Positions 1 through 42,278 of a stretch of 42,278 nt of DNA are shown piece by piece (the first letter of the stretch is position 1; each line of letters begins with the position of its first letter). The stretch is from an uncultured Eubacteriales bacterium. Lineage in GTDB: Bacteria; Bacillota; Clostridia; Oscillospirales; Oscillospiraceae. Made by a program: the position numbers and the translations under genes. The stretch is from the NCBI GenBank assembly GCA_949296115.1, contig CASFNR010000030.1, positions 1-42,278 on the forward strand. Direction: 5' to 3'. The notes under the pieces are model-generated. The model saw nothing but the letters and a program-made list of their open reading frames with translations. It did not search any database and was not told the origin of the DNA.

Positions 1-178
1 CGGCAGTCACACCGTTATCCGAAAACACCGCACCGCTCAAGCCGAAACTGTCACACCGTCCGAAGCGAAATCTTCACACCGTTCGGCCGAATATTGCAGT
101 TCCATAAGAAAAAGGAGCAAATATCTTGCAAAATGAGAATGGACAAATGGATATTTCCTGTGCTATACTAAATATGTT

Positions 179-208
179 GGGCGGCTTCCGTGAGGAAGTC
201 GCCCTTTT
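179..208. terminator. Hairpin beside the tRNA array
   Basis: An 11-bp stem (179-189 with 194-204, one G-T pair) with a 4-nt loop is followed on the plus strand by four Ts. It lies 4 nt past the 3' end of the last tRNA. It could end a plus-strand transcript entering from the left, or act on the minus-strand tRNA transcript, although that side lacks a T-tract. The rest of 1-178 holds no supported gene. Confidence 0.5.
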
Positions 209-211
209 GCG

Positions 212-298
212 TGGTGGGCCAGGTTGGACTCGAACCAACGATGTTTCAAACGTCACGAATTTACAGTCCGCTGCAGTCGCCACTATGCATACTGACCC
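212..298 (-). tRNA. tRNA-Tyr (GTA)
   Basis: Class II tRNA fold: a seven-pair acceptor stem, D-loop GG, anticodon loop CTGTAAA, a long variable arm that forms its own hairpin, and a perfect T-arm around TTCGAGT. CCA is encoded. It is the last gene of the minus-strand array, 4 nt after tRNA-Phe. Confidence 0.93.
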
Positions 299-302
299 AT
301 AA

Positions 303-378
303 TGGTGGAACCGGCTGGAATTGAACCAGCGACGCCCAGATTTTCAGTCTGGCGCTCTACCGACTGAGCTACGGTTCC
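303..378 (-). tRNA. tRNA-Phe (GAA)
   Basis: Perfect cloverleaf with acceptor GGAACCG/CGGTTCC, anticodon loop CTGAAAA, T-loop TTCAATT and encoded CCA. It is 3-4 nt from its neighbours in the array. Confidence 0.97.
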
Positions 379-381
379 ATG

Positions 382-457
382 TGGGGTAGATGACGGGAAT
401 CGAACCCGCGATAGGCGGAACCACAATCCGCTGCCTTACCGCTTGGCTACATCCACC
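382..457 (-). tRNA. tRNA-His (GTG)
   Basis: Anticodon loop TTGTGGT. The extra G at position -1 opposite C73, the hallmark of tRNA-His, is present (base 457 on the plus strand is C). The acceptor and T stems pair and CCA is encoded. Confidence 0.96.
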
Positions 458-463
458 ATGATT

Positions 464-539
464 TGGTGCGGACAGAGGGGCTCGAACCCCCGACCCACGC
501 CTTAAAAGGGCGCTGCTCTACCAGCTGAGCTATGTCCGC
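464..539 (-). tRNA. tRNA-Lys (TTT)
   Basis: Acceptor GCGGACA/TGTCCGC, anticodon loop CTTTTAA, T-stem with one G-T pair, encoded CCA. Confidence 0.97.
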
Positions 540-544
540 ATATT

Positions 545-634
545 TGGCGGAGCGCGCAGAACTCGAATCTGATACCGATTGCTCAGTACGATCCGCTTAG
601 CAGGCGGTCCCCGGACCTTCCGGGCTCACGCTCC
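545..634 (-). tRNA. tRNA-Ser (GCT)
   Basis: Ninety-nucleotide class II tRNA with anticodon loop CTGCTAA and a long variable arm. The acceptor stem pairs with one wobble. The outermost T-stem pair (T-C) is mismatched. CCA is encoded. Confidence 0.93.
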
Positions 635-639
635 ATGTA

Positions 640-715
640 TGGTGATCCCTACGGGAATCGAACCCGTATTTCCAGCTTGAGAGGCTGGTGTCCTAACCGA
701 CTAGACGAAGGGACC
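640..715 (-). tRNA. tRNA-Glu (CTC)
   Basis: Acceptor GGTCCCT/AGGGATC, anticodon loop CTCTCAA on stem CCAGC/GCTGG, perfect T-arm, encoded CCA. It is one of two glutamate isoacceptors in this array. Confidence 0.96.
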
Positions 716-718
716 ATA

Positions 719-795
719 TGGAGATACGGGCCGGATTCGAACCGGCGATTAACAGTTTTGCAGACTGTCCTCTTGAACCACTTGAGTACCGTATC
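719..795 (-). tRNA. tRNA-Cys (GCA)
   Basis: Acceptor GATACGG/CCGTATC, anticodon loop CTGCAAA on stem ACAGT/ACTGT, T-arm GCCGG/CCGGC, encoded CCA. Confidence 0.96.
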
Positions 796-796
796 A

Positions 797-871
797 TGGC
801 TGGGATAGCTGGACTCGAACCAACGATGCCGGTGTCAAAGACCGGAGCCTTGACCACTTGGCTATATCCCA
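797..871 (-). tRNA. tRNA-Gln (TTG)
   Basis: Acceptor TGGGATA/TATCCCA, anticodon loop CTTTGAC on stem CCGGT/ACCGG, T-stem with one wobble, encoded CCA. It is separated from tRNA-Cys by a single base. Confidence 0.96.
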
Positions 872-910
872 TTATTTTGCGACCGACATGAATGTCGCTT
901 GCAAATTACT

Positions 911-987
911 TGGTGATCCGCGCCGGGCTCGAACCGTGCATTACAGCCTTGAAAGGGCTGTGTCCTGACCGTTTAGACGAGCGGACC
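911..987 (-). tRNA. tRNA-Glu (TTC), imperfect T-stem
   Basis: Acceptor GGTCCGC/GCGGATC and anticodon stem CAGCC/GGCTG with loop CTTTCAA are intact, and CCA is encoded. The T-stem CACGG/CCGGC pairs at only the three positions nearest the loop; the two outer pairs are C-C and A-G mismatches. It is the first tRNA of the minus-strand array and follows the XRE gene. The 39-nt spacer to tRNA-Gln holds a small inverted repeat. Confidence 0.87.
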
Positions 988-991
988 ATAT

Positions 992-1007
992 GGGGAGCAA
1001 GCTCCCC
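992..1007. other. Short palindrome between XRE gene and tRNA array
   Basis: GGGGAGC and GCTCCCC are separated by AA, only 4 nt after the XRE stop codon and with no T-tract. It may be an RNA processing site or a weak pause between the mRNA and the tRNAs; read-through into the tRNA array looks possible. Confidence 0.4.
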
Positions 1008-1010
1008 GGA

Positions 1011-1241
1011 TCAGGCAACCGTGGTTACCAGGATATCATCAATACGGACATTAAGTAGTGCCGCAAGAACAATCAGATTATCAACAGTGGGAAGGGCAGT
1101 CCCGTTCTGCCACTTGTAGATGGCCTGCGGAGAATTGAAGCCGAAGACCATCTGGATGTCCGCAACAGTTAGGCCTGCAGCCTTCCGAAGATTTACGATG
1201 TTGGCACCGGTCTGTGCCAGATCAATGGTTGGGATGTTCAT
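1011..1241 (-). CDS. XRE-family HTH regulator
   Basis: A 76-residue protein consisting almost only of a Cro/CI-type helix-turn-helix. Residues about 12-70 run from NIVNLRKAAGLTVADIQ through the recognition-helix region NSPQAIYKWQNG to IDDIL, the usual five-helix layout. The ATG at 1241 is chosen because AGGAGG lies 8 nt upstream; an in-frame GTG at 1250 abuts that site and is unlikely to be used. The gene sits 24 nt ahead of the first tRNA and 46 nt after a strong terminator, with no promoter of its own visible, so it may be expressed by read-through and be co-transcribed with the tRNA array. DNA target unknown; autoregulation is a guess. Confidence 0.85.
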   Translation of the reverse strand: MNIPTIDLAQTGANIVNLRKAAGLTVADIQMVFGFNSPQAIYKWQNGTALPTVDNLIVLAALLNVRIDDILVTTVA

Positions 1242-1287
1242 CTCATACACCTCCTATTCTGAATTATTTGACCGTAAGTGGACGCAA

Positions 1288-1321
1288 AAAGCCGCTTGTC
1301 TCACTCAAGACAAGCGGCTTT
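1288..1321 (-). terminator. Strong intrinsic terminator
   Basis: A perfect 13-bp stem (1288-1300 with 1309-1321) and an 8-nt loop, with a run of Ts on the minus-strand exit side. It lies 35 nt after the stop codon of the 42-residue ORF and upstream of the XRE gene. Confidence 0.85.
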
Positions 1322-1355
1322 CAATAATTCAGATAGGATGATGCCTGGACTATCC

Positions 1356-1484
1356 CTAGGAGATCATGCTATACTGATTCTGCTTATCCTGAAAATGAGC
1401 GTGCTTCGCAAAGCCATATTCTTCACAATGGAAGCTGGCTTTACATTCGCTCATATAGAACATAGCAGAAGTAATGATTCGCAT
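1356..1484 (-). CDS. Unrecognised 42-residue small protein
   Basis: A short reading frame that I do not recognise, supported by its signals: an extended -10 promoter (1532-1560), an AAAGGA ribosome-binding site 8 nt before the ATG, and a strong terminator 35 nt after the TAG. The peptide starts MRIITSAMFYMSECK, has two cysteines (residues 14 and 20) and three histidines, and shows no membrane segment. It could be a regulatory peptide, a toxin-like or metal-binding micro-protein, or a chance frame within a small RNA of about 220 nt. Its GC content resembles the surrounding island rather than the core genome. Confidence 0.5.
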   Translation of the reverse strand: MRIITSAMFYMSECKASFHCEEYGFAKHAHFQDKQNQYSMIS

Positions 1485-1531
1485 GATCGTTTTCCTTTCT
1501 GTAAAAGTAGTTGTTCTTGGTTTCTGGCGTC

Positions 1532-1560
1532 AGTATAACACAAGAAATCTGATTTGTCAT
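1532..1560 (-). promoter_or_regulatory. Extended -10 promoter of the 42-residue ORF
   Basis: On the minus strand ATGACA (1555-1560) and TATACT (1532-1537) are 17 nt apart, with TG one base before the -10 hexamer. The expected start is about 1525, giving a leader of about 40 nt. Confidence 0.75.
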
Positions 1561-1626
1561 TCAACTTGTGGTTAAAATAGAAAAAAACTATGCTTTTTCT
1601 GGACTTGCGGCTATAATGATATTGTT

Positions 1627-1674
1627 TCCCCCTTTTTAGGGGCAACAAAACCCAGTTAGCTTTGATAAAATAAG
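1627..1674 (+). promoter_or_regulatory. Copy A of a palindrome plus -10 motif
   Basis: CCCC-CTTTTTA-GGGG is followed 27 nt later by TGATAAAAT, an extended -10. Both parts align without a gap to the lipoprotein promoter region at 3297-3344, exactly 1,670 nt away. Here the motif points into the 3' end of the oppositely oriented kinase gene, so it would drive antisense RNA or is a relic of a duplicated gene. Confidence 0.5.
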
Positions 1675-1681
1675 TGTGGCG

Positions 1682-2764
1682 TTAATGGACGAAGATGTTA
1701 ACCAACAGATCGGTTATTATCACCCAAAGTGCAACCACTGCAAAGTCTACGATGCCCATACCAAACCATCTGACCCACTTCTTTTTGCTATGGGTCAAAA
1801 TGAAATGCCTCTGGACATTGAGATAGTTGCCGTTGAAAAGAACGATGCACAGGGACATAACTGTGAAAGCAATCCGATTGATAATCAGCTCAAGGATGCC
1901 GGCATTTTCAACCTGCAGATCCAGGCCTACTGCGATTAGCGCAGCATAGCCCACTGCAGAGAACAACCACTTGATCACATTGGAATTCCGGAATCCGGGT
2001 GGAAGATACTTTTTCCAGTTTTTCTTCTTGGGACTGCTGCTAGGCTTGTTGGAAAGACCTGCTAACACATCTTGAAGTTGCGTGATGCTTTGATAACGGC
2101 CAGAAGGTGACAGTTCTACGCACTTTCTGATGAGCTTGCTGATCTGGCCGCCAGCAATTCTCTTATTAGGCAGTTCTCCTGTGAGCATGACATTCATCAG
2201 CACGCCGACAGAGTAGATATCTGACAGTACACTGGAGGGGCCAAAGCCATACTGCTCCGGTGCAGCATAGCCTTGGGTGCCCAGCAGAACGGTGTCCTTC
2301 GCTGCGTGCTCGTTGCTCCACTTGGCAGCATTCATGTCCAGCAGCTTGACGATGCCGTCTGGAGAAATTTTGATATTGGAAGGCTTGATATCCCGGTTCA
2401 CAATGGCCGGCGTGCAGCTGTGAAAGTCGGCCAGAATGGAACACAGCTGAACTGTGATCTCAATTACCTGATCCTCAGGCAGTGTGCCCTGTTGTTCCAA
2501 GATCTCTTCCAGCGTGTCGCCCGGAATATATTCTTCGATGACTGTCAGAATCTTACCATCTTCCTCGACAAGGATGATTTTCGGGGTATTGGGAATAGGA
2601 TGCTTTTGCAGGTAGCGATAGACTTCTGCATTATAGGTCGTCAGCAGCTTCTTGACATAGAATTTCTGGGTTCTGACATCCTGTACCAGATAGATATGAT
2701 GCTCTGCATTTATATCCGCAACCTGCTGGTAGTAGGACAGGTTCAGTTCCTGCTCTATGGTCAT
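1682..2764 (-). CDS. Membrane-anchored Ser/Thr protein kinase-like protein
   Basis: A 360-residue protein with a Hanks-type kinase fold at about residues 10-240: the ATP-site lysine region FYVKKL (K38/K39), hinge IEEYIPG, catalytic loop NRDIKPSN (D125, with N replacing the usual H of HRD), DMN instead of DFG (143-145), APE (168-170) and SDIYSVGV. No glycine-rich loop is evident. After a basic linker (about 240-262), three hydrophobic segments (about 264-283, 290-312, 334-358) should anchor it with the kinase inside the cell. A known family keeps activity with such changes, so it may be active or a pseudokinase. The ATG is preceded by AAAGGGG. It is divergent from the 153-residue HTH-like gene, a likely partner or substrate. 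Confidence 0.87.
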   Translation of the reverse strand: MTIEQELNLSYYQQVADINAEHHIYLVQDVRTQKFYVKKLLTTYNAEVYRYLQKHPIPNTPKIILVEEDGKILTVIEEYIPGDTLEEILEQQGTLPEDQVIEITVQLCSILADFHSCTPAIVNRDIKPSNIKISPDGIVKLLDMNAAKWSNEHAAKDTVLLGTQGYAAPEQYGFGPSSVLSDIYSVGVLMNVMLTGELPNKRIAGGQISKLIRKCVELSPSGRYQSITQLQDVLAGLSNKPSSSPKKKNWKKYLPPGFRNSNVIKWLFSAVGYAALIAVGLDLQVENAGILELIINRIAFTVMSLCIVLFNGNYLNVQRHFILTHSKKKWVRWFGMGIVDFAVVALWVIITDLLVNIFVH

Positions 2765-2784
2765 CCATGGAACCCCTTTCCAAA

Positions 2785-2805
2785 TATGTTAAAATAAGTA
2801 TATCA
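2785..2805. promoter_or_regulatory. Divergent extended -10 promoters between kinase and HTH-like gene
   Basis: In the 66-bp gap, TGTTAAAAT on the plus strand and TGATATACT on the minus strand are both extended -10 elements, overlapping back to back. No good -35 hexamers are seen. The two genes are therefore likely transcribed divergently and could share control. Confidence 0.5.
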
Positions 2806-2830
2806 CACGAATGCAAGTGAGGGAATCTTT

Positions 2831-3292
2831 ATGGCAAAGAAATCTACCGATGAGTTGGAAGACATCCTTGGCCAGACCTCGACAAGTAACATCGAGACGT
2901 ATCTGGCAGAGAATGCAGAGAATATGCTGGCTGAGGAACGCCCCTTCTCTGTGTATATGCATGAGATGGTCCGCAAGTACGGTAAAACGCAACAGGAGGT
3001 TTTCCTGCAGGCAGACTTTCCGGAACGCTTTGGATATAAGATTCTGTCTGAGGAAAAGCATACCAAGCAACGGGATTACATCATCCGCATCTGCTATGCT
3101 ACTGGAATGAGTCTGGATGAGACCCAGAGGGCGCTTACCTTGTATGGCATGGCACCGTTGTATGCTCGAATCCCCAGAGATGCGGTATTGATGATCGCCT
3201 TCAACCAGCACAAGGGTAATATCCTGGACGTAAATGCGCTACTGTCTGCGCATAAGCTCCCAACACTTAAAACCTCGGGTACGCTGGAGTAA
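2831..3292 (+). CDS. 153-residue HTH-like protein beside the kinase
   Basis: A soluble 153-residue protein. Residues about 35-135 look like an XRE-type helical bundle: PFSVYMHEMVRKYGKTQQEV, then a helix-turn region FGYKILSEEKHTKQRDYIIR, then MSLDETQRALTLYGM. Similar proteins occur in gut Clostridia next to kinase genes, from memory. A Ser/Thr-rich N-terminus (STDELEDILGQTSTSN) offers plausible phosphorylation sites. The ATG follows GAGGGA by 6 nt. It is divergent from the kinase and followed directly by the lipoprotein promoter. Inferred role: a transcription factor or adaptor controlled by the kinase. No enzymatic motif is seen. Confidence 0.75.
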   Translation: MAKKSTDELEDILGQTSTSNIETYLAENAENMLAEERPFSVYMHEMVRKYGKTQQEVFLQADFPERFGYKILSEEKHTKQRDYIIRICYATGMSLDETQRALTLYGMAPLYARIPRDAVLMIAFNQHKGNILDVNALLSAHKLPTLKTSGTLE

Positions 3293-3296
3293 TAAT

Positions 3297-3344
3297 TCCC
3301 CCTTTTCGGGGGCAACATCTGAAATTTGACTTTGATATAATTGT
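3297..3344 (+). promoter_or_regulatory. Copy B: palindrome plus -10, lipoprotein promoter
   Basis: A CCCCC-TTTTC-GGGGG palindrome starts 5 nt after the upstream stop codon and is followed by TGATATAAT (3333-3341), an extended -10 about 52 nt before the lipoprotein ATG. The same block with identical spacing occurs at 1627-1674. The palindrome may be an operator. Confidence 0.6.
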
Positions 3345-3393
3345 TTCGCAAAGCAAACCCTAAAACTTACTGAAACAAGGGAGAGAAACAATT

Positions 3394-4323
3394 ATGGCAA
3401 AGAAAAGCAAGATGCTGTTGGCATTGGTGTTGGCGTTAGTGATGGTCATGGCGACTGCCTGCTCCAGCAGCGAGGATGTAAAGGAACCTGCAAGTGTCAA
3501 TGGCGATTCCAGCGTTACTTCAGACAACGAATCTTCTGGTGGCAATTCCGATAATGAGGCAGAAGATAACACTGCTGCAGAAATCACTGTTGCGGAGACT
3601 GTCCTGTACGATGTGGACGGTGTGAAGGTCACTGCTACTGGCTATGAAGAAGGCTGGACCGGACCCGAGATCAAGATCTTGGTAGAGAACAACTCAGACA
3701 AGAACGTTTTGGTCACCTCTTCTTCCGTGTCTGCCAATGGCTACATGATGCCTTATGCAGCTCTGTATGCTGAGGTGGCAGCAGGTAAGAAGGCCAATGA
3801 AACACTGAGCCTTATGTCTTCCGAGCTGGATCGGTCTGGCATTGAAGTTTTGGCTGAGCTTCAGTTCTATCTGCAGATCCAGGATCCCGAAACTTGGGAA
3901 ACTGTGGCAACTTCTGAACTGTTGACGCTGACTACTTCTGCAGCACCCTATGAGCAACCGGTCGACGACTCTGGCGATGTTCTGTACGACTCCAATGGTA
4001 TTCGAATTATCTGCAAGGGTCTGAAGCAGGATATTATCTGGGACGGCACCGTTGTGTTCTACATGGAGAATAGTAGCGGCAAGGACATTTCCATCTACGC
4101 CGAAAATGTGTCCGTAAATGGATTCATGCAGGATGTTGGACTGTGGTCTGATTTGCGCCCGGGTACCAAGCTGATCGATGGTATGTCTATGATTGACTTG
4201 AGCGATCTGGAGATTGAAAGTATCGACCAGATTGAGAATATTGAATTCAATCTGCGTGTGGTCGATGCAAACACCTGGGAAGATATTGTGACCACCGATG
4301 TTTTGACCCTGACCTTTGAATAA
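3394..4323 (+). CDS. Secreted lipoprotein with two repeated domains
   Basis: A 309-residue lipoprotein: positively charged start, hydrophobic stretch 8-20, then MATAC with C23 as the likely lipidated residue. An acidic Ser/Asn/Asp-rich linker (24-65) resembles the low-complexity spacers of Gram-positive lipoproteins. Two copies of a beta-rich domain follow, about 68-180 and 195-309. Each begins with an LYD-x-(D/N)-G-(V/I) motif and ends with a V-TSELLTLT or V-TTDVLTLT type strand. The fold resembles immunoglobulin-like extracellular domains; ligand unknown. ATG preceded by AAGGGAGAG. Own promoter (copy B) and terminator. Probably the cell-surface partner of the adjacent kinase/HTH pair. Confidence 0.8.
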   Translation: MAKKSKMLLALVLALVMVMATACSSSEDVKEPASVNGDSSVTSDNESSGGNSDNEAEDNTAAEITVAETVLYDVDGVKVTATGYEEGWTGPEIKILVENNSDKNVLVTSSSVSANGYMMPYAALYAEVAAGKKANETLSLMSSELDRSGIEVLAELQFYLQIQDPETWETVATSELLTLTTSAAPYEQPVDDSGDVLYDSNGIRIICKGLKQDIIWDGTVVFYMENSSGKDISIYAENVSVNGFMQDVGLWSDLRPGTKLIDGMSMIDLSDLEIESIDQIENIEFNLRVVDANTWEDIVTTDVLTLTFE

Positions 4324-4335
4324 TACTATGCCAAG

Positions 4336-4370
4336 AATGTCTCCGACTCGACAGTTGGAGACATTTTTTT
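4336..4370 (+). terminator. Terminator of the lipoprotein gene
   Basis: A 9-bp stem AATGTCTCC/GGAGACATT (4336-4344 with 4357-4365), 12-nt loop and seven Ts. Confidence 0.9.
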
Positions 4371-4463
4371 CTTTGCACTTTCGCCGTTTCAGTTGCATCT
4401 CTTATTTTTTCTACTACATCGACACCCTACGTGGGGTTTTTCACCGCGCTTATTCTATAAATA

Positions 4464-4735
4464 GTGTGTAGAAACGACACACCTGAGCCAGGCCTCATGG
4501 AAACATGAGAAAGCTCACAATAGAATGAGTTAGGTGATTGAATGATCAATGGTTTTGGTGTCCCCTTAAAAATGCGTGTTGAGGTGACTTACTAAGGCAC
4601 AGTTTCACGCATTAATTCATGCAAAATGCCTACCTTCTTGGCCAAAAGAAAAATGGGTCAAGAAAGAGCATGGGACACTTGTAACCATTTTCAGCACACG
4701 ACATTGCATTAGTGTAATGCCGTGTGCATTATTTT
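4464..4735 (+). ncRNA. Candidate structured RNA, unassigned class
   Basis: There is no credible ORF, but there are many phased helices: GTGTGT/ACACAC (4464-4482); TGAGC/GCTCA (4484-4517) enclosing CTCATG-GAAA-CATGAG; ATTGA-ATGA-TCAAT (4537-4550); a closing stem of 8 bp (4557-4564 with 4672-4679); inside it an 8-bp stem (4571-4578 with 4606-4613) and a 9-bp stem (4635-4643 with 4656-4664), forming a three-way junction. A terminator-like hairpin (4694-4727) followed by a T-rich stretch ends it. No convincing -35 was seen upstream, so it may start at TATAAA (4456-4461) or come from read-through. I cannot place it in a known RNA family. Confidence 0.65.
4694..4735 (+). terminator. Terminator ending the structured RNA
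   Basis: GCACACG and CATT (4694-4705, one unpaired A) pair with AATG and CGTGTGC (4716-4727, one unpaired C), followed by ATTATTTTTAT. Confidence 0.75.
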
Positions 4736-4765
4736 TATCGATTTTTAGGTGCAGAGGACCGCCCT

Positions 4766-4802
4766 CTCCAGTTCGATTTGAAATTCAAATTGAACTGGAG
4801 GT
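4766..4802 (+). promoter_or_regulatory. 15-bp hairpin covering a ribosome-binding site
   Basis: CTCCAGTTC (4766-4774) pairs with GAACTGGAG (4792-4800), continued by a G-T pair and ATTTG/CAAAT around a 5-nt loop. The 3' arm contains the GGAG of the GGAGGT site for the ATG at 4810, so the folded RNA should block translation. Confidence 0.65.
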
Positions 4803-4809
4803 AAATGAT

Positions 4810-4929
4810 ATGGCTCATAGAAATGGGCATCAAAAAACAGGTGATGACTACCTGCGTGCACGCTTTACAATGTGGCTGAATACGACGCTGATCCACGCAA
4901 AGCTCCGTTATCTGGATACACACAGGTAA
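4810..4929 (+). CDS. 39-residue sigma-factor-like fragment
   Basis: A short protein starting MAHRNGHQKTGDDYLRARF and ending RYLDTHR. It resembles, from memory, the first 40 residues of sigma-70-like factors carried by clostridial conjugative elements, which normally continue for about another 100 residues. Here a TAA follows immediately, so it is either a truncated remnant or a free-standing small protein. The ATG at 4810 is chosen for its GGAGGT site 7 nt upstream, which is buried in a hairpin. The upstream in-frame extension runs through the structured RNA and is not believed. Confidence 0.45.
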   Translation: MAHRNGHQKTGDDYLRARFTMWLNTTLIHAKLRYLDTHR

Positions 4930-4963
4930 GGTAGAATAAGTTGCGCAAAATGGAATAAGGCAA

Positions 4964-5575
4964 ATGTATCAAGAGTATTCAGAAGAAATCGCCAATGCGA
5001 TTCAGGGTTTCCTGGACGATGGGGATTGGCACTATGATTTCCAGGAAGAAAAAGGAATTTTTCGCTTCGGTTTAAAGCTGAAATGCAGGATCCGAAATAT
5101 CCAGTACATCATTGACTTGGATACTACCGACTACAATGTGTACGGACTCATTCCCCTTTCCGCAAATCGTAATGACCCAAATGAAATGGCACAAATGGCT
5201 GAGTTTTTGTGCAGGGCAAATTACGGGCTTCGAAACGGCAACTTTGAATTGGATTTCCGTGATGGCGAAATTCGTTACAAGTGTTATGTCGACTGTCAGG
5301 GCTTGGATGCACCTACAGAGGACATGGTTAAACATAGCATTTACTGTCCCGCCGCCATGTTTGAACGCTATGGCAACGGTATTCTGCAGATTCTGTTCGC
5401 AGGAATGTCGGCAGAAGAAGCAATCTCTCTGTGTGAACCGACGCAGCAGGAGGAGGAACCCCAGGAAGGTGATGAAGCGCAGAAGAGAAGTTCCTCCATT
5501 ACAAGCATCAGACGGGATACTCCTGATGAAACTTTGAAACGATTCTTACAGATTCTTCATGACGAGACGGATTAA
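4964..5575 (+). CDS. YbjN-domain protein
   Basis: A 203-residue soluble protein. Residues about 5-155 match the YbjN-type fold: alternating strands such as YIIDLDTTDYNVYGLIPLSA, a helix NEMAQMAEFLCRANYGLRNG, then FELDFRDGEIRYKCYVDCQG and a long helix ending in MSAEEAIS. This family resembles type III secretion chaperones and is of unclear function. The C-terminus (about 165-203) is charged and probably disordered. The ATG follows AATAAGG by 4 nt, a modest site. It lies 34 nt after the sigma-like fragment and may share its transcript. Confidence 0.75.
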   Translation: MYQEYSEEIANAIQGFLDDGDWHYDFQEEKGIFRFGLKLKCRIRNIQYIIDLDTTDYNVYGLIPLSANRNDPNEMAQMAEFLCRANYGLRNGNFELDFRDGEIRYKCYVDCQGLDAPTEDMVKHSIYCPAAMFERYGNGILQILFAGMSAEEAISLCEPTQQEEEPQEGDEAQKRSSSITSIRRDTPDETLKRFLQILHDETD

Positions 5576-5709
5576 GGCAGGCATGGCCTGGAGAAAACAC
5601 AACAGCACCTGGACTTGCACTGGCGTTTAATGTGACGCTGGCAGAATGCTTAAATGTTGAGAAATGGAATAATGATTCCTTCGATGATGATACAGACGAA
5701 GAACAATGA
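5563..5709 (+). pseudogene. C-terminal remnant of an unidentified gene
   Basis: An open frame of 48 codons with no start codon or ribosome-binding site, ending TGA just before a terminator. Its translation includes LALAFNVTLAECLNVEKW and an acidic tail DDDTDEEQ, protein-like composition rather than noise. It looks like the 3' end of a gene whose front was lost by deletion into the YbjN gene. Identity unknown. Confidence 0.35.
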
Positions 5710-5710
5710 C

Positions 5711-5742
5711 AAAAGCTGGTGAGCAGAAGCCCACCAGCTTTT
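5711..5742 (+). terminator. Terminator after the remnant
   Basis: A perfect 11-bp stem AAAAGCTGGTG/CACCAGCTTTT with a 10-nt loop. It could act in both directions. Confidence 0.8.
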
Positions 5743-5804
5743 GGTTGGTTAATCAAAAGAAATATCTGATCAATTCCGCCCTGACCTGTCGTGAAACCTG
5801 TACC

Positions 5805-5881
5805 CCGCGACGATGCGCGACGGTTACGACGATTGCGACGGTGATTTTGGGGGCGGTAGTTTTATCGTCGCACCGTCGCGG
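5805..5881. repeat. Left arm of a 77-bp inverted repeat
   Basis: This segment is the reverse complement, at roughly 85-90 percent by eye, of 6531-6607. It is built of GCGACGRTT-like 9-mers and can itself fold (GCGACG blocks on the left, CGTCGC blocks on the right, around a G-rich centre). Confidence 0.7.
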
Positions 5882-5959
5882 AGGGAAAAAGGCGGTAGCT
5901 GGCGGCCTTCTGAAACACGAAAAAATCAAGTTTGAAGCTGTCGCATGATATAAAACATA

Positions 5960-6304
5960 AATCTTGTAAAAAAGGTGTAAACTCCGAGATCAAGACGAAA
6001 CGGAAAAATCCTGCTATAGTCATACCAGGCGGCCGGTAATGGACTGTCTGAGACAGACGATGCTCGGAACCCGCAGCTGGAAGGGCATTCCAGAAAACAA
6101 AAAAGCCCGTGTACCTTGAAAATTGAACAGAGATGTCAAGCGCATTTGTAACTCGGCAACCGCTTGACATTCACTCAGCAATTCAAATCATGGCGCTCCG
6201 TCGTTGGGTGCTTCACCGCCTGACGACTTTTTATATCGCAGAAAGAGGGTGAAAAATGCAGATTTTCTGAACGGAGTCACACAATCGAACGGAAAGGAGA
6301 AACA
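5960..6304 (+). promoter_or_regulatory. Non-coding leader with boxA-like motif, hairpin and terminator
   Basis: No supported gene lies between the terminator at 5742 and the ATG at 6305. The later part holds, in order, GTACCTTGAAAATTGAAC (6111-6128), which resembles boxA antitermination sites; a perfect 10-bp stem ATGTCAAGCG/CGCTTGACAT (6133-6142 with 6161-6170); a second hairpin GTCGT/ACGAC (6200-6227) followed by five Ts; and the ribosome-binding site of the next ORF. This order suggests a conditional terminator. Confidence 0.5.
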
Positions 6305-6814
6305 ATGTCAAAAACAAAAGAAACGACCGCCCGGAACCCATCTGTTGGCGCAGATGGAGGGCAGCCGTCCAAAATGTACACACTCAGTATAGCAGAAACG
6401 GAAGACGAATTCAATGAAAACTTTTCCGAATCCCAAGACTTTTTTCACAAGCTCCAGCGGGCGAAGGTGTCAGACAATCCGGCGGCCGGATTATCCTCTG
6501 AACCGGCACCGAAACCCTGCCGTGCGATAATGCGCGACGATGCGACGATAAAACACCACCCCCAAAAACACCGTCGCAATCGTCGCAACCGTCGCGCATC
6601 ATTGCGGAGAGAAGTCCCTGGCCTGTTAGGAAGACAATCAGATCCACTAAACAACACTAGCCGGAGGCCGTCGGGGATTGGGGGAACACCCAACAGGCCC
6701 TGGGTGGGGAAAGAATTTTCCTCACTTAGGGATCCTGTTCTCCCCTTTGTCGCCACAGAAAGCAAAATAAAATACAAAATTGATTACAACCGAGTATCCT
6801 GTGAGGGAGGTTGA
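6305..6814 (+). CDS. Uncharacterised ORF; only the N-terminal third looks like a protein
   Basis: A 169-codon frame with a good AAAGGAG site 5 nt before the ATG. Residues 1-55 (SKMYTLSIAETEDEFNENF region) have ordinary protein composition. From about residue 56 the frame runs through the right arm of the 77-bp inverted repeat, giving Arg-rich low-complexity sequence (HRRNRRNRRASLRRE), and through non-coding-looking DNA. The original gene was probably interrupted by the repeat. It has no membrane segment and no recognised domain. It lies in a recombinase module, so a mobile-element accessory role is the likeliest context. Confidence 0.4.
   Translation: MSKTKETTARNPSVGADGGQPSKMYTLSIAETEDEFNENFSESQDFFHKLQRAKVSDNPAAGLSSEPAPKPCRAIMRDDATIKHHPQKHRRNRRNRRASLRREVPGLLGRQSDPLNNTSRRPSGIGGTPNRPWVGKEFSSLRDPVLPFVATESKIKYKIDYNRVSCEGG
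6531..6607. repeat. Right arm of the 77-bp inverted repeat
   Basis: It contains GCGACGAT twice in tandem (6535-6549) and CGTCGCAAT/CGTCGCAAC/CGTCGCGC (6572-6597) as 9-bp-spaced units. It pairs with 5805-5881. Confidence 0.7.
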
Positions 6815-6822
6815 ATGATAAA

Positions 6823-7074
6823 ATGAAGGAGGAAGAAAAAGGTCTGACAGTACCTGCCTGTGAAAGCCAATCTCAGTACATGGTGGTCAATGGTTACCCA
6901 GTTACACTCAGGTTCGCTTCTGACGGAGATCCAGACATATATAACAAAATTCGCAACTTATTATTGTCGAATTTTACAATGGATAAAGGGAAAAACCTAT
7001 GTGATAATACATCCGGGCAGGAGCCTGTCTGTACCTTGAAAACGGAACATTCCCATGCAAAAATCCCCACTTAA
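6823..7074 (+). CDS. TnpW-like small protein ahead of the recombinase
   Basis: An 83-residue protein whose central part, YMVVNGYPVTLRFAS followed by DPDIYNKIRNLLLSNF, resembles the short TnpW-type proteins found next to recombinases and transposases in Firmicutes (strand, strand, helix). The tail after residue 60 is probably not conserved. A GGGAGG site lies 12 nt before the ATG, and only 19 nt separate its stop from the recombinase ATG. A TTG at 6811 abuts that site and is less likely. Role unproven; perhaps a recombination directionality or accessory factor. Confidence 0.5.
   Translation: MKEEEKGLTVPACESQSQYMVVNGYPVTLRFASDGDPDIYNKIRNLLLSNFTMDKGKNLCDNTSGQEPVCTLKTEHSHAKIPT
7031..7048 (+). 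repeat. Second copy of the GTACCTTGAAAA motif
   Basis: GTACCTTGAAAACGGAAC, 16 of 18 bases identical to 6111-6128 and exactly 920 nt downstream, 46 nt before the recombinase ATG. It resembles the boxA of rRNA operons. Confidence 0.6.
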
Positions 7075-7089
7075 TTGAAAGTGAGGATT
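7062..7089 (+). promoter_or_regulatory. Hairpin over the recombinase ribosome-binding site
   Basis: AATCC-C-CACTT (7062-7072) pairs with AAGTG-A-GGATT (7079-7089) around AATTGA, with a single C-A mismatch. The GTGAGG site for the ATG at 7094 lies in its 3' arm, so recombinase translation may be held low. Confidence 0.5.
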
Positions 7090-7093
7090 TCCT

Positions 7094-8704
7094 ATGAACG
7101 AAAAAAACAACCGGGTCTGCTGCTTGTACCGTGTGTCCACGGATAAGCAGGTTGACCATAACACCAATAACGAAGCCGATATTCCCATGCAGCGCAAGGC
7201 CTGTCATCGGTTTGCAGAAAAGATGGGCTGGCAGATCGTCCACGAGGAGCAAAAAGAAGGCGTGTCCGGACATAAAGTCCGGGCCGCCTCCCGGGACAAG
7301 CTCCAGATCATCAAAGACGAGGCAAGGAAAGGAAATTTTGACATTCTCCTGGTGTTTATGTTTGATAGAATCGGTAGAATTGCGGATGAAACACCATTCG
7401 TGGTGGAATGGTTTGTAAAAAACGGAATCCGTGTGTGGAGCACCCAGGAAGGGGAGCAGCGCTTTGACAACCACACGGACAAGCTCCTCAATTATATCCG
7501 ATTCTGGCAAGCAGACGGGGAAAGTGAGAAGACGGCCATTCGTACCAGAACCAGCCTGGGACAGATGGTGGAGGAAGGACACTTCAAAGGGGGAGTTGCG
7601 CCTTATGGATATGCCTTGGTAAAAAGCGGACGCTTCAACAAAAAGAAGCATGAGCTTTTCGACCTGCAGGTAATCCCGGAGGAGGCAGTCGTTGTGAAAC
7701 TGATTTTCCGTAAGTACGTGGCAGAGGGGTACGGCGCACAGCGAATAGCCACATACCTGAACAATCTGGGTTACCGTGCAAGAACCGGGAAAATGTGGCA
7801 CCATGCTACCATCCGAGGGATTATCACCAATCTGACCTATACCGGTGTCCTTCGCAGCGGAAAAAGCCGGTCGCAAGTCATTCCGCAGCTGCAGATTATC
7901 TCCCCGGAAGAATTTGAACGAGCCCAGGAGATTCGCACTGCCCGTGCCAATCAGGCGGAAGAAACGAGAACGGTACCTCTGAATACCAAAGGAGAGTCGC
8001 TGTTGTCTGGCAATGTGTTCTGTGCCCATTGCGGTGCACGCTTTAGCCTGACCACCAATGGAAAATATCGCCGCAGGGCGGATGGAACCATTGATAATGT
8101 CCAGAGAATCCGTTATGTGTGCTACGGAAAAACCCGGAAGCAGACGGACTGCGATGGACAGACAGGGTATACCATGCACATTCTGGATGGAATTGTGGAA
8201 AAGGTGGTGCGGCAGGTTTTCGCCAGAGTCCGGGGGATTTCCCGGGCAGAGCTGGTGGGGAGACGGTACCGGCAAATCCAGGCGGAACGAAAAATGCACC
8301 TGACAGATGTTACGGCAAAGCTGCAAAAGGCAGTGCAGGATGTAGAACTGCTGAAAGCGGAGGTGCTGAAGTGCCTGAAAGGGGAGAGTGCCTTCTCAAA
8401 GGAAATGCTGGCAGCCATGATTGCGGAGGGGGAAAAAGAATGCACCGCCCTGGAAGAGTCCCGACAGGCGGCGCAGGTGGAAGTAGAACAGAGTGCGCAG
8501 CAGTTGGAAGCCATCGGGGAGCAGTATGACAAACTGATCTCCTGGGCAGAGCTGTTTGACAGCGCCAGTCCTGCTGCCAAGAAAATGATTGTCAATCAGC
8601 TGATCAAGCGAGTGGATGTGGGAAGAGGTTATCAAGTGACCATTACCTTTCACTTCAGCTATCAGCAATTTCTCGATGGGCTGGATACCCCGCTCTCCGC
8701 ATAA
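7094..8704 (+). CDS. Large serine recombinase
   Basis: A 536-residue site-specific recombinase. The N-terminal resolvase domain (about 5-150) carries the nucleophile in LYRVSTDKQ (S15) and the conserved FMFDRIGR. A recombinase domain (about 160-285) includes GGVAPYGY and the ITNLTYTGVL region. The zinc ribbon has C310/C313 (CAHC) and C343/C353. A coiled-coil, about 390-485, is followed by a beta-rich C-terminus, the layout of phiC31/TndX-like integrases. Full length, so probably active. Such enzymes integrate and excise phages and conjugative elements using short attachment sites. The ATG has GTGAGG 8 nt upstream, within a hairpin. The next gene to the right is a tRNA-Ala beside a duplicated tRNA fragment. 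Confidence 0.95.
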   Translation: MNEKNNRVCCLYRVSTDKQVDHNTNNEADIPMQRKACHRFAEKMGWQIVHEEQKEGVSGHKVRAASRDKLQIIKDEARKGNFDILLVFMFDRIGRIADETPFVVEWFVKNGIRVWSTQEGEQRFDNHTDKLLNYIRFWQADGESEKTAIRTRTSLGQMVEEGHFKGGVAPYGYALVKSGRFNKKKHELFDLQVIPEEAVVVKLIFRKYVAEGYGAQRIATYLNNLGYRARTGKMWHHATIRGIITNLTYTGVLRSGKSRSQVIPQLQIISPEEFERAQEIRTARANQAEETRTVPLNTKGESLLSGNVFCAHCGARFSLTTNGKYRRRADGTIDNVQRIRYVCYGKTRKQTDCDGQTGYTMHILDGIVEKVVRQVFARVRGISRAELVGRRYRQIQAERKMHLTDVTAKLQKAVQDVELLKAEVLKCLKGESAFSKEMLAAMIAEGEKECTALEESRQAAQVEVEQSAQQLEAIGEQYDKLISWAELFDSASPAAKKMIVNQLIKRVDVGRGYQVTITFHFSYQQFLDGLDTPLSA

Positions 8705-8789
8705 CAATCCCAAAGAGTGATACAATCATGGAAAATGATACCGATGGGGGTAACCGCTCATTCGGTGGAAACTGAAAAAAAGCCATCCG

Positions 8790-8803
8790 GCGCTTGAATG
8801 GCA
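8790..8803 (+). repeat. Copy of the tRNA-Ala anticodon-arm sequence
   Basis: CGCTTGAATGGCAT matches the anticodon arm of the tRNA-Ala gene at 8867-8942 but in the opposite orientation, 86 nt after the recombinase stop codon. It may be part of an attachment site. Confidence 0.45.
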
Positions 8804-8810
8804 TGCAAAG

Positions 8811-8846
8811 AAAATCAGCTGTTTTCGAAAGAAAACAGCTGATTTT
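8811..8846 (-). terminator. Terminator of tRNA-Ala (and possibly of the recombinase)
   Basis: A perfect 16-bp stem AAAATCAGCTGTTTTC / GAAAACAGCTGATTTT with a GAAA loop. It lies 20 nt after the 3' end of tRNA-Ala and 106 nt after the recombinase, and it could serve both. Confidence 0.85.
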
Positions 8847-8866
8847 GTAGTGCTCAGTGCACTTTT

Positions 8867-8942
<76 letters not shown>

Positions 8943-9017
8943 GAATAGGATATGCAACTGAGCAAAATTGGTAAACTATGAAGTTAGAAGATGGGGTGCG
9001 CGACCGTAAGCTTTGGG

Positions 9018-9039
9018 CTCCCAGCTGAGCTATACCCCC
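9018..9039 (-). pseudogene. 5' fragment of a tRNA-Ala gene
   Basis: Twenty-two bases identical to the first 22 of the intact tRNA-Ala (8921-8942 on the plus strand), 97 nt upstream in the same orientation. The sequence diverges after them. It is either a decayed duplicate or a scar of integration at the tRNA gene. Confidence 0.75.
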
Positions 9040-9079
9040 AAGTATTTTGTTTTGCGTGCCTGTGTCAGACAGCTTTTGT

Positions 9080-9107
9080 ATTATAGCACACAATGCTGAT
9101 TTGTCAA
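9080..9107 (-). promoter_or_regulatory. Consensus promoter of tRNA-Ala
   Basis: On the minus strand TTGACA (9102-9107) and TATAAT (9080-9085) are 16 nt apart, with an extended TG. It drives the tRNA fragment and then the intact tRNA-Ala. Confidence 0.85.
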
Positions 9108-9198
9108 GGGCTTTTTTGAAAAAAAGATTTTTTTTTGCTCTGACATGGAATATAGGAAAAAATGCCGGGATTCCTCTTCCCTTTTCGGCGAAAATCTG

Positions 9199-9204
9199 TA
9201 TAAT
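9199..9204 (+). promoter_or_regulatory. -10 element of galK
   Basis: TATAAT 63 nt before the galK ATG. No good -35 hexamer is visible. Confidence 0.5.
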
Positions 9205-9267
9205 AAAGACAGAACAGCGAATATCGAACGGCCCCGGAACTGCGGGCTATTTTTTCGGGAGGTTTTT

Positions 9268-10476
9268 ATGACTGCTCTGATTCTTACCGCCAGTGAAAAA
9301 CAACAACTGGATGCCGGCTTCCAGCAAACCTTCGGCGCCGAGCCGGAGCGCTATTTCTCCGCCCCGGGACGGACGGAAATCGGCGGCAATCACACCGATC
9401 ATCAGCGGGGGCGGGTATTGGCCGCCGCTGTGAATCTGGACACCAGGGCCGCTGTCCGAGTCAATGGCACCAGCCGGATTCGCATTCTGTCCAAGGGCTA
9501 CCCCATGTGTCAGGTGGATATTACCGATCTGACCCCCAGGGAGGAGGAAATCAATGGAACTCCCGCCCTGATTCGGGGCGTAGCTGCCCGGTTCCACCAG
9601 ATGGGCTGCGATGTCCGGGGCTTTGACGCCTACTGCGAGTCCACGGTGCTCCCCGGTTCCGGCCTTAGTTCCTCCGCCGCTTACGAGGTGCTCATCGGCA
9701 CCATCATCAACGGCCTTTTCTTTGACGGCAGAGTTTCTCAGCCGGAGATCGCCCAGATCGGCCAGTATGCGGAGAATGTGTTCTTCGGCAAGCCCTGCGG
9801 TCTGATGGATCAGATGGCTTCCGCCGTGGGCAATCTGGTAAGCATCGACTTTTTTGACAAAGACAAGCCGGTGATCGACCCGGTGGACTTCGACTTTGCC
9901 TCCTGCGGTCATGCCCTGTGCATCATTGACAGCCAGGCCAGCCACGCCGACCTGACCGATGAGTACGCCGCCATTCCCGGAGAGCTGAAGGCCGTCTGCG
10001 CTCAGTTCGGCAAGGATGTGCTGACCCAGATTGACGAGGAGGACTTCTATGCCCGGATTCCGGCGCTGCGGAAGGCCTGCGGTGACCGGGCGGTGCTCCG
10101 GGCAGTGCATTTCTACCAGGAAAACGCCCGGGTGCCCAAGCAGGTGGCGTCTCTGAAAGCGGGGGACTTTGATACCTTCCTCAGCCTGGTGAAGCAGAGC
10201 GGTTACTCTTCCTATATGTATTTGCAGAACGTTATCCCTGCGGGGTACAAGGAGCATCAGGATGTGGCGGTGGCTCTGGCCCTGTGCGAGCACTACCTGA
10301 ACGGCCGGGGCGCTTACCGGGTCCACGGCGGCGGCTTCGCCGGCACGGTCCAGGCCTTTGTGCCCTTTGACTTGCTGGAAACTTTCCGCACCGGCATTGA
10401 TGCGGTGTTGGGCCAGGGCGCCTGTCATGTGCTGTCCATCCGGCCCCAGGGCGGCGTGGAAATGGTTGTGGAATAA
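9268..10476 (+). CDS. galK: Galactokinase
   Basis: A 402-residue GHMP kinase that phosphorylates galactose at C1, the first step of the Leloir pathway, in the cytoplasm. Visible motifs: the galactokinase N-terminal signature region GRTEIGGNHTDHQ (34-46; here GGNHTDH where most galactokinases have GEHTDY), the phosphate-binding loop PGSGLSSSAA (129-138), the catalytic aspartate in GLMDQMAS (D181) and the glycine-rich VHGGGFAGTVQAF (352-364). Start: ATG with GGGAGG 6 nt upstream; a longer in-frame start at 9145 lacks a site. GalT follows after 15 nt. No galE is in the window. It begins the high-GC core segment. Confidence 0.92.
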   Translation: MTALILTASEKQQLDAGFQQTFGAEPERYFSAPGRTEIGGNHTDHQRGRVLAAAVNLDTRAAVRVNGTSRIRILSKGYPMCQVDITDLTPREEEINGTPALIRGVAARFHQMGCDVRGFDAYCESTVLPGSGLSSSAAYEVLIGTIINGLFFDGRVSQPEIAQIGQYAENVFFGKPCGLMDQMASAVGNLVSIDFFDKDKPVIDPVDFDFASCGHALCIIDSQASHADLTDEYAAIPGELKAVCAQFGKDVLTQIDEEDFYARIPALRKACGDRAVLRAVHFYQENARVPKQVASLKAGDFDTFLSLVKQSGYSSYMYLQNVIPAGYKEHQDVAVALALCEHYLNGRGAYRVHGGGFAGTVQAFVPFDLLETFRTGIDAVLGQGACHVLSIRPQGGVEMVVE

Positions 10477-10491
10477 AGGGAGGAATTTCGG

Positions 10492-11988
10492 ATGAAAATT
10501 GAAACCTACATTGATTCTCTGGTGTCCTACGCCATGAACAACGGCCTTGCCGAGCCGGTGGACCACATGGTTCTCACCAACCGGCTGCTGGACCTGCTGC
10601 ACAAGGACGACTATGAGCCTTCGGACGAACCCCAGACCGAGGACCTGGAGGAAATTTTGGCGGGCATTCTGGACTACGCTGTGGCCAAGGGCCTGTGCGA
10701 TGACGGCATCACTGCCCGGGACATTTTTGACACCCGGATCATGGGCGCCGTTACTCCCATGCCCCGGGAAGTGGTGCGCACCTTCCGGGAGAAGTATACC
10801 CATTCTCCGGTGGAGGCCACCGACTGGTACTACCGCTTCAGCTGCGATACCGACTACATCCGCCGCTACCGGATCAGGAAGGATATGCGCTGGAAATACG
10901 ACAGCCCCTACGGCGAACTGGACATCACCATCAACCTGAGCAAGCCGGAGAAGGACCCCAAGGCCATTGCTGCGGCTAAGAATGCTCCCCAGACAGCATA
11001 TCCCAAGTGCCAGCTGTGCCGGGAGAATGAGGGCTATGCCGGCCGGATGAACCATCCTGCCCGCTCCAACCACCGGGTGGTGCCCATTGAAATCTGCGGG
11101 GCAGACTGGTGCCTGCAATACTCCCCCTACGTCTACTACAATGAGCACTGCATTGTCTTTAACGCCCAGCATGTGCCCATGAAGATTGACCGGTCCGCCT
11201 TTGACAAGCTGCTGGACTTTGTCCGGCTGTTCCCCCATTACTTTGTGGGCTCCAATGCGGATCTGCCCATCGTGGGCGGCTCGATCCTGAGCCATGAGCA
11301 TTTCCAGGGCGGCCACTATACCTTCGCCATGGAGACTGCCCAGGTGGAGCAGGATATTACTTTCCGGGGCTATGAGGATGTGACGGCGGGAATCGTGAAA
11401 TGGCCCATGAGTGTCATCCGGCTGCGGGGAAAGGACCGGGAGCGGATTGCCCAGCTGGCGGACAAGATTCTTACCGCCTGGCGGGGCTACACCGACGAGA
11501 GCGCCTTTGTCATTGCCTTCTCCGACGGGGAACCCCACAACACCATCACCCCCATCGCCCGCCGCAGAGGGGAGGACTATGAGCTGGATCTGGTGCTGCG
11601 GTGCAACATCACCACGGCGGAGCATCCTTTGGGCGTGTTCCATCCCCATGCGGACAAGCATCATATCAAGAAGGAAAACATCGGCCTGATTGAGGTCATG
11701 GGCCTGGCGGTGCTGCCCAGCCGGCTGAAAGCGGAACTGACGGAGCTTGCCGCGGCCATTGTGGAGGGCCGGGACATCGCCTCCGACGAGGTGCTGGCAA
11801 AGCACGCCCCCTGGGTGGAGGAGCTGAAACAGCAGTACACCTTCACTGCGGACAATGCGCTGGACATTGTGCTTCAGGAAACCGGCAAGGTCTTTGCCGG
11901 GGTGCTGGAGGATGCCGGCGTCTACAAGAACACGCCCCAGGGCCGGGAAGCCTTCCTGCGCTTTGTGGATGCGGTAAACAAAGCCTGA
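10492..11988 (+). CDS. galT: Galactose-1-phosphate uridylyltransferase, type II
   Basis: A 498-residue enzyme of the Firmicutes-type (class II) GalT family, which exchanges UMP between UDP-glucose and galactose-1-phosphate. The length and the SHEHFQGGHY motif (267-276), carrying the active-site histidines, fit the family, as do the conserved N-terminal helices (DHMVLTNRLLDLL). GGGAGGA precedes the ATG. It forms a two-gene operon with galK and ends at a strong hairpin. Confidence 0.93.
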   Translation: MKIETYIDSLVSYAMNNGLAEPVDHMVLTNRLLDLLHKDDYEPSDEPQTEDLEEILAGILDYAVAKGLCDDGITARDIFDTRIMGAVTPMPREVVRTFREKYTHSPVEATDWYYRFSCDTDYIRRYRIRKDMRWKYDSPYGELDITINLSKPEKDPKAIAAAKNAPQTAYPKCQLCRENEGYAGRMNHPARSNHRVVPIEICGADWCLQYSPYVYYNEHCIVFNAQHVPMKIDRSAFDKLLDFVRLFPHYFVGSNADLPIVGGSILSHEHFQGGHYTFAMETAQVEQDITFRGYEDVTAGIVKWPMSVIRLRGKDRERIAQLADKILTAWRGYTDESAFVIAFSDGEPHNTITPIARRRGEDYELDLVLRCNITTAEHPLGVFHPHADKHHIKKENIGLIEVMGLAVLPSRLKAELTELAAAIVEGRDIASDEVLAKHAPWVEELKQQYTFTADNALDIVLQETGKVFAGVLEDAGVYKNTPQGREAFLRFVDAVNKA

Positions 11989-11997
11989 GTTTTCTCT

Positions 11998-12029
11998 CAG
12001 CCGGAGCGGGATTTTCCCCGCTCCGGCTG
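11998..12029 (+). terminator. Terminator of galK-galT
   Basis: A 13-bp GC-rich stem (11998-12010 with 12017-12029) and a 6-nt loop. The T-tract is weak. Confidence 0.75.
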
Positions 12030-12061
12030 CTTCCATTCATAAGTCGTTTACATTTCGTCTA

Positions 12062-12090
12062 TTTACTTTTGGGGGAAAGAATGGTATAAT
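12062..12090 (+). promoter_or_regulatory. Promoter of the RodA/FtsW gene
   Basis: TTTACT (12062-12067) and TATAAT (12085-12090) are 17 nt apart, with an extended TG. Confidence 0.75.
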
Positions 12091-12121
12091 CCTACGGATA
12101 GAACGGAAAGGAGGCCTTTTG

Positions 12122-13285
12122 GTGCGGCATTACCTGGAAGAATTAAAGGATTTCAGCAAAAAAGGCGATATGTTTCTGCTGGTTCTGTGCCTGATCGTGG
12201 CCTCCTTTGGCCTGGTTGCCATAGCCAGCGCTACCTCGGCGGACAAATTTGACGGGAACTTCCGTTACATTGCCATCCAGACGCTGTCCATCGGACTGGG
12301 TGTTTTGATGTATGCCCTGGTATCCTCCATTGACCTGGATTTCCTGTCGGAGCATCGGCTGGCCATGGTGGTATTCAACTGCGTGCTGCTGCTGATGCTG
12401 ATTCCCTTCGGCACTGACAACGGCTCCGGCAACCGGAGCTGGATTGACCTGCCCCTGATGCCCATGAACATCCAGCCTGCGGAGGTCTGCAAAATCACCT
12501 ACATCCTGATTATGGCCTCGGTGATGTCCTCCCACCAGAACCGGATTTCCCATCCGGTGTCCGTCGCCCATATGCTGCTGCATCTGGGACTGCTGGTGGG
12601 ACTGAATCTGGTGCTGTCCTCGGACATGGGCGTGTCCCTGATTTTCGTGTTCATCTTCATCGGCATGACCTTCGCCGGCGGCGTCAGCCTGTGGTGGTTT
12701 GCCGCGGCCATCGCCGGCATCGCGGCCATGGCCCCCATTCTGTGGCAGTTCCTGGACGGCTACCAGCGCAACCGTATTCTGATCCTGTTTGACGACAGCA
12801 TTGATCCTCAGGGCATTAACGAACGCTATCACTCCAACATGAACCTGAAGTCCCTCACCGGCGGCGGCCTGACCGGCCAGGGCCTGTTCAACGGCAACCG
12901 AACCCAGGGCGGCAACCTGTTTGCCCAGCACACCGACTATATCTTTTCCTCCATGGGTGAGGAACTGGGCTTCGTGGGATGCGTGATCATTATGCTCATG
13001 GAGCTGGCAATCATTGCCCGGTGCATCTATGTGGGAATGCGCTGCCAGGACTATATGCGCCGTCTGGTATGCTTCGGCGCTGCGTCCGCCCTGATGTTCC
13101 AGGTGATGATCAACGTGGGAATGTGCATCGGCGTTATGCCGGTTATCGGCCTGACCCTGCCCCTGATCAGCTACGGCGGCTCCTCCGCCGTGACCATCTT
13201 CGCCATGCTTGGTCTGGTGTCCGGCGCCTATGCCCGACCACAAAGCCTGAGCCACGAACGATACGTTCAGCCCTACCGTGGGTGA
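12122..13285 (+). CDS. RodA/FtsW/SpoVE-family peptidoglycan polymerase
   Basis: A 387-residue integral membrane protein of the SEDS family, which polymerises lipid II into glycan strands with a class B PBP. About ten hydrophobic segments are visible. Hallmarks: GNRSWIDLPLMPMNIQPAE (the RW-x-QPSE-like region), SDMGVSL, the large extracellular loop with SLTGGGLTGQGLFNGNRTQ, TDYIFSSMGEELGFVG and the C-terminal LPLISYGGSS. The GTG at 12122 is chosen because AAGGAGG lies 7 nt upstream; a TTG one codon earlier is too close. It is monocistronic with its own promoter and terminator. RodA is more likely than FtsW as no division genes are nearby, but this is not settled. Confidence 0.9.
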   Translation: MRHYLEELKDFSKKGDMFLLVLCLIVASFGLVAIASATSADKFDGNFRYIAIQTLSIGLGVLMYALVSSIDLDFLSEHRLAMVVFNCVLLLMLIPFGTDNGSGNRSWIDLPLMPMNIQPAEVCKITYILIMASVMSSHQNRISHPVSVAHMLLHLGLLVGLNLVLSSDMGVSLIFVFIFIGMTFAGGVSLWWFAAAIAGIAAMAPILWQFLDGYQRNRILILFDDSIDPQGINERYHSNMNLKSLTGGGLTGQGLFNGNRTQGGNLFAQHTDYIFSSMGEELGFVGCVIIMLMELAIIARCIYVGMRCQDYMRRLVCFGAASALMFQVMINVGMCIGVMPVIGLTLPLISYGGSSAVTIFAMLGLVSGAYARPQSLSHERYVQPYRG

Positions 13286-13293
13286 ACAAATAT

Positions 13294-13330
13294 GACCCTC
13301 CTGGTTTTTTACAGCCGGGAGGGCCTTTTT
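13294..13330 (+). terminator. Terminator of the RodA/FtsW gene
   Basis: An imperfect 11-bp stem (13294-13304 with 13315-13325, wobble pairs inside) followed by five Ts. Confidence 0.85.
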
Positions 13331-13331
13331 C

Positions 13332-13359
13332 TTGACTTTTTTGTCGGTTTTTGTATAAT
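13332..13359 (+). promoter_or_regulatory. Promoter of the zinc-ribbon gene
   Basis: TTGACT (13332-13337) and TATAAT (13354-13359), 16-nt spacer, starting immediately after the previous terminator. Confidence 0.8.
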
Positions 13360-13409
13360 GGAATTATCCTGATTCCAAAGGAATGGGAGAAAGAAAAGGA
13401 GGGTTACAT

Positions 13410-13700
13410 ATGGCATACTGTAAGAACTGCGGAAAAATGATTGATGACAAAGCGGTCATTTGCCCCCACTGCGGCGTGGCTCAGGAGAATAAGCCCCAGG
13501 TGGTGGACAATGGCGGCTTCGGCTGGGGTGTGCTGGGCTGCTGCATCCCCATTGTGGGCCTGATTCTTTACCTGGTCTGGAAGGATACCAAGCCTGTGAC
13601 TGCCAAAGCGGTGGGCATTGGAGCCCTGGTTGGCGTGGGCCTGACGGTGCTGTATTACATACTGGTTGTTGTGCTGGGCGTGGCGGCGTCTGCGTTTTAA
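13410..13700 (+). CDS. Zinc-ribbon membrane protein
   Basis: A 96-residue protein. An N-terminal zinc ribbon with two CxxC knuckles, CKNC (4-7) and CPHC (21-24), is followed by two hydrophobic helices (about 45-65 and 72-94), so it is a small membrane protein with a cytosolic metal-binding head. Such zinc_ribbon_2 proteins are widespread in Clostridia and of unknown role. The start at 13410 has AGGAGG 7 nt upstream; an earlier in-frame ATG at 13383 would place that site inside the gene. The DUF2085 gene starts 3 nt after its stop. Confidence 0.8.
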   Translation: MAYCKNCGKMIDDKAVICPHCGVAQENKPQVVDNGGFGWGVLGCCIPIVGLILYLVWKDTKPVTAKAVGIGALVGVGLTVLYYILVVVLGVAASAF

Positions 13701-13703
13701 TGA

Positions 13704-14054
13704 ATGCGGGCGTGGTGCTGTCGGTGGCTTCCCATTATTTTTGGGTGCCATTGCCGGGATGAACGCTCCTTCCACTGGAGAGGGCAGAAATTCCCGATCT
13801 GCGCCAGGTGTACCGGAGAGCTGGCGGGAATTGTGCTGGCCTTCCTGGTGTTTTTCGCCTGGCGTGTTTCCCCCTGGGCCTGCCTGGTGCTGATGATTCC
13901 ACTGGTTCTGGATGGATTTCGCCAGAAGCTTACGGCCTACGAAAGCACCAACCGGCGCCGCCTGGTGACGGGCGTGCTGTTCGGCTATGGACTGTACACC
14001 CTGTTTGCCCATTCTACGGTTTGGGCTTTTCAATTCGGATACAATCTGCTGTAA
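13704..14054 (+). CDS. DUF2085 membrane protein
   Basis: A 116-residue protein with the DUF2085 signature CHCRDERSFHWRGQKFPICARC: a cysteine/histidine cluster before the first of three hydrophobic helices (about 40-58, 62-72 and 90-112). The family is small, membrane-bound and uncharacterised; the clustered Cys/His could bind metal or a cofactor. There is no good ribosome-binding site. Its ATG lies 3 nt after the stop of the zinc-ribbon gene, so translational coupling is likely. Confidence 0.75.
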   Translation: MRAWCCRWLPIIFGCHCRDERSFHWRGQKFPICARCTGELAGIVLAFLVFFAWRVSPWACLVLMIPLVLDGFRQKLTAYESTNRRRLVTGVLFGYGLYTLFAHSTVWAFQFGYNLL

Positions 14055-14088
14055 AAAAAAGCCGGGAGCGCGTGCTCCCGGCTTTTTT
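14055..14088. terminator. Bidirectional terminator between DUF2085 and gltD
   Basis: A perfect 15-bp stem AAAAAAGCCGGGAGC/GCTCCCGGCTTTTTT around GCGT. It gives a T-run on both strands and so ends both converging transcripts. Confidence 0.93.
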
Positions 14089-15560
14089 CACAGGTTGGTA
14101 TAACCCATCAGGCTGGCGTCCACCACCGCGGCAGTGTCCCGTCCCTCCTGCAGGGCCCAGACCACCAGACTCTGGCCCCGGCGCATATCGCCGCAGACGA
14201 AAACGTTGGGACGGCTGGTCCGGTATTTTTGGTCGGCTACCGTCCCCCGGGGCGTCAGGTCCACATCGAAGGCCTGGGCGGTATAGGGCTCGCACCCGGT
14301 GAAACCGGCGGCAATCAGGGCCAGCTGGCACTCTACGGTGAATTCCTCCCCGGTGGGCACCATCATCCGGCGGCCCTCCACCACCTGACTTTCCAGACGG
14401 GCAATCAGCGCACCGCAGAGCTGCCCGGCGTCGTTTTTGTAAAATTCCTTTACCGTGGCCTGGTACAGCCGGGGATCCTGACCGAATTTGGCAATGGCCT
14501 CCTGCTGACCGTAGTCGGTTTTCAGCACCCGGGGCCACTGGGGCCAGGGGTTGCCGGGGGTTCGCTCCGTGGGCGGGCAGGGCATCATCTCCAGCTGGGT
14601 CACACCGGCGCAGCCCTGGCGGATGGCGGTGCCCACACAGTCGTTGCCGGTGTCGCCGCCGCCGATGACCAGCACCTGCTTGCCTTCCGCATTGAGGGCC
14701 TTCCCGTCGGCAAAGCCGGAATCCAGCAGACTCTTGGTGACGCTGGTGAGATAGTCCACAGCAAAGTGGATTCCCTGGGCATCCCGTCCCGGGGCCTGAA
14801 TATCCCGGGGCTGCTTGGCGCCGCAGCAGAGCACCACCGCATCGTACTGCTCCTCCAGTTCCTGGGCGGAAATGTCCCGGCCCACGTCGATGCCGGTGAG
14901 GAAGGTGATGCCCTCCTCCTCCAGAATTTTAACCCGGCGGTCAATGACCCACTTTTCCAGCTTCATATTGGGAATGCCGTACATCAGCAGGCCGCCGATC
15001 CGGTCGCTGCGCTCGTAAACCGTTACCTGATGGCCCCGCTTGTTCAGCAGGTCCGCCACGGACAGCCCGGCTGGTCCGGAGCCTACCACCGCAACACGCT
15101 TTCCGGTGCGGGCCGGTGGGGGAACGGCATGAATTGCCCCGGATTCGTAGCCGTATTCCACAATGGCCCGCTCGTTTTCCTTCACCGTCACCGGGAAACC
15201 GGTGGTCATGCCGCAGGTGCAGGCGGCCTCGCACAGGGCGGGGCAGACCCGGCTGGTGAACTCCGGGTAGCGGTTGGTGGCAATCAGCCGTCGCACCGCC
15301 AGCTCCCACTGGCCCTGGTACACCAGGTCGTTCCACTCGGGAATCAGATTGTTCAGCGGACACCCGCTGGCCATGCCCCCCAGCATCATGCCGCTCTGAC
15401 AGAAAGGTACGCCGCAGTCCATGCACCGGGCACCCTGGGCCTGCTGTTCGTCCGGGTGGAGGGGGATGTGAAATTCCTGAAAGGTTTCAATCCGTTCCAG
15501 CGGCGGCAGTTCCAGACTGGTCTGCCGGGGAATTTCCATAAATCCTGTGTTCTTTCCCAT
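14088..15560 (-). CDS. gltD: Glutamate synthase, small (NADPH) subunit
   Basis: A 490-residue FAD/NADPH-dependent subunit that passes electrons to GltB for making glutamate from glutamine and 2-oxoglutarate. An N-terminal Fe-S region contains CMDCGVPFCQSG and GCPLNNLIPEWNDLV. The FAD motif VVGSGPAGLSVAD (about 155-167) and the NADPH motif VIGGGDTGNDCVG (about 290-302) are intact, as is the C-terminal CGDMRRGQSLVVWA. AAGGAGG lies 9 nt before the ATG. It follows gltB after 13 nt in the same operon. Usual length for the family. Confidence 0.97.
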   Translation of the reverse strand: MGKNTGFMEIPRQTSLELPPLERIETFQEFHIPLHPDEQQAQGARCMDCGVPFCQSGMMLGGMASGCPLNNLIPEWNDLVYQGQWELAVRRLIATNRYPEFTSRVCPALCEAACTCGMTTGFPVTVKENERAIVEYGYESGAIHAVPPPARTGKRVAVVGSGPAGLSVADLLNKRGHQVTVYERSDRIGGLLMYGIPNMKLEKWVIDRRVKILEEEGITFLTGIDVGRDISAQELEEQYDAVVLCCGAKQPRDIQAPGRDAQGIHFAVDYLTSVTKSLLDSGFADGKALNAEGKQVLVIGGGDTGNDCVGTAIRQGCAGVTQLEMMPCPPTERTPGNPWPQWPRVLKTDYGQQEAIAKFGQDPRLYQATVKEFYKNDAGQLCGALIARLESQVVEGRRMMVPTGEEFTVECQLALIAAGFTGCEPYTAQAFDVDLTPRGTVADQKYRTSRPNVFVCGDMRRGQSLVVWALQEGRDTAAVVDASLMGYTNL

Positions 15561-15573
15561 AATGCCTTCCTCC

Positions 15574-18500
15574 TTACCGTGCGTTTTTCATGGCGTAGAA
15601 CGCCTCCATCTGGGCCTGTTCGCTGTCCTGGCCCTTTTCCTCCATCTGGGCGATGAGCCGGAGCATCCGGTCATAGTCGTGGGGGAGTACCTTCTTAAAT
15701 TTGGGAAGATAGTCGGCAAAGTGCTGAAGAATTTCTTTGCCTCTGGGGGAGCCGGTGGCCTCCACATGCTCCCGGATCAGGTCCTTCAGCAGAGATACGT
15801 CGTACTTGTGCTCCACCGGTTCCAGGCTGACCATATCCTTGTTCACCCGCTGGTAGAAGTCCCAGTTTTCGTCCAGCACATAGGCAATGCCGCCGCTCAT
15901 GCCGGCGGCGAAATTCTTGCCGGTGCTGCCCAGCACCACCACGGTGCCGCCGGTCATGTATTCGCAGCCGTGGTCGCCCACGCCCTCCACCACGGCGGTG
16001 GCCCCGGAATTGCGGACGCAGAACCGCTCCCCGGCCACGCCGTTGATGAAGGCCTTGCCTTCCGTAGCGCCGTAGAGGGCTACGTTGCCGATGGCGATGT
16101 TCTCGCCCCGGTCGTAGGTCACGCCTTCCGGGGGATAGACAATCAGTTTGCCGCCGGACAGGCCCTTGCCCAGATAGTCGTTGCAGTCGCCGATCAGTTC
16201 CAGGGTCAGGCCCTTGGGCAGGAACGCCCCGAAACTCTGGCCGCCGTAGCCGGTGCAGGTGATGTGGAAGGTATCGTCGGGGAGGGTGTTGCCGAAGCGG
16301 GCGGTAATTTCGCTGCCGAAGATGGTGCCGAAGGCCCGGTCGGTGTTGCCCACTTCCAGTTTGATCCGGGCGGGCTTGGGGTCGCTGGTTTCAAAGCTCT
16401 TGCGGAACTTCTTCATCAGCACCTTCATATCCGGGGTCTGCTCCAGGGCAAAGTCGTAGACGCTGCTGGGTTCAAAATGAATGTTGGAATTTTTCACCAG
16501 CGGGTTGCGCAGCAGCCCGGACAGGTCCAGTTTGCCGGCCCGGGAGCCGGGGGCGGCGGGGCGGAGCTTCAGCAGGTCGGTGCGGCCCACCAGCTCGTCC
16601 ACGGTGCGCACGCCCAGCCGGGCCATGTATTCCCGGAGTTCCTGGGCCATGAAGCCCATGAAGTTCATCACATATTCCGGCTTGCCCTTAAAATTCTTCC
16701 GCAGCTGGGGATTCTGGGTGCAGATGCCCATGGGGCAGGTATCCAGGTTGCACACCCGCATCATCACGCAGCCCAGAGCCACCAGAGGGCCGGTACCGAA
16801 GCCGAATTCCTCAGCGCCCAGCATGGCGGCAATGGCCACATCCCGGCCGGTGAGCAGCTTGCTGTCGGACTCGATCCGAACCCGGGAGCGCAGACCGTTG
16901 AGAATCAGGCACTGGTGGGCCTCGGCAATGCCCAGCTCCCAGGGCAGTCCGGCGCTGTGGATGGAGGAGTTGATGGAGGCGGCTCCGGTGCCGCCGTCAA
17001 AGCCGGAGATGAGAATGACCTCGGCGCCGGCCTTTGCCACGCCGGCGGCAATGGTGCCCACACCGGCTTCGCTGACCAGCTTCACGCTGATGGCGGCGTT
17101 CCGGTTGGCACATTTCAGATCATAAATCAGCTGGGCCAGGTCCTCAATGGAGTAAATATCGTGGTGGGGCGGGGGAGAGATCAGTCCCACGCCGGTGGTG
17201 GAGTGGCGGCACTTGGCCACCCAGGGGTAGACCTTGGCCCCGGGGAGCTGACCGCCCTCGCCAGGCTTTGCGCCCTGGGCCATCTTGATCTGGATTTCCT
17301 GGGCGGAGACCAGATATTTGCTGGTGACGCCGAACCGGGCGGAGGCCACCTGCTTGATGGCGGAGTTGCGCTCAGTACCGTAGCGGCTCTCGTCCTCGCC
17401 GCCTTCGCCGGTGTTGGATTTGCCCCCCAGCCGGTTCATGGCAATGGCCAGACATTCATGGGCCTCGGCGGACAGGGCACCGTAGCTCATGGCGGCGGTC
17501 TTGAACCGCCGGACGATGGACTCCACGCACTCCACTTCTTCCAGGGGAACGCCGGTTTCCGGGTAGTTGAAGTCCAGCAGACTGCGCAGGTGCATGTCGT
17601 CCCCGCCCTCGTTGGCTGCGGCGGCGGTGTACTGCTTGAACAGGTCGTAATTGCCGGTCCACACCGCCTGCTGAAGCAGGTGGATGGTCTGGGGATTGTA
17701 CAGGTGCTGCTCCGCCTCTGGGCCGCTGCGGAATTTGTGGGTGCCCAGACTGGGCAGGTCCATGTGGATGTCCAAACCCAGGGGATCGAAGGCCTGCCGG
17801 TGCCGCTGCTCCAGGTCGGACTGGATGTCCGTCAGGTCGATGCCCTCCACCCGGGTGACGGTGTTGGTAAAGTAGCGGTCCACCACCCGGCGGCTGATGC
17901 CTACGGCCTCAAAAATCTGGCTGCCCTGGTAGGATTGGAGGGTGGAAATGCCCATTTTGGAGGCGATTTTCACAATGCCCGCCAGAACCGCCTTGTTGTA
18001 ATCGCTGACGGCGGCGTAATAGTCCTTCTCCAGCAAACCCTCCTGAATCAATGCGCCGATGGTCTCTTGGGCCAGATAGGGGTTGACGGCGCAGGCGCCG
18101 TAGCCCAGCAGGGTGGCAAAGTCGTGAACCAGCCGGGGCTCGCCGCTTTCCAGAATCAGGGCCATGGCGGTGCGTTTGCGGGTGCGGACCAGGTACTTGG
18201 ACACTGCCCCCACCGCCAGCAAACTGGGAATGGACACATGGTATTCGTCCACCTCCCGGTCAGAGAGAATGAGAATGTTGGCCCCGTCCCGGTAGGCCCG
18301 GTCCACGTCCACGAACAGCCGCTCGATGGCTTTCTCCAGGCTGGTGTTCTTGTAGTAGCAGATGGAAACGGTCCGCACCTGGAAACCCGGCACGTCCATG
18401 GCCTTGATTTTCAAAAGATCCGTCTGGGTCAGAATGGGACTGTCGATTTTCAGCACCTTGCAGTTTTCCGCCGCTTCTTCCAGCAGGTTTCCCTGGGCGC

Positions 18501-20127
18501 CCACATACACGGTGGTGGAGGTGACAACCTTCTCCCGCAGGGCGTCGATGGGGGGGTTGGTGACTTGGGCAAACATCTGCTTGAAGTAATCAAACAGGGG
18601 CGGATGGGTATGGCTGAGCACCGCCAGAGGGGTGTCGCTGCCCATGGCCCCGGAGGGCTCGCCGCCGTTTTTGGCCATGGGGATCATAATGCTGCTCACA
18701 TCTTCATAGCGGTAGCCGAAGGCCTTCTGCAGCCGCACCAATTCCTCCTTGGAGCGGACGGGAACTTTCCGGTTGGGGACTTTCAGATCTTCCAGGCTGA
18801 CCAGATTCCGGTCCAGCCATTCGCCGTAGGGCTGGCGGGAGGCGTAGGCGGATTTCAGCTTGTCGTCGTCCACCAGTTCGCCCTTCACCGTGTCTACCAG
18901 CAGCATCTTGCCCGGGCGGAGCCGGTCCTTGCGGAGAATGTTCTCCGGGGGAATATCCAGAACGCCTACCTCGCTGGAGAGAATCAGCCGGCCGTCCTTG
19001 GTGATGAAATACCGGCTGGGCCGCAGACCGTTCCGGTCCAGCACCGCACCCATCACATCGCCGTCGCTGAAGAGAATGGAGGCCGGGCCGTCCCAGGGCT
19101 CCAGCATGGTGGCGTAATATTGGTAGAAATCCCGCTTCTTCTGGTCCATGCTCTTGTTGTTGCTCCAGGGCTCGGGAATGGTGACCATCACCGCCAACGG
19201 CAGGTCCATGCCGTTCATCACCATGAATTCCAGGGTGTTGTCCAGCATGGCGGAGTCGGAGCCGTCCTGGTTTACAATGGGCAGCACCTTGGCCAGGTCG
19301 TTCTTCAGGAACCGGCTGCCCATGGTTTCCTCCCGGGCCAGCATGGTGTCCACGTTGCCCCGGATGGTGTTGATTTCGCCGTTGTGAAGGATGAACCGAT
19401 TGGGGTGGGCCCGGTTCCAGCTGGGGGCGGTGTTGGTGGAGAACCGGCTGTGAACCATGCCGATGGCGGTTTCGTAGTCCTGATCCTGCAAATCCGGGTA
19501 AAATTGCCGCAGCTCTTTGACCAGGAACATGCCCTTGTAGACAATGGTCCGGCTGGACAGGCTGCACACATAGGTCTCCTGGCTGGACTGCTCAAACACC
19601 CGCCGGGCCACATACAGCCGCCGGTCAAAGTCAATGCCCGGCTCAACCCGGGGCGGCTTGCCCACGAAGGCCTGCCAGATGCTGGGCATGCAGCTGCGGG
19701 CCTGGTAGCCCAGAATCTCCGGACACACCGGGACCTGCCGCCAGCCCAGGAAGGGGAGCCCTTCCTTCCGGCAGATGATTTCAAAGAGTTTTTTTGCCTG
19801 GTTTCGCTCCAGTTCTCCCTGGGGGAAGAAGAACATGCCCACGCCGTACTCCCGCTCCCGGCCCGGAGAAATTCCGGCTTCGGCGGCAGCGGCGGAAAAG
19901 AACTTGTGACTGATCTGCACCAGAATGCCCACGCCGTCGCCGGTTTTGCCTTCGGCGTCCTTGCCTGCCCGGTGTTCCAGGTGCTCCACGATTTTCAGAG
20001 CGTCGTCCAGGGTCTGGTGGCTTTTTCTCCCGTAAATATCCACAACTGCGCCGATGCCGCAGTTGTCGTGTTCAAATCTGGGGTCGTACAGTCCGGCAGG
20101 GGCGCTGCGCTGGGTGAAATTTTCCAT
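15574..20127 (-). CDS. gltB: Glutamate synthase, large subunit
   Basis: A 1,517-residue ferredoxin/NADPH-type GltB. The N-terminal glutamine amidotransferase domain starts at C23 (HDNCGIGAV), the nucleophile after removal of a 22-residue propeptide. The central domain, the FMN-binding synthase barrel (GEGGEDESRYG, HHDIYSIEDLAQLIYDL) and the 3Fe-4S cysteines CNLDTCPMGIC follow, then the C-terminal beta-helix (GYGGQSFGAFL). The ATG at 20127 is used because GGAGA lies upstream; an in-frame extension to 20190 would cross the leader terminator. It is the first gene of gltBD, behind a strong promoter and an attenuator-like hairpin. Confidence 0.97.
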   Translation of the reverse strand: MENFTQRSAPAGLYDPRFEHDNCGIGAVVDIYGRKSHQTLDDALKIVEHLEHRAGKDAEGKTGDGVGILVQISHKFFSAAAAEAGISPGREREYGVGMFFFPQGELERNQAKKLFEIICRKEGLPFLGWRQVPVCPEILGYQARSCMPSIWQAFVGKPPRVEPGIDFDRRLYVARRVFEQSSQETYVCSLSSRTIVYKGMFLVKELRQFYPDLQDQDYETAIGMVHSRFSTNTAPSWNRAHPNRFILHNGEINTIRGNVDTMLAREETMGSRFLKNDLAKVLPIVNQDGSDSAMLDNTLEFMVMNGMDLPLAVMVTIPEPWSNNKSMDQKKRDFYQYYATMLEPWDGPASILFSDGDVMGAVLDRNGLRPSRYFITKDGRLILSSEVGVLDIPPENILRKDRLRPGKMLLVDTVKGELVDDDKLKSAYASRQPYGEWLDRNLVSLEDLKVPNRKVPVRSKEELVRLQKAFGYRYEDVSSIMIPMAKNGGEPSGAMGSDTPLAVLSHTHPPLFDYFKQMFAQVTNPPIDALREKVVTSTTVYVGAQGNLLEEAAENCKVLKIDSPILTQTDLLKIKAMDVPGFQVRTVSICYYKNTSLEKAIERLFVDVDRAYRDGANILILSDREVDEYHVSIPSLLAVGAVSKYLVRTRKRTAMALILESGEPRLVHDFATLLGYGACAVNPYLAQETIGALIQEGLLEKDYYAAVSDYNKAVLAGIVKIASKMGISTLQSYQGSQIFEAVGISRRVVDRYFTNTVTRVEGIDLTDIQSDLEQRHRQAFDPLGLDIHMDLPSLGTHKFRSGPEAEQHLYNPQTIHLLQQAVWTGNYDLFKQYTAAAANEGGDDMHLRSLLDFNYPETGVPLEEVECVESIVRRFKTAAMSYGALSAEAHECLAIAMNRLGGKSNTGEGGEDESRYGTERNSAIKQVASARFGVTSKYLVSAQEIQIKMAQGAKPGEGGQLPGAKVYPWVAKCRHSTTGVGLISPPPHHDIYSIEDLAQLIYDLKCANRNAAISVKLVSEAGVGTIAAGVAKAGAEVILISGFDGGTGAASINSSIHSAGLPWELGIAEAHQCLILNGLRSRVRIESDSKLLTGRDVAIAAMLGAEEFGFGTGPLVALGCVMMRVCNLDTCPMGICTQNPQLRKNFKGKPEYVMNFMGFMAQELREYMARLGVRTVDELVGRTDLLKLRPAAPGSRAGKLDLSGLLRNPLVKNSNIHFEPSSVYDFALEQTPDMKVLMKKFRKSFETSDPKPARIKLEVGNTDRAFGTIFGSEITARFGNTLPDDTFHITCTGYGGQSFGAFLPKGLTLELIGDCNDYLGKGLSGGKLIVYPPEGVTYDRGENIAIGNVALYGATEGKAFINGVAGERFCVRNSGATAVVEGVGDHGCEYMTGGTVVVLGSTGKNFAAGMSGGIAYVLDENWDFYQRVNKDMVSLEPVEHKYDVSLLKDLIREHVEATGSPRGKEILQHFADYLPKFKKVLPHDYDRMLRLIAQMEEKGQDSEQAQMEAFYAMKNAR

Positions 20128-20160
20128 AGCGTAATCTCCTCTCTCTCCGAAGGGTAAAAA

Positions 20161-20210
20161 CAAAAAGGCGTTCTTACCCGGGCAGACCAATCCCAGGTAA
20201 GAACGCCTTT
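20161..20210 (-). terminator. Leader terminator (attenuator) of gltBD
   Basis: A perfect 15-bp stem on the minus strand (20196-20210 with 20164-20178) followed by five Ts, starting only about 7 nt after the predicted transcription start and ending 34 nt before gltB. Its 3' arm GGGTAAGAA can alternatively pair with TTTTTACCC just downstream (20153-20161), which would break the terminator stem. Confidence 0.8.
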
Positions 20211-20223
20211 GCTCTTGTCAGGT

Positions 20224-20252
20224 ACTATATCATACCCGCCGTCGTTTGGCAA
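20224..20252 (-). promoter_or_regulatory. Promoter of gltBD
   Basis: On the minus strand TTGCCA (20247-20252) and TATAGT (20224-20229) are 17 nt apart, with an extended TG. Expected start about 20217. Confidence 0.85.
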
Positions 20253-20393
20253 GGGGAGAAAAGATGATGAAAAATCCGGGGCTACGGCGGGGCTTTCTTA
20301 TACAATTTGCTTTCAAAGCCCGGGATTCTGCCGGTACATTCCGGAAACAGGAGAGAAGAACGGAATTTTTTCTGATTTTTTTGGAAATACTAC

Positions 20394-20422
20394 TTGCAAT
20401 TACCGCTTCTATCCGGTATAAT
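20394..20422 (+). promoter_or_regulatory. Promoter of rpsB-tsf
   Basis: TTGCAA (20394-20399), 17-nt spacer, TATAAT (20417-20422). The 125-nt leader that follows is GC-rich and can fold. Confidence 0.85.
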
Positions 20423-20555
20423 GATTCGGCATGGGTATTTTCCATGACATTTTACTGCCACACACCCGGGGATCGCGCACCCCTGTGCCGGACACAGCGT
20501 CGGCGGGCAGCGCGGGATGATCGGGGTGGAGGAAAAACAAAAGGAGATTTATAAA

Positions 20556-21278
20556 ATGGCTGTCGTATCTATGAAGCAACTGCTGGAAGCCGGCGTGCAC
20601 TCCCGCCGCTGGAACCCCAAAATGGCTCCCTACATCTACACGGAGCGCAACGGAATCTACATCATTGACCTGGCCAAGACTGTGAAGAAGCTGGAAGAGG
20701 CTTACAACTTTGTCCGGGATCTGTCCGCCAATGGCGGCTATGTGCTGTTCGTGGGCACCAAGAAGCAGGCCCAGGACGCCATCAAGGAAGAGGCTGCCCG
20801 CTGCGGCGGTTATTATGTCAACGCCCGTTGGCTGGGCGGTATGCTGACCAACTTCCGCACCATGCGGACCCGGATTGACCGGCTGGCTCAGCTGCGGAAG
20901 ATGGAAGAGGACGGCACCTTCGCCATGCTGCCCAAGAAGGAAGTCATCAAGCACCAGGGCGAAATTGAGAAGCTGGAGAAGTATCTGGGCGGCGTGAAGG
21001 AAATGAAGAAGCTGCCTGCTGCGCTGTTTATCGTTGACCCCCGGAAGGAGCGCAACGCCATCGCCGAGGCCCGGAAGCTGAACATCCCCATCGTGGCCAT
21101 CGTGGACACCAACTGCGACCCCGATGAGATCGATTATGTGATCCCCGGCAACGATGACGCCATCCGTGCCATCCGTCTGATTGCTGCCACCATGGCCAAC
21201 GCCGCCATCGAAGGCCGTCAGGGTGAGGATGCTGCCGAGGCCGCTCCCGCTGAAGAGGCTCCCGTCGAGGCTGAGTAA
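20556..21278 (+). CDS. rpsB: Ribosomal protein S2
   Basis: A 240-residue S2 protein of the small ribosomal subunit. Conserved stretches: [73 protein letters not shown] and [20 protein letters not shown]. The ATG has AAAGGAG 9 nt upstream; the in-frame start at 20517 is in the leader and rejected. The alanine/glutamate-rich tail is typical. It pairs with tsf 28 nt downstream, the usual bacterial arrangement. Confidence 0.99.
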
Positions 21279-21306
21279 TTCATTCAATTTTTAGGAGGAA
21301 ACGAAA

Positions 21307-22236
21307 ATGGCTTTTACCGCACAGGACGTTAAGAAACTCCGTGAAATGACCAACGTGGGCATGATGGACTGCAAGAAGGCCCTGCAGGCCACCGACGGTG
21401 ATATGGACAAGGCTGTGGACTGGCTCCGGGAAAAGGGCCTGGCCAAGGCTGCCAAGAAGGCTGACCGGATTGCTGCCGAGGGCGTGGCTTACGCCGCTGT
21501 GTTCGGCGGTGTGGGCGTGGTCATCGAGGTGAACTCCGAGACCGACTTCGCTGCCAAGACCGACGCTTTCCTGGATCTGGTGAAGAACCTGGCCCAGGTT
21601 GTGGCCGAGCAGAATCCTGCTGATGTGGAGGCCCTGAAGGCCTGCACCTACCCCAACTCCAAGCTGACCGTCACCGAGATCATGCAGGAGAAGGTTATGT
21701 CCATCGGCGAGAACATGCAGATCCGCCGCTTCGCCCGCTTCGCCGACAACACCAGCGTGGCCTATGTCCATGCCGGCGGCACCCACGGCGTGCTGGTGAA
21801 CCTGGCTGTGGAGGGCGGCATCGACGCCACTGAGCTGGGCAAGAATGTTGCCATGCAGATTGCCGCCATGGGCCCCAAGTACTGGGACAAGAGCCAGGTG
21901 CCTCAGGCTGATGTGGACAAGGAAATGACTGTTCAGCTGGCGCTGATGGACAACGATCCCAAGATGGCTTCCAAGCCCGCCGCGGTGAAGGAGAAGATCG
22001 CCGCCGGTAAGCTGGCTGCTTTCTACAAGGAGAACTGCCTGCTGCAGCAGGAGTTTGTCCGCAGCGACCTGTTCAAGGGTGATGTGGCTGGCTACATCGC
22101 CGATGCCGCCAAGAAGCTGGGCGGCAAGGTCACCTTCGTGGATGCGGTGCACTTCGTCAAGGGCGAGGGCATCGAGAAGAAGGTTGACGACTTCGCTGCC
22201 GAGGTGGCCGCTCAGGTTGCCAACGCCGGCAAGTAA
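21307..22236 (+). CDS. tsf: Elongation factor Ts
   Basis: A 309-residue nucleotide exchange factor for EF-Tu. The N-terminal UBA-like segment contains VKKLREMTNVGMMDCKKAL and DMDKAVDWLREKGLAKA; NSETDFAAK is the classic core motif contacting EF-Tu. TTAGGAGG lies 8 nt before the ATG. Operon rpsB-tsf, closed by a strong terminator. Length is ordinary for the family. Confidence 0.98.
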   Translation: MAFTAQDVKKLREMTNVGMMDCKKALQATDGDMDKAVDWLREKGLAKAAKKADRIAAEGVAYAAVFGGVGVVIEVNSETDFAAKTDAFLDLVKNLAQVVAEQNPADVEALKACTYPNSKLTVTEIMQEKVMSIGENMQIRRFARFADNTSVAYVHAGGTHGVLVNLAVEGGIDATELGKNVAMQIAAMGPKYWDKSQVPQADVDKEMTVQLALMDNDPKMASKPAAVKEKIAAGKLAAFYKENCLLQQEFVRSDLFKGDVAGYIADAAKKLGGKVTFVDAVHFVKGEGIEKKVDDFAAEVAAQVANAGK

Positions 22237-22251
22237 TCCCTGCCATTTACT

Positions 22252-22284
22252 GCGCCCCGAACCATCCGGTTCGGGGCGCTTTTT
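22252..22284 (+). terminator. Terminator of rpsB-tsf
   Basis: A perfect 12-bp stem GCGCCCCGAACC/GGTTCGGGGCGC with loop ATCC and five Ts. Confidence 0.95.
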
Positions 22285-22290
22285 CGCCAC

Positions 22291-22319
22291 TTGACAAGAA
22301 GTCCCCCAGGGGGTAAACT
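22291..22319 (+). promoter_or_regulatory. Promoter of the DUF362 gene
   Basis: TTGACA (22291-22296) with TAAACT 17 nt later (22314-22319). The spacer contains the short palindrome CCCCCAGGGGG. Confidence 0.7.
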
Positions 22320-22349
22320 GGAAGAAACCATATTTTAGGAGGTATCCCC

Positions 22350-23453
22350 ATGGCGTCCAAAGTCTATTTTACCGATTTCTGCACCGGTACTTCGGAGACC
22401 CTTCCCCAGAAACTGGCTCGGCTGTGCCTCACTGCGGGCATGGACCAGATTGATTTCAAGGATAAGTTTGTAGCCATCAAGATTCACTTTGGCGAGCTGG
22501 GCAACATGGCCCACCTGCGCCCCGGCTATGCCCGGGTGATTGTGGACCTGGTGAAGGACCTGGGCGGCAAGCCTTTCCTGGCGGATGCCAACACCATGTA
22601 TGTGGGCTCCCGGAAAAATGCCCTGGACCACCTGGAAACGGCCTATCTCAACGGCTTCACCCCCTATTCCACCGGCTGCCACATTCTGATCGCCGACGGC
22701 CTGAAGGGCACTGATGACGTGGATGTGCCGGTGGTGGGCGGTGAATATGTCAAAACCGCCAAGATCGGGCGGGCCATTATGGATGCGGATATCGTGATTT
22801 CTCTGACCCACTTCAAAGGCCATGAGGAGGCGGGCTTCGGCGGCGCCATGAAGAATCTGGGTATGGGCTGCGGCTCCAACGCCGGCAAACGGGAAATGCA
22901 CTCCGAGGGCCGCCCGGAGGTGGACCAGGATAAGTGCGTGGGCTGCGGTACCTGCGCCAAATACTGCGCCCACGATGGCCCTCAGATGGAGAATGGGAAA
23001 ATGCACATCGACTGGACCAAGTGCATGGGATGCGGCCGGTGCATCGACGTCTGCCCGGTGAAGGCCATTCACTCCGCCTATGCCCAGTCCACCACCATCC
23101 TGAACTGCAAAATCGCCGAGTATACCAAGGCGGTGCTGGACGGACGGCCCCATTTCCACATCAGCCTGGTGCGGGACGTGAGCCCCTACTGCGACTGCCA
23201 TGCGGAGAATGATGTGCCCATCGTGCCGGACGTGGGGATGTTCGCCTCCTTTGACCCGGTGGCGCTGGACCTGGCCTGTGCCGAGGCGGTGAACGCCCAG
23301 ATGGTAATGCCCAACTCCAAACTGGCCAAGGCTGCTCCTGGGGACCTGGATAATCTGACCCGGACCTTCCCGGTGACCAACTGGCGCAGCCAGATCACCC
23401 ACGCCAAAAAGATCGGCCTGGGTGAGGATTCCTACGAACTGATTACCGTGTGA
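22350..23453 (+). CDS. DUF362 protein with two 4Fe-4S clusters
   Basis: A 367-residue cytosolic iron-sulfur protein. The DUF362 part covers about 1-190 and resumes after the ferredoxin insert: VAIKIHFGELGNMAHLRP, ADIVISLTHFKGHEEAGFGG, then FDPVALDLACAEAVN. Between them sit two ferredoxin-type motifs, CVGCGTCAKYC and CMGCGRCIDVCP. The family is common in strict anaerobes and lacks a settled role; electron transfer is inferred from the clusters. Single gene with its own promoter and terminator. Confidence 0.9.
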   Translation: MASKVYFTDFCTGTSETLPQKLARLCLTAGMDQIDFKDKFVAIKIHFGELGNMAHLRPGYARVIVDLVKDLGGKPFLADANTMYVGSRKNALDHLETAYLNGFTPYSTGCHILIADGLKGTDDVDVPVVGGEYVKTAKIGRAIMDADIVISLTHFKGHEEAGFGGAMKNLGMGCGSNAGKREMHSEGRPEVDQDKCVGCGTCAKYCAHDGPQMENGKMHIDWTKCMGCGRCIDVCPVKAIHSAYAQSTTILNCKIAEYTKAVLDGRPHFHISLVRDVSPYCDCHAENDVPIVPDVGMFASFDPVALDLACAEAVNAQMVMPNSKLAKAAPGDLDNLTRTFPVTNWRSQITHAKKIGLGEDSYELITV

Positions 23454-23472
23454 GGACACCTATCTTTCCTGC

Positions 23473-23509
23473 AAAAACGCCCCTGCCATGATGGCAGGGG
23501 CGTTTTTTT
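23473..23509 (+). terminator. Terminator of the DUF362 gene
   Basis: A long stem AAAAACGCCCCTGCCA/TGGCAGGGGCGTTTTT around TGA, with a T-run. Confidence 0.93.
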
Positions 23510-23635
23510 GCAACTTGCGACGCATCTTAATTCAGTATAACAGAAAGAAAAACGAAAGTCCATGCATATATCGCAAGAGAAAGAGGAAAATGTTTTCATA
23601 TTATCTGTTCAAGATACCGGAATTCAAGGAAATAC

Positions 23636-23664
23636 TTGACAAAATCGTGAACGGCTATTATAAT
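23636..23664 (+). promoter_or_regulatory. Consensus promoter of the amino-acid ABC operon
   Basis: TTGACA (23636-23641), 17 nt, TATAAT (23659-23664): a perfect match to the SigA consensus. It leaves a leader of about 110 nt (23671-23780) with nested short stems such as TCATT-ATC-AATGA, and the halves GCAAG/CTTGC far apart. No known riboswitch or T-box is recognised. The stretch 23510-23635 shows nothing else. Confidence 0.9.
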
Positions 23665-23780
23665 GTACTGCAAGTCACTCTTAAGAAAAATTCATTATCA
23701 ATGAGAGTATTTGTATCTTCTTGCAAGATATGCAGGAATTGTGTCGATCAGTTGTAATTTGGCATGGGAAGTGGTGGAAT

Positions 23781-24503
23781 ATGATTAAGCTGGTTAACGT
23801 GAATAAGTTCTTCGGAGATCTGCATGTGCTGAAAGATGTGAATCTGGAGGTGGCGGAGGGAGAAAAATTGGTCATCATCGGCCCCTCCGGCTCCGGAAAA
23901 TCCACGACGGTGCGCTGCATGAATTTCCTGGAGGAACCCACCAGCGGCCATGTGTACATCAATGGGAAGGAGATCACCAGCAAGAACAAGACCAAGATGG
24001 TGCGGGAGAACATCTCCATGGTGTTCCAGCAGTTCAACCTCTACCCCCACCTGACGGTGCTGAAAAACCTGACCCTGGCGCCGATGAAGCTTCACCACAA
24101 GAGCAAGAAGGAAGCGGAAGAGCTGGCGTACCATTATCTGGATGTGGTCGGGCTCCGGGACAAGGCCCATGTTTACCCGTCCACCCTGTCCGGCGGCCAG
24201 CAGCAGCGGATTGCCATTGCCCGGGCGCTGTGTGCCCAGACCAAGATCATCCTCTTTGACGAACCCACCTCCGCTCTGGACCCGGAAACCATCCAGGAGG
24301 TCCTGGACGTCATGATTAAGCTGGCCAAGGAGAACATCACCATGGTGGTGGTGACCCATGAGATGGGCTTCGCCCGGCAGGTTGCCGACCGGGTGGTGTT
24401 CATGCACCGGGGGGAGATCATTGAGGAAGGAACCCCCGAGCATTTCTTCGTCAACCCGGAAAACGAGCGGGTTCGCCAGTTCCTGGGAAAGATTATCCGC
24501 TGA
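23781..24503 (+). CDS. Polar amino-acid ABC transporter, ATP-binding protein
   Basis: A 240-residue GlnQ/ArtP-type ATPase powering uptake by the two permeases downstream. Walker [10 protein letters not shown] (about 32-40), Q-loop [13 protein letters not shown], signature LSGGQQQR, Walker [15 protein letters not shown] and the H-loop [10 protein letters not shown] are all intact. The ATG at 23781 is preceded by GGTGG; the ORF is open further upstream but that stretch is leader. First gene of a five-gene operon. Confidence 0.95.
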
Positions 24504-24563
24504 AAACCGTGAACCACAGACGAGCCGTCTGTTTTGATTCAGTATTTGAGGAGGTAAACGATT

Positions 24564-25439
24564 ATGAAAAAGTTCTTGTCTATCGCGCTGCTGGTATGCA
24601 TGTGCCTGAGCCTGCTGGCAGGCTGCGGCTCCAGTGCGTCAACAGAGACCACGGCTGCCGCCGGTGCCGCTGCTCCCGCCGAGGGCTACGCAGAGGACGT
24701 CCAGGCCATCATCGACCGTGGTGTGCTCCGGGTGGGCGTGAAGAACGCCGTGGAAGGCTTTGGCTTCCAGGACACCCTGACCGGTGAGTACTCCGGCATG
24801 GAAATCGACATCGCCAAGATGATCGCCGACTACCTGGGCGTGGACGTGGAGTTCACCACCGTCACCGCTGCCACTCGTTCCGAACTGCTGGATTCCGGCG
24901 ACATTGACTGCGTGCTGGCTACCTTCACCATTACCGAAGAGCGCAAGCAGTCCTGGGACTTCACCACTGCCTACTATACCGACCATGTCACCGTCCTGGT
25001 GGAGCAGGCTTCCGGCATCTCCACCCTGGCTGATCTGGAAGGCGCTGTGGTTGGCGTGTCCTCCGGCTCCACTTCCGCCAAGAGCCTGGTGCAGGCCCTG
25101 ATTGACAATGGCGTTATTGCCGGCGACGGCTTCGATCCCGATACCTTCGACCCTGCTACCTGGACCGATTTCGTCTCCTTCCGTCAGTATGAGGACTACC
25201 CCGCCATTTCCACCGCTCTGAGCGCCAACGAGATTCAAGCCTTCTGCGTGGACAAGTCCATCCTGGCCATCTACAATACCGATTCCCGTACTTACATCGA
25301 TGAGGAATTCGCACCTCAGGAATATGGCATCGCCACCACCAAGGGCTCCGGCTTCTCCGCTGTGTGTGAAGAGCTGGTCACCGGCTGGCTGGCCGACGGC
25401 ACCATCGACGGTCTGATCGAGACCTACGGTCTGGGCTGA
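24564..25439 (+). CDS. Polar amino-acid ABC transporter, substrate-binding lipoprotein
   Basis: A 291-residue SBP_bac_3-type binding protein. The signal peptide ends at lipobox LLAGC (C22); an Ala/Thr-rich linker runs to about residue 42. The solute-binding fold includes GVLRVGVKNAVEGFGFQD, GMEIDIAKMIADYLGVDVEF and TITEERKQSWDFTTAYY. Two Arg residues and an Asp expected in polar amino-acid binders are plausible (TRSEL, CVDKS), but specificity cannot be read. Preceded by GAGGAGG. It lies between the ATPase and permease genes; a weak hairpin after it may raise its mRNA level over the rest. Confidence 0.93.
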   Translation: MKKFLSIALLVCMCLSLLAGCGSSASTETTAAAGAAAPAEGYAEDVQAIIDRGVLRVGVKNAVEGFGFQDTLTGEYSGMEIDIAKMIADYLGVDVEFTTVTAATRSELLDSGDIDCVLATFTITEERKQSWDFTTAYYTDHVTVLVEQASGISTLADLEGAVVGVSSGSTSAKSLVQALIDNGVIAGDGFDPDTFDPATWTDFVSFRQYEDYPAISTALSANEIQAFCVDKSILAIYNTDSRTYIDEEFAPQEYGIATTKGSGFSAVCEELVTGWLADGTIDGLIETYGLG

Positions 25440-25454
25440 TTCGTTACAGGCTGA

Positions 25455-25481
25455 GAGGGCTCCGTGATTTCCGGAGCCCTC
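25455..25481 (+). terminator. Intra-operon hairpin after the binding-protein gene
   Basis: A 9-10 bp stem GAGGGCTCC/GGAGCCCTC without a real T-tract. More likely an mRNA-stabilising stem or weak terminator within the operon. Confidence 0.6.
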
Positions 25482-25534
25482 CCTTTGTTGTTCCACCCGC
25501 TTTTCAGATTTTTAGATTTTAGGAGGTGCGGCAT

Positions 25535-26254
25535 ATGTCTGGATTGCTGAGCGCCGATGCATGGGCAAAAGTGTGGACCTACCGCAGCACATTTTTGCTG
25601 GGACTGCTCAATACCGTGGAAACCGCCGTGTTCGCCCTGATTCTGGCGTTTATACTGGGGATTATCTTCGGGTTGATGGCAACCTGCGGCAATAAAATCC
25701 TGCGGGGCATTGCCCGTGTCTATGTGGAGCTGATTCAGAATACGCCGCTGCTGCTCCAGCTTTGCTTCCTGTACTACGCCCTGGCTTTTGCCGGAAAGAG
25801 CCTGGGCATCCTGGCAACCGGCATCATCTCCCTGGGGGTTTATACCGGAGCCTATATGTCCGAGGTGATCCGGGCGGGCATTCAGTCCATTCCCAAGGGC
25901 CAGTTTGAGGCGGCCCATTCTCAGGGCTTCCACTATGGCGGCATGATGTACCACATCATTCTGCCTCAGAGCATCAAAATCATCCTGCCCCCCATGGTAA
26001 ACCAGGTGGTGAATCTGATCAAGAACACCTCCTGCCTGTACATCGTGGGCGGCGCAGACCTGATTTCTCTGACCTACAGCTTTGTCACCGGCGCCAGCAC
26101 CGGCGGCGCCTACGCACCGGCTTATCTGGTCAGCGGGCTGCTGTTCTTCATCATCTGCTTCCCCCTGTCCAACCTGGCCAGCAAGTGGGAGCAGTCCCTG
26201 AAGGCCCGGGAGAAAGAACGCACCGCGGCGGCGACCGCTGCCGCAGAAGGGTAA
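25535..26254 (+). CDS. Amino-acid ABC transporter permease 1
   Basis: A 239-residue HisM/GlnP-type inner-membrane permease with about five hydrophobic segments. It carries YVELIQNTPLLLQLCFLYYA, the family's N-terminal signature, and the EAA-like loop EAAHSQGFHYGGMMYHIILPQ that contacts the ATPase. The ATG at 25535 has AGGAGG 9 nt before it; the GTG at 25526 overlaps the site. The Ala-rich C-terminus is probably unstructured. Confidence 0.93.
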   Translation: MSGLLSADAWAKVWTYRSTFLLGLLNTVETAVFALILAFILGIIFGLMATCGNKILRGIARVYVELIQNTPLLLQLCFLYYALAFAGKSLGILATGIISLGVYTGAYMSEVIRAGIQSIPKGQFEAAHSQGFHYGGMMYHIILPQSIKIILPPMVNQVVNLIKNTSCLYIVGGADLISLTYSFVTGASTGGAYAPAYLVSGLLFFIICFPLSNLASKWEQSLKAREKERTAAATAAAEG

Positions 26255-26263
26255 GGTGAGGAT

Positions 26264-27031
26264 ATGAGCAACATTGCTGCTAGTTTTTCCATGCTGAAAA
26301 ACCCCGCCATTATCCAGTACATTCTCAAGGGCGTGGGCTTTACCCTGGTTATCGCCGTGGTGGCGGTGGCGATTGGTATTTTGCTGGGCTCCATTCTGGC
26401 CATGGTCCGCAACTACTGCACCTCCCGGAAAACCCGGGTATTCAAGTGGCTGGCCAGTATCTACATCGAGGTATTTCGGAACACGCCTCTGCTGCTGTGG
26501 ATTTTCATCTGCCTGGTGTTCTGCCCCACCCCTGGGTTCCTGAACCATAAGATGTTCGGACTGACCACGGTGGAGGTCAAACTGCTGTTCAAAGCCGCAA
26601 CAGCGCTGATCCTGTTTACATCCTCGGTCATTGCGGAAATCGTCCGGGGCGGCCTGAACTCCGTTGCCCACGGCCAGTTTGAGGCGGGGCATTCCCAAGG
26701 ATTCAACATTGTCCAGATCATGGTCTATATCGTGCTGCCCCAGGCCTACCGGAACATCATCCCCACCCTGCTCAGCCAGGTGATTACCACCATCAAGGAC
26801 TCCAGCTACCTGGCCAATGTGGCGGTGATTGAGCTGATGGCCAGAACCCGGCAGCTGCTCAGCTCCGCCTACGCCTATAACGGAACCGGCACGGTAAACG
26901 TATCCGATGTGTTTGTGCTGTTCGGCGTGGCCTGCGTTATCTACTTTGTCATCAATTTTTCCCTGTCCTGCGTTGTCCGTTCCGTTCAGAAACGCCGCGC
27001 GAAACAGCCGGTGCTTGTTGCAAAGGAGTAA
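26264..27031 (+). CDS. Amino-acid ABC transporter permease 2
   Basis: A 255-residue paralogue of the preceding permease, with IYIEVFRNTPLLLWIFICLV and the EAA-like loop FEAGHSQGFNIVQIMVYIVLPQ. About five to six membrane segments. It starts 9 nt after permease 1; the two likely form a heterodimeric channel with the ATPase. Confidence 0.93.
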   Translation: MSNIAASFSMLKNPAIIQYILKGVGFTLVIAVVAVAIGILLGSILAMVRNYCTSRKTRVFKWLASIYIEVFRNTPLLLWIFICLVFCPTPGFLNHKMFGLTTVEVKLLFKAATALILFTSSVIAEIVRGGLNSVAHGQFEAGHSQGFNIVQIMVYIVLPQAYRNIIPTLLSQVITTIKDSSYLANVAVIELMARTRQLLSSAYAYNGTGTVNVSDVFVLFGVACVIYFVINFSLSCVVRSVQKRRAKQPVLVAKE

Positions 27032-27037
27032 ATGCGT

Positions 27038-27634
27038 ATGAAGCCCTATGTGATTACCCTGTCCCGGCAGTTCGCCAGTATGGGCCGGGCCATTGCCCAG
27101 AGTATGTCCGCAGAATTGGGCATCAACTTCTATGACCGGGACATTGTAGAGGAGACAGCCAAGCGGCTGGGTCTGTCCGTGTCCTATGTGAGCAAGGTGG
27201 AGGAAACCGGCGCATCCTTCTTCACCAACCTGCGCTATCCCCTGGGCATCGGCCTCATCAGCACCCAGAAGGAGACCTTTGAAATCCAGTCCAACATCAT
27301 CCGGGATCTGGCCCAGCGGGAATCCTGCATCATCGTGGGCCGCTGCGCAGACAGCGTTCTCCGGGATCACCCCCGGTGCCTGAATATCTATGTCTATGCG
27401 CCTTATGAGATACGGCTGGCCAACTGCATCCGGGAATATGGGATGGAGGTTTCCGCCGCAAAACGGGCCATTGCCGAGGTGGACCGGGCGAGAGAAATCT
27501 ATCGGCTGCAATTTTCCGAGGATGTGCGCAGCGTGCTGGATCATCGCCATGTGATGATTGACTCCAGCCGCTTCGGCGTGGAGAAAACCGCAAAGATTCT
27601 CAGCGGAATTGCCCGCCAGGTATTTGAAGATTGA
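27038..27634 (+). CDS. Cytidylate kinase-like protein
   Basis: A 198-residue protein of the cytidylate-kinase-like family: start ITLSRQFASMGRAIAQ (the phosphate-binding loop region, where true kinases have a GSGG-type loop), NFYDRDIVEE, SCIIVGRCADSVL and the lid-like region REYGMEVSAAKRAIAEVDRAR. The G-rich loop is altered, so nucleotide specificity is uncertain. The ATG at 27038 is 9 nt from AAAGGAG; the ATG at 27032 abuts the upstream stop at only 3 nt. It ends the ABC operon, where its role is unexplained. The operon ends at the shared terminator. Confidence 0.8.
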   Translation: MKPYVITLSRQFASMGRAIAQSMSAELGINFYDRDIVEETAKRLGLSVSYVSKVEETGASFFTNLRYPLGIGLISTQKETFEIQSNIIRDLAQRESCIIVGRCADSVLRDHPRCLNIYVYAPYEIRLANCIREYGMEVSAAKRAIAEVDRAREIYRLQFSEDVRSVLDHRHVMIDSSRFGVEKTAKILSGIARQVFED

Positions 27635-27638
27635 GAAG

Positions 27639-27675
27639 AATCCCGCCGGAAGCGAAGGGCTTCCGGCGGGATTTT
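27639..27675. terminator. Bidirectional terminator
   Basis: A perfect 15-bp stem AATCCCGCCGGAAGC/GCTTCCGGCGGGATT, T-run to the right and As to the left. It serves the ABC operon and the converging methyltransferase operon. Confidence 0.88.
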
Positions 27676-27692
27676 AATAGAATTGAGATGTT

Positions 27693-28232
27693 TCAGTCTT
27701 TTACCAGGAAACAGGCGTTATAGGCCATTTTGTCGGAGCCGTAGTAATACTGCAGCCCGTTGGCCTTGCATACCTCCAGCACCAGCATGCCGTAAGCTTC
27801 CATGGAGGAGACCATCTCTTTGGGGAACCGGCAGGGAGCGTCGGGGTAGGTGCAGGTTTTGCATTTGGTGCAGCAGCCTGCGCCCAGGGCGAGGATGGGA
27901 ATGTCCAGCTTCAGCAGGGCCTCATGCATGGCGGCGAAATGCTTCTTGTGGTTTGCCTCTATCTCCACCATAGCTTCAATGTCGAAGCCGTCCTCCACAT
28001 CGCCTACGGTCTGCACCAGAATGCCGTGGGTCATCTCCTTCAGCCTCTGGGTGCATTCCTCCAGGGTACCGCAGCCGGGGGGGCAGCTCCAGCGCTTGTT
28101 GTACATTCCGCAGGTATTGACTGCGCACATATCCCGCACCTCGGGTTTCAGGTCAATGGTGGAAACATCCAGCTTCGCCCAGTTGGAAAAACCGGCATCC
28201 CGGGCCAGATCGGCCAGCTGTTCATAGGTCAT
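27693..28232 (-). CDS. DUF2284 cysteine-rich metal-binding protein
   Basis: A 179-residue soluble protein of the DUF2284 family. Cysteines cluster in two places: MCAVNTCGMYNKRWSCPPGC (about 35-54) and AGCCTKCKTCTYPDAPC (about 117-133), a pattern suited to Fe-S or other metal binding. The gene overlaps the activator gene by 4 nt (ATGA), with GAGGAGG ahead of the ATG, so the two are translationally coupled. DUF2284 genes recur next to corrinoid methyltransferase genes; a part in reductive activation or electron supply is an inference. Confidence 0.85.
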   Translation of the reverse strand: MTYEQLADLARDAGFSNWAKLDVSTIDLKPEVRDMCAVNTCGMYNKRWSCPPGCGTLEECTQRLKEMTHGILVQTVGDVEDGFDIEAMVEIEANHKKHFAAMHEALLKLDIPILALGAGCCTKCKTCTYPDAPCRFPKEMVSSMEAYGMLVLEVCKANGLQYYYGSDKMAYNACFLVKD

Positions 28233-29692
28233 AACGTGTCCTCCTCTGAAAATTCCAATGCGTCTACAAACTGGTCCTGGAACTGGGGCAGACTGGCAAG
28301 CTCCAGGAACTCTGTCCCCTTGGCCAGCGCCTGACTGTAGGCGTACTCCGCCCGGCTCAGCGCACAGAGCTTGGCGCCCTCTCCGGCGGCATTGCCGATG
28401 GGCACAATCCGATCCAGCAGAACCGGCGGGATCATCCCGATCCGACAGGCGGAGGCGGGATTCAGGTAATTGCCGAACGCCCCTGCCAGGTAGACGGTCT
28501 GAATGTCCTTGATTTCGGCGCCGAATCGCGCGGCAAGCAGCTCAATGCCGGTGCGGATGGCGGCCTTGGCCAGCTGCACCTCCCGGACGTCCTTCTGGGT
28601 CAGGGTCACGTTGGGACACAGGGCGTAGGTTTTCTCCTCCAACCGGCCGGATTCGTCAATGACGCCGGTGTCCAGCAGGGCGGCCACCAGGTCCAGCAAG
28701 CCGGAACCGCACAGACCGATGGGATCTGCGTCTCCGATCACATGATAGGAAACTTTGCCGTTTTCCAAGGTGACGTGGTCCACGGCCCCGGGGGCGCCCC
28801 GCATGCCGCAAGAGATTTTCGCTCCCTCGAAGGCGGGACCGGCGGCGGTGGAACAGGTAATCCGGCGGTGCCGGTTACCCAGCACCATCTCCCCATTGGT
28901 GCCGATGTCAATGAGCAGCGTCAGCGCCTCCTGCTGGTCAAATCGGGTGGACACCATGCATCCCACAGTATCCCCGCCCACGAAACCGGCAATGTTGGGC
29001 AGCATCCGGATGGTGCCGCCGGTGGGCAGCCAGTCCTTGGCGTCCAGCTCCCGGGCCTCGTAGACGGCGGGCATATAGGGCGGCGTCACCAGGGAGTGGG
29101 GATCGATTCCCAACAGCAGGTGGTGCATGGCAGTGTTGCCAACCACGGAGACAGTGGTGATGTCCTGGGAGGAAATTCCGGCCTCCTTGGATACCTCCCG
29201 GGTGAGCTGGCGCAGGGCCTTGAGGATGCACTGCTGCATATCCTGTCCGCCCTGGTCCAGGACGTGCTGAATCCGGGAGATCACATCCGCACCGTACTGG
29301 CTCTGGGGGTTCATGGCGCTGGCGGTGGCAAGCTGGGCTCCGGTTCTGCCATCCAGCAGATAAGCAACCAGGGTGGTGGTGCCAATGTCGAAAGCCAGCA
29401 CATACCGGTCGCAGCCATCCGGCTTGGTTTCCACCCCCAGTGTGCGGGTGAGAATGGAGACCTTCTGGGCCTGACCCAGCAGGACGGTCATATCCGCTTC
29501 CACCGGTGTCTGGCAGGCCAGCACCTGGGACCCATCGGAGAGGGTTACCCGGCACTTGCCGCAGGTGCCTTGCCCGCCGCAGGGAGCGTCTGTGGGCAGA
29601 CCTGCCTGAATCTGTGCCTGCAGCAGGGTGGTGCCCCGGGGAACGGTAACGGCCGCCCCGCCGGGCTGGAAGATAACGGTGAATTGCTCCAT
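28229..29692 (-). CDS. Corrinoid activator (2Fe-2S ferredoxin plus ASKHA/DUF4445)
   Basis: A 487-residue reductive activator that uses ATP to return accidentally oxidised Co(II) corrinoid to Co(I). The N-terminal 2Fe-2S domain has C38, C44, C47 and C60 (CGGQGTCGKC). From about residue 105 the ASKHA ATPase-like domain follows: LAFDIGTTTLVAYLLDG, VVGNTAMHHLLLG, LLIDIGTNGEMVLG, YLAGAFGNYL. Matches RACE/RamA-like proteins in known O-demethylase systems. AAAAGGAGG precedes the ATG. Second-last gene of the minus-strand operon, after a hairpin that may dampen its transcription. Confidence 0.9.
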   Translation of the reverse strand: MEQFTVIFQPGGAAVTVPRGTTLLQAQIQAGLPTDAPCGGQGTCGKCRVTLSDGSQVLACQTPVEADMTVLLGQAQKVSILTRTLGVETKPDGCDRYVLAFDIGTTTLVAYLLDGRTGAQLATASAMNPQSQYGADVISRIQHVLDQGGQDMQQCILKALRQLTREVSKEAGISSQDITTVSVVGNTAMHHLLLGIDPHSLVTPPYMPAVYEARELDAKDWLPTGGTIRMLPNIAGFVGGDTVGCMVSTRFDQQEALTLLIDIGTNGEMVLGNRHRRITCSTAAGPAFEGAKISCGMRGAPGAVDHVTLENGKVSYHVIGDADPIGLCGSGLLDLVAALLDTGVIDESGRLEEKTYALCPNVTLTQKDVREVQLAKAAIRTGIELLAARFGAEIKDIQTVYLAGAFGNYLNPASACRIGMIPPVLLDRIVPIGNAAGEGAKLCALSRAEYAYSQALAKGTEFLELASLPQFQDQFVDALEFSEEDTL

Positions 29693-29716
29693 AGGCGACC
29701 TCCTTTTAACAGGAAA

Positions 29717-29745
29717 GAGGGGCCGATGCCGGGCATCGACCCCTC
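29717..29745 (-). terminator. Hairpin between corrinoid-protein and activator genes
   Basis: GAGGGGtCGATGC pairs with GCATCGgCCCCTC on the minus strand with a 3-nt loop and one G-T pair, followed by CTTTCC. A partial terminator would set activator expression below that of the corrinoid protein. Confidence 0.6.
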
Positions 29746-29760
29746 CAAATTTCGGGATAA

Positions 29761-30390
29761 TCAGCTGACCAGTTCCTTGGCTCTCTTGGCGGCGGAAGCA
29801 GCGTCGGGGGTATAGGCGTCTGCACCAATCTTGTCGGCGAACTCCTGGGTGATGGGAGCGCCGCCTACCATAACCTTAACCTTGGAGCGCCAGGGAGCGG
29901 CGTTGACAGCGGCAACGGTGGCTTCCAGCGCGGGCATGGTGGTGGTCAGCAGGGCGGAGCAAGCAACAATCTTGGTGTCGGGGTTCTCCTCGTAGGTGGA
30001 CAGGAACTTCTCGACGGGAACGTCAACGCCCAGGTCGATGACTTCGAAGCCGGCGGACTCGATCATCATGGCAACCAGGTTCTTGCCGATGTCATGCAGG
30101 TCGCCGGCGACGGTGCCGATGATGACCTTGCCCAGAGCGCCGGTGGCGCCGGTTGCCAGATGGGGCTTCAGAACTTCCACGCCCTTCTTCATGGCCTTGG
30201 CGGAGATCAGCATTTCAGGAACGAAGATTTCGCCGTTCTTGAAGTTTTCACCGACCACGTCCATGGCGGCGATCATGGTGTCCAGCAGGTCGGTAGCGGA
30301 GCAGCCTTCGTCCAGGGCTTCCTGTACGGCGGCGGGAACCAGCTTGGCCTTGCCGCGAATAACCAGATCATTGACTTTTTCGATACTCAT
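29761..30390 (-). CDS. Corrinoid protein of a methyltransferase system
   Basis: A 209-residue methyl carrier. Residues about 1-85 are the methionine-synthase-like cap helices (VQEALDEGCSATDLLDTMIAAM, EIFVPEMLISAKAMKKG). The cobalamin-binding Rossmann domain carries GDLHDIGKN with H99 as the axial cobalt ligand, SALLTTTM and VGGAP, which line the corrin. AAGGAG precedes the ATG. It takes the methyl group from the methyltransferase I product and passes it to methyltransferase II. Length typical of MtbC/MtoC-type proteins. Confidence 0.93.
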   Translation of the reverse strand: MSIEKVNDLVIRGKAKLVPAAVQEALDEGCSATDLLDTMIAAMDVVGENFKNGEIFVPEMLISAKAMKKGVEVLKPHLATGATGALGKVIIGTVAGDLHDIGKNLVAMMIESAGFEVIDLGVDVPVEKFLSTYEENPDTKIVACSALLTTTMPALEATVAAVNAAPWRSKVKVMVGGAPITQEFADKIGADAYTPDAASAAKRAKELVS

Positions 30391-30429
30391 AACAATTGTC
30401 TCCTTTTCCGTTGTAATGACTTGTATATG

Positions 30430-31236
30430 TTATTTGACAGGGCCAAACAAGCCTTCCCGATAAGCGCCGATGTACTCCATGCAGTAGTCGTCCAGACCCA
30501 GCAGAGCCTCGGTGGCGTAGATGACGCCCATCATGTCCCGGTTGGTGGGGTCCAGGATGGCGGAATCCAGGCCGGCGTTCATGGCCAGCACGGTGAATCC
30601 CAGGTTGATCATCTTCCGCACCGGCAGGTTGAAGGAAATGTTGGAGACGGCGGCGGTGATGTGGATGGAGGGATATCTCTCCCGGACGGTGGTAATGACC
30701 TCCACATTGGTTTCAATGCCGTTCTCGGAGGTGCACAGCATCTCAACCAGGGGATCAATGTGGATGCGGCTGGGGCTGATGCCGTATTCCTTGGCCTTGG
30801 CCATGATCTTGTCAAAGACCTTCAGCCGGTCGGCGGCATTCTTGGGGATGCCGGTGTCATCGGACAGCAGAGCAATGACCTGCCAGCCTTTGTTCTCGGC
30901 CATGATGGGGAAGATTACATCGATCTTGTCGCCTTCACCGGAGACGGAGTTGAACAGACCCGGCTTGTTGCAGAACTTGTAGGCCTGAGCCAGGACGTGG
31001 GCACTGGGGCTGTCCACGGAAATGGGCAGATCGCAGACCTCCTGGATGCAGTCAATCATCCAGTGCAGGGTCTCCACTTCCTGGTCCTCGGGGACGGAGG
31101 CGCAGCAGTCGATGAAGGTGGCGCCGGCCTTTTCCTGGGCGATGGCCCGGGCCTTGATGAAGTCCGCGTCCCGACGGGCAATGGCATCCGCCACCGACGG
31201 GATAGAGCCGTTGATTTTTTCGCCGATAATAATCAT
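30430..31236 (-). CDS. Pterin-binding methyltransferase II
   Basis: A 268-residue TIM-barrel protein of the dihydropteroate-synthase-like superfamily. MIIIGEKINGSIPSV is the classic start; AGATFIDCCASVPEDQEVE, ISVDSPSAHVL and the pterin-contacting NSVSGEGDK follow, as in AcsE and MtvA-like enzymes. It should move the methyl group from the corrinoid protein to tetrahydrofolate. GAGGAGG precedes the ATG. Between the frameshifted methyltransferase I gene and the corrinoid protein gene. Confidence 0.92.
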   Translation of the reverse strand: MIIIGEKINGSIPSVADAIARRDADFIKARAIAQEKAGATFIDCCASVPEDQEVETLHWMIDCIQEVCDLPISVDSPSAHVLAQAYKFCNKPGLFNSVSGEGDKIDVIFPIMAENKGWQVIALLSDDTGIPKNAADRLKVFDKIMAKAKEYGISPSRIHIDPLVEMLCTSENGIETNVEVITTVRERYPSIHITAAVSNISFNLPVRKMINLGFTVLAMNAGLDSAILDPTNRDMMGVIYATEALLGLDDYCMEYIGAYREGLFGPVK

Positions 31237-31269
31237 AGCGATGGTTTCCTCCTCAGGAATTTGGTATCA

Positions 31270-32279
31270 TCAGAACATGATGCTCATGGGCAGACGGGCG
31301 TTCTCAATGTCCGCCAGCTTGTGACCGAACTTCTCACAGTTGTACTGGTCGATGGCGTCCCAGATGCCCTTGTAGGTGCCTTCGTACAGAGAGCCGGGAC
31401 CTCCCTGGGTGATGCAGGGAATGAAGTACTTGTTGCCGCAGCGCTCCATGGCTTCCACAGCGGCCTTGGTGCAGTCGGCCTGGGTCCAGCCTTCGAAGTC
31501 AACCTGCTTGTTGTCGATTTCTTGATCAGTTCGGGGACGTTGTTGGACTTCATGCAGCCCTGCCACACGTCGATGCCCATATCGATCATAGTGGGCAGGA
31601 GGTTGGCGCAATAACTGTCGGAGTGATGGATGATCAGTTCTACACCGTGGCTCTTGTAGTAGCCGTAGATCTGCTGATAGGGCTCCAGGAAGAAGTCCTC
31701 AAAGACGGAGGGACGCAGGAAGGAGTTGATCTCGCTGCCCCAGTCGTCGTGATGGAAGATGGCGTCGGGATGGAGGTTGGAGCAGATGCCTTCCGCCAGC
31801 TCCAGCTCCCAGTCGGTGAGGTACTTGATCAGGTCGTGCATCTCATCGGGATACTCCATGTAGTTCATCAGGGCTTCCTGAATGGACATCAGGTGATGGC
31901 ACTGCTCGAACAGGCCGGGGGCGACGAAGGAAGCCTTATAGGCCTTGGTGCCGTCTACGGCGTTGTACATTTCCTTGGCGGCGTCCCACAGACCGTCGGA
32001 GAACTTCAGGGAGGGAGCCTTGACGTACTGCTTCCATTCTTCGATGTCCTTGACCACGATCTTGTCCGGGGTATGGACAGGGAAGGCGCCGGGGACGTTG
32101 GCGGGGAAGGAGTTGGTGACGCCCCAGGGGTTCACCACATCCGGGCCACCCTTCTTCACCGAGGGAGAACTCATCAGATAGGGGTGAACCAGAAGGGCGA
32201 CGGCCTCATACTGGTTGACGAAACGATCCGGGTTTCCGCCGCGAATGACTTCGCGCATGTTTTCTTTTGCAGTCAACAT
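31270..32279 (-). pseudogene. UroD-family methyltransferase I, frameshifted
   Basis: First gene of the methyl-transfer operon. Read with one inserted base it gives 336 residues of the uroporphyrinogen-decarboxylase-like methyltransferase family (MtaA/MtoB-like): LTAKENMREVIRGGNPDRF at the start, HHDDWGSE (176-183), HHSDSYCANLLP (218-229). The frame breaks near 31518-31522, after residue about 253 (ELIKK): upstream the frame drifts into Pro/Ser/Arg-rich nonsense, while the -1 frame continues DNKQVDFEGWTQAD to CITQGGPGSLYEGTY and the natural stop. GGAGGAA precedes the ATG at 32279. It may be a true mutation or a base-call error. If intact it would demethylate the substrate, likely a methoxylated compound. 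Confidence 0.85.
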
Positions 32280-32387
32280 AGGTTTCTTCCTCCATTGCAA
32301 TTTTCAATATACATAGAACAGGCCGCCGTGTCTCCGCAAAAACGTGCTGACAAAAACACGGATTTTTTGTTCATTGCATCCATGTAC

Positions 32388-32416
32388 ATGGTATCACCAT
32401 CCAAAACTTTTGTCAA
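32388..32416 (-). promoter_or_regulatory. Promoter of the methyltransferase operon
   Basis: On the minus strand TTGACA (32411-32416) and TACCAT (32388-32393), 17-nt spacer, extended TG. Leader of about 100 nt. Confidence 0.8.
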
Positions 32417-32433
32417 TTCGCTCAAAACTTCTG
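32402..32433. promoter_or_regulatory. Direct-repeat operator candidate
   Basis: CAAAACTTTTG (32402-32412) and CAAAACTTCTG (32423-32433) are offset by exactly 21 bp, two helical turns, and overlap the -35 region of the methyltransferase promoter. A good candidate for binding by the divergent PucR-type regulator. Confidence 0.6.
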
Positions 32434-32466
32434 GGGGGATTTTCCACAGATTTCGCATTTGACCTC

Positions 32467-32495
32467 TTTACATTCCTCAAAAATGAGGATACAAT
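32467..32495 (+). promoter_or_regulatory. Promoter of the PucR-type gene with internal palindrome
   Basis: TTTACA (32467-32472) and TACAAT (32490-32495) are 17 nt apart. The spacer is almost entirely the palindrome TCCTCA-AAAA-TGAGGA (32474-32489), well placed for repression. Confidence 0.75.
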
Positions 32496-32527
32496 AAGGG
32501 AAAAATGTCAGAAGGAGGAGACTGCTT

Positions 32528-34090
32528 ATGGACTCCGCCCAGCTGCTTCAGTTCCTGCCCACCATGGAGATGATTTCGGAGGCGCTCGCCCAGGCAGGGA
32601 TTGCCTGCCACTGTACCGTGCTGGATGCCAAGACGGTTTACCGGGGAATCCGGCTCTACGCCGCCGGGCAGCCGGTGCAGGAGGATCTGCTGTATTTGCT
32701 GCGGCAGCCGGAACCGGACTTCCCGGGGGATGTCTGCGCCTGTGCCAGCGTCCAGGAAATACCCGGGCTGGGGGACCGGCTGTGGTGCCCGGATATCACG
32801 CCGGAGGAACTGCTGAATTTCCTGCTGGCTTTTTTTGCAGAATGCCAGCAGATCCAGTACCGGATTGACCGGGTGGTGTTTCATAATCTGGGACTCCAGG
32901 CCTTGTGCGACCTGGGGGCGGAGCTGCTTGAAAATCCGGTGTGCATCCACGACGACTGGTTCATCATGACCGCCATGTCCCAGGGGATGGAGAGCATCAT
33001 GGCGCCGGAATATGTGGCTTCCTCCAGCAAGGGGTTCGTCCCCCGGGTCATTGTGGAGGACTTCAAGCAGGACAGCGACTATCTGGAAACCTATGTCTAC
33101 CGGGGAGCCCGGATCTGGGAGGGAATCGACGGCGCACCCAGTTCCCTGTATGTAAACCTCTGGGATGCCACAATCTATCAGGGACGGCTTCTGGTGATCC
33201 AGCACAACCGTCTCTTCCGCCGCCGGGACTTCCTGCTGGCGGAGGTTCTGGCCCAGGGGGCGGTGTTCCTGCTGAGCAGAAAGCAGCTGGGGGAACCCCA
33301 GCCCTACCAGGGCATGGACGACATCGTGTTCCATTTGCTTCAGGGGGGACAACCGGAGCCGGCGGAAATAAATCAGCTGCTGGCGACCCTCCACTGGAAG
33401 CAGACCGACCAATTCCTCTGCGCCCGGCTGAAGAGCCAGCAGACAACCGCCGCAACCATTCTGGAGCATGTGCTCCACAGCGACTTGTTCCAGCTCTTCC
33501 CGGGAAGCTACATCCTGTTCAACGGGCGGGAGCAGTGCCTGGTGGTGAACCTGACCCGGAAGCCCCTGTCTGCCCTCCAGCTGCGGCACCTGCTGGCGCC
33601 CCTGTGCCGGGACTACTGCCTGTACGCCGGTCTGTCCGCACCGGTATCCGGACTGCGGGAGCTGAACCTGGCTTACTACGAGGCGGAGGTGGCGCTGAAC
33701 CAGGCGTTCCAGATGCGCAGCGAGAAATGGATTGTATTTTTCTCCGACTGCGTTCTGAGTCATATCCTCAACAATCTGCCCCAGCCGCTGCAGCCCTGGG
33801 ATCTGATTTCCCCGGCGCTGCGAATTCTGCGGCGGCACGATCTGGATAAGGGAACCCAGTATTTTGAGACCTTCAGAGCCTACCTGCTCCAGGAACGGAA
33901 TATCCCCCGGGCGGCACAGACACTGATTATTCACCGCACCACCCTGCTGTATCGATTGGAGAAAATTCAATCTCTGATTCAAGTGAATCTGGACGACCCG
34001 GAGCAGCGGCTGTATTTGCTGCTCTCCTTCTGGATTTGGGACAGAATCGGAAGCCAGCCCCTGCCCCAGCCGGGGAAAACCGGTATCTGA
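32528..34090 (+). CDS. PucR/CdaR-type transcriptional regulator
   Basis: A 520-residue protein. The C-terminal 60 residues form a PucR-type helix-turn-helix: FRAYLLQERNIPRAAQTL then HRTTLLYRLEKIQSL, the family's best conserved stretch. The long N-terminal part (about 1-440) is a sensory region without recognised catalytic motifs; a GAF-like central domain (about 120-250) is possible. AAGGAGG lies 9 nt before the ATG. It is divergent from the methyltransferase operon, with two operator-like elements between, so it most likely senses the methylated substrate and controls that operon; inference from position. Confidence 0.87.
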   Translation: MDSAQLLQFLPTMEMISEALAQAGIACHCTVLDAKTVYRGIRLYAAGQPVQEDLLYLLRQPEPDFPGDVCACASVQEIPGLGDRLWCPDITPEELLNFLLAFFAECQQIQYRIDRVVFHNLGLQALCDLGAELLENPVCIHDDWFIMTAMSQGMESIMAPEYVASSSKGFVPRVIVEDFKQDSDYLETYVYRGARIWEGIDGAPSSLYVNLWDATIYQGRLLVIQHNRLFRRRDFLLAEVLAQGAVFLLSRKQLGEPQPYQGMDDIVFHLLQGGQPEPAEINQLLATLHWKQTDQFLCARLKSQQTTAATILEHVLHSDLFQLFPGSYILFNGREQCLVVNLTRKPLSALQLRHLLAPLCRDYCLYAGLSAPVSGLRELNLAYYEAEVALNQAFQMRSEKWIVFFSDCVLSHILNNLPQPLQPWDLISPALRILRRHDLDKGTQYFETFRAYLLQERNIPRAAQTLIIHRTTLLYRLEKIQSLIQVNLDDPEQRLYLLLSFWIWDRIGSQPLPQPGKTGI

Positions 34091-34159
34091 CAGGGTGCTC
34101 CCGCCAAATTGCCCACCAATTCCCTGAAACGGACGCACATTTTCAGGTAGTTTTTCATA

Positions 34160-34188
34160 TTGTATTGTGGCGGGAAGGATGGTAATAT
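34160..34188 (+). promoter_or_regulatory. Probable promoter of apgM-serC-serA
   Basis: TTGTAT (34160-34165) and TAATAT (34183-34188), 17-nt spacer; both are imperfect matches. Confidence 0.5.
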
Positions 34189-34250
34189 AGTGACAACTTA
34201 CAAATGTCTTTGCAATGCGGACAAAGTTCCTTCGGAAAAGGAGTGAGAGG

Positions 34251-35450
34251 ATGAAATATATTGTGGTGCTGGGTGACGGCATGGCGGATGAACCGGTGGA
34301 GGCACTGGGGGGAAAGACCCCGCTGGAATACGCCGATACCCCGACCATGGATGAATTGGCATCCAAGGGAGAGATCGGCCTGGTGCAAAACGTGCCCCAG
34401 GGAATGTCTCCCGGCAGTGAGGTGGCCAATCTGTCCGTCATGGGCTACGACCCGAAAACGGATTTCACCGGACGATCTCCCCTGGAGGCTTTGAGTGTTG
34501 GGGTGGAGATGGCCCCGGACGATGTGGTGTTCCGGTGCAATCTGGTGACCCTGACGGAGCCGGAGCCTTACGAGGAAAAGACCATTGTGGACCACAGTTC
34601 CGGCGAAATTTCCACTGCCGACGCAGATGTGCTCATGGAGGAAATCCGGCGGCAGTTCAACGATGAGACATTCCAGTTCTACACCGGCACCAGCTACCGC
34701 CATATTATGGTATGGAAACATGGCCGGTTGGCCCAGCTGGAGCCGCCCCATGACCACCTGACCAAGGTCATCGGCCCCTGGCTGCCCAAAGAGCCGGTGC
34801 TCCGGGACTTTATGGAGCGCAGTTTCCAGATTCTCAACGACCATCCCCTGAACCGGGAGCGGGCCGCCCAGGGCAAGCGCAAGGCCAACTCCCTGTGGTA
34901 CTGGGGAGCGGGCACCCGGCCCAACCTCCGCTCCTTCCGGGAGAAAACCGGGCTGACAGGCGCCATGGTTTCTGCGGTGGACCTGCTGAAAGGCATTGCC
35001 GTGGGGGCCGGAATGAAAATCTACCAGGTCCCCGGGGCAACCGGCTCCATCGATACCAACTGGGAAGGCAAGGCCCAGGCGGCCATCGACGCCCTGCTGA
35101 AGGATGGATGCGATTTCGTCTACATCCATGTGGAGGCCCCAGACGAGATGGCCCATCAGGGACTGCCCTTTGAGAAGGTAAAATCCATTGAGTATCTGGA
35201 CAACCGGATTCTGGCCCCGGTGAAGCGGGCGGTGGAGGAAGCCGGAGAGGACTGCCGGATTCTGCTGCTGCCGGATCACCCCAATTTACTGCGGCTGCGG
35301 ACCCACACCCCGGACCCGGTACCCTATGTGCTCTATGACAGCACCCGCCAGCGCCGGACATCCCGGCGCTACAGTGAGGCGGAAGCCCGGGACAGCGGGA
35401 TTTTTGAACCGGAAGGATACCGGCTGATGGCCCGGTTCCTGGAAAAGTAA
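34251..35450 (+). CDS. apgM: Cofactor-independent phosphoglycerate mutase, archaeal type
   Basis: A 399-residue enzyme of the alkaline-phosphatase superfamily that interconverts 2- and 3-phosphoglycerate without 2,3-bisphosphoglycerate. VVLGDGMADEP (metal-binding Asp), ANLSVMGYDP, EAPDEMAHQG and LLPDHPN carry the conserved metal ligands. In place of the serine nucleophile region of related enzymes it reads MSPGSEVANLSVMGY. The ATG at 34251 has AAAGGAG nearby; the longer frame from 34215 is leader. First gene of an operon with serC and serA, so it likely supplies 3-phosphoglycerate to serine synthesis. Confidence 0.93.
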   Translation: MKYIVVLGDGMADEPVEALGGKTPLEYADTPTMDELASKGEIGLVQNVPQGMSPGSEVANLSVMGYDPKTDFTGRSPLEALSVGVEMAPDDVVFRCNLVTLTEPEPYEEKTIVDHSSGEISTADADVLMEEIRRQFNDETFQFYTGTSYRHIMVWKHGRLAQLEPPHDHLTKVIGPWLPKEPVLRDFMERSFQILNDHPLNRERAAQGKRKANSLWYWGAGTRPNLRSFREKTGLTGAMVSAVDLLKGIAVGAGMKIYQVPGATGSIDTNWEGKAQAAIDALLKDGCDFVYIHVEAPDEMAHQGLPFEKVKSIEYLDNRILAPVKRAVEEAGEDCRILLLPDHPNLLRLRTHTPDPVPYVLYDSTRQRRTSRRYSEAEARDSGIFEPEGYRLMARFLEK

Positions 35451-35490
35451 CGACAAAACGGAAGATTTTCGTGGAATAGGAGAGATAGGT

Positions 35491-36576
35491 ATGGCAAGAG
35501 TATATAATTTTTCCGCCGGTCCGGCGGTGCTCCCGGAAAGCGTGCTGCGGGAGGCCGCAGAGGAGATGCTGGACTACCGGGGAACCGGAATGTCCGTCAT
35601 GGAGATGAGCCACCGGTCCAAGGCCTACCAGGCCATCATTGACCAGGCGGAGGCGGACCTGCGCAAGCTGATGGGAATCCCGGACAATTATAAGGTATTG
35701 TTCCTCCAGGGCGGCGCCAGCCAGCAGTTCGCCATGGTGCCCATGAACCTGATGAAGAACCGGGTAGCGGACTATATTGTCACCGGCCAGTGGGCCAAGA
35801 AGGCCTGGCAGGAGGCGAAGCTCTTCGGGCAGGCCAACGCCGTGGCTTCCTCGGCGGACCGGACCTTCAGCTATATCCCGGACTGCTCCGATCTGCCCAT
35901 CAGCGACAATGCGGACTATGTCTATATCTGCGAGAACAACACCATCTACGGCACCAAGTTCTGGACGCTGCCCAACACCAAGGGGAAGCCCCTGGTGGCG
36001 GACGTCTCCTCCTGCTTCCTGTCCGAGCCGGTGGATGTAACCAAGTATGGGATGCTCTACGGCGGCGTGCAGAAGAACATCGGACCCGCCGGCGTGGTGA
36101 TTGCCATTATCCGGGAGGACCTGATCACCGAGGATGTGCTCCCCGGCACCCCCACCATGCTGCGCTACAAGACCCACGCTGACAACGGCTCCATGTACAA
36201 CACCCCGCCCGCCTACGGCATCTACATCTGCGGCAAGGTGTTCCAGTGGCTGCTGAATCTGGGCGGCCTGGAGGTCATGAAGCAGCGCAATGTGGAGAAG
36301 GCCAAGGTGCTCTACGACTTCCTGGATGCCAGCCGGCTTTTCCGCGGCACCGTGGAGAAGAAGGACCGCTCCCTGATGAATGTGCCTTTCGTCACCGGCA
36401 GCCAGGAGCTGGATGCCAAATTCGTCAAGGAGGCGGAGGCCGCCGGCTTCGTGAATCTGAAGGGCCACCGCACCGTGGGCGGCATGCGGGCCAGCATCTA
36501 CAACGCCATGCCCAAAGAGGGCGTGGAAAAGCTGGTGGCGTTCATGGCGGACTTTGAACAGAAGAACCCCAAGTAA
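35491..36576 (+). CDS. serC: Phosphoserine aminotransferase
   Basis: A 361-residue PLP enzyme converting 3-phosphohydroxypyruvate and glutamate to phosphoserine. Start YNFSAGPAVLPESVL, GTGMSVMEMSHRSK, FLQGGASQQFAMVPMNLM, VADVSSCFLS and YGGVQKNIGPAG, with the PLP lysine in the last (VQKN), are canonical. Ribosome site GGAGAGA. Middle gene of the serine operon, 40 nt after apgM. Confidence 0.97.
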   Translation: MARVYNFSAGPAVLPESVLREAAEEMLDYRGTGMSVMEMSHRSKAYQAIIDQAEADLRKLMGIPDNYKVLFLQGGASQQFAMVPMNLMKNRVADYIVTGQWAKKAWQEAKLFGQANAVASSADRTFSYIPDCSDLPISDNADYVYICENNTIYGTKFWTLPNTKGKPLVADVSSCFLSEPVDVTKYGMLYGGVQKNIGPAGVVIAIIREDLITEDVLPGTPTMLRYKTHADNGSMYNTPPAYGIYICGKVFQWLLNLGGLEVMKQRNVEKAKVLYDFLDASRLFRGTVEKKDRSLMNVPFVTGSQELDAKFVKEAEAAGFVNLKGHRTVGGMRASIYNAMPKEGVEKLVAFMADFEQKNPK

Positions 36577-36609
36577 GGCGGGTATCACCCATAGAAAAGA
36601 GGAACAACC

Positions 36610-37773
36610 ATGTTTCACATTCATTCTCTGAATAAGATTTCCCCCAAGGGCATGGCCCTGTGGACGGAGGATTACCAGACGGTGGACGATCTGGAGCAGG
36701 CGGATGCCCTGCTGGTGCGCAGCGCCAACATGCACGAGATGCACCTGCCGGAAACCCTGCTGGCAGTGGCCCGGGCCGGCGCCGGCGTCAACAATATCCC
36801 CTTGACCACCTGTGCGGAGAAGGGCATCGTGGTGTTCAACACCCCCGGTGCCAACGCAAACTCCGTCATGGAGCTGACCCTGTGCGGCATGCTCCTGGCC
36901 TGCCGGGACGTGGTGGGGGGCATCAACTGGGTGCAGTCCATCAAAGGCAGCTCAGAGGTTGCCCGGCTGGTGGAGAAAGGCAAGTCTCAGTTCGCCGGCC
37001 ACGAAATCCGGGGCAAGAGCCTGGGTGTCATCGGCCTGGGTGCGGTGGGCGGCCCTCTGGCCAATGCCGCCCGGGGACTGGGCATGAAGGTCTACGGCTG
37101 CGACCCCTTCATCTCCATTGACGCTGCCTGGCATCTGGACAGCCACATTGTCCGGGTGAACAACCGGGACGAGATTTACGCCCAGTGCGACATCATCTCC
37201 CTGCACACCCCCCTGCTGGACGATACCAAGAAGATGATCAATGCCGAGGCCATTGCCAAGATGAAGGACGGAGTCATCATCCTGAACTTCGCCCGGGACC
37301 TGCTGGTGGACGACGAGGCCATGGCCCAGGCCCTGGCCAGCGGGAAGGTTGCCCGGTATGTCACCGACTTCCCCAATGAGAAGACCGCCAACATGCCCGG
37401 CTGCATCGCCATTCCCCACCTGGGCGCCTCCACCGAGGAATCCGAGGACAACTGCGCCAAGATGGCGGTGACGGAGCTGATGGATTACCTGGAAAACGGC
37501 AACATCAAGAATTCCGTCAACTATCCCAACTGCGACATGGGGCTGTGCAAGGCCGCCAGCCGGGTGACCCTGCTCCACCGGAACATTCCCAATTCTCTGG
37601 GCCAGTTCACTGCTGCCATCGCCGGCGAGAACATCAACATCGACGGCCTGATGAACAAGAGCCGGGGCGAGTTTGCCTACACCATGCTGGATCTGGACCG
37701 GCGCCCCTCGGAACAGGTGCTGAATCATTTGACCCAGATGGAAGGCGTGCTCCGGGTGCGCCTGGTGAAATAA
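36610..37773 (+). CDS. serA: D-3-phosphoglycerate dehydrogenase with ACT domain
   Basis: A 387-residue NAD enzyme making 3-phosphohydroxypyruvate, the committed step of serine synthesis. NAD site GVIGLGAVGGPLANAA (about 140-155). Catalytic R, E and H sit in NFARDLLVD, FPNEKTANM and IPHLGASTEESE. The C-terminal ACT-like regulatory domain (about 315-387, NINIDGLMNKSRGEFAYTML) may give serine feedback inhibition. It follows serC by 33 nt and ends at a terminator. Substrate-binding residues look ordinary. Confidence 0.95.
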   Translation: MFHIHSLNKISPKGMALWTEDYQTVDDLEQADALLVRSANMHEMHLPETLLAVARAGAGVNNIPLTTCAEKGIVVFNTPGANANSVMELTLCGMLLACRDVVGGINWVQSIKGSSEVARLVEKGKSQFAGHEIRGKSLGVIGLGAVGGPLANAARGLGMKVYGCDPFISIDAAWHLDSHIVRVNNRDEIYAQCDIISLHTPLLDDTKKMINAEAIAKMKDGVIILNFARDLLVDDEAMAQALASGKVARYVTDFPNEKTANMPGCIAIPHLGASTEESEDNCAKMAVTELMDYLENGNIKNSVNYPNCDMGLCKAASRVTLLHRNIPNSLGQFTAAIAGENINIDGLMNKSRGEFAYTMLDLDRRPSEQVLNHLTQMEGVLRVRLVK

Positions 37774-37787
37774 TTCAAAAGCAGACT

Positions 37788-37819
37788 GCCCGGACCGGGA
37801 TCACCTGGTCCGGGCTTTT
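37788..37819 (+). terminator. Terminator of apgM-serC-serA
   Basis: A 9-bp stem GCCCGGACC/GGTCCGGGC with a 10-nt loop and four Ts. Confidence 0.9.
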
Positions 37820-37874
37820 CCCATGCAGCCCCCGGGACAAAAGGACTTGACGGACGGGGCGGAAAAGAGTATGC

Positions 37875-38068
37875 TATTAGGCAGAAGATACGGAGCCGTC
37901 CCGGGGAAACAGGTGCAAAACCTGTGCAGTGCCGCTACTGTGACGATGATTCATCGGAGCCAGATTACCGGACGGCGGTGAAACGCTTCCGCGCCGCGAG
38001 CCACGGCCGCCGGAGGATTCCAGGCCATGCCCGGGGTGCCTCTTGCGGGGTTCCGGCATGGCTTTTTT
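37875..38068 (+). promoter_or_regulatory. Cobalamin riboswitch with terminator platform
   Basis: Conserved cobalamin-aptamer landmarks appear in order: GGAGCC, GGGGAAACAGG, CAAAACCTGTGCAGTGCC, GCTACTGTGA and AGCCAGATTACC (37890-37970 or so). They are followed by an expression platform: CCATGCCCGG (38025-38034) pairs with CCGGCATGG (38053-38061, one bulge) with a run of six Ts at 38063-38068. High cobalamin should favour the terminator and shut off hemC-cobA/hemD-hemB. Exact aptamer ends are approximate. Confidence 0.88.
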
Positions 38069-38089
38069 CAGCAGAAGGGGGAAATGGGT

Positions 38090-38983
38090 ATGACAATGCT
38101 GCGAATCGGCAGCCGGGAGAGCCGGCTGGCGGTGATTCAATCGGAAATGGTGGCCCGGTACCTGGAGAGTCGGGGGGTGGAGGCCCCTCTGGTGACCATG
38201 AAAACCACGGGAGATAAGATTCTGGACCGGAGTCTGGACAAGATCGGCGGCAAGGGCCTGTTTGTCAAGGAGCTGGACCATGCCCTCCGGGAGGGGCGCA
38301 GCGACCTGTCGGTGCATTCCAGCAAGGATTTGCCCATGGAGGTGCCGGCGGACCTGCCCCTGCTGGGCTTTTCCAGCCGGGAGGACCCCCGGGATGTGCT
38401 GGTGCTGCCGCTGGGCTGCACGCAGTGGGACCGGAGCAAGCCTGTGGGCTGCTCCAGCCGCCGCCGGATGATTCAGCTCCAGGACCTGTACCCGGAGGTG
38501 ACCTTCCAGGGGGTTCGGGGGAATGTGCTCACCCGACTGAACAAGCTGGATGAAGGGCAGTACGGTGCTCTGGTTCTGGCGGCAGCGGGATTGAAGCGGC
38601 TGGGACTGGAGGACCGGATCAGCCGGTATTTCACCCCCGAGGAGATGATTCCCGCCGCAGGGCAGGGGGTCCTGTGCGTCCAGGGCCGGAAGGGCATGGA
38701 TTATTCCGTGCTGAACGACTACTTTGACCCGGAGGCCGGCGCCTGCGTCCGGGCGGAGCGGGCTTTTGTCCGGGAACTGAACGGGGGCTGTTCCAGTCCC
38801 ATTGCGGCCTTTGCAAGGATGGAGGGGGACCGGCTTTCCCTGCGGGGTCTATATTATAGTGAAACCAACGGCCGCCATCAGGTGGGAACCCTGTCCGGCC
38901 CGGCGTCCCAGCCGGAACAGCTGGGCATCCGGCTGGCGGAGCAGCTGAGAGCGGCGGTGGAAAAGGAGGAACCGGTGGGATGA
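38090..38983 (+). CDS. hemC: Hydroxymethylbilane synthase
   Basis: A 297-residue enzyme joining four porphobilinogens into hydroxymethylbilane. IGSRESRLAVIQSEMV, KILDRSLDKIGGKGLF, DLSVHSSKDLPMEVP, SRRRMIQLQDLYP, VRGNVLTRLNKLDEG and AAGQGVLCVQ are family motifs; GGCSSPIAA holds the cysteine that carries the dipyrromethane cofactor. The ATG at 38090 has AGGGGG 8 nt upstream. First gene after the cobalamin riboswitch; its stop overlaps the next start. Confidence 0.95.
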   Translation: MTMLRIGSRESRLAVIQSEMVARYLESRGVEAPLVTMKTTGDKILDRSLDKIGGKGLFVKELDHALREGRSDLSVHSSKDLPMEVPADLPLLGFSSREDPRDVLVLPLGCTQWDRSKPVGCSSRRRMIQLQDLYPEVTFQGVRGNVLTRLNKLDEGQYGALVLAAAGLKRLGLEDRISRYFTPEEMIPAAGQGVLCVQGRKGMDYSVLNDYFDPEAGACVRAERAFVRELNGGCSSPIAAFARMEGDRLSLRGLYYSETNGRHQVGTLSGPASQPEQLGIRLAEQLRAAVEKEEPVG

Positions 38984-40470
38984 CGGGAAAGGTATATTTG
39001 ATCGGGGCAGGCCCCGGAGACGTGGGACTGATGACCTGCCGGGCAAAGCAGCTGCTGGAACAGGCGGAGGTTGTGGTCTATGACGCCCTGGTGGGAGATG
39101 GGGTGCTGTCCATGGTTCCCCCCACCGCCAAGTGCATCAACGTGGGAAAACGGGCGGGCAATCATACCCGTTCTCAGTGGCAGATCAATGAGATTCTGCT
39201 GGAGGAGGCCCTGAAGGGGCAGATGGTGGTCCGGCTGAAGGGGGGCGACCCCTTCCTGTTCGGCCGGGGCGGGGAAGAGCTGGAGCTGCTGCACCAGAAC
39301 GGCGTTCCCTACGAGATTGTGCCGGGCATCACCTCGGCCATTGCGGTGCCTGCCTACAACGGCATCCCGGTGACCCATCGGGATTTCTGTTCCTCCCTGC
39401 ATATCGTCACCGCCCATAAGAAAAAGGACCAGCCCCTGGATATTGACTTTGAAGCCCTGGTGCGCACCGGGGGAACCCTGGTGTTCCTCATGGGCGTCAC
39501 TGCCCTGGAGGCGGTATGCCGGGGACTGGTGGAGGCCGGAATGAACCCGGATATGCCGGCGGCGGTGCTTCACCGGGGAACCACGGCCTACCAGAAGCGG
39601 GTGGTTGCCACGGTTTCCACCCTGCCGGAGGCGGCAGCCAAAATGGAGGCCCCCTCCATTATCGTGGTGGGCAAGGTCTGCGCCCTGGCGGAGGAATTTG
39701 CCTGGGCGGAGGAGCGGCCCCTGTTCGGCAAGCGGTTCCTGGTAACCCGGCCCCGGGAGCGGGCTTCGGAGCTGACCAGACGGCTGCGGGAGCTGGGGGC
39801 CGAGGTGGTGGAACTGCCCACCATTGAGACCAAACCCCTGCTCCAGGCGGAACTGACCGGACTGGAGGACAGCCGCTGGCTGACCTTCACCAGTCCCTCG
39901 GCGGTGACGGCCTTCTTCCGGGTGCTGAAGGCCCAGCGCCGGGATGTCCGGTCCCTGGCCAGCCTGCGGATTGGGGCGTTGGGACCGGGAACGGCCAAGG
40001 AACTGGAAAAGGTGGGGATTCTCCCCGACCTGGTGCCGGAAACCTACGACGCCCGGGGCTTTGCCAAGGCACTGACGCCCCAGCTTCACCCGGGAGACAA
40101 GGTGTTCCTGCCCTGCGCCGCCGGGGAGACACCGGCGCTGAAAACCCTGCTGGCAGACCTGGACGGCGTGACGGTAACGGCGGTCCCGGTCTATGAGAAG
40201 AACTGTGTTGTTCCGCCGATTCTCAAGCCTCTGGAACTGCTGGATGACCACACCTGGGCCATTTTTGCCAGCGGCTCTGCCGTCCGGGGCTTTGCTGCGG
40301 CGGCGGGACAGGAGGACCTGTCCCAGGTCCGGGCACTGTGCATCGGCGAGCAGACCCGGGCCCAGGCGGAACAATATCACATGCAGACAAAAACAGCCAA
40401 AGTCTCCACCCTGGACGGACTGGTGACCCTGGCCCTGGATTGGGAAAAGGAGGAAACAGAATGGAAATGA
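38980..40470 (+). CDS. cobA-hemD: Fused uroporphyrinogen-III methyltransferase / uroporphyrinogen-III synthase
   Basis: A 496-residue fusion. Residues about 1-245 are the SAM-dependent SUMT/CobA enzyme (VYLIGAGPGDVGLMTC, VVRLKGGDPFLFGRG, GITSAIAVPAYNGIPVTHR, LVFLMGVTALEAVC), making precorrin-2. About 250-490 are HemD (LVTRPRERASELTRRL, WLTFTSPSAVTAFF, IGALGPGTAKELE, WAIFASGSAVRGF), closing the tetrapyrrole ring. ATGA overlap of 4 nt with hemC and 10-nt overlap with hemB mean tight coupling. The fusion channels material toward corrinoid/sirohaem rather than protohaem. Confidence 0.95.
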   Translation: MTGKVYLIGAGPGDVGLMTCRAKQLLEQAEVVVYDALVGDGVLSMVPPTAKCINVGKRAGNHTRSQWQINEILLEEALKGQMVVRLKGGDPFLFGRGGEELELLHQNGVPYEIVPGITSAIAVPAYNGIPVTHRDFCSSLHIVTAHKKKDQPLDIDFEALVRTGGTLVFLMGVTALEAVCRGLVEAGMNPDMPAAVLHRGTTAYQKRVVATVSTLPEAAAKMEAPSIIVVGKVCALAEEFAWAEERPLFGKRFLVTRPRERASELTRRLRELGAEVVELPTIETKPLLQAELTGLEDSRWLTFTSPSAVTAFFRVLKAQRRDVRSLASLRIGALGPGTAKELEKVGILPDLVPETYDARGFAKALTPQLHPGDKVFLPCAAGETPALKTLLADLDGVTVTAVPVYEKNCVVPPILKPLELLDDHTWAIFASGSAVRGFAAAAGQEDLSQVRALCIGEQTRAQAEQYHMQTKTAKVSTLDGLVTLALDWEKEETEWK

Positions 40471-41444
40471 TTAACAGACCCCGCCGCCTGCGCACCAGCG
40501 ACACCCTGCGGAAAATGGTCCGGGAAACCCGGGTGAGCAAAAGCTCCCTGATTTACCCTCTGTTCGTGGTGGAAGGGGAGAACAAGGTGGAGGAGATTCC
40601 CTCCATGACAGGGCAGTACCGCTACAGCGTGGACCGGGTACTCTACAAGGTGGAAGAGATGCTCCAGGCGGGGGTAGATAAGATCATGGTATTCGGTATC
40701 CCCGACCACAAGGACGAGTGCGGCAGCCAGGCCTACGCCCAGAACGGCGTGGTTCAGCAGGCCATGCGGGCCATGAAGGAGCGGTTCCCGGAGCTGTACA
40801 TCATCGGCGATGTGTGTATGTGCGAGTACACCTCCCACGGTCACTGCGGCATTCTCAACGGGAATTATGTGGACAACGACAAAACCCTGGACTATCTGGC
40901 GAAAATCGCCCTGTCCCAGGTGGAAGCGGGGGCGGACATGGTAGCCCCTTCCGACATGATGGACGGCCGGGTGGCGGCCATCCGGGAGCTGCTGGACCGC
41001 TGCGGCCGGATCAATACCCCCATTATGTCCTATGCGGTGAAGTATGCCTCTTCCTTCTACGGCCCCTTCCGGGAGGCCGCCGGTTCCGCCCCGGCTTTCG
41101 GCGACCGGAAGTCCTACCAGATGGACTGGCACAACAGCCGGGAAGCGGTGAAGGAAGCCCTCAGCGATGTGGAAGAGGGAGCGGACATTCTGATGGTGAA
41201 GCCTGCCATGGCCTATGGGGACATCATCAGCCGGGTGAAGGAAGTCACCGATGTGCCCATTGCCGCCTACAGCGTCAGCGGCGAATACTGCATGGTCAAG
41301 ACCTGCGGCAATCTGGGCTATGTGGACGAAACCTCCATCATGTGTGAAATCGCCGCTGCGGCCTACCGGGCCGGTGCGGACATCTACCTGACCTATTTTG
41401 CCAAGGAGCTGGCCCAGGCCATGGACGAAGGCCGGATTGGGTGA
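40461..41444 (+). CDS. hemB: Porphobilinogen synthase
   Basis: A 327-residue enzyme condensing two 5-aminolevulinates. The zinc cysteines are in DVCMCEYTSHGHCG (about 117-130); the Schiff-base lysines are in SYAVKYASSFYGPF and LMVKPAMAYGDII. AAAGGAGG is 8 nt from the ATG at 40461, which overlaps the end of cobA-hemD. hemA and hemL are not in this window. The unit hemC-cobA/hemD-hemB makes precorrin-2 from 5-aminolevulinate. Confidence 0.96.
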   Translation: MEMINRPRRLRTSDTLRKMVRETRVSKSSLIYPLFVVEGENKVEEIPSMTGQYRYSVDRVLYKVEEMLQAGVDKIMVFGIPDHKDECGSQAYAQNGVVQQAMRAMKERFPELYIIGDVCMCEYTSHGHCGILNGNYVDNDKTLDYLAKIALSQVEAGADMVAPSDMMDGRVAAIRELLDRCGRINTPIMSYAVKYASSFYGPFREAAGSAPAFGDRKSYQMDWHNSREAVKEALSDVEEGADILMVKPAMAYGDIISRVKEVTDVPIAAYSVSGEYCMVKTCGNLGYVDETSIMCEIAAAAYRAGADIYLTYFAKELAQAMDEGRIG

Positions 41445-41496
41445 GACGGCTCCGGCTTTCCGGGAGAGATTTCCATAAAAGCGTTTTAACAGTAAA

Positions 41497-41760
41497 CAGC
41501 CCGGCACTGGGAAACCTGTGCCGGGCTGAGCGTGTCAAAAAAGTCTCACAGAGTTTGCCGCCTGGGGCGGCAAATGAGATAAAATCTATTTTCGGCCGGG
41601 GCGTGTACCTGGACGAAAATACTTCTCAGGCTGCGAGTGTGGAATTTGTCCCCCGTCGGGGGACAAATTATGCACGTGGCAGACTGCAAATACCTGTCGG
41701 AAAGCCCCGAAGGGGTTTTTCGACAGTCTGAGCCCGGCACGGGGAAACCTGTGCCGGGCT
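41497..41760. repeat. Cluster of five strong palindromes after hemB
   Basis: No ORF is supported here. In 264 nt lie: an 11-bp hairpin (41497-41528); TTTGCCGCC/GGCGGCAAA (41554-41574); a 12-bp perfect stem AATTTGTCCCCC/GGGGGACAAATT (41643-41669); a 15-bp stem (41694-41726); and a near-identical second copy of the first hairpin (41731-41760). The first and last also act as direct repeats (one difference in 30). The rest of 41445-41905 contains one more palindrome, AGGGAAA-GT-TTTCCCT (41785-41800), and the XRE promoter. Confidence 0.75.
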
Positions 41761-41816
41761 GTGTTGCTGTTCTCAGAGGCCGACAGGGAAAGTTTTCCCT
41801 GGGCCTAAAATTTCTC

Positions 41817-41877
41817 TTGACAAATATTGTTGTCAGTGCTATCCTGTATATGACAATAATAGTTGTCATATTGACAA
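41817..41877 (+). promoter_or_regulatory. XRE promoter with TGACAA/TTGTCA operator array
   Basis: TTGACA (41817-41822) and TATCCT (41840-41845), 17-nt spacer, extended TG. The operator half-sites TGACAA and TTGTCA form two inverted repeats, 41818-41835 (overlapping -35) and 41850-41869 (downstream of -10), each with a 6-nt centre, plus a lone TGACAA at 41872-41877. Likely autorepression by the XRE protein. Confidence 0.75.
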
Positions 41878-41905
41878 AGATTTAAGTCAGACAGGAGGAA
41901 AATAT

Positions 41906-42118
41906 GTGCCGCTGGGAAATCGATTGAAAGAGCTGCGGGCAGCCAAAGGACTGAATCAGCAGGAGCTGGGAACTCTGGTGGGAGCCTCCCGCCAGACCAT
42001 CAGCCTGATTGAGCGGGGGGACTACAATCCGTCCATTACCCTGGCGCTGCGGATTGCGAAGGTCTTTGAAAAGCCGGTTGACGATGTGTTTTATCTGACA
42101 GGGGAGGATGCAGAATGA
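41906..42118 (+). CDS. XRE-family HTH regulator
   Basis: A 70-residue Cro/CI-type protein that is nearly all HTH: LGNRLKELRAAKGLNQQELG, ASRQTISLIERGDYNPS, then TLALRIAKVFEKPVDDVF. Start GTG at 41906, AGGAGG 7 nt upstream; an ATG two bases earlier is out of frame and stops after seven codons. The stop overlaps the next ATG (ATGA). It is of the YozG-like kind that pairs with a small membrane protein. Confidence 0.9.
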   Translation: MPLGNRLKELRAAKGLNQQELGTLVGASRQTISLIERGDYNPSITLALRIAKVFEKPVDDVFYLTGEDAE

Positions 42119-42278
42119 AAAAAGAACGGTCAAAGAAAGAAATCTATTTCCGGTTTGCCGGAATCATGGTGCTGTGCGGCGCCATCGGGGCGGTGGCGGG
42201 ATACCTGACGGTGATGCTGGGCAAGGACCTGCTGGAGACAGGGCAGAATCTGAATCAGGCCCTGGCGTCCCTGGGGCT
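42115..42278 (+). CDS. Membrane protein, DUF3169-like, partial at window end
   Basis: Only 54 codons are visible. A basic start MKKERSKKEIYFRFAG is followed by a hydrophobic segment (residues about 14-36) and then LLETGQNLNQALASLG. Position and start fit the DUF3169-type membrane proteins that follow such XRE genes, but the part seen is too short to prove it. Coupled to the regulator by a 4-nt overlap. Confidence 0.6.
   Translation, partial: MKKERSKKEIYFRFAGIMVLCGAIGAVAGYLTVMLGKDLLETGQNLNQALASLG

Follow-up and report, generated by a model that had tools for sequence, protein, structure and literature searches.

A leader with a 17-codon ORF upstream of a sigma-like regulator gene in integrative elements of Oscillospiraceae: a candidate for control by translation

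The leader and its surroundings

The window analyzed here is a stretch of 42,278 nt from contig CASFNR010000030.1 (assembly GCA_949296115.1), and all leader coordinates are window positions. The leader is on the plus strand, upstream of a truncated gene for a sigma-70 region-4-type protein (4810..4929). Only the first 39 codons of this gene are left, followed by a stop codon and unrelated sequence. The fragment shares 68% sequence identity over 38 aa with the sigma-like protein of one of the relatives described below (L049; tblastn, E 9e-15).

The leader is preceded by a promoter-like block (4419..4463), which was delineated in an alignment of five copies and consists of TCGACACC ... CGTGGGGTTTTTCACCG ... 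TATAAATA, the last of these at 4456-4463. One copy (L062) ends in TATAAAAT instead of TATAAATA. The block includes a TATAAA similar to a -10 box. At the proper distance from this TATAAA, inspection by eye revealed no good sigma-A -35 box, and a sigma-70 promoter scan lists no promoter at the block. At the presumed transcript start is a short dyad (GTGTGT-n7-ACACAC, 4464..4482), of which 4 bp are retained in the relatives' consensus. This dyad could equally well work as an RNA hairpin or as a DNA operator.

Further downstream, a Shine-Dalgarno-like ribosome site (AGGTGAT, 4532..4538) is followed by an ORF of 17 codons (4542..4595), which encodes MINGFGVPLKMRVEVTY and ends with a stop codon. In the first-pass annotation, the region from 4464 to 4735 had been described as a gene-free stretch, which is not borne out, as the ORF and its ribosome site (4532-4595) are inside it. 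The ORF is followed by an intrinsic-terminator-like hairpin, GCACACGACATTGCATTAGTGTAATGCCGTGTGC, with a T-rich tail (4694..4736), and by an inverted repeat, CTCCAGTTCGATTTG...CAAATTGAACTGGAGG (4766..4801), within which most of the sigma-like gene's ribosome site (GGAGG) is located.

Several other features of the window were recorded. A module at 1682-4323 consists of a Ser/Thr protein kinase gene, a 153-aa ORF and a 309-aa ORF, and parts of it match G019, G013, G486, G032 and G442. The 309-aa ORF has no Pfam match and has a lipoprotein-like start (by eye); it is found upstream of the leader also in L055/L063. A pair of inverted copies of a ~75-bp repeat (5805-5880 and 6533-6607, 91% identical) is located ahead of a serine recombinase; G483, G437, G447 and G020 contain additional copies. 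An AdoCbl (cobalamin) riboswitch is found at 37877-38019 (53.9 bits; threshold 50). A cluster of eight tRNAs (212-1250) is beside a small HTH gene. In L049, three tRNAs (5180-5839) are between the leader and a 117-119-aa ORF adjoining a ParM-like gene, as if they were element-borne. There are 46 tRNA matches in G000, 43 in G427 and 43 in G449, numbers which decide neither tRNA carriage nor the idea of a tRNA-Tyr/His sensor (see below).

Related copies and element context

Five copies of the leader were compared, which stem from three genomes and one metagenomic contig: the window copy, L055 (the metagenomic contig, from a viral collection), L045 and L062 (both from G449) and L049 (from G427). 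Two of the hosting genomes are Oscillospiraceae assemblies from roe deer gut. When the 7.9-kb surroundings were compared by BLAST to 101 genomes of the genus, G449 matched with 81% over 78 nt of the 5' part of the leader and G427 with 71% over window positions 4659-4922, which cover the leader end and the sigma start. L055 and L062 were found via the sigma-like protein, independently of the leader sequence. The common layout is a promoter-like block, the 17-codon ORF, the terminator-like hairpin 95-98 nt further on, a hairpin at the ribosome site and a sigma-70 region-4-type protein. In all four relatives, the region is directly before an open sigma-like gene, and this supports the earlier proposal of a leader for the sigma-like fragment. 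The same proposal had named the YbjN gene as a possible target. Three YbjN relatives were detected in 300 genomes of the family (L046-L048), and these stretches have no BLAST match to the leader. The YbjN gene is thus not counted as part of the conserved unit, and it was rejected as the regulated gene.

The ribosome site of the ORF is exactly 3 nt before its ATG in all five copies, and the ORF is 17 codons long in each of them (peptides of the relatives: MINKIYTPKGLRVEVPY, MKRSDRNVNLKSVEVKH, MKTSILNRAMLSSEVSY and MKVVRKNNTGRSAEVTH). All five copies thus have a short predicted ORF with a putative ribosome site in front of the regulated gene. The ATG is 267-269 nt upstream of the sigma start, and the distance from the presumed transcript start to the sigma ribosome site is 338, 340, 338, 338 and 338 nt. 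Because the entire leader is constant in length, the fixed length of the ORF is, on its own, weak evidence for coding. Each of the remaining two frames has at least one stop codon in every copy; this is also weak support, as these stops are mostly due to the conserved ATGA and TGAGG. Pairwise identity is 17-61% for codons 2-13 (61% for the closest pair only, 17-50% for the others) and 67-93% for codons 14-18, stop codon included. The conserved end reads GAG-GTK-NNN-YAC-TAA, and hence codes for EVx[Y/H] followed by the stop. Its GAGGTG is itself Shine-Dalgarno-like with respect to the presumed 16S tail. When paired with this 16S end, the ORF tail reaches -7.3 to -12.6 kcal/mol; the background averages -3.1, and three of the five copies pass its 5th percentile (-10.1).

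The inverted repeat at the sigma ribosome site is an MFE hairpin in all five copies. GGAGG is predicted to be wholly or nearly wholly paired in four of them, while its last three bases are free in L055. As in erm-type control, the ribosome site of the regulated gene would thus be buried in a hairpin, in L055 only partly. The arm energy of -4.0 computed for L062 understates its hairpin, as the segment boundaries are off. Apart from each other, the hairpin arms have just one partner in the 16 best section pairs, namely the ORF tail, with which they pair weakly (mean z -1.14).

In L045 and L049, the two relatives that were scanned, the sigma-like protein matches Sigma70_r4_2 (Pfam), and its gene is followed by HTH_16 and a recombinase, which is a Tn916-type integrase in L049 and a serine recombinase in L045. 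We take the sigma-70 region-4 and HTH_16 proteins to be the equivalents of orf7 and orf8 from Tn916. This orf7/orf8-like arrangement, with a recombinase, is present in L045 and L049 and absent from the window. Further element genes that were found code for an integrase, a ParM-like protein, DUF3854, RecD2, YqaJ, CobT/VWA and AAA proteins. Among the genes scanned (in L086, 7 of the 17 ORFs with at least 180 aa in 19.9 kb) there is no relaxase or secretion gene. As this covers only part of the genes, the element is called ICE-like. The window has no part of the HTH_16, ParM-like or tyrosine integrase proteins of the relatives, and its serine recombinase (7094-8704) shares only 24% sequence identity with that of L045. 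With its sigma gene broken off after codon 39, the leader copy is orphaned in the window. It probably no longer controls transfer there and would be a remnant; that the YbjN-like gene now downstream has adopted it is conjecture.

The distribution of the leader is narrow so far. A leader pattern with up to 3 mismatches occurs in 7 of 136 genus genomes and is exact in three of these (four places), which is not independent proof, since the pattern was built from these copies. Four places with 3 mismatches lack the TAA and were counted as chance. The pattern of the promoter-like block is found in 3 of the 136 genomes, at a single place each. Of 300 family genomes, the only one with a match to the leader pattern (up to 2 mismatches) is that of the window. 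In a DNA search of 60 relatives, one 24-nt match came up besides the copy in the window. Some match at E <=1 was obtained for 192 of 394 genomes of the order (two candidates scored per genome), and among the matches listed, all except the window's own span at most 39 nt. Two phage records have a 39-nt match (E 0.03), and plasmids have no DNA match to the leader. The sigma protein is encoded in 4 of 136 genus genomes (five places; G753 and G002 lack the 17-codon leader), in 2 of 117 order genomes and in 3 of 293 class genomes, one of the latter being the same place again. It was not found in plasmids or phages at E 1e-5.

Other loci with this sigma regulator also have mini-ORFs. A short ORF preceded by a Shine-Dalgarno sequence is upstream of the sigma gene in 8 of 12 loci, compared to 0.68 expected from shuffles, under an ORF rule written after the ORFs were known and applied to 350 nt of upstream sequence (185 nt for L057). 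The cases other than the 17-codon ORF are ATG-TTC-stop in L060 and L075 and ATG-TTC-ATC-stop in L076; they precede the sigma gene by about 120 nt. The strict rule finds no ORF upstream of sigma in L061, L057, L080 and L081; in L080 and L081 it misses an ATG-TTC-stop behind GGGGGTGA, which was recognized by eye. Extra hits of the strict rule are a nested 6-aa ORF in the window and a second ORF in L060 (MRGRN, then stop). Excluded from the 12 loci were repeated occurrences of the same places (L001, L003, L033, L041, L053, L054, L058, L059, L063-L067, L070, L071, L074 and L079), contigs starting inside the terminator-like hairpin (L056, L077, L078 and L082), weak partial matches (L083-L085) and chance pattern hits (L068, L069, L072 and L073). 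We read mini-ORFs before this sigma regulator as a theme, which does not prove a common origin of the two kinds. In L060, L075, L080, L081 and L076, the mini-ORF has a strong ribosome site and is followed by a GCATGCCA/TGGCATG-like hairpin and by another hairpin, located at the ribosome site of the sigma gene. Their arms share AUGCC/GGCAU, so the two hairpins might swap partners.

Predicted RNA structure and the search for a switch

The first-pass annotation had proposed a riboswitch-like RNA or a free ncRNA of ~270 nt, with a three-way junction and its own terminator, and had named a shuffled-sequence control and a comparison of homologues as checks. The window copy (4464-4735) folds with -90.2 kcal/mol and is more stable than dinucleotide shuffles (-65.0, sd 5.1; z -4.93, 0 of 200 as good), and this still applies when the final hairpin is removed (z -3.92, 0 of 200). 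The minus strand is equally stable (z -5.15), so the fold is little informative about the transcribed strand. The helices described earlier do occur in the MFE and centroid structures of the window copy: the GTGTGT/ACACAC hairpin, a GAAA-capped stem (CUCAUG/CAUGAG, 4494..4509), a multi-branch domain (~4548-4689) around two inner stems, and a hairpin (4694-4727) with a T-rich tail. A long-range stem, P1 (4548..4689), pairs the middle of the ORF with ~4672-4689 and closes the three-way junction. Stem P2 (4571..4613) is predicted to pair AAUGCGUG in the ORF tail (4571-4578) with CACGCAUU (4606-4613) and encloses the stop codon.

The relatives do not share most of this fold. Without the terminator-like hairpin, their leaders are ordinary in stability (z -1.69, +0.12, -0.67 and -1.68; n=4). 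The GAAA-capped stem is missing from the five-copy consensus fold. Only the window and L055 have a clear P1, which is built from different bases in the two. P2 is in the consensus fold, yet its z-score against column shuffles is just -0.55 (75 of 300 as good). Outside the terminator-like hairpin, the consensus fold of the five copies reaches z -0.81 against column-shuffled alignments (52 of 300 as good). The first 65-68 nt, when folded alone, have z-scores of -4.43 (window), -3.34 (L055), -3.09 (L062), -1.81 (L049) and +0.21 (L045), and their consensus signal is modest (z -2.19, 14 of 300 column shuffles as good; five copies). Among the homologues, the terminator-like hairpin is thus kept and the first 65-68 nt to a modest degree, but not the rest of the fold. 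No Rfam family matches over the leader at its gathering threshold in the window and the four relatives, and the matches from a permissive search of 4300-4960 are all below their gathering scores. A known RNA family was rejected on this result. A group II intron or other ribozyme, suggested by the GUGUG start, had no Rfam support and was dropped. A riboswitch with a conserved three-way junction was rejected on the z-scores of the relatives and the consensus control. What is conserved is the ORF end, the fixed spacings, the terminator-like hairpin and the hairpin at the ribosome site, not the three-way junction. The lesson is that a striking fold of a single sequence can mislead.

Regarding the putative terminator, the hairpin itself is conserved: both sides have changed in 5 of 15 pairs of the five-copy alignment, and the arm-to-arm duplex energies range from -14.5 to -29.6 kcal/mol. 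The T-run is weak in L055 and L049 (by eye), and a simple terminator scan of the window does not list the hairpin at 4694-4736. A ribosome stalled at the ORF stop codon could not cover this hairpin, which is 95-98 nt away. A classical antiterminator formed among the ORF tail, the region after the stop codon and the terminator was sought in section-pair energies (best 16 pairs) and equilibrium models, and none common to the five copies was found. The ORF tail pairs with the 5' arm of the terminator at a mean z of -1.46, which is unfavored in L045 (+0.3) and L049 (-0.7). The strongest competitor in these 16 pairs joins the 5' arm to the segment downstream of the hairpin (mean z -1.85); it is strong only in L055 and L062 and is made too late to prevent termination. 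When bases were blocked as by a stalled ribosome, hairpin pairing was not lowered in equilibrium models (four states, five copies). As long as the 3' arm has not been made, the 5' arm is predicted to pair with the transcript 5' end in the window and L045 and elsewhere in the other copies, with no common partner.

Interpretation and comparison with known systems

The anatomy of the region (promoter-like block, upstream ORF (uORF), terminator-like hairpin, buried ribosome site and regulator gene) is that of a translation-dependent leader. Our preferred reading, which we consider moderately probable, is that the leader is a translated uORF that gates the regulator of a mobile element. The region would be the 5' regulatory leader of the regulator operon (sigma-70 region-4 and HTH_16) of an integrative, ICE-like element. 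From this anatomy we infer transcription, translation, pausing, readthrough and a signal. A transcript starting near 4464 would carry the 17-codon uORF, then the terminator-like hairpin and then the hairpin at the ribosome site of the regulator. Ribosomes would translate the uORF and would probably pause near GAG GTK NNN YAC TAA. The ribosome may then change the passage of the polymerase through the hairpin, the opening of the regulator's ribosome site, or both. As a result, the element would respond to the state of translation. That the leader could sense the charging of tRNA-Tyr or tRNA-His (last codon TAC or CAC) is put forward as an idea only.

That neither an antiterminator nor an overall consensus RNA fold was found also fits a region that acts as DNA, namely a promoter/operator with an insulating terminator, where the blocks bind the element's own regulators, the hairpin stops transcription coming from upstream and the short ORF, whether translated or not, has no regulatory effect. 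Much of the conservation, namely of the promoter-like block, a CGACAC repeat and the dyad, could be at the DNA level. However, the promoter-like block is upstream of the hairpin, so that a transcript from it would have to pass this hairpin to reach the sigma gene, and while most of the ORF drifted, its ribosome site, its open frame and its five terminal codons were kept. We regard this explanation as possible but doubtful. It is improbable that the 17-aa peptide is itself the product, encoded by a short transcript terminated at the hairpin and acting on a protein as a small regulator, signal or antidote. The promoter-like block, ribosome site and terminator-like hairpin would indeed make up a complete small gene, but codons 2-13 are poorly conserved (17-61%), which fits a pause element better than a free peptide, and the peptide has no hydrophobic export signal (by eye). 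More improbable still is a structured RNA, be it a riboswitch or a free ncRNA with a three-way junction, as the first-pass annotation had it. The stability of the window copy (z -4.9), the formation of P1 from different bases in the window and L055 and the signal in the 5' 65-68 nt speak for it; the ordinary z-scores of the relatives' leaders, a consensus no better than column shuffles and the lack of an Rfam match leave it unsupported.

Building on the translated uORF as the preferred reading, a wider and rather speculative proposal can be made. The leader might represent a new type of stalling uORF (17 codons, with EVx[Y/H]-stop over an internal Shine-Dalgarno-like site), which senses translation before a master regulator and has a shorter cousin (MF-stop) in related elements of other families; many Tn916-like modules might then be gated by mini-ORFs. 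If true, such a uORF would couple transfer to translation stress through the master regulator, with no resistance gene in the circuit. To our knowledge, the trigger that switches on resident integrative elements is known in detail for only a few of them. Among the titles and abstract openings listed in searches of the open literature, none describes this leader.

The elements carry a further RNA, the pemK RNA motif (RF02913), ~450 nt after the sigma gene. It is a distinct RNA at a distinct place and was found in four of the four relatives scanned (L055, 2433-2496; L058, 999-1062, minus strand; L059, 2366-2429; L062, 2368-2431). An Rfam scan did not detect it in the window.

Among known leaders, MsrDL, which precedes msrD, is described as stalling the ribosome at a UAA stop codon before an intrinsic terminator (PMC10314930). 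The leader analyzed here is similar in having a short UAA-ended ORF and a terminator-like hairpin before the regulated gene. MsrDL is, however, only 6 aa long, differs in sequence, and its stalled ribosome obstructs the terminator, (PMC10314930), while here the stop codon is 95-98 nt away from the hairpin. The ToiL uORF of topAI-yjhQ, which senses translation stress, is a precedent for the control of non-resistance genes (PMC12121999). For ToiL, which is from E. coli, translational repression and Rho-dependent termination are described (PMC12121999), whereas the candidate here is an intrinsic-terminator-like hairpin.

A parallel in gene content is Tn916. In common are a short ORF and stem-loops ahead of genes controlling excision and transfer, a sigma-70 region-4 protein with a second small regulator and, in L049, a Tn916-type integrase. 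The stem-loops of orf12 in Tn916 are considered to hold back transcription of tet(M), and orf7 raises the expression of xis/int (PMC7288454); attenuation is relieved by tetracycline, orf12 being the tetM leader peptide (PMC9154091). The Tn916 attenuator precedes a resistance gene and was proposed to reach orf7 indirectly (PMC7288454). Unlike in Tn916, the uORF described here immediately precedes the sigma gene, and the arrangement includes no resistance gene.
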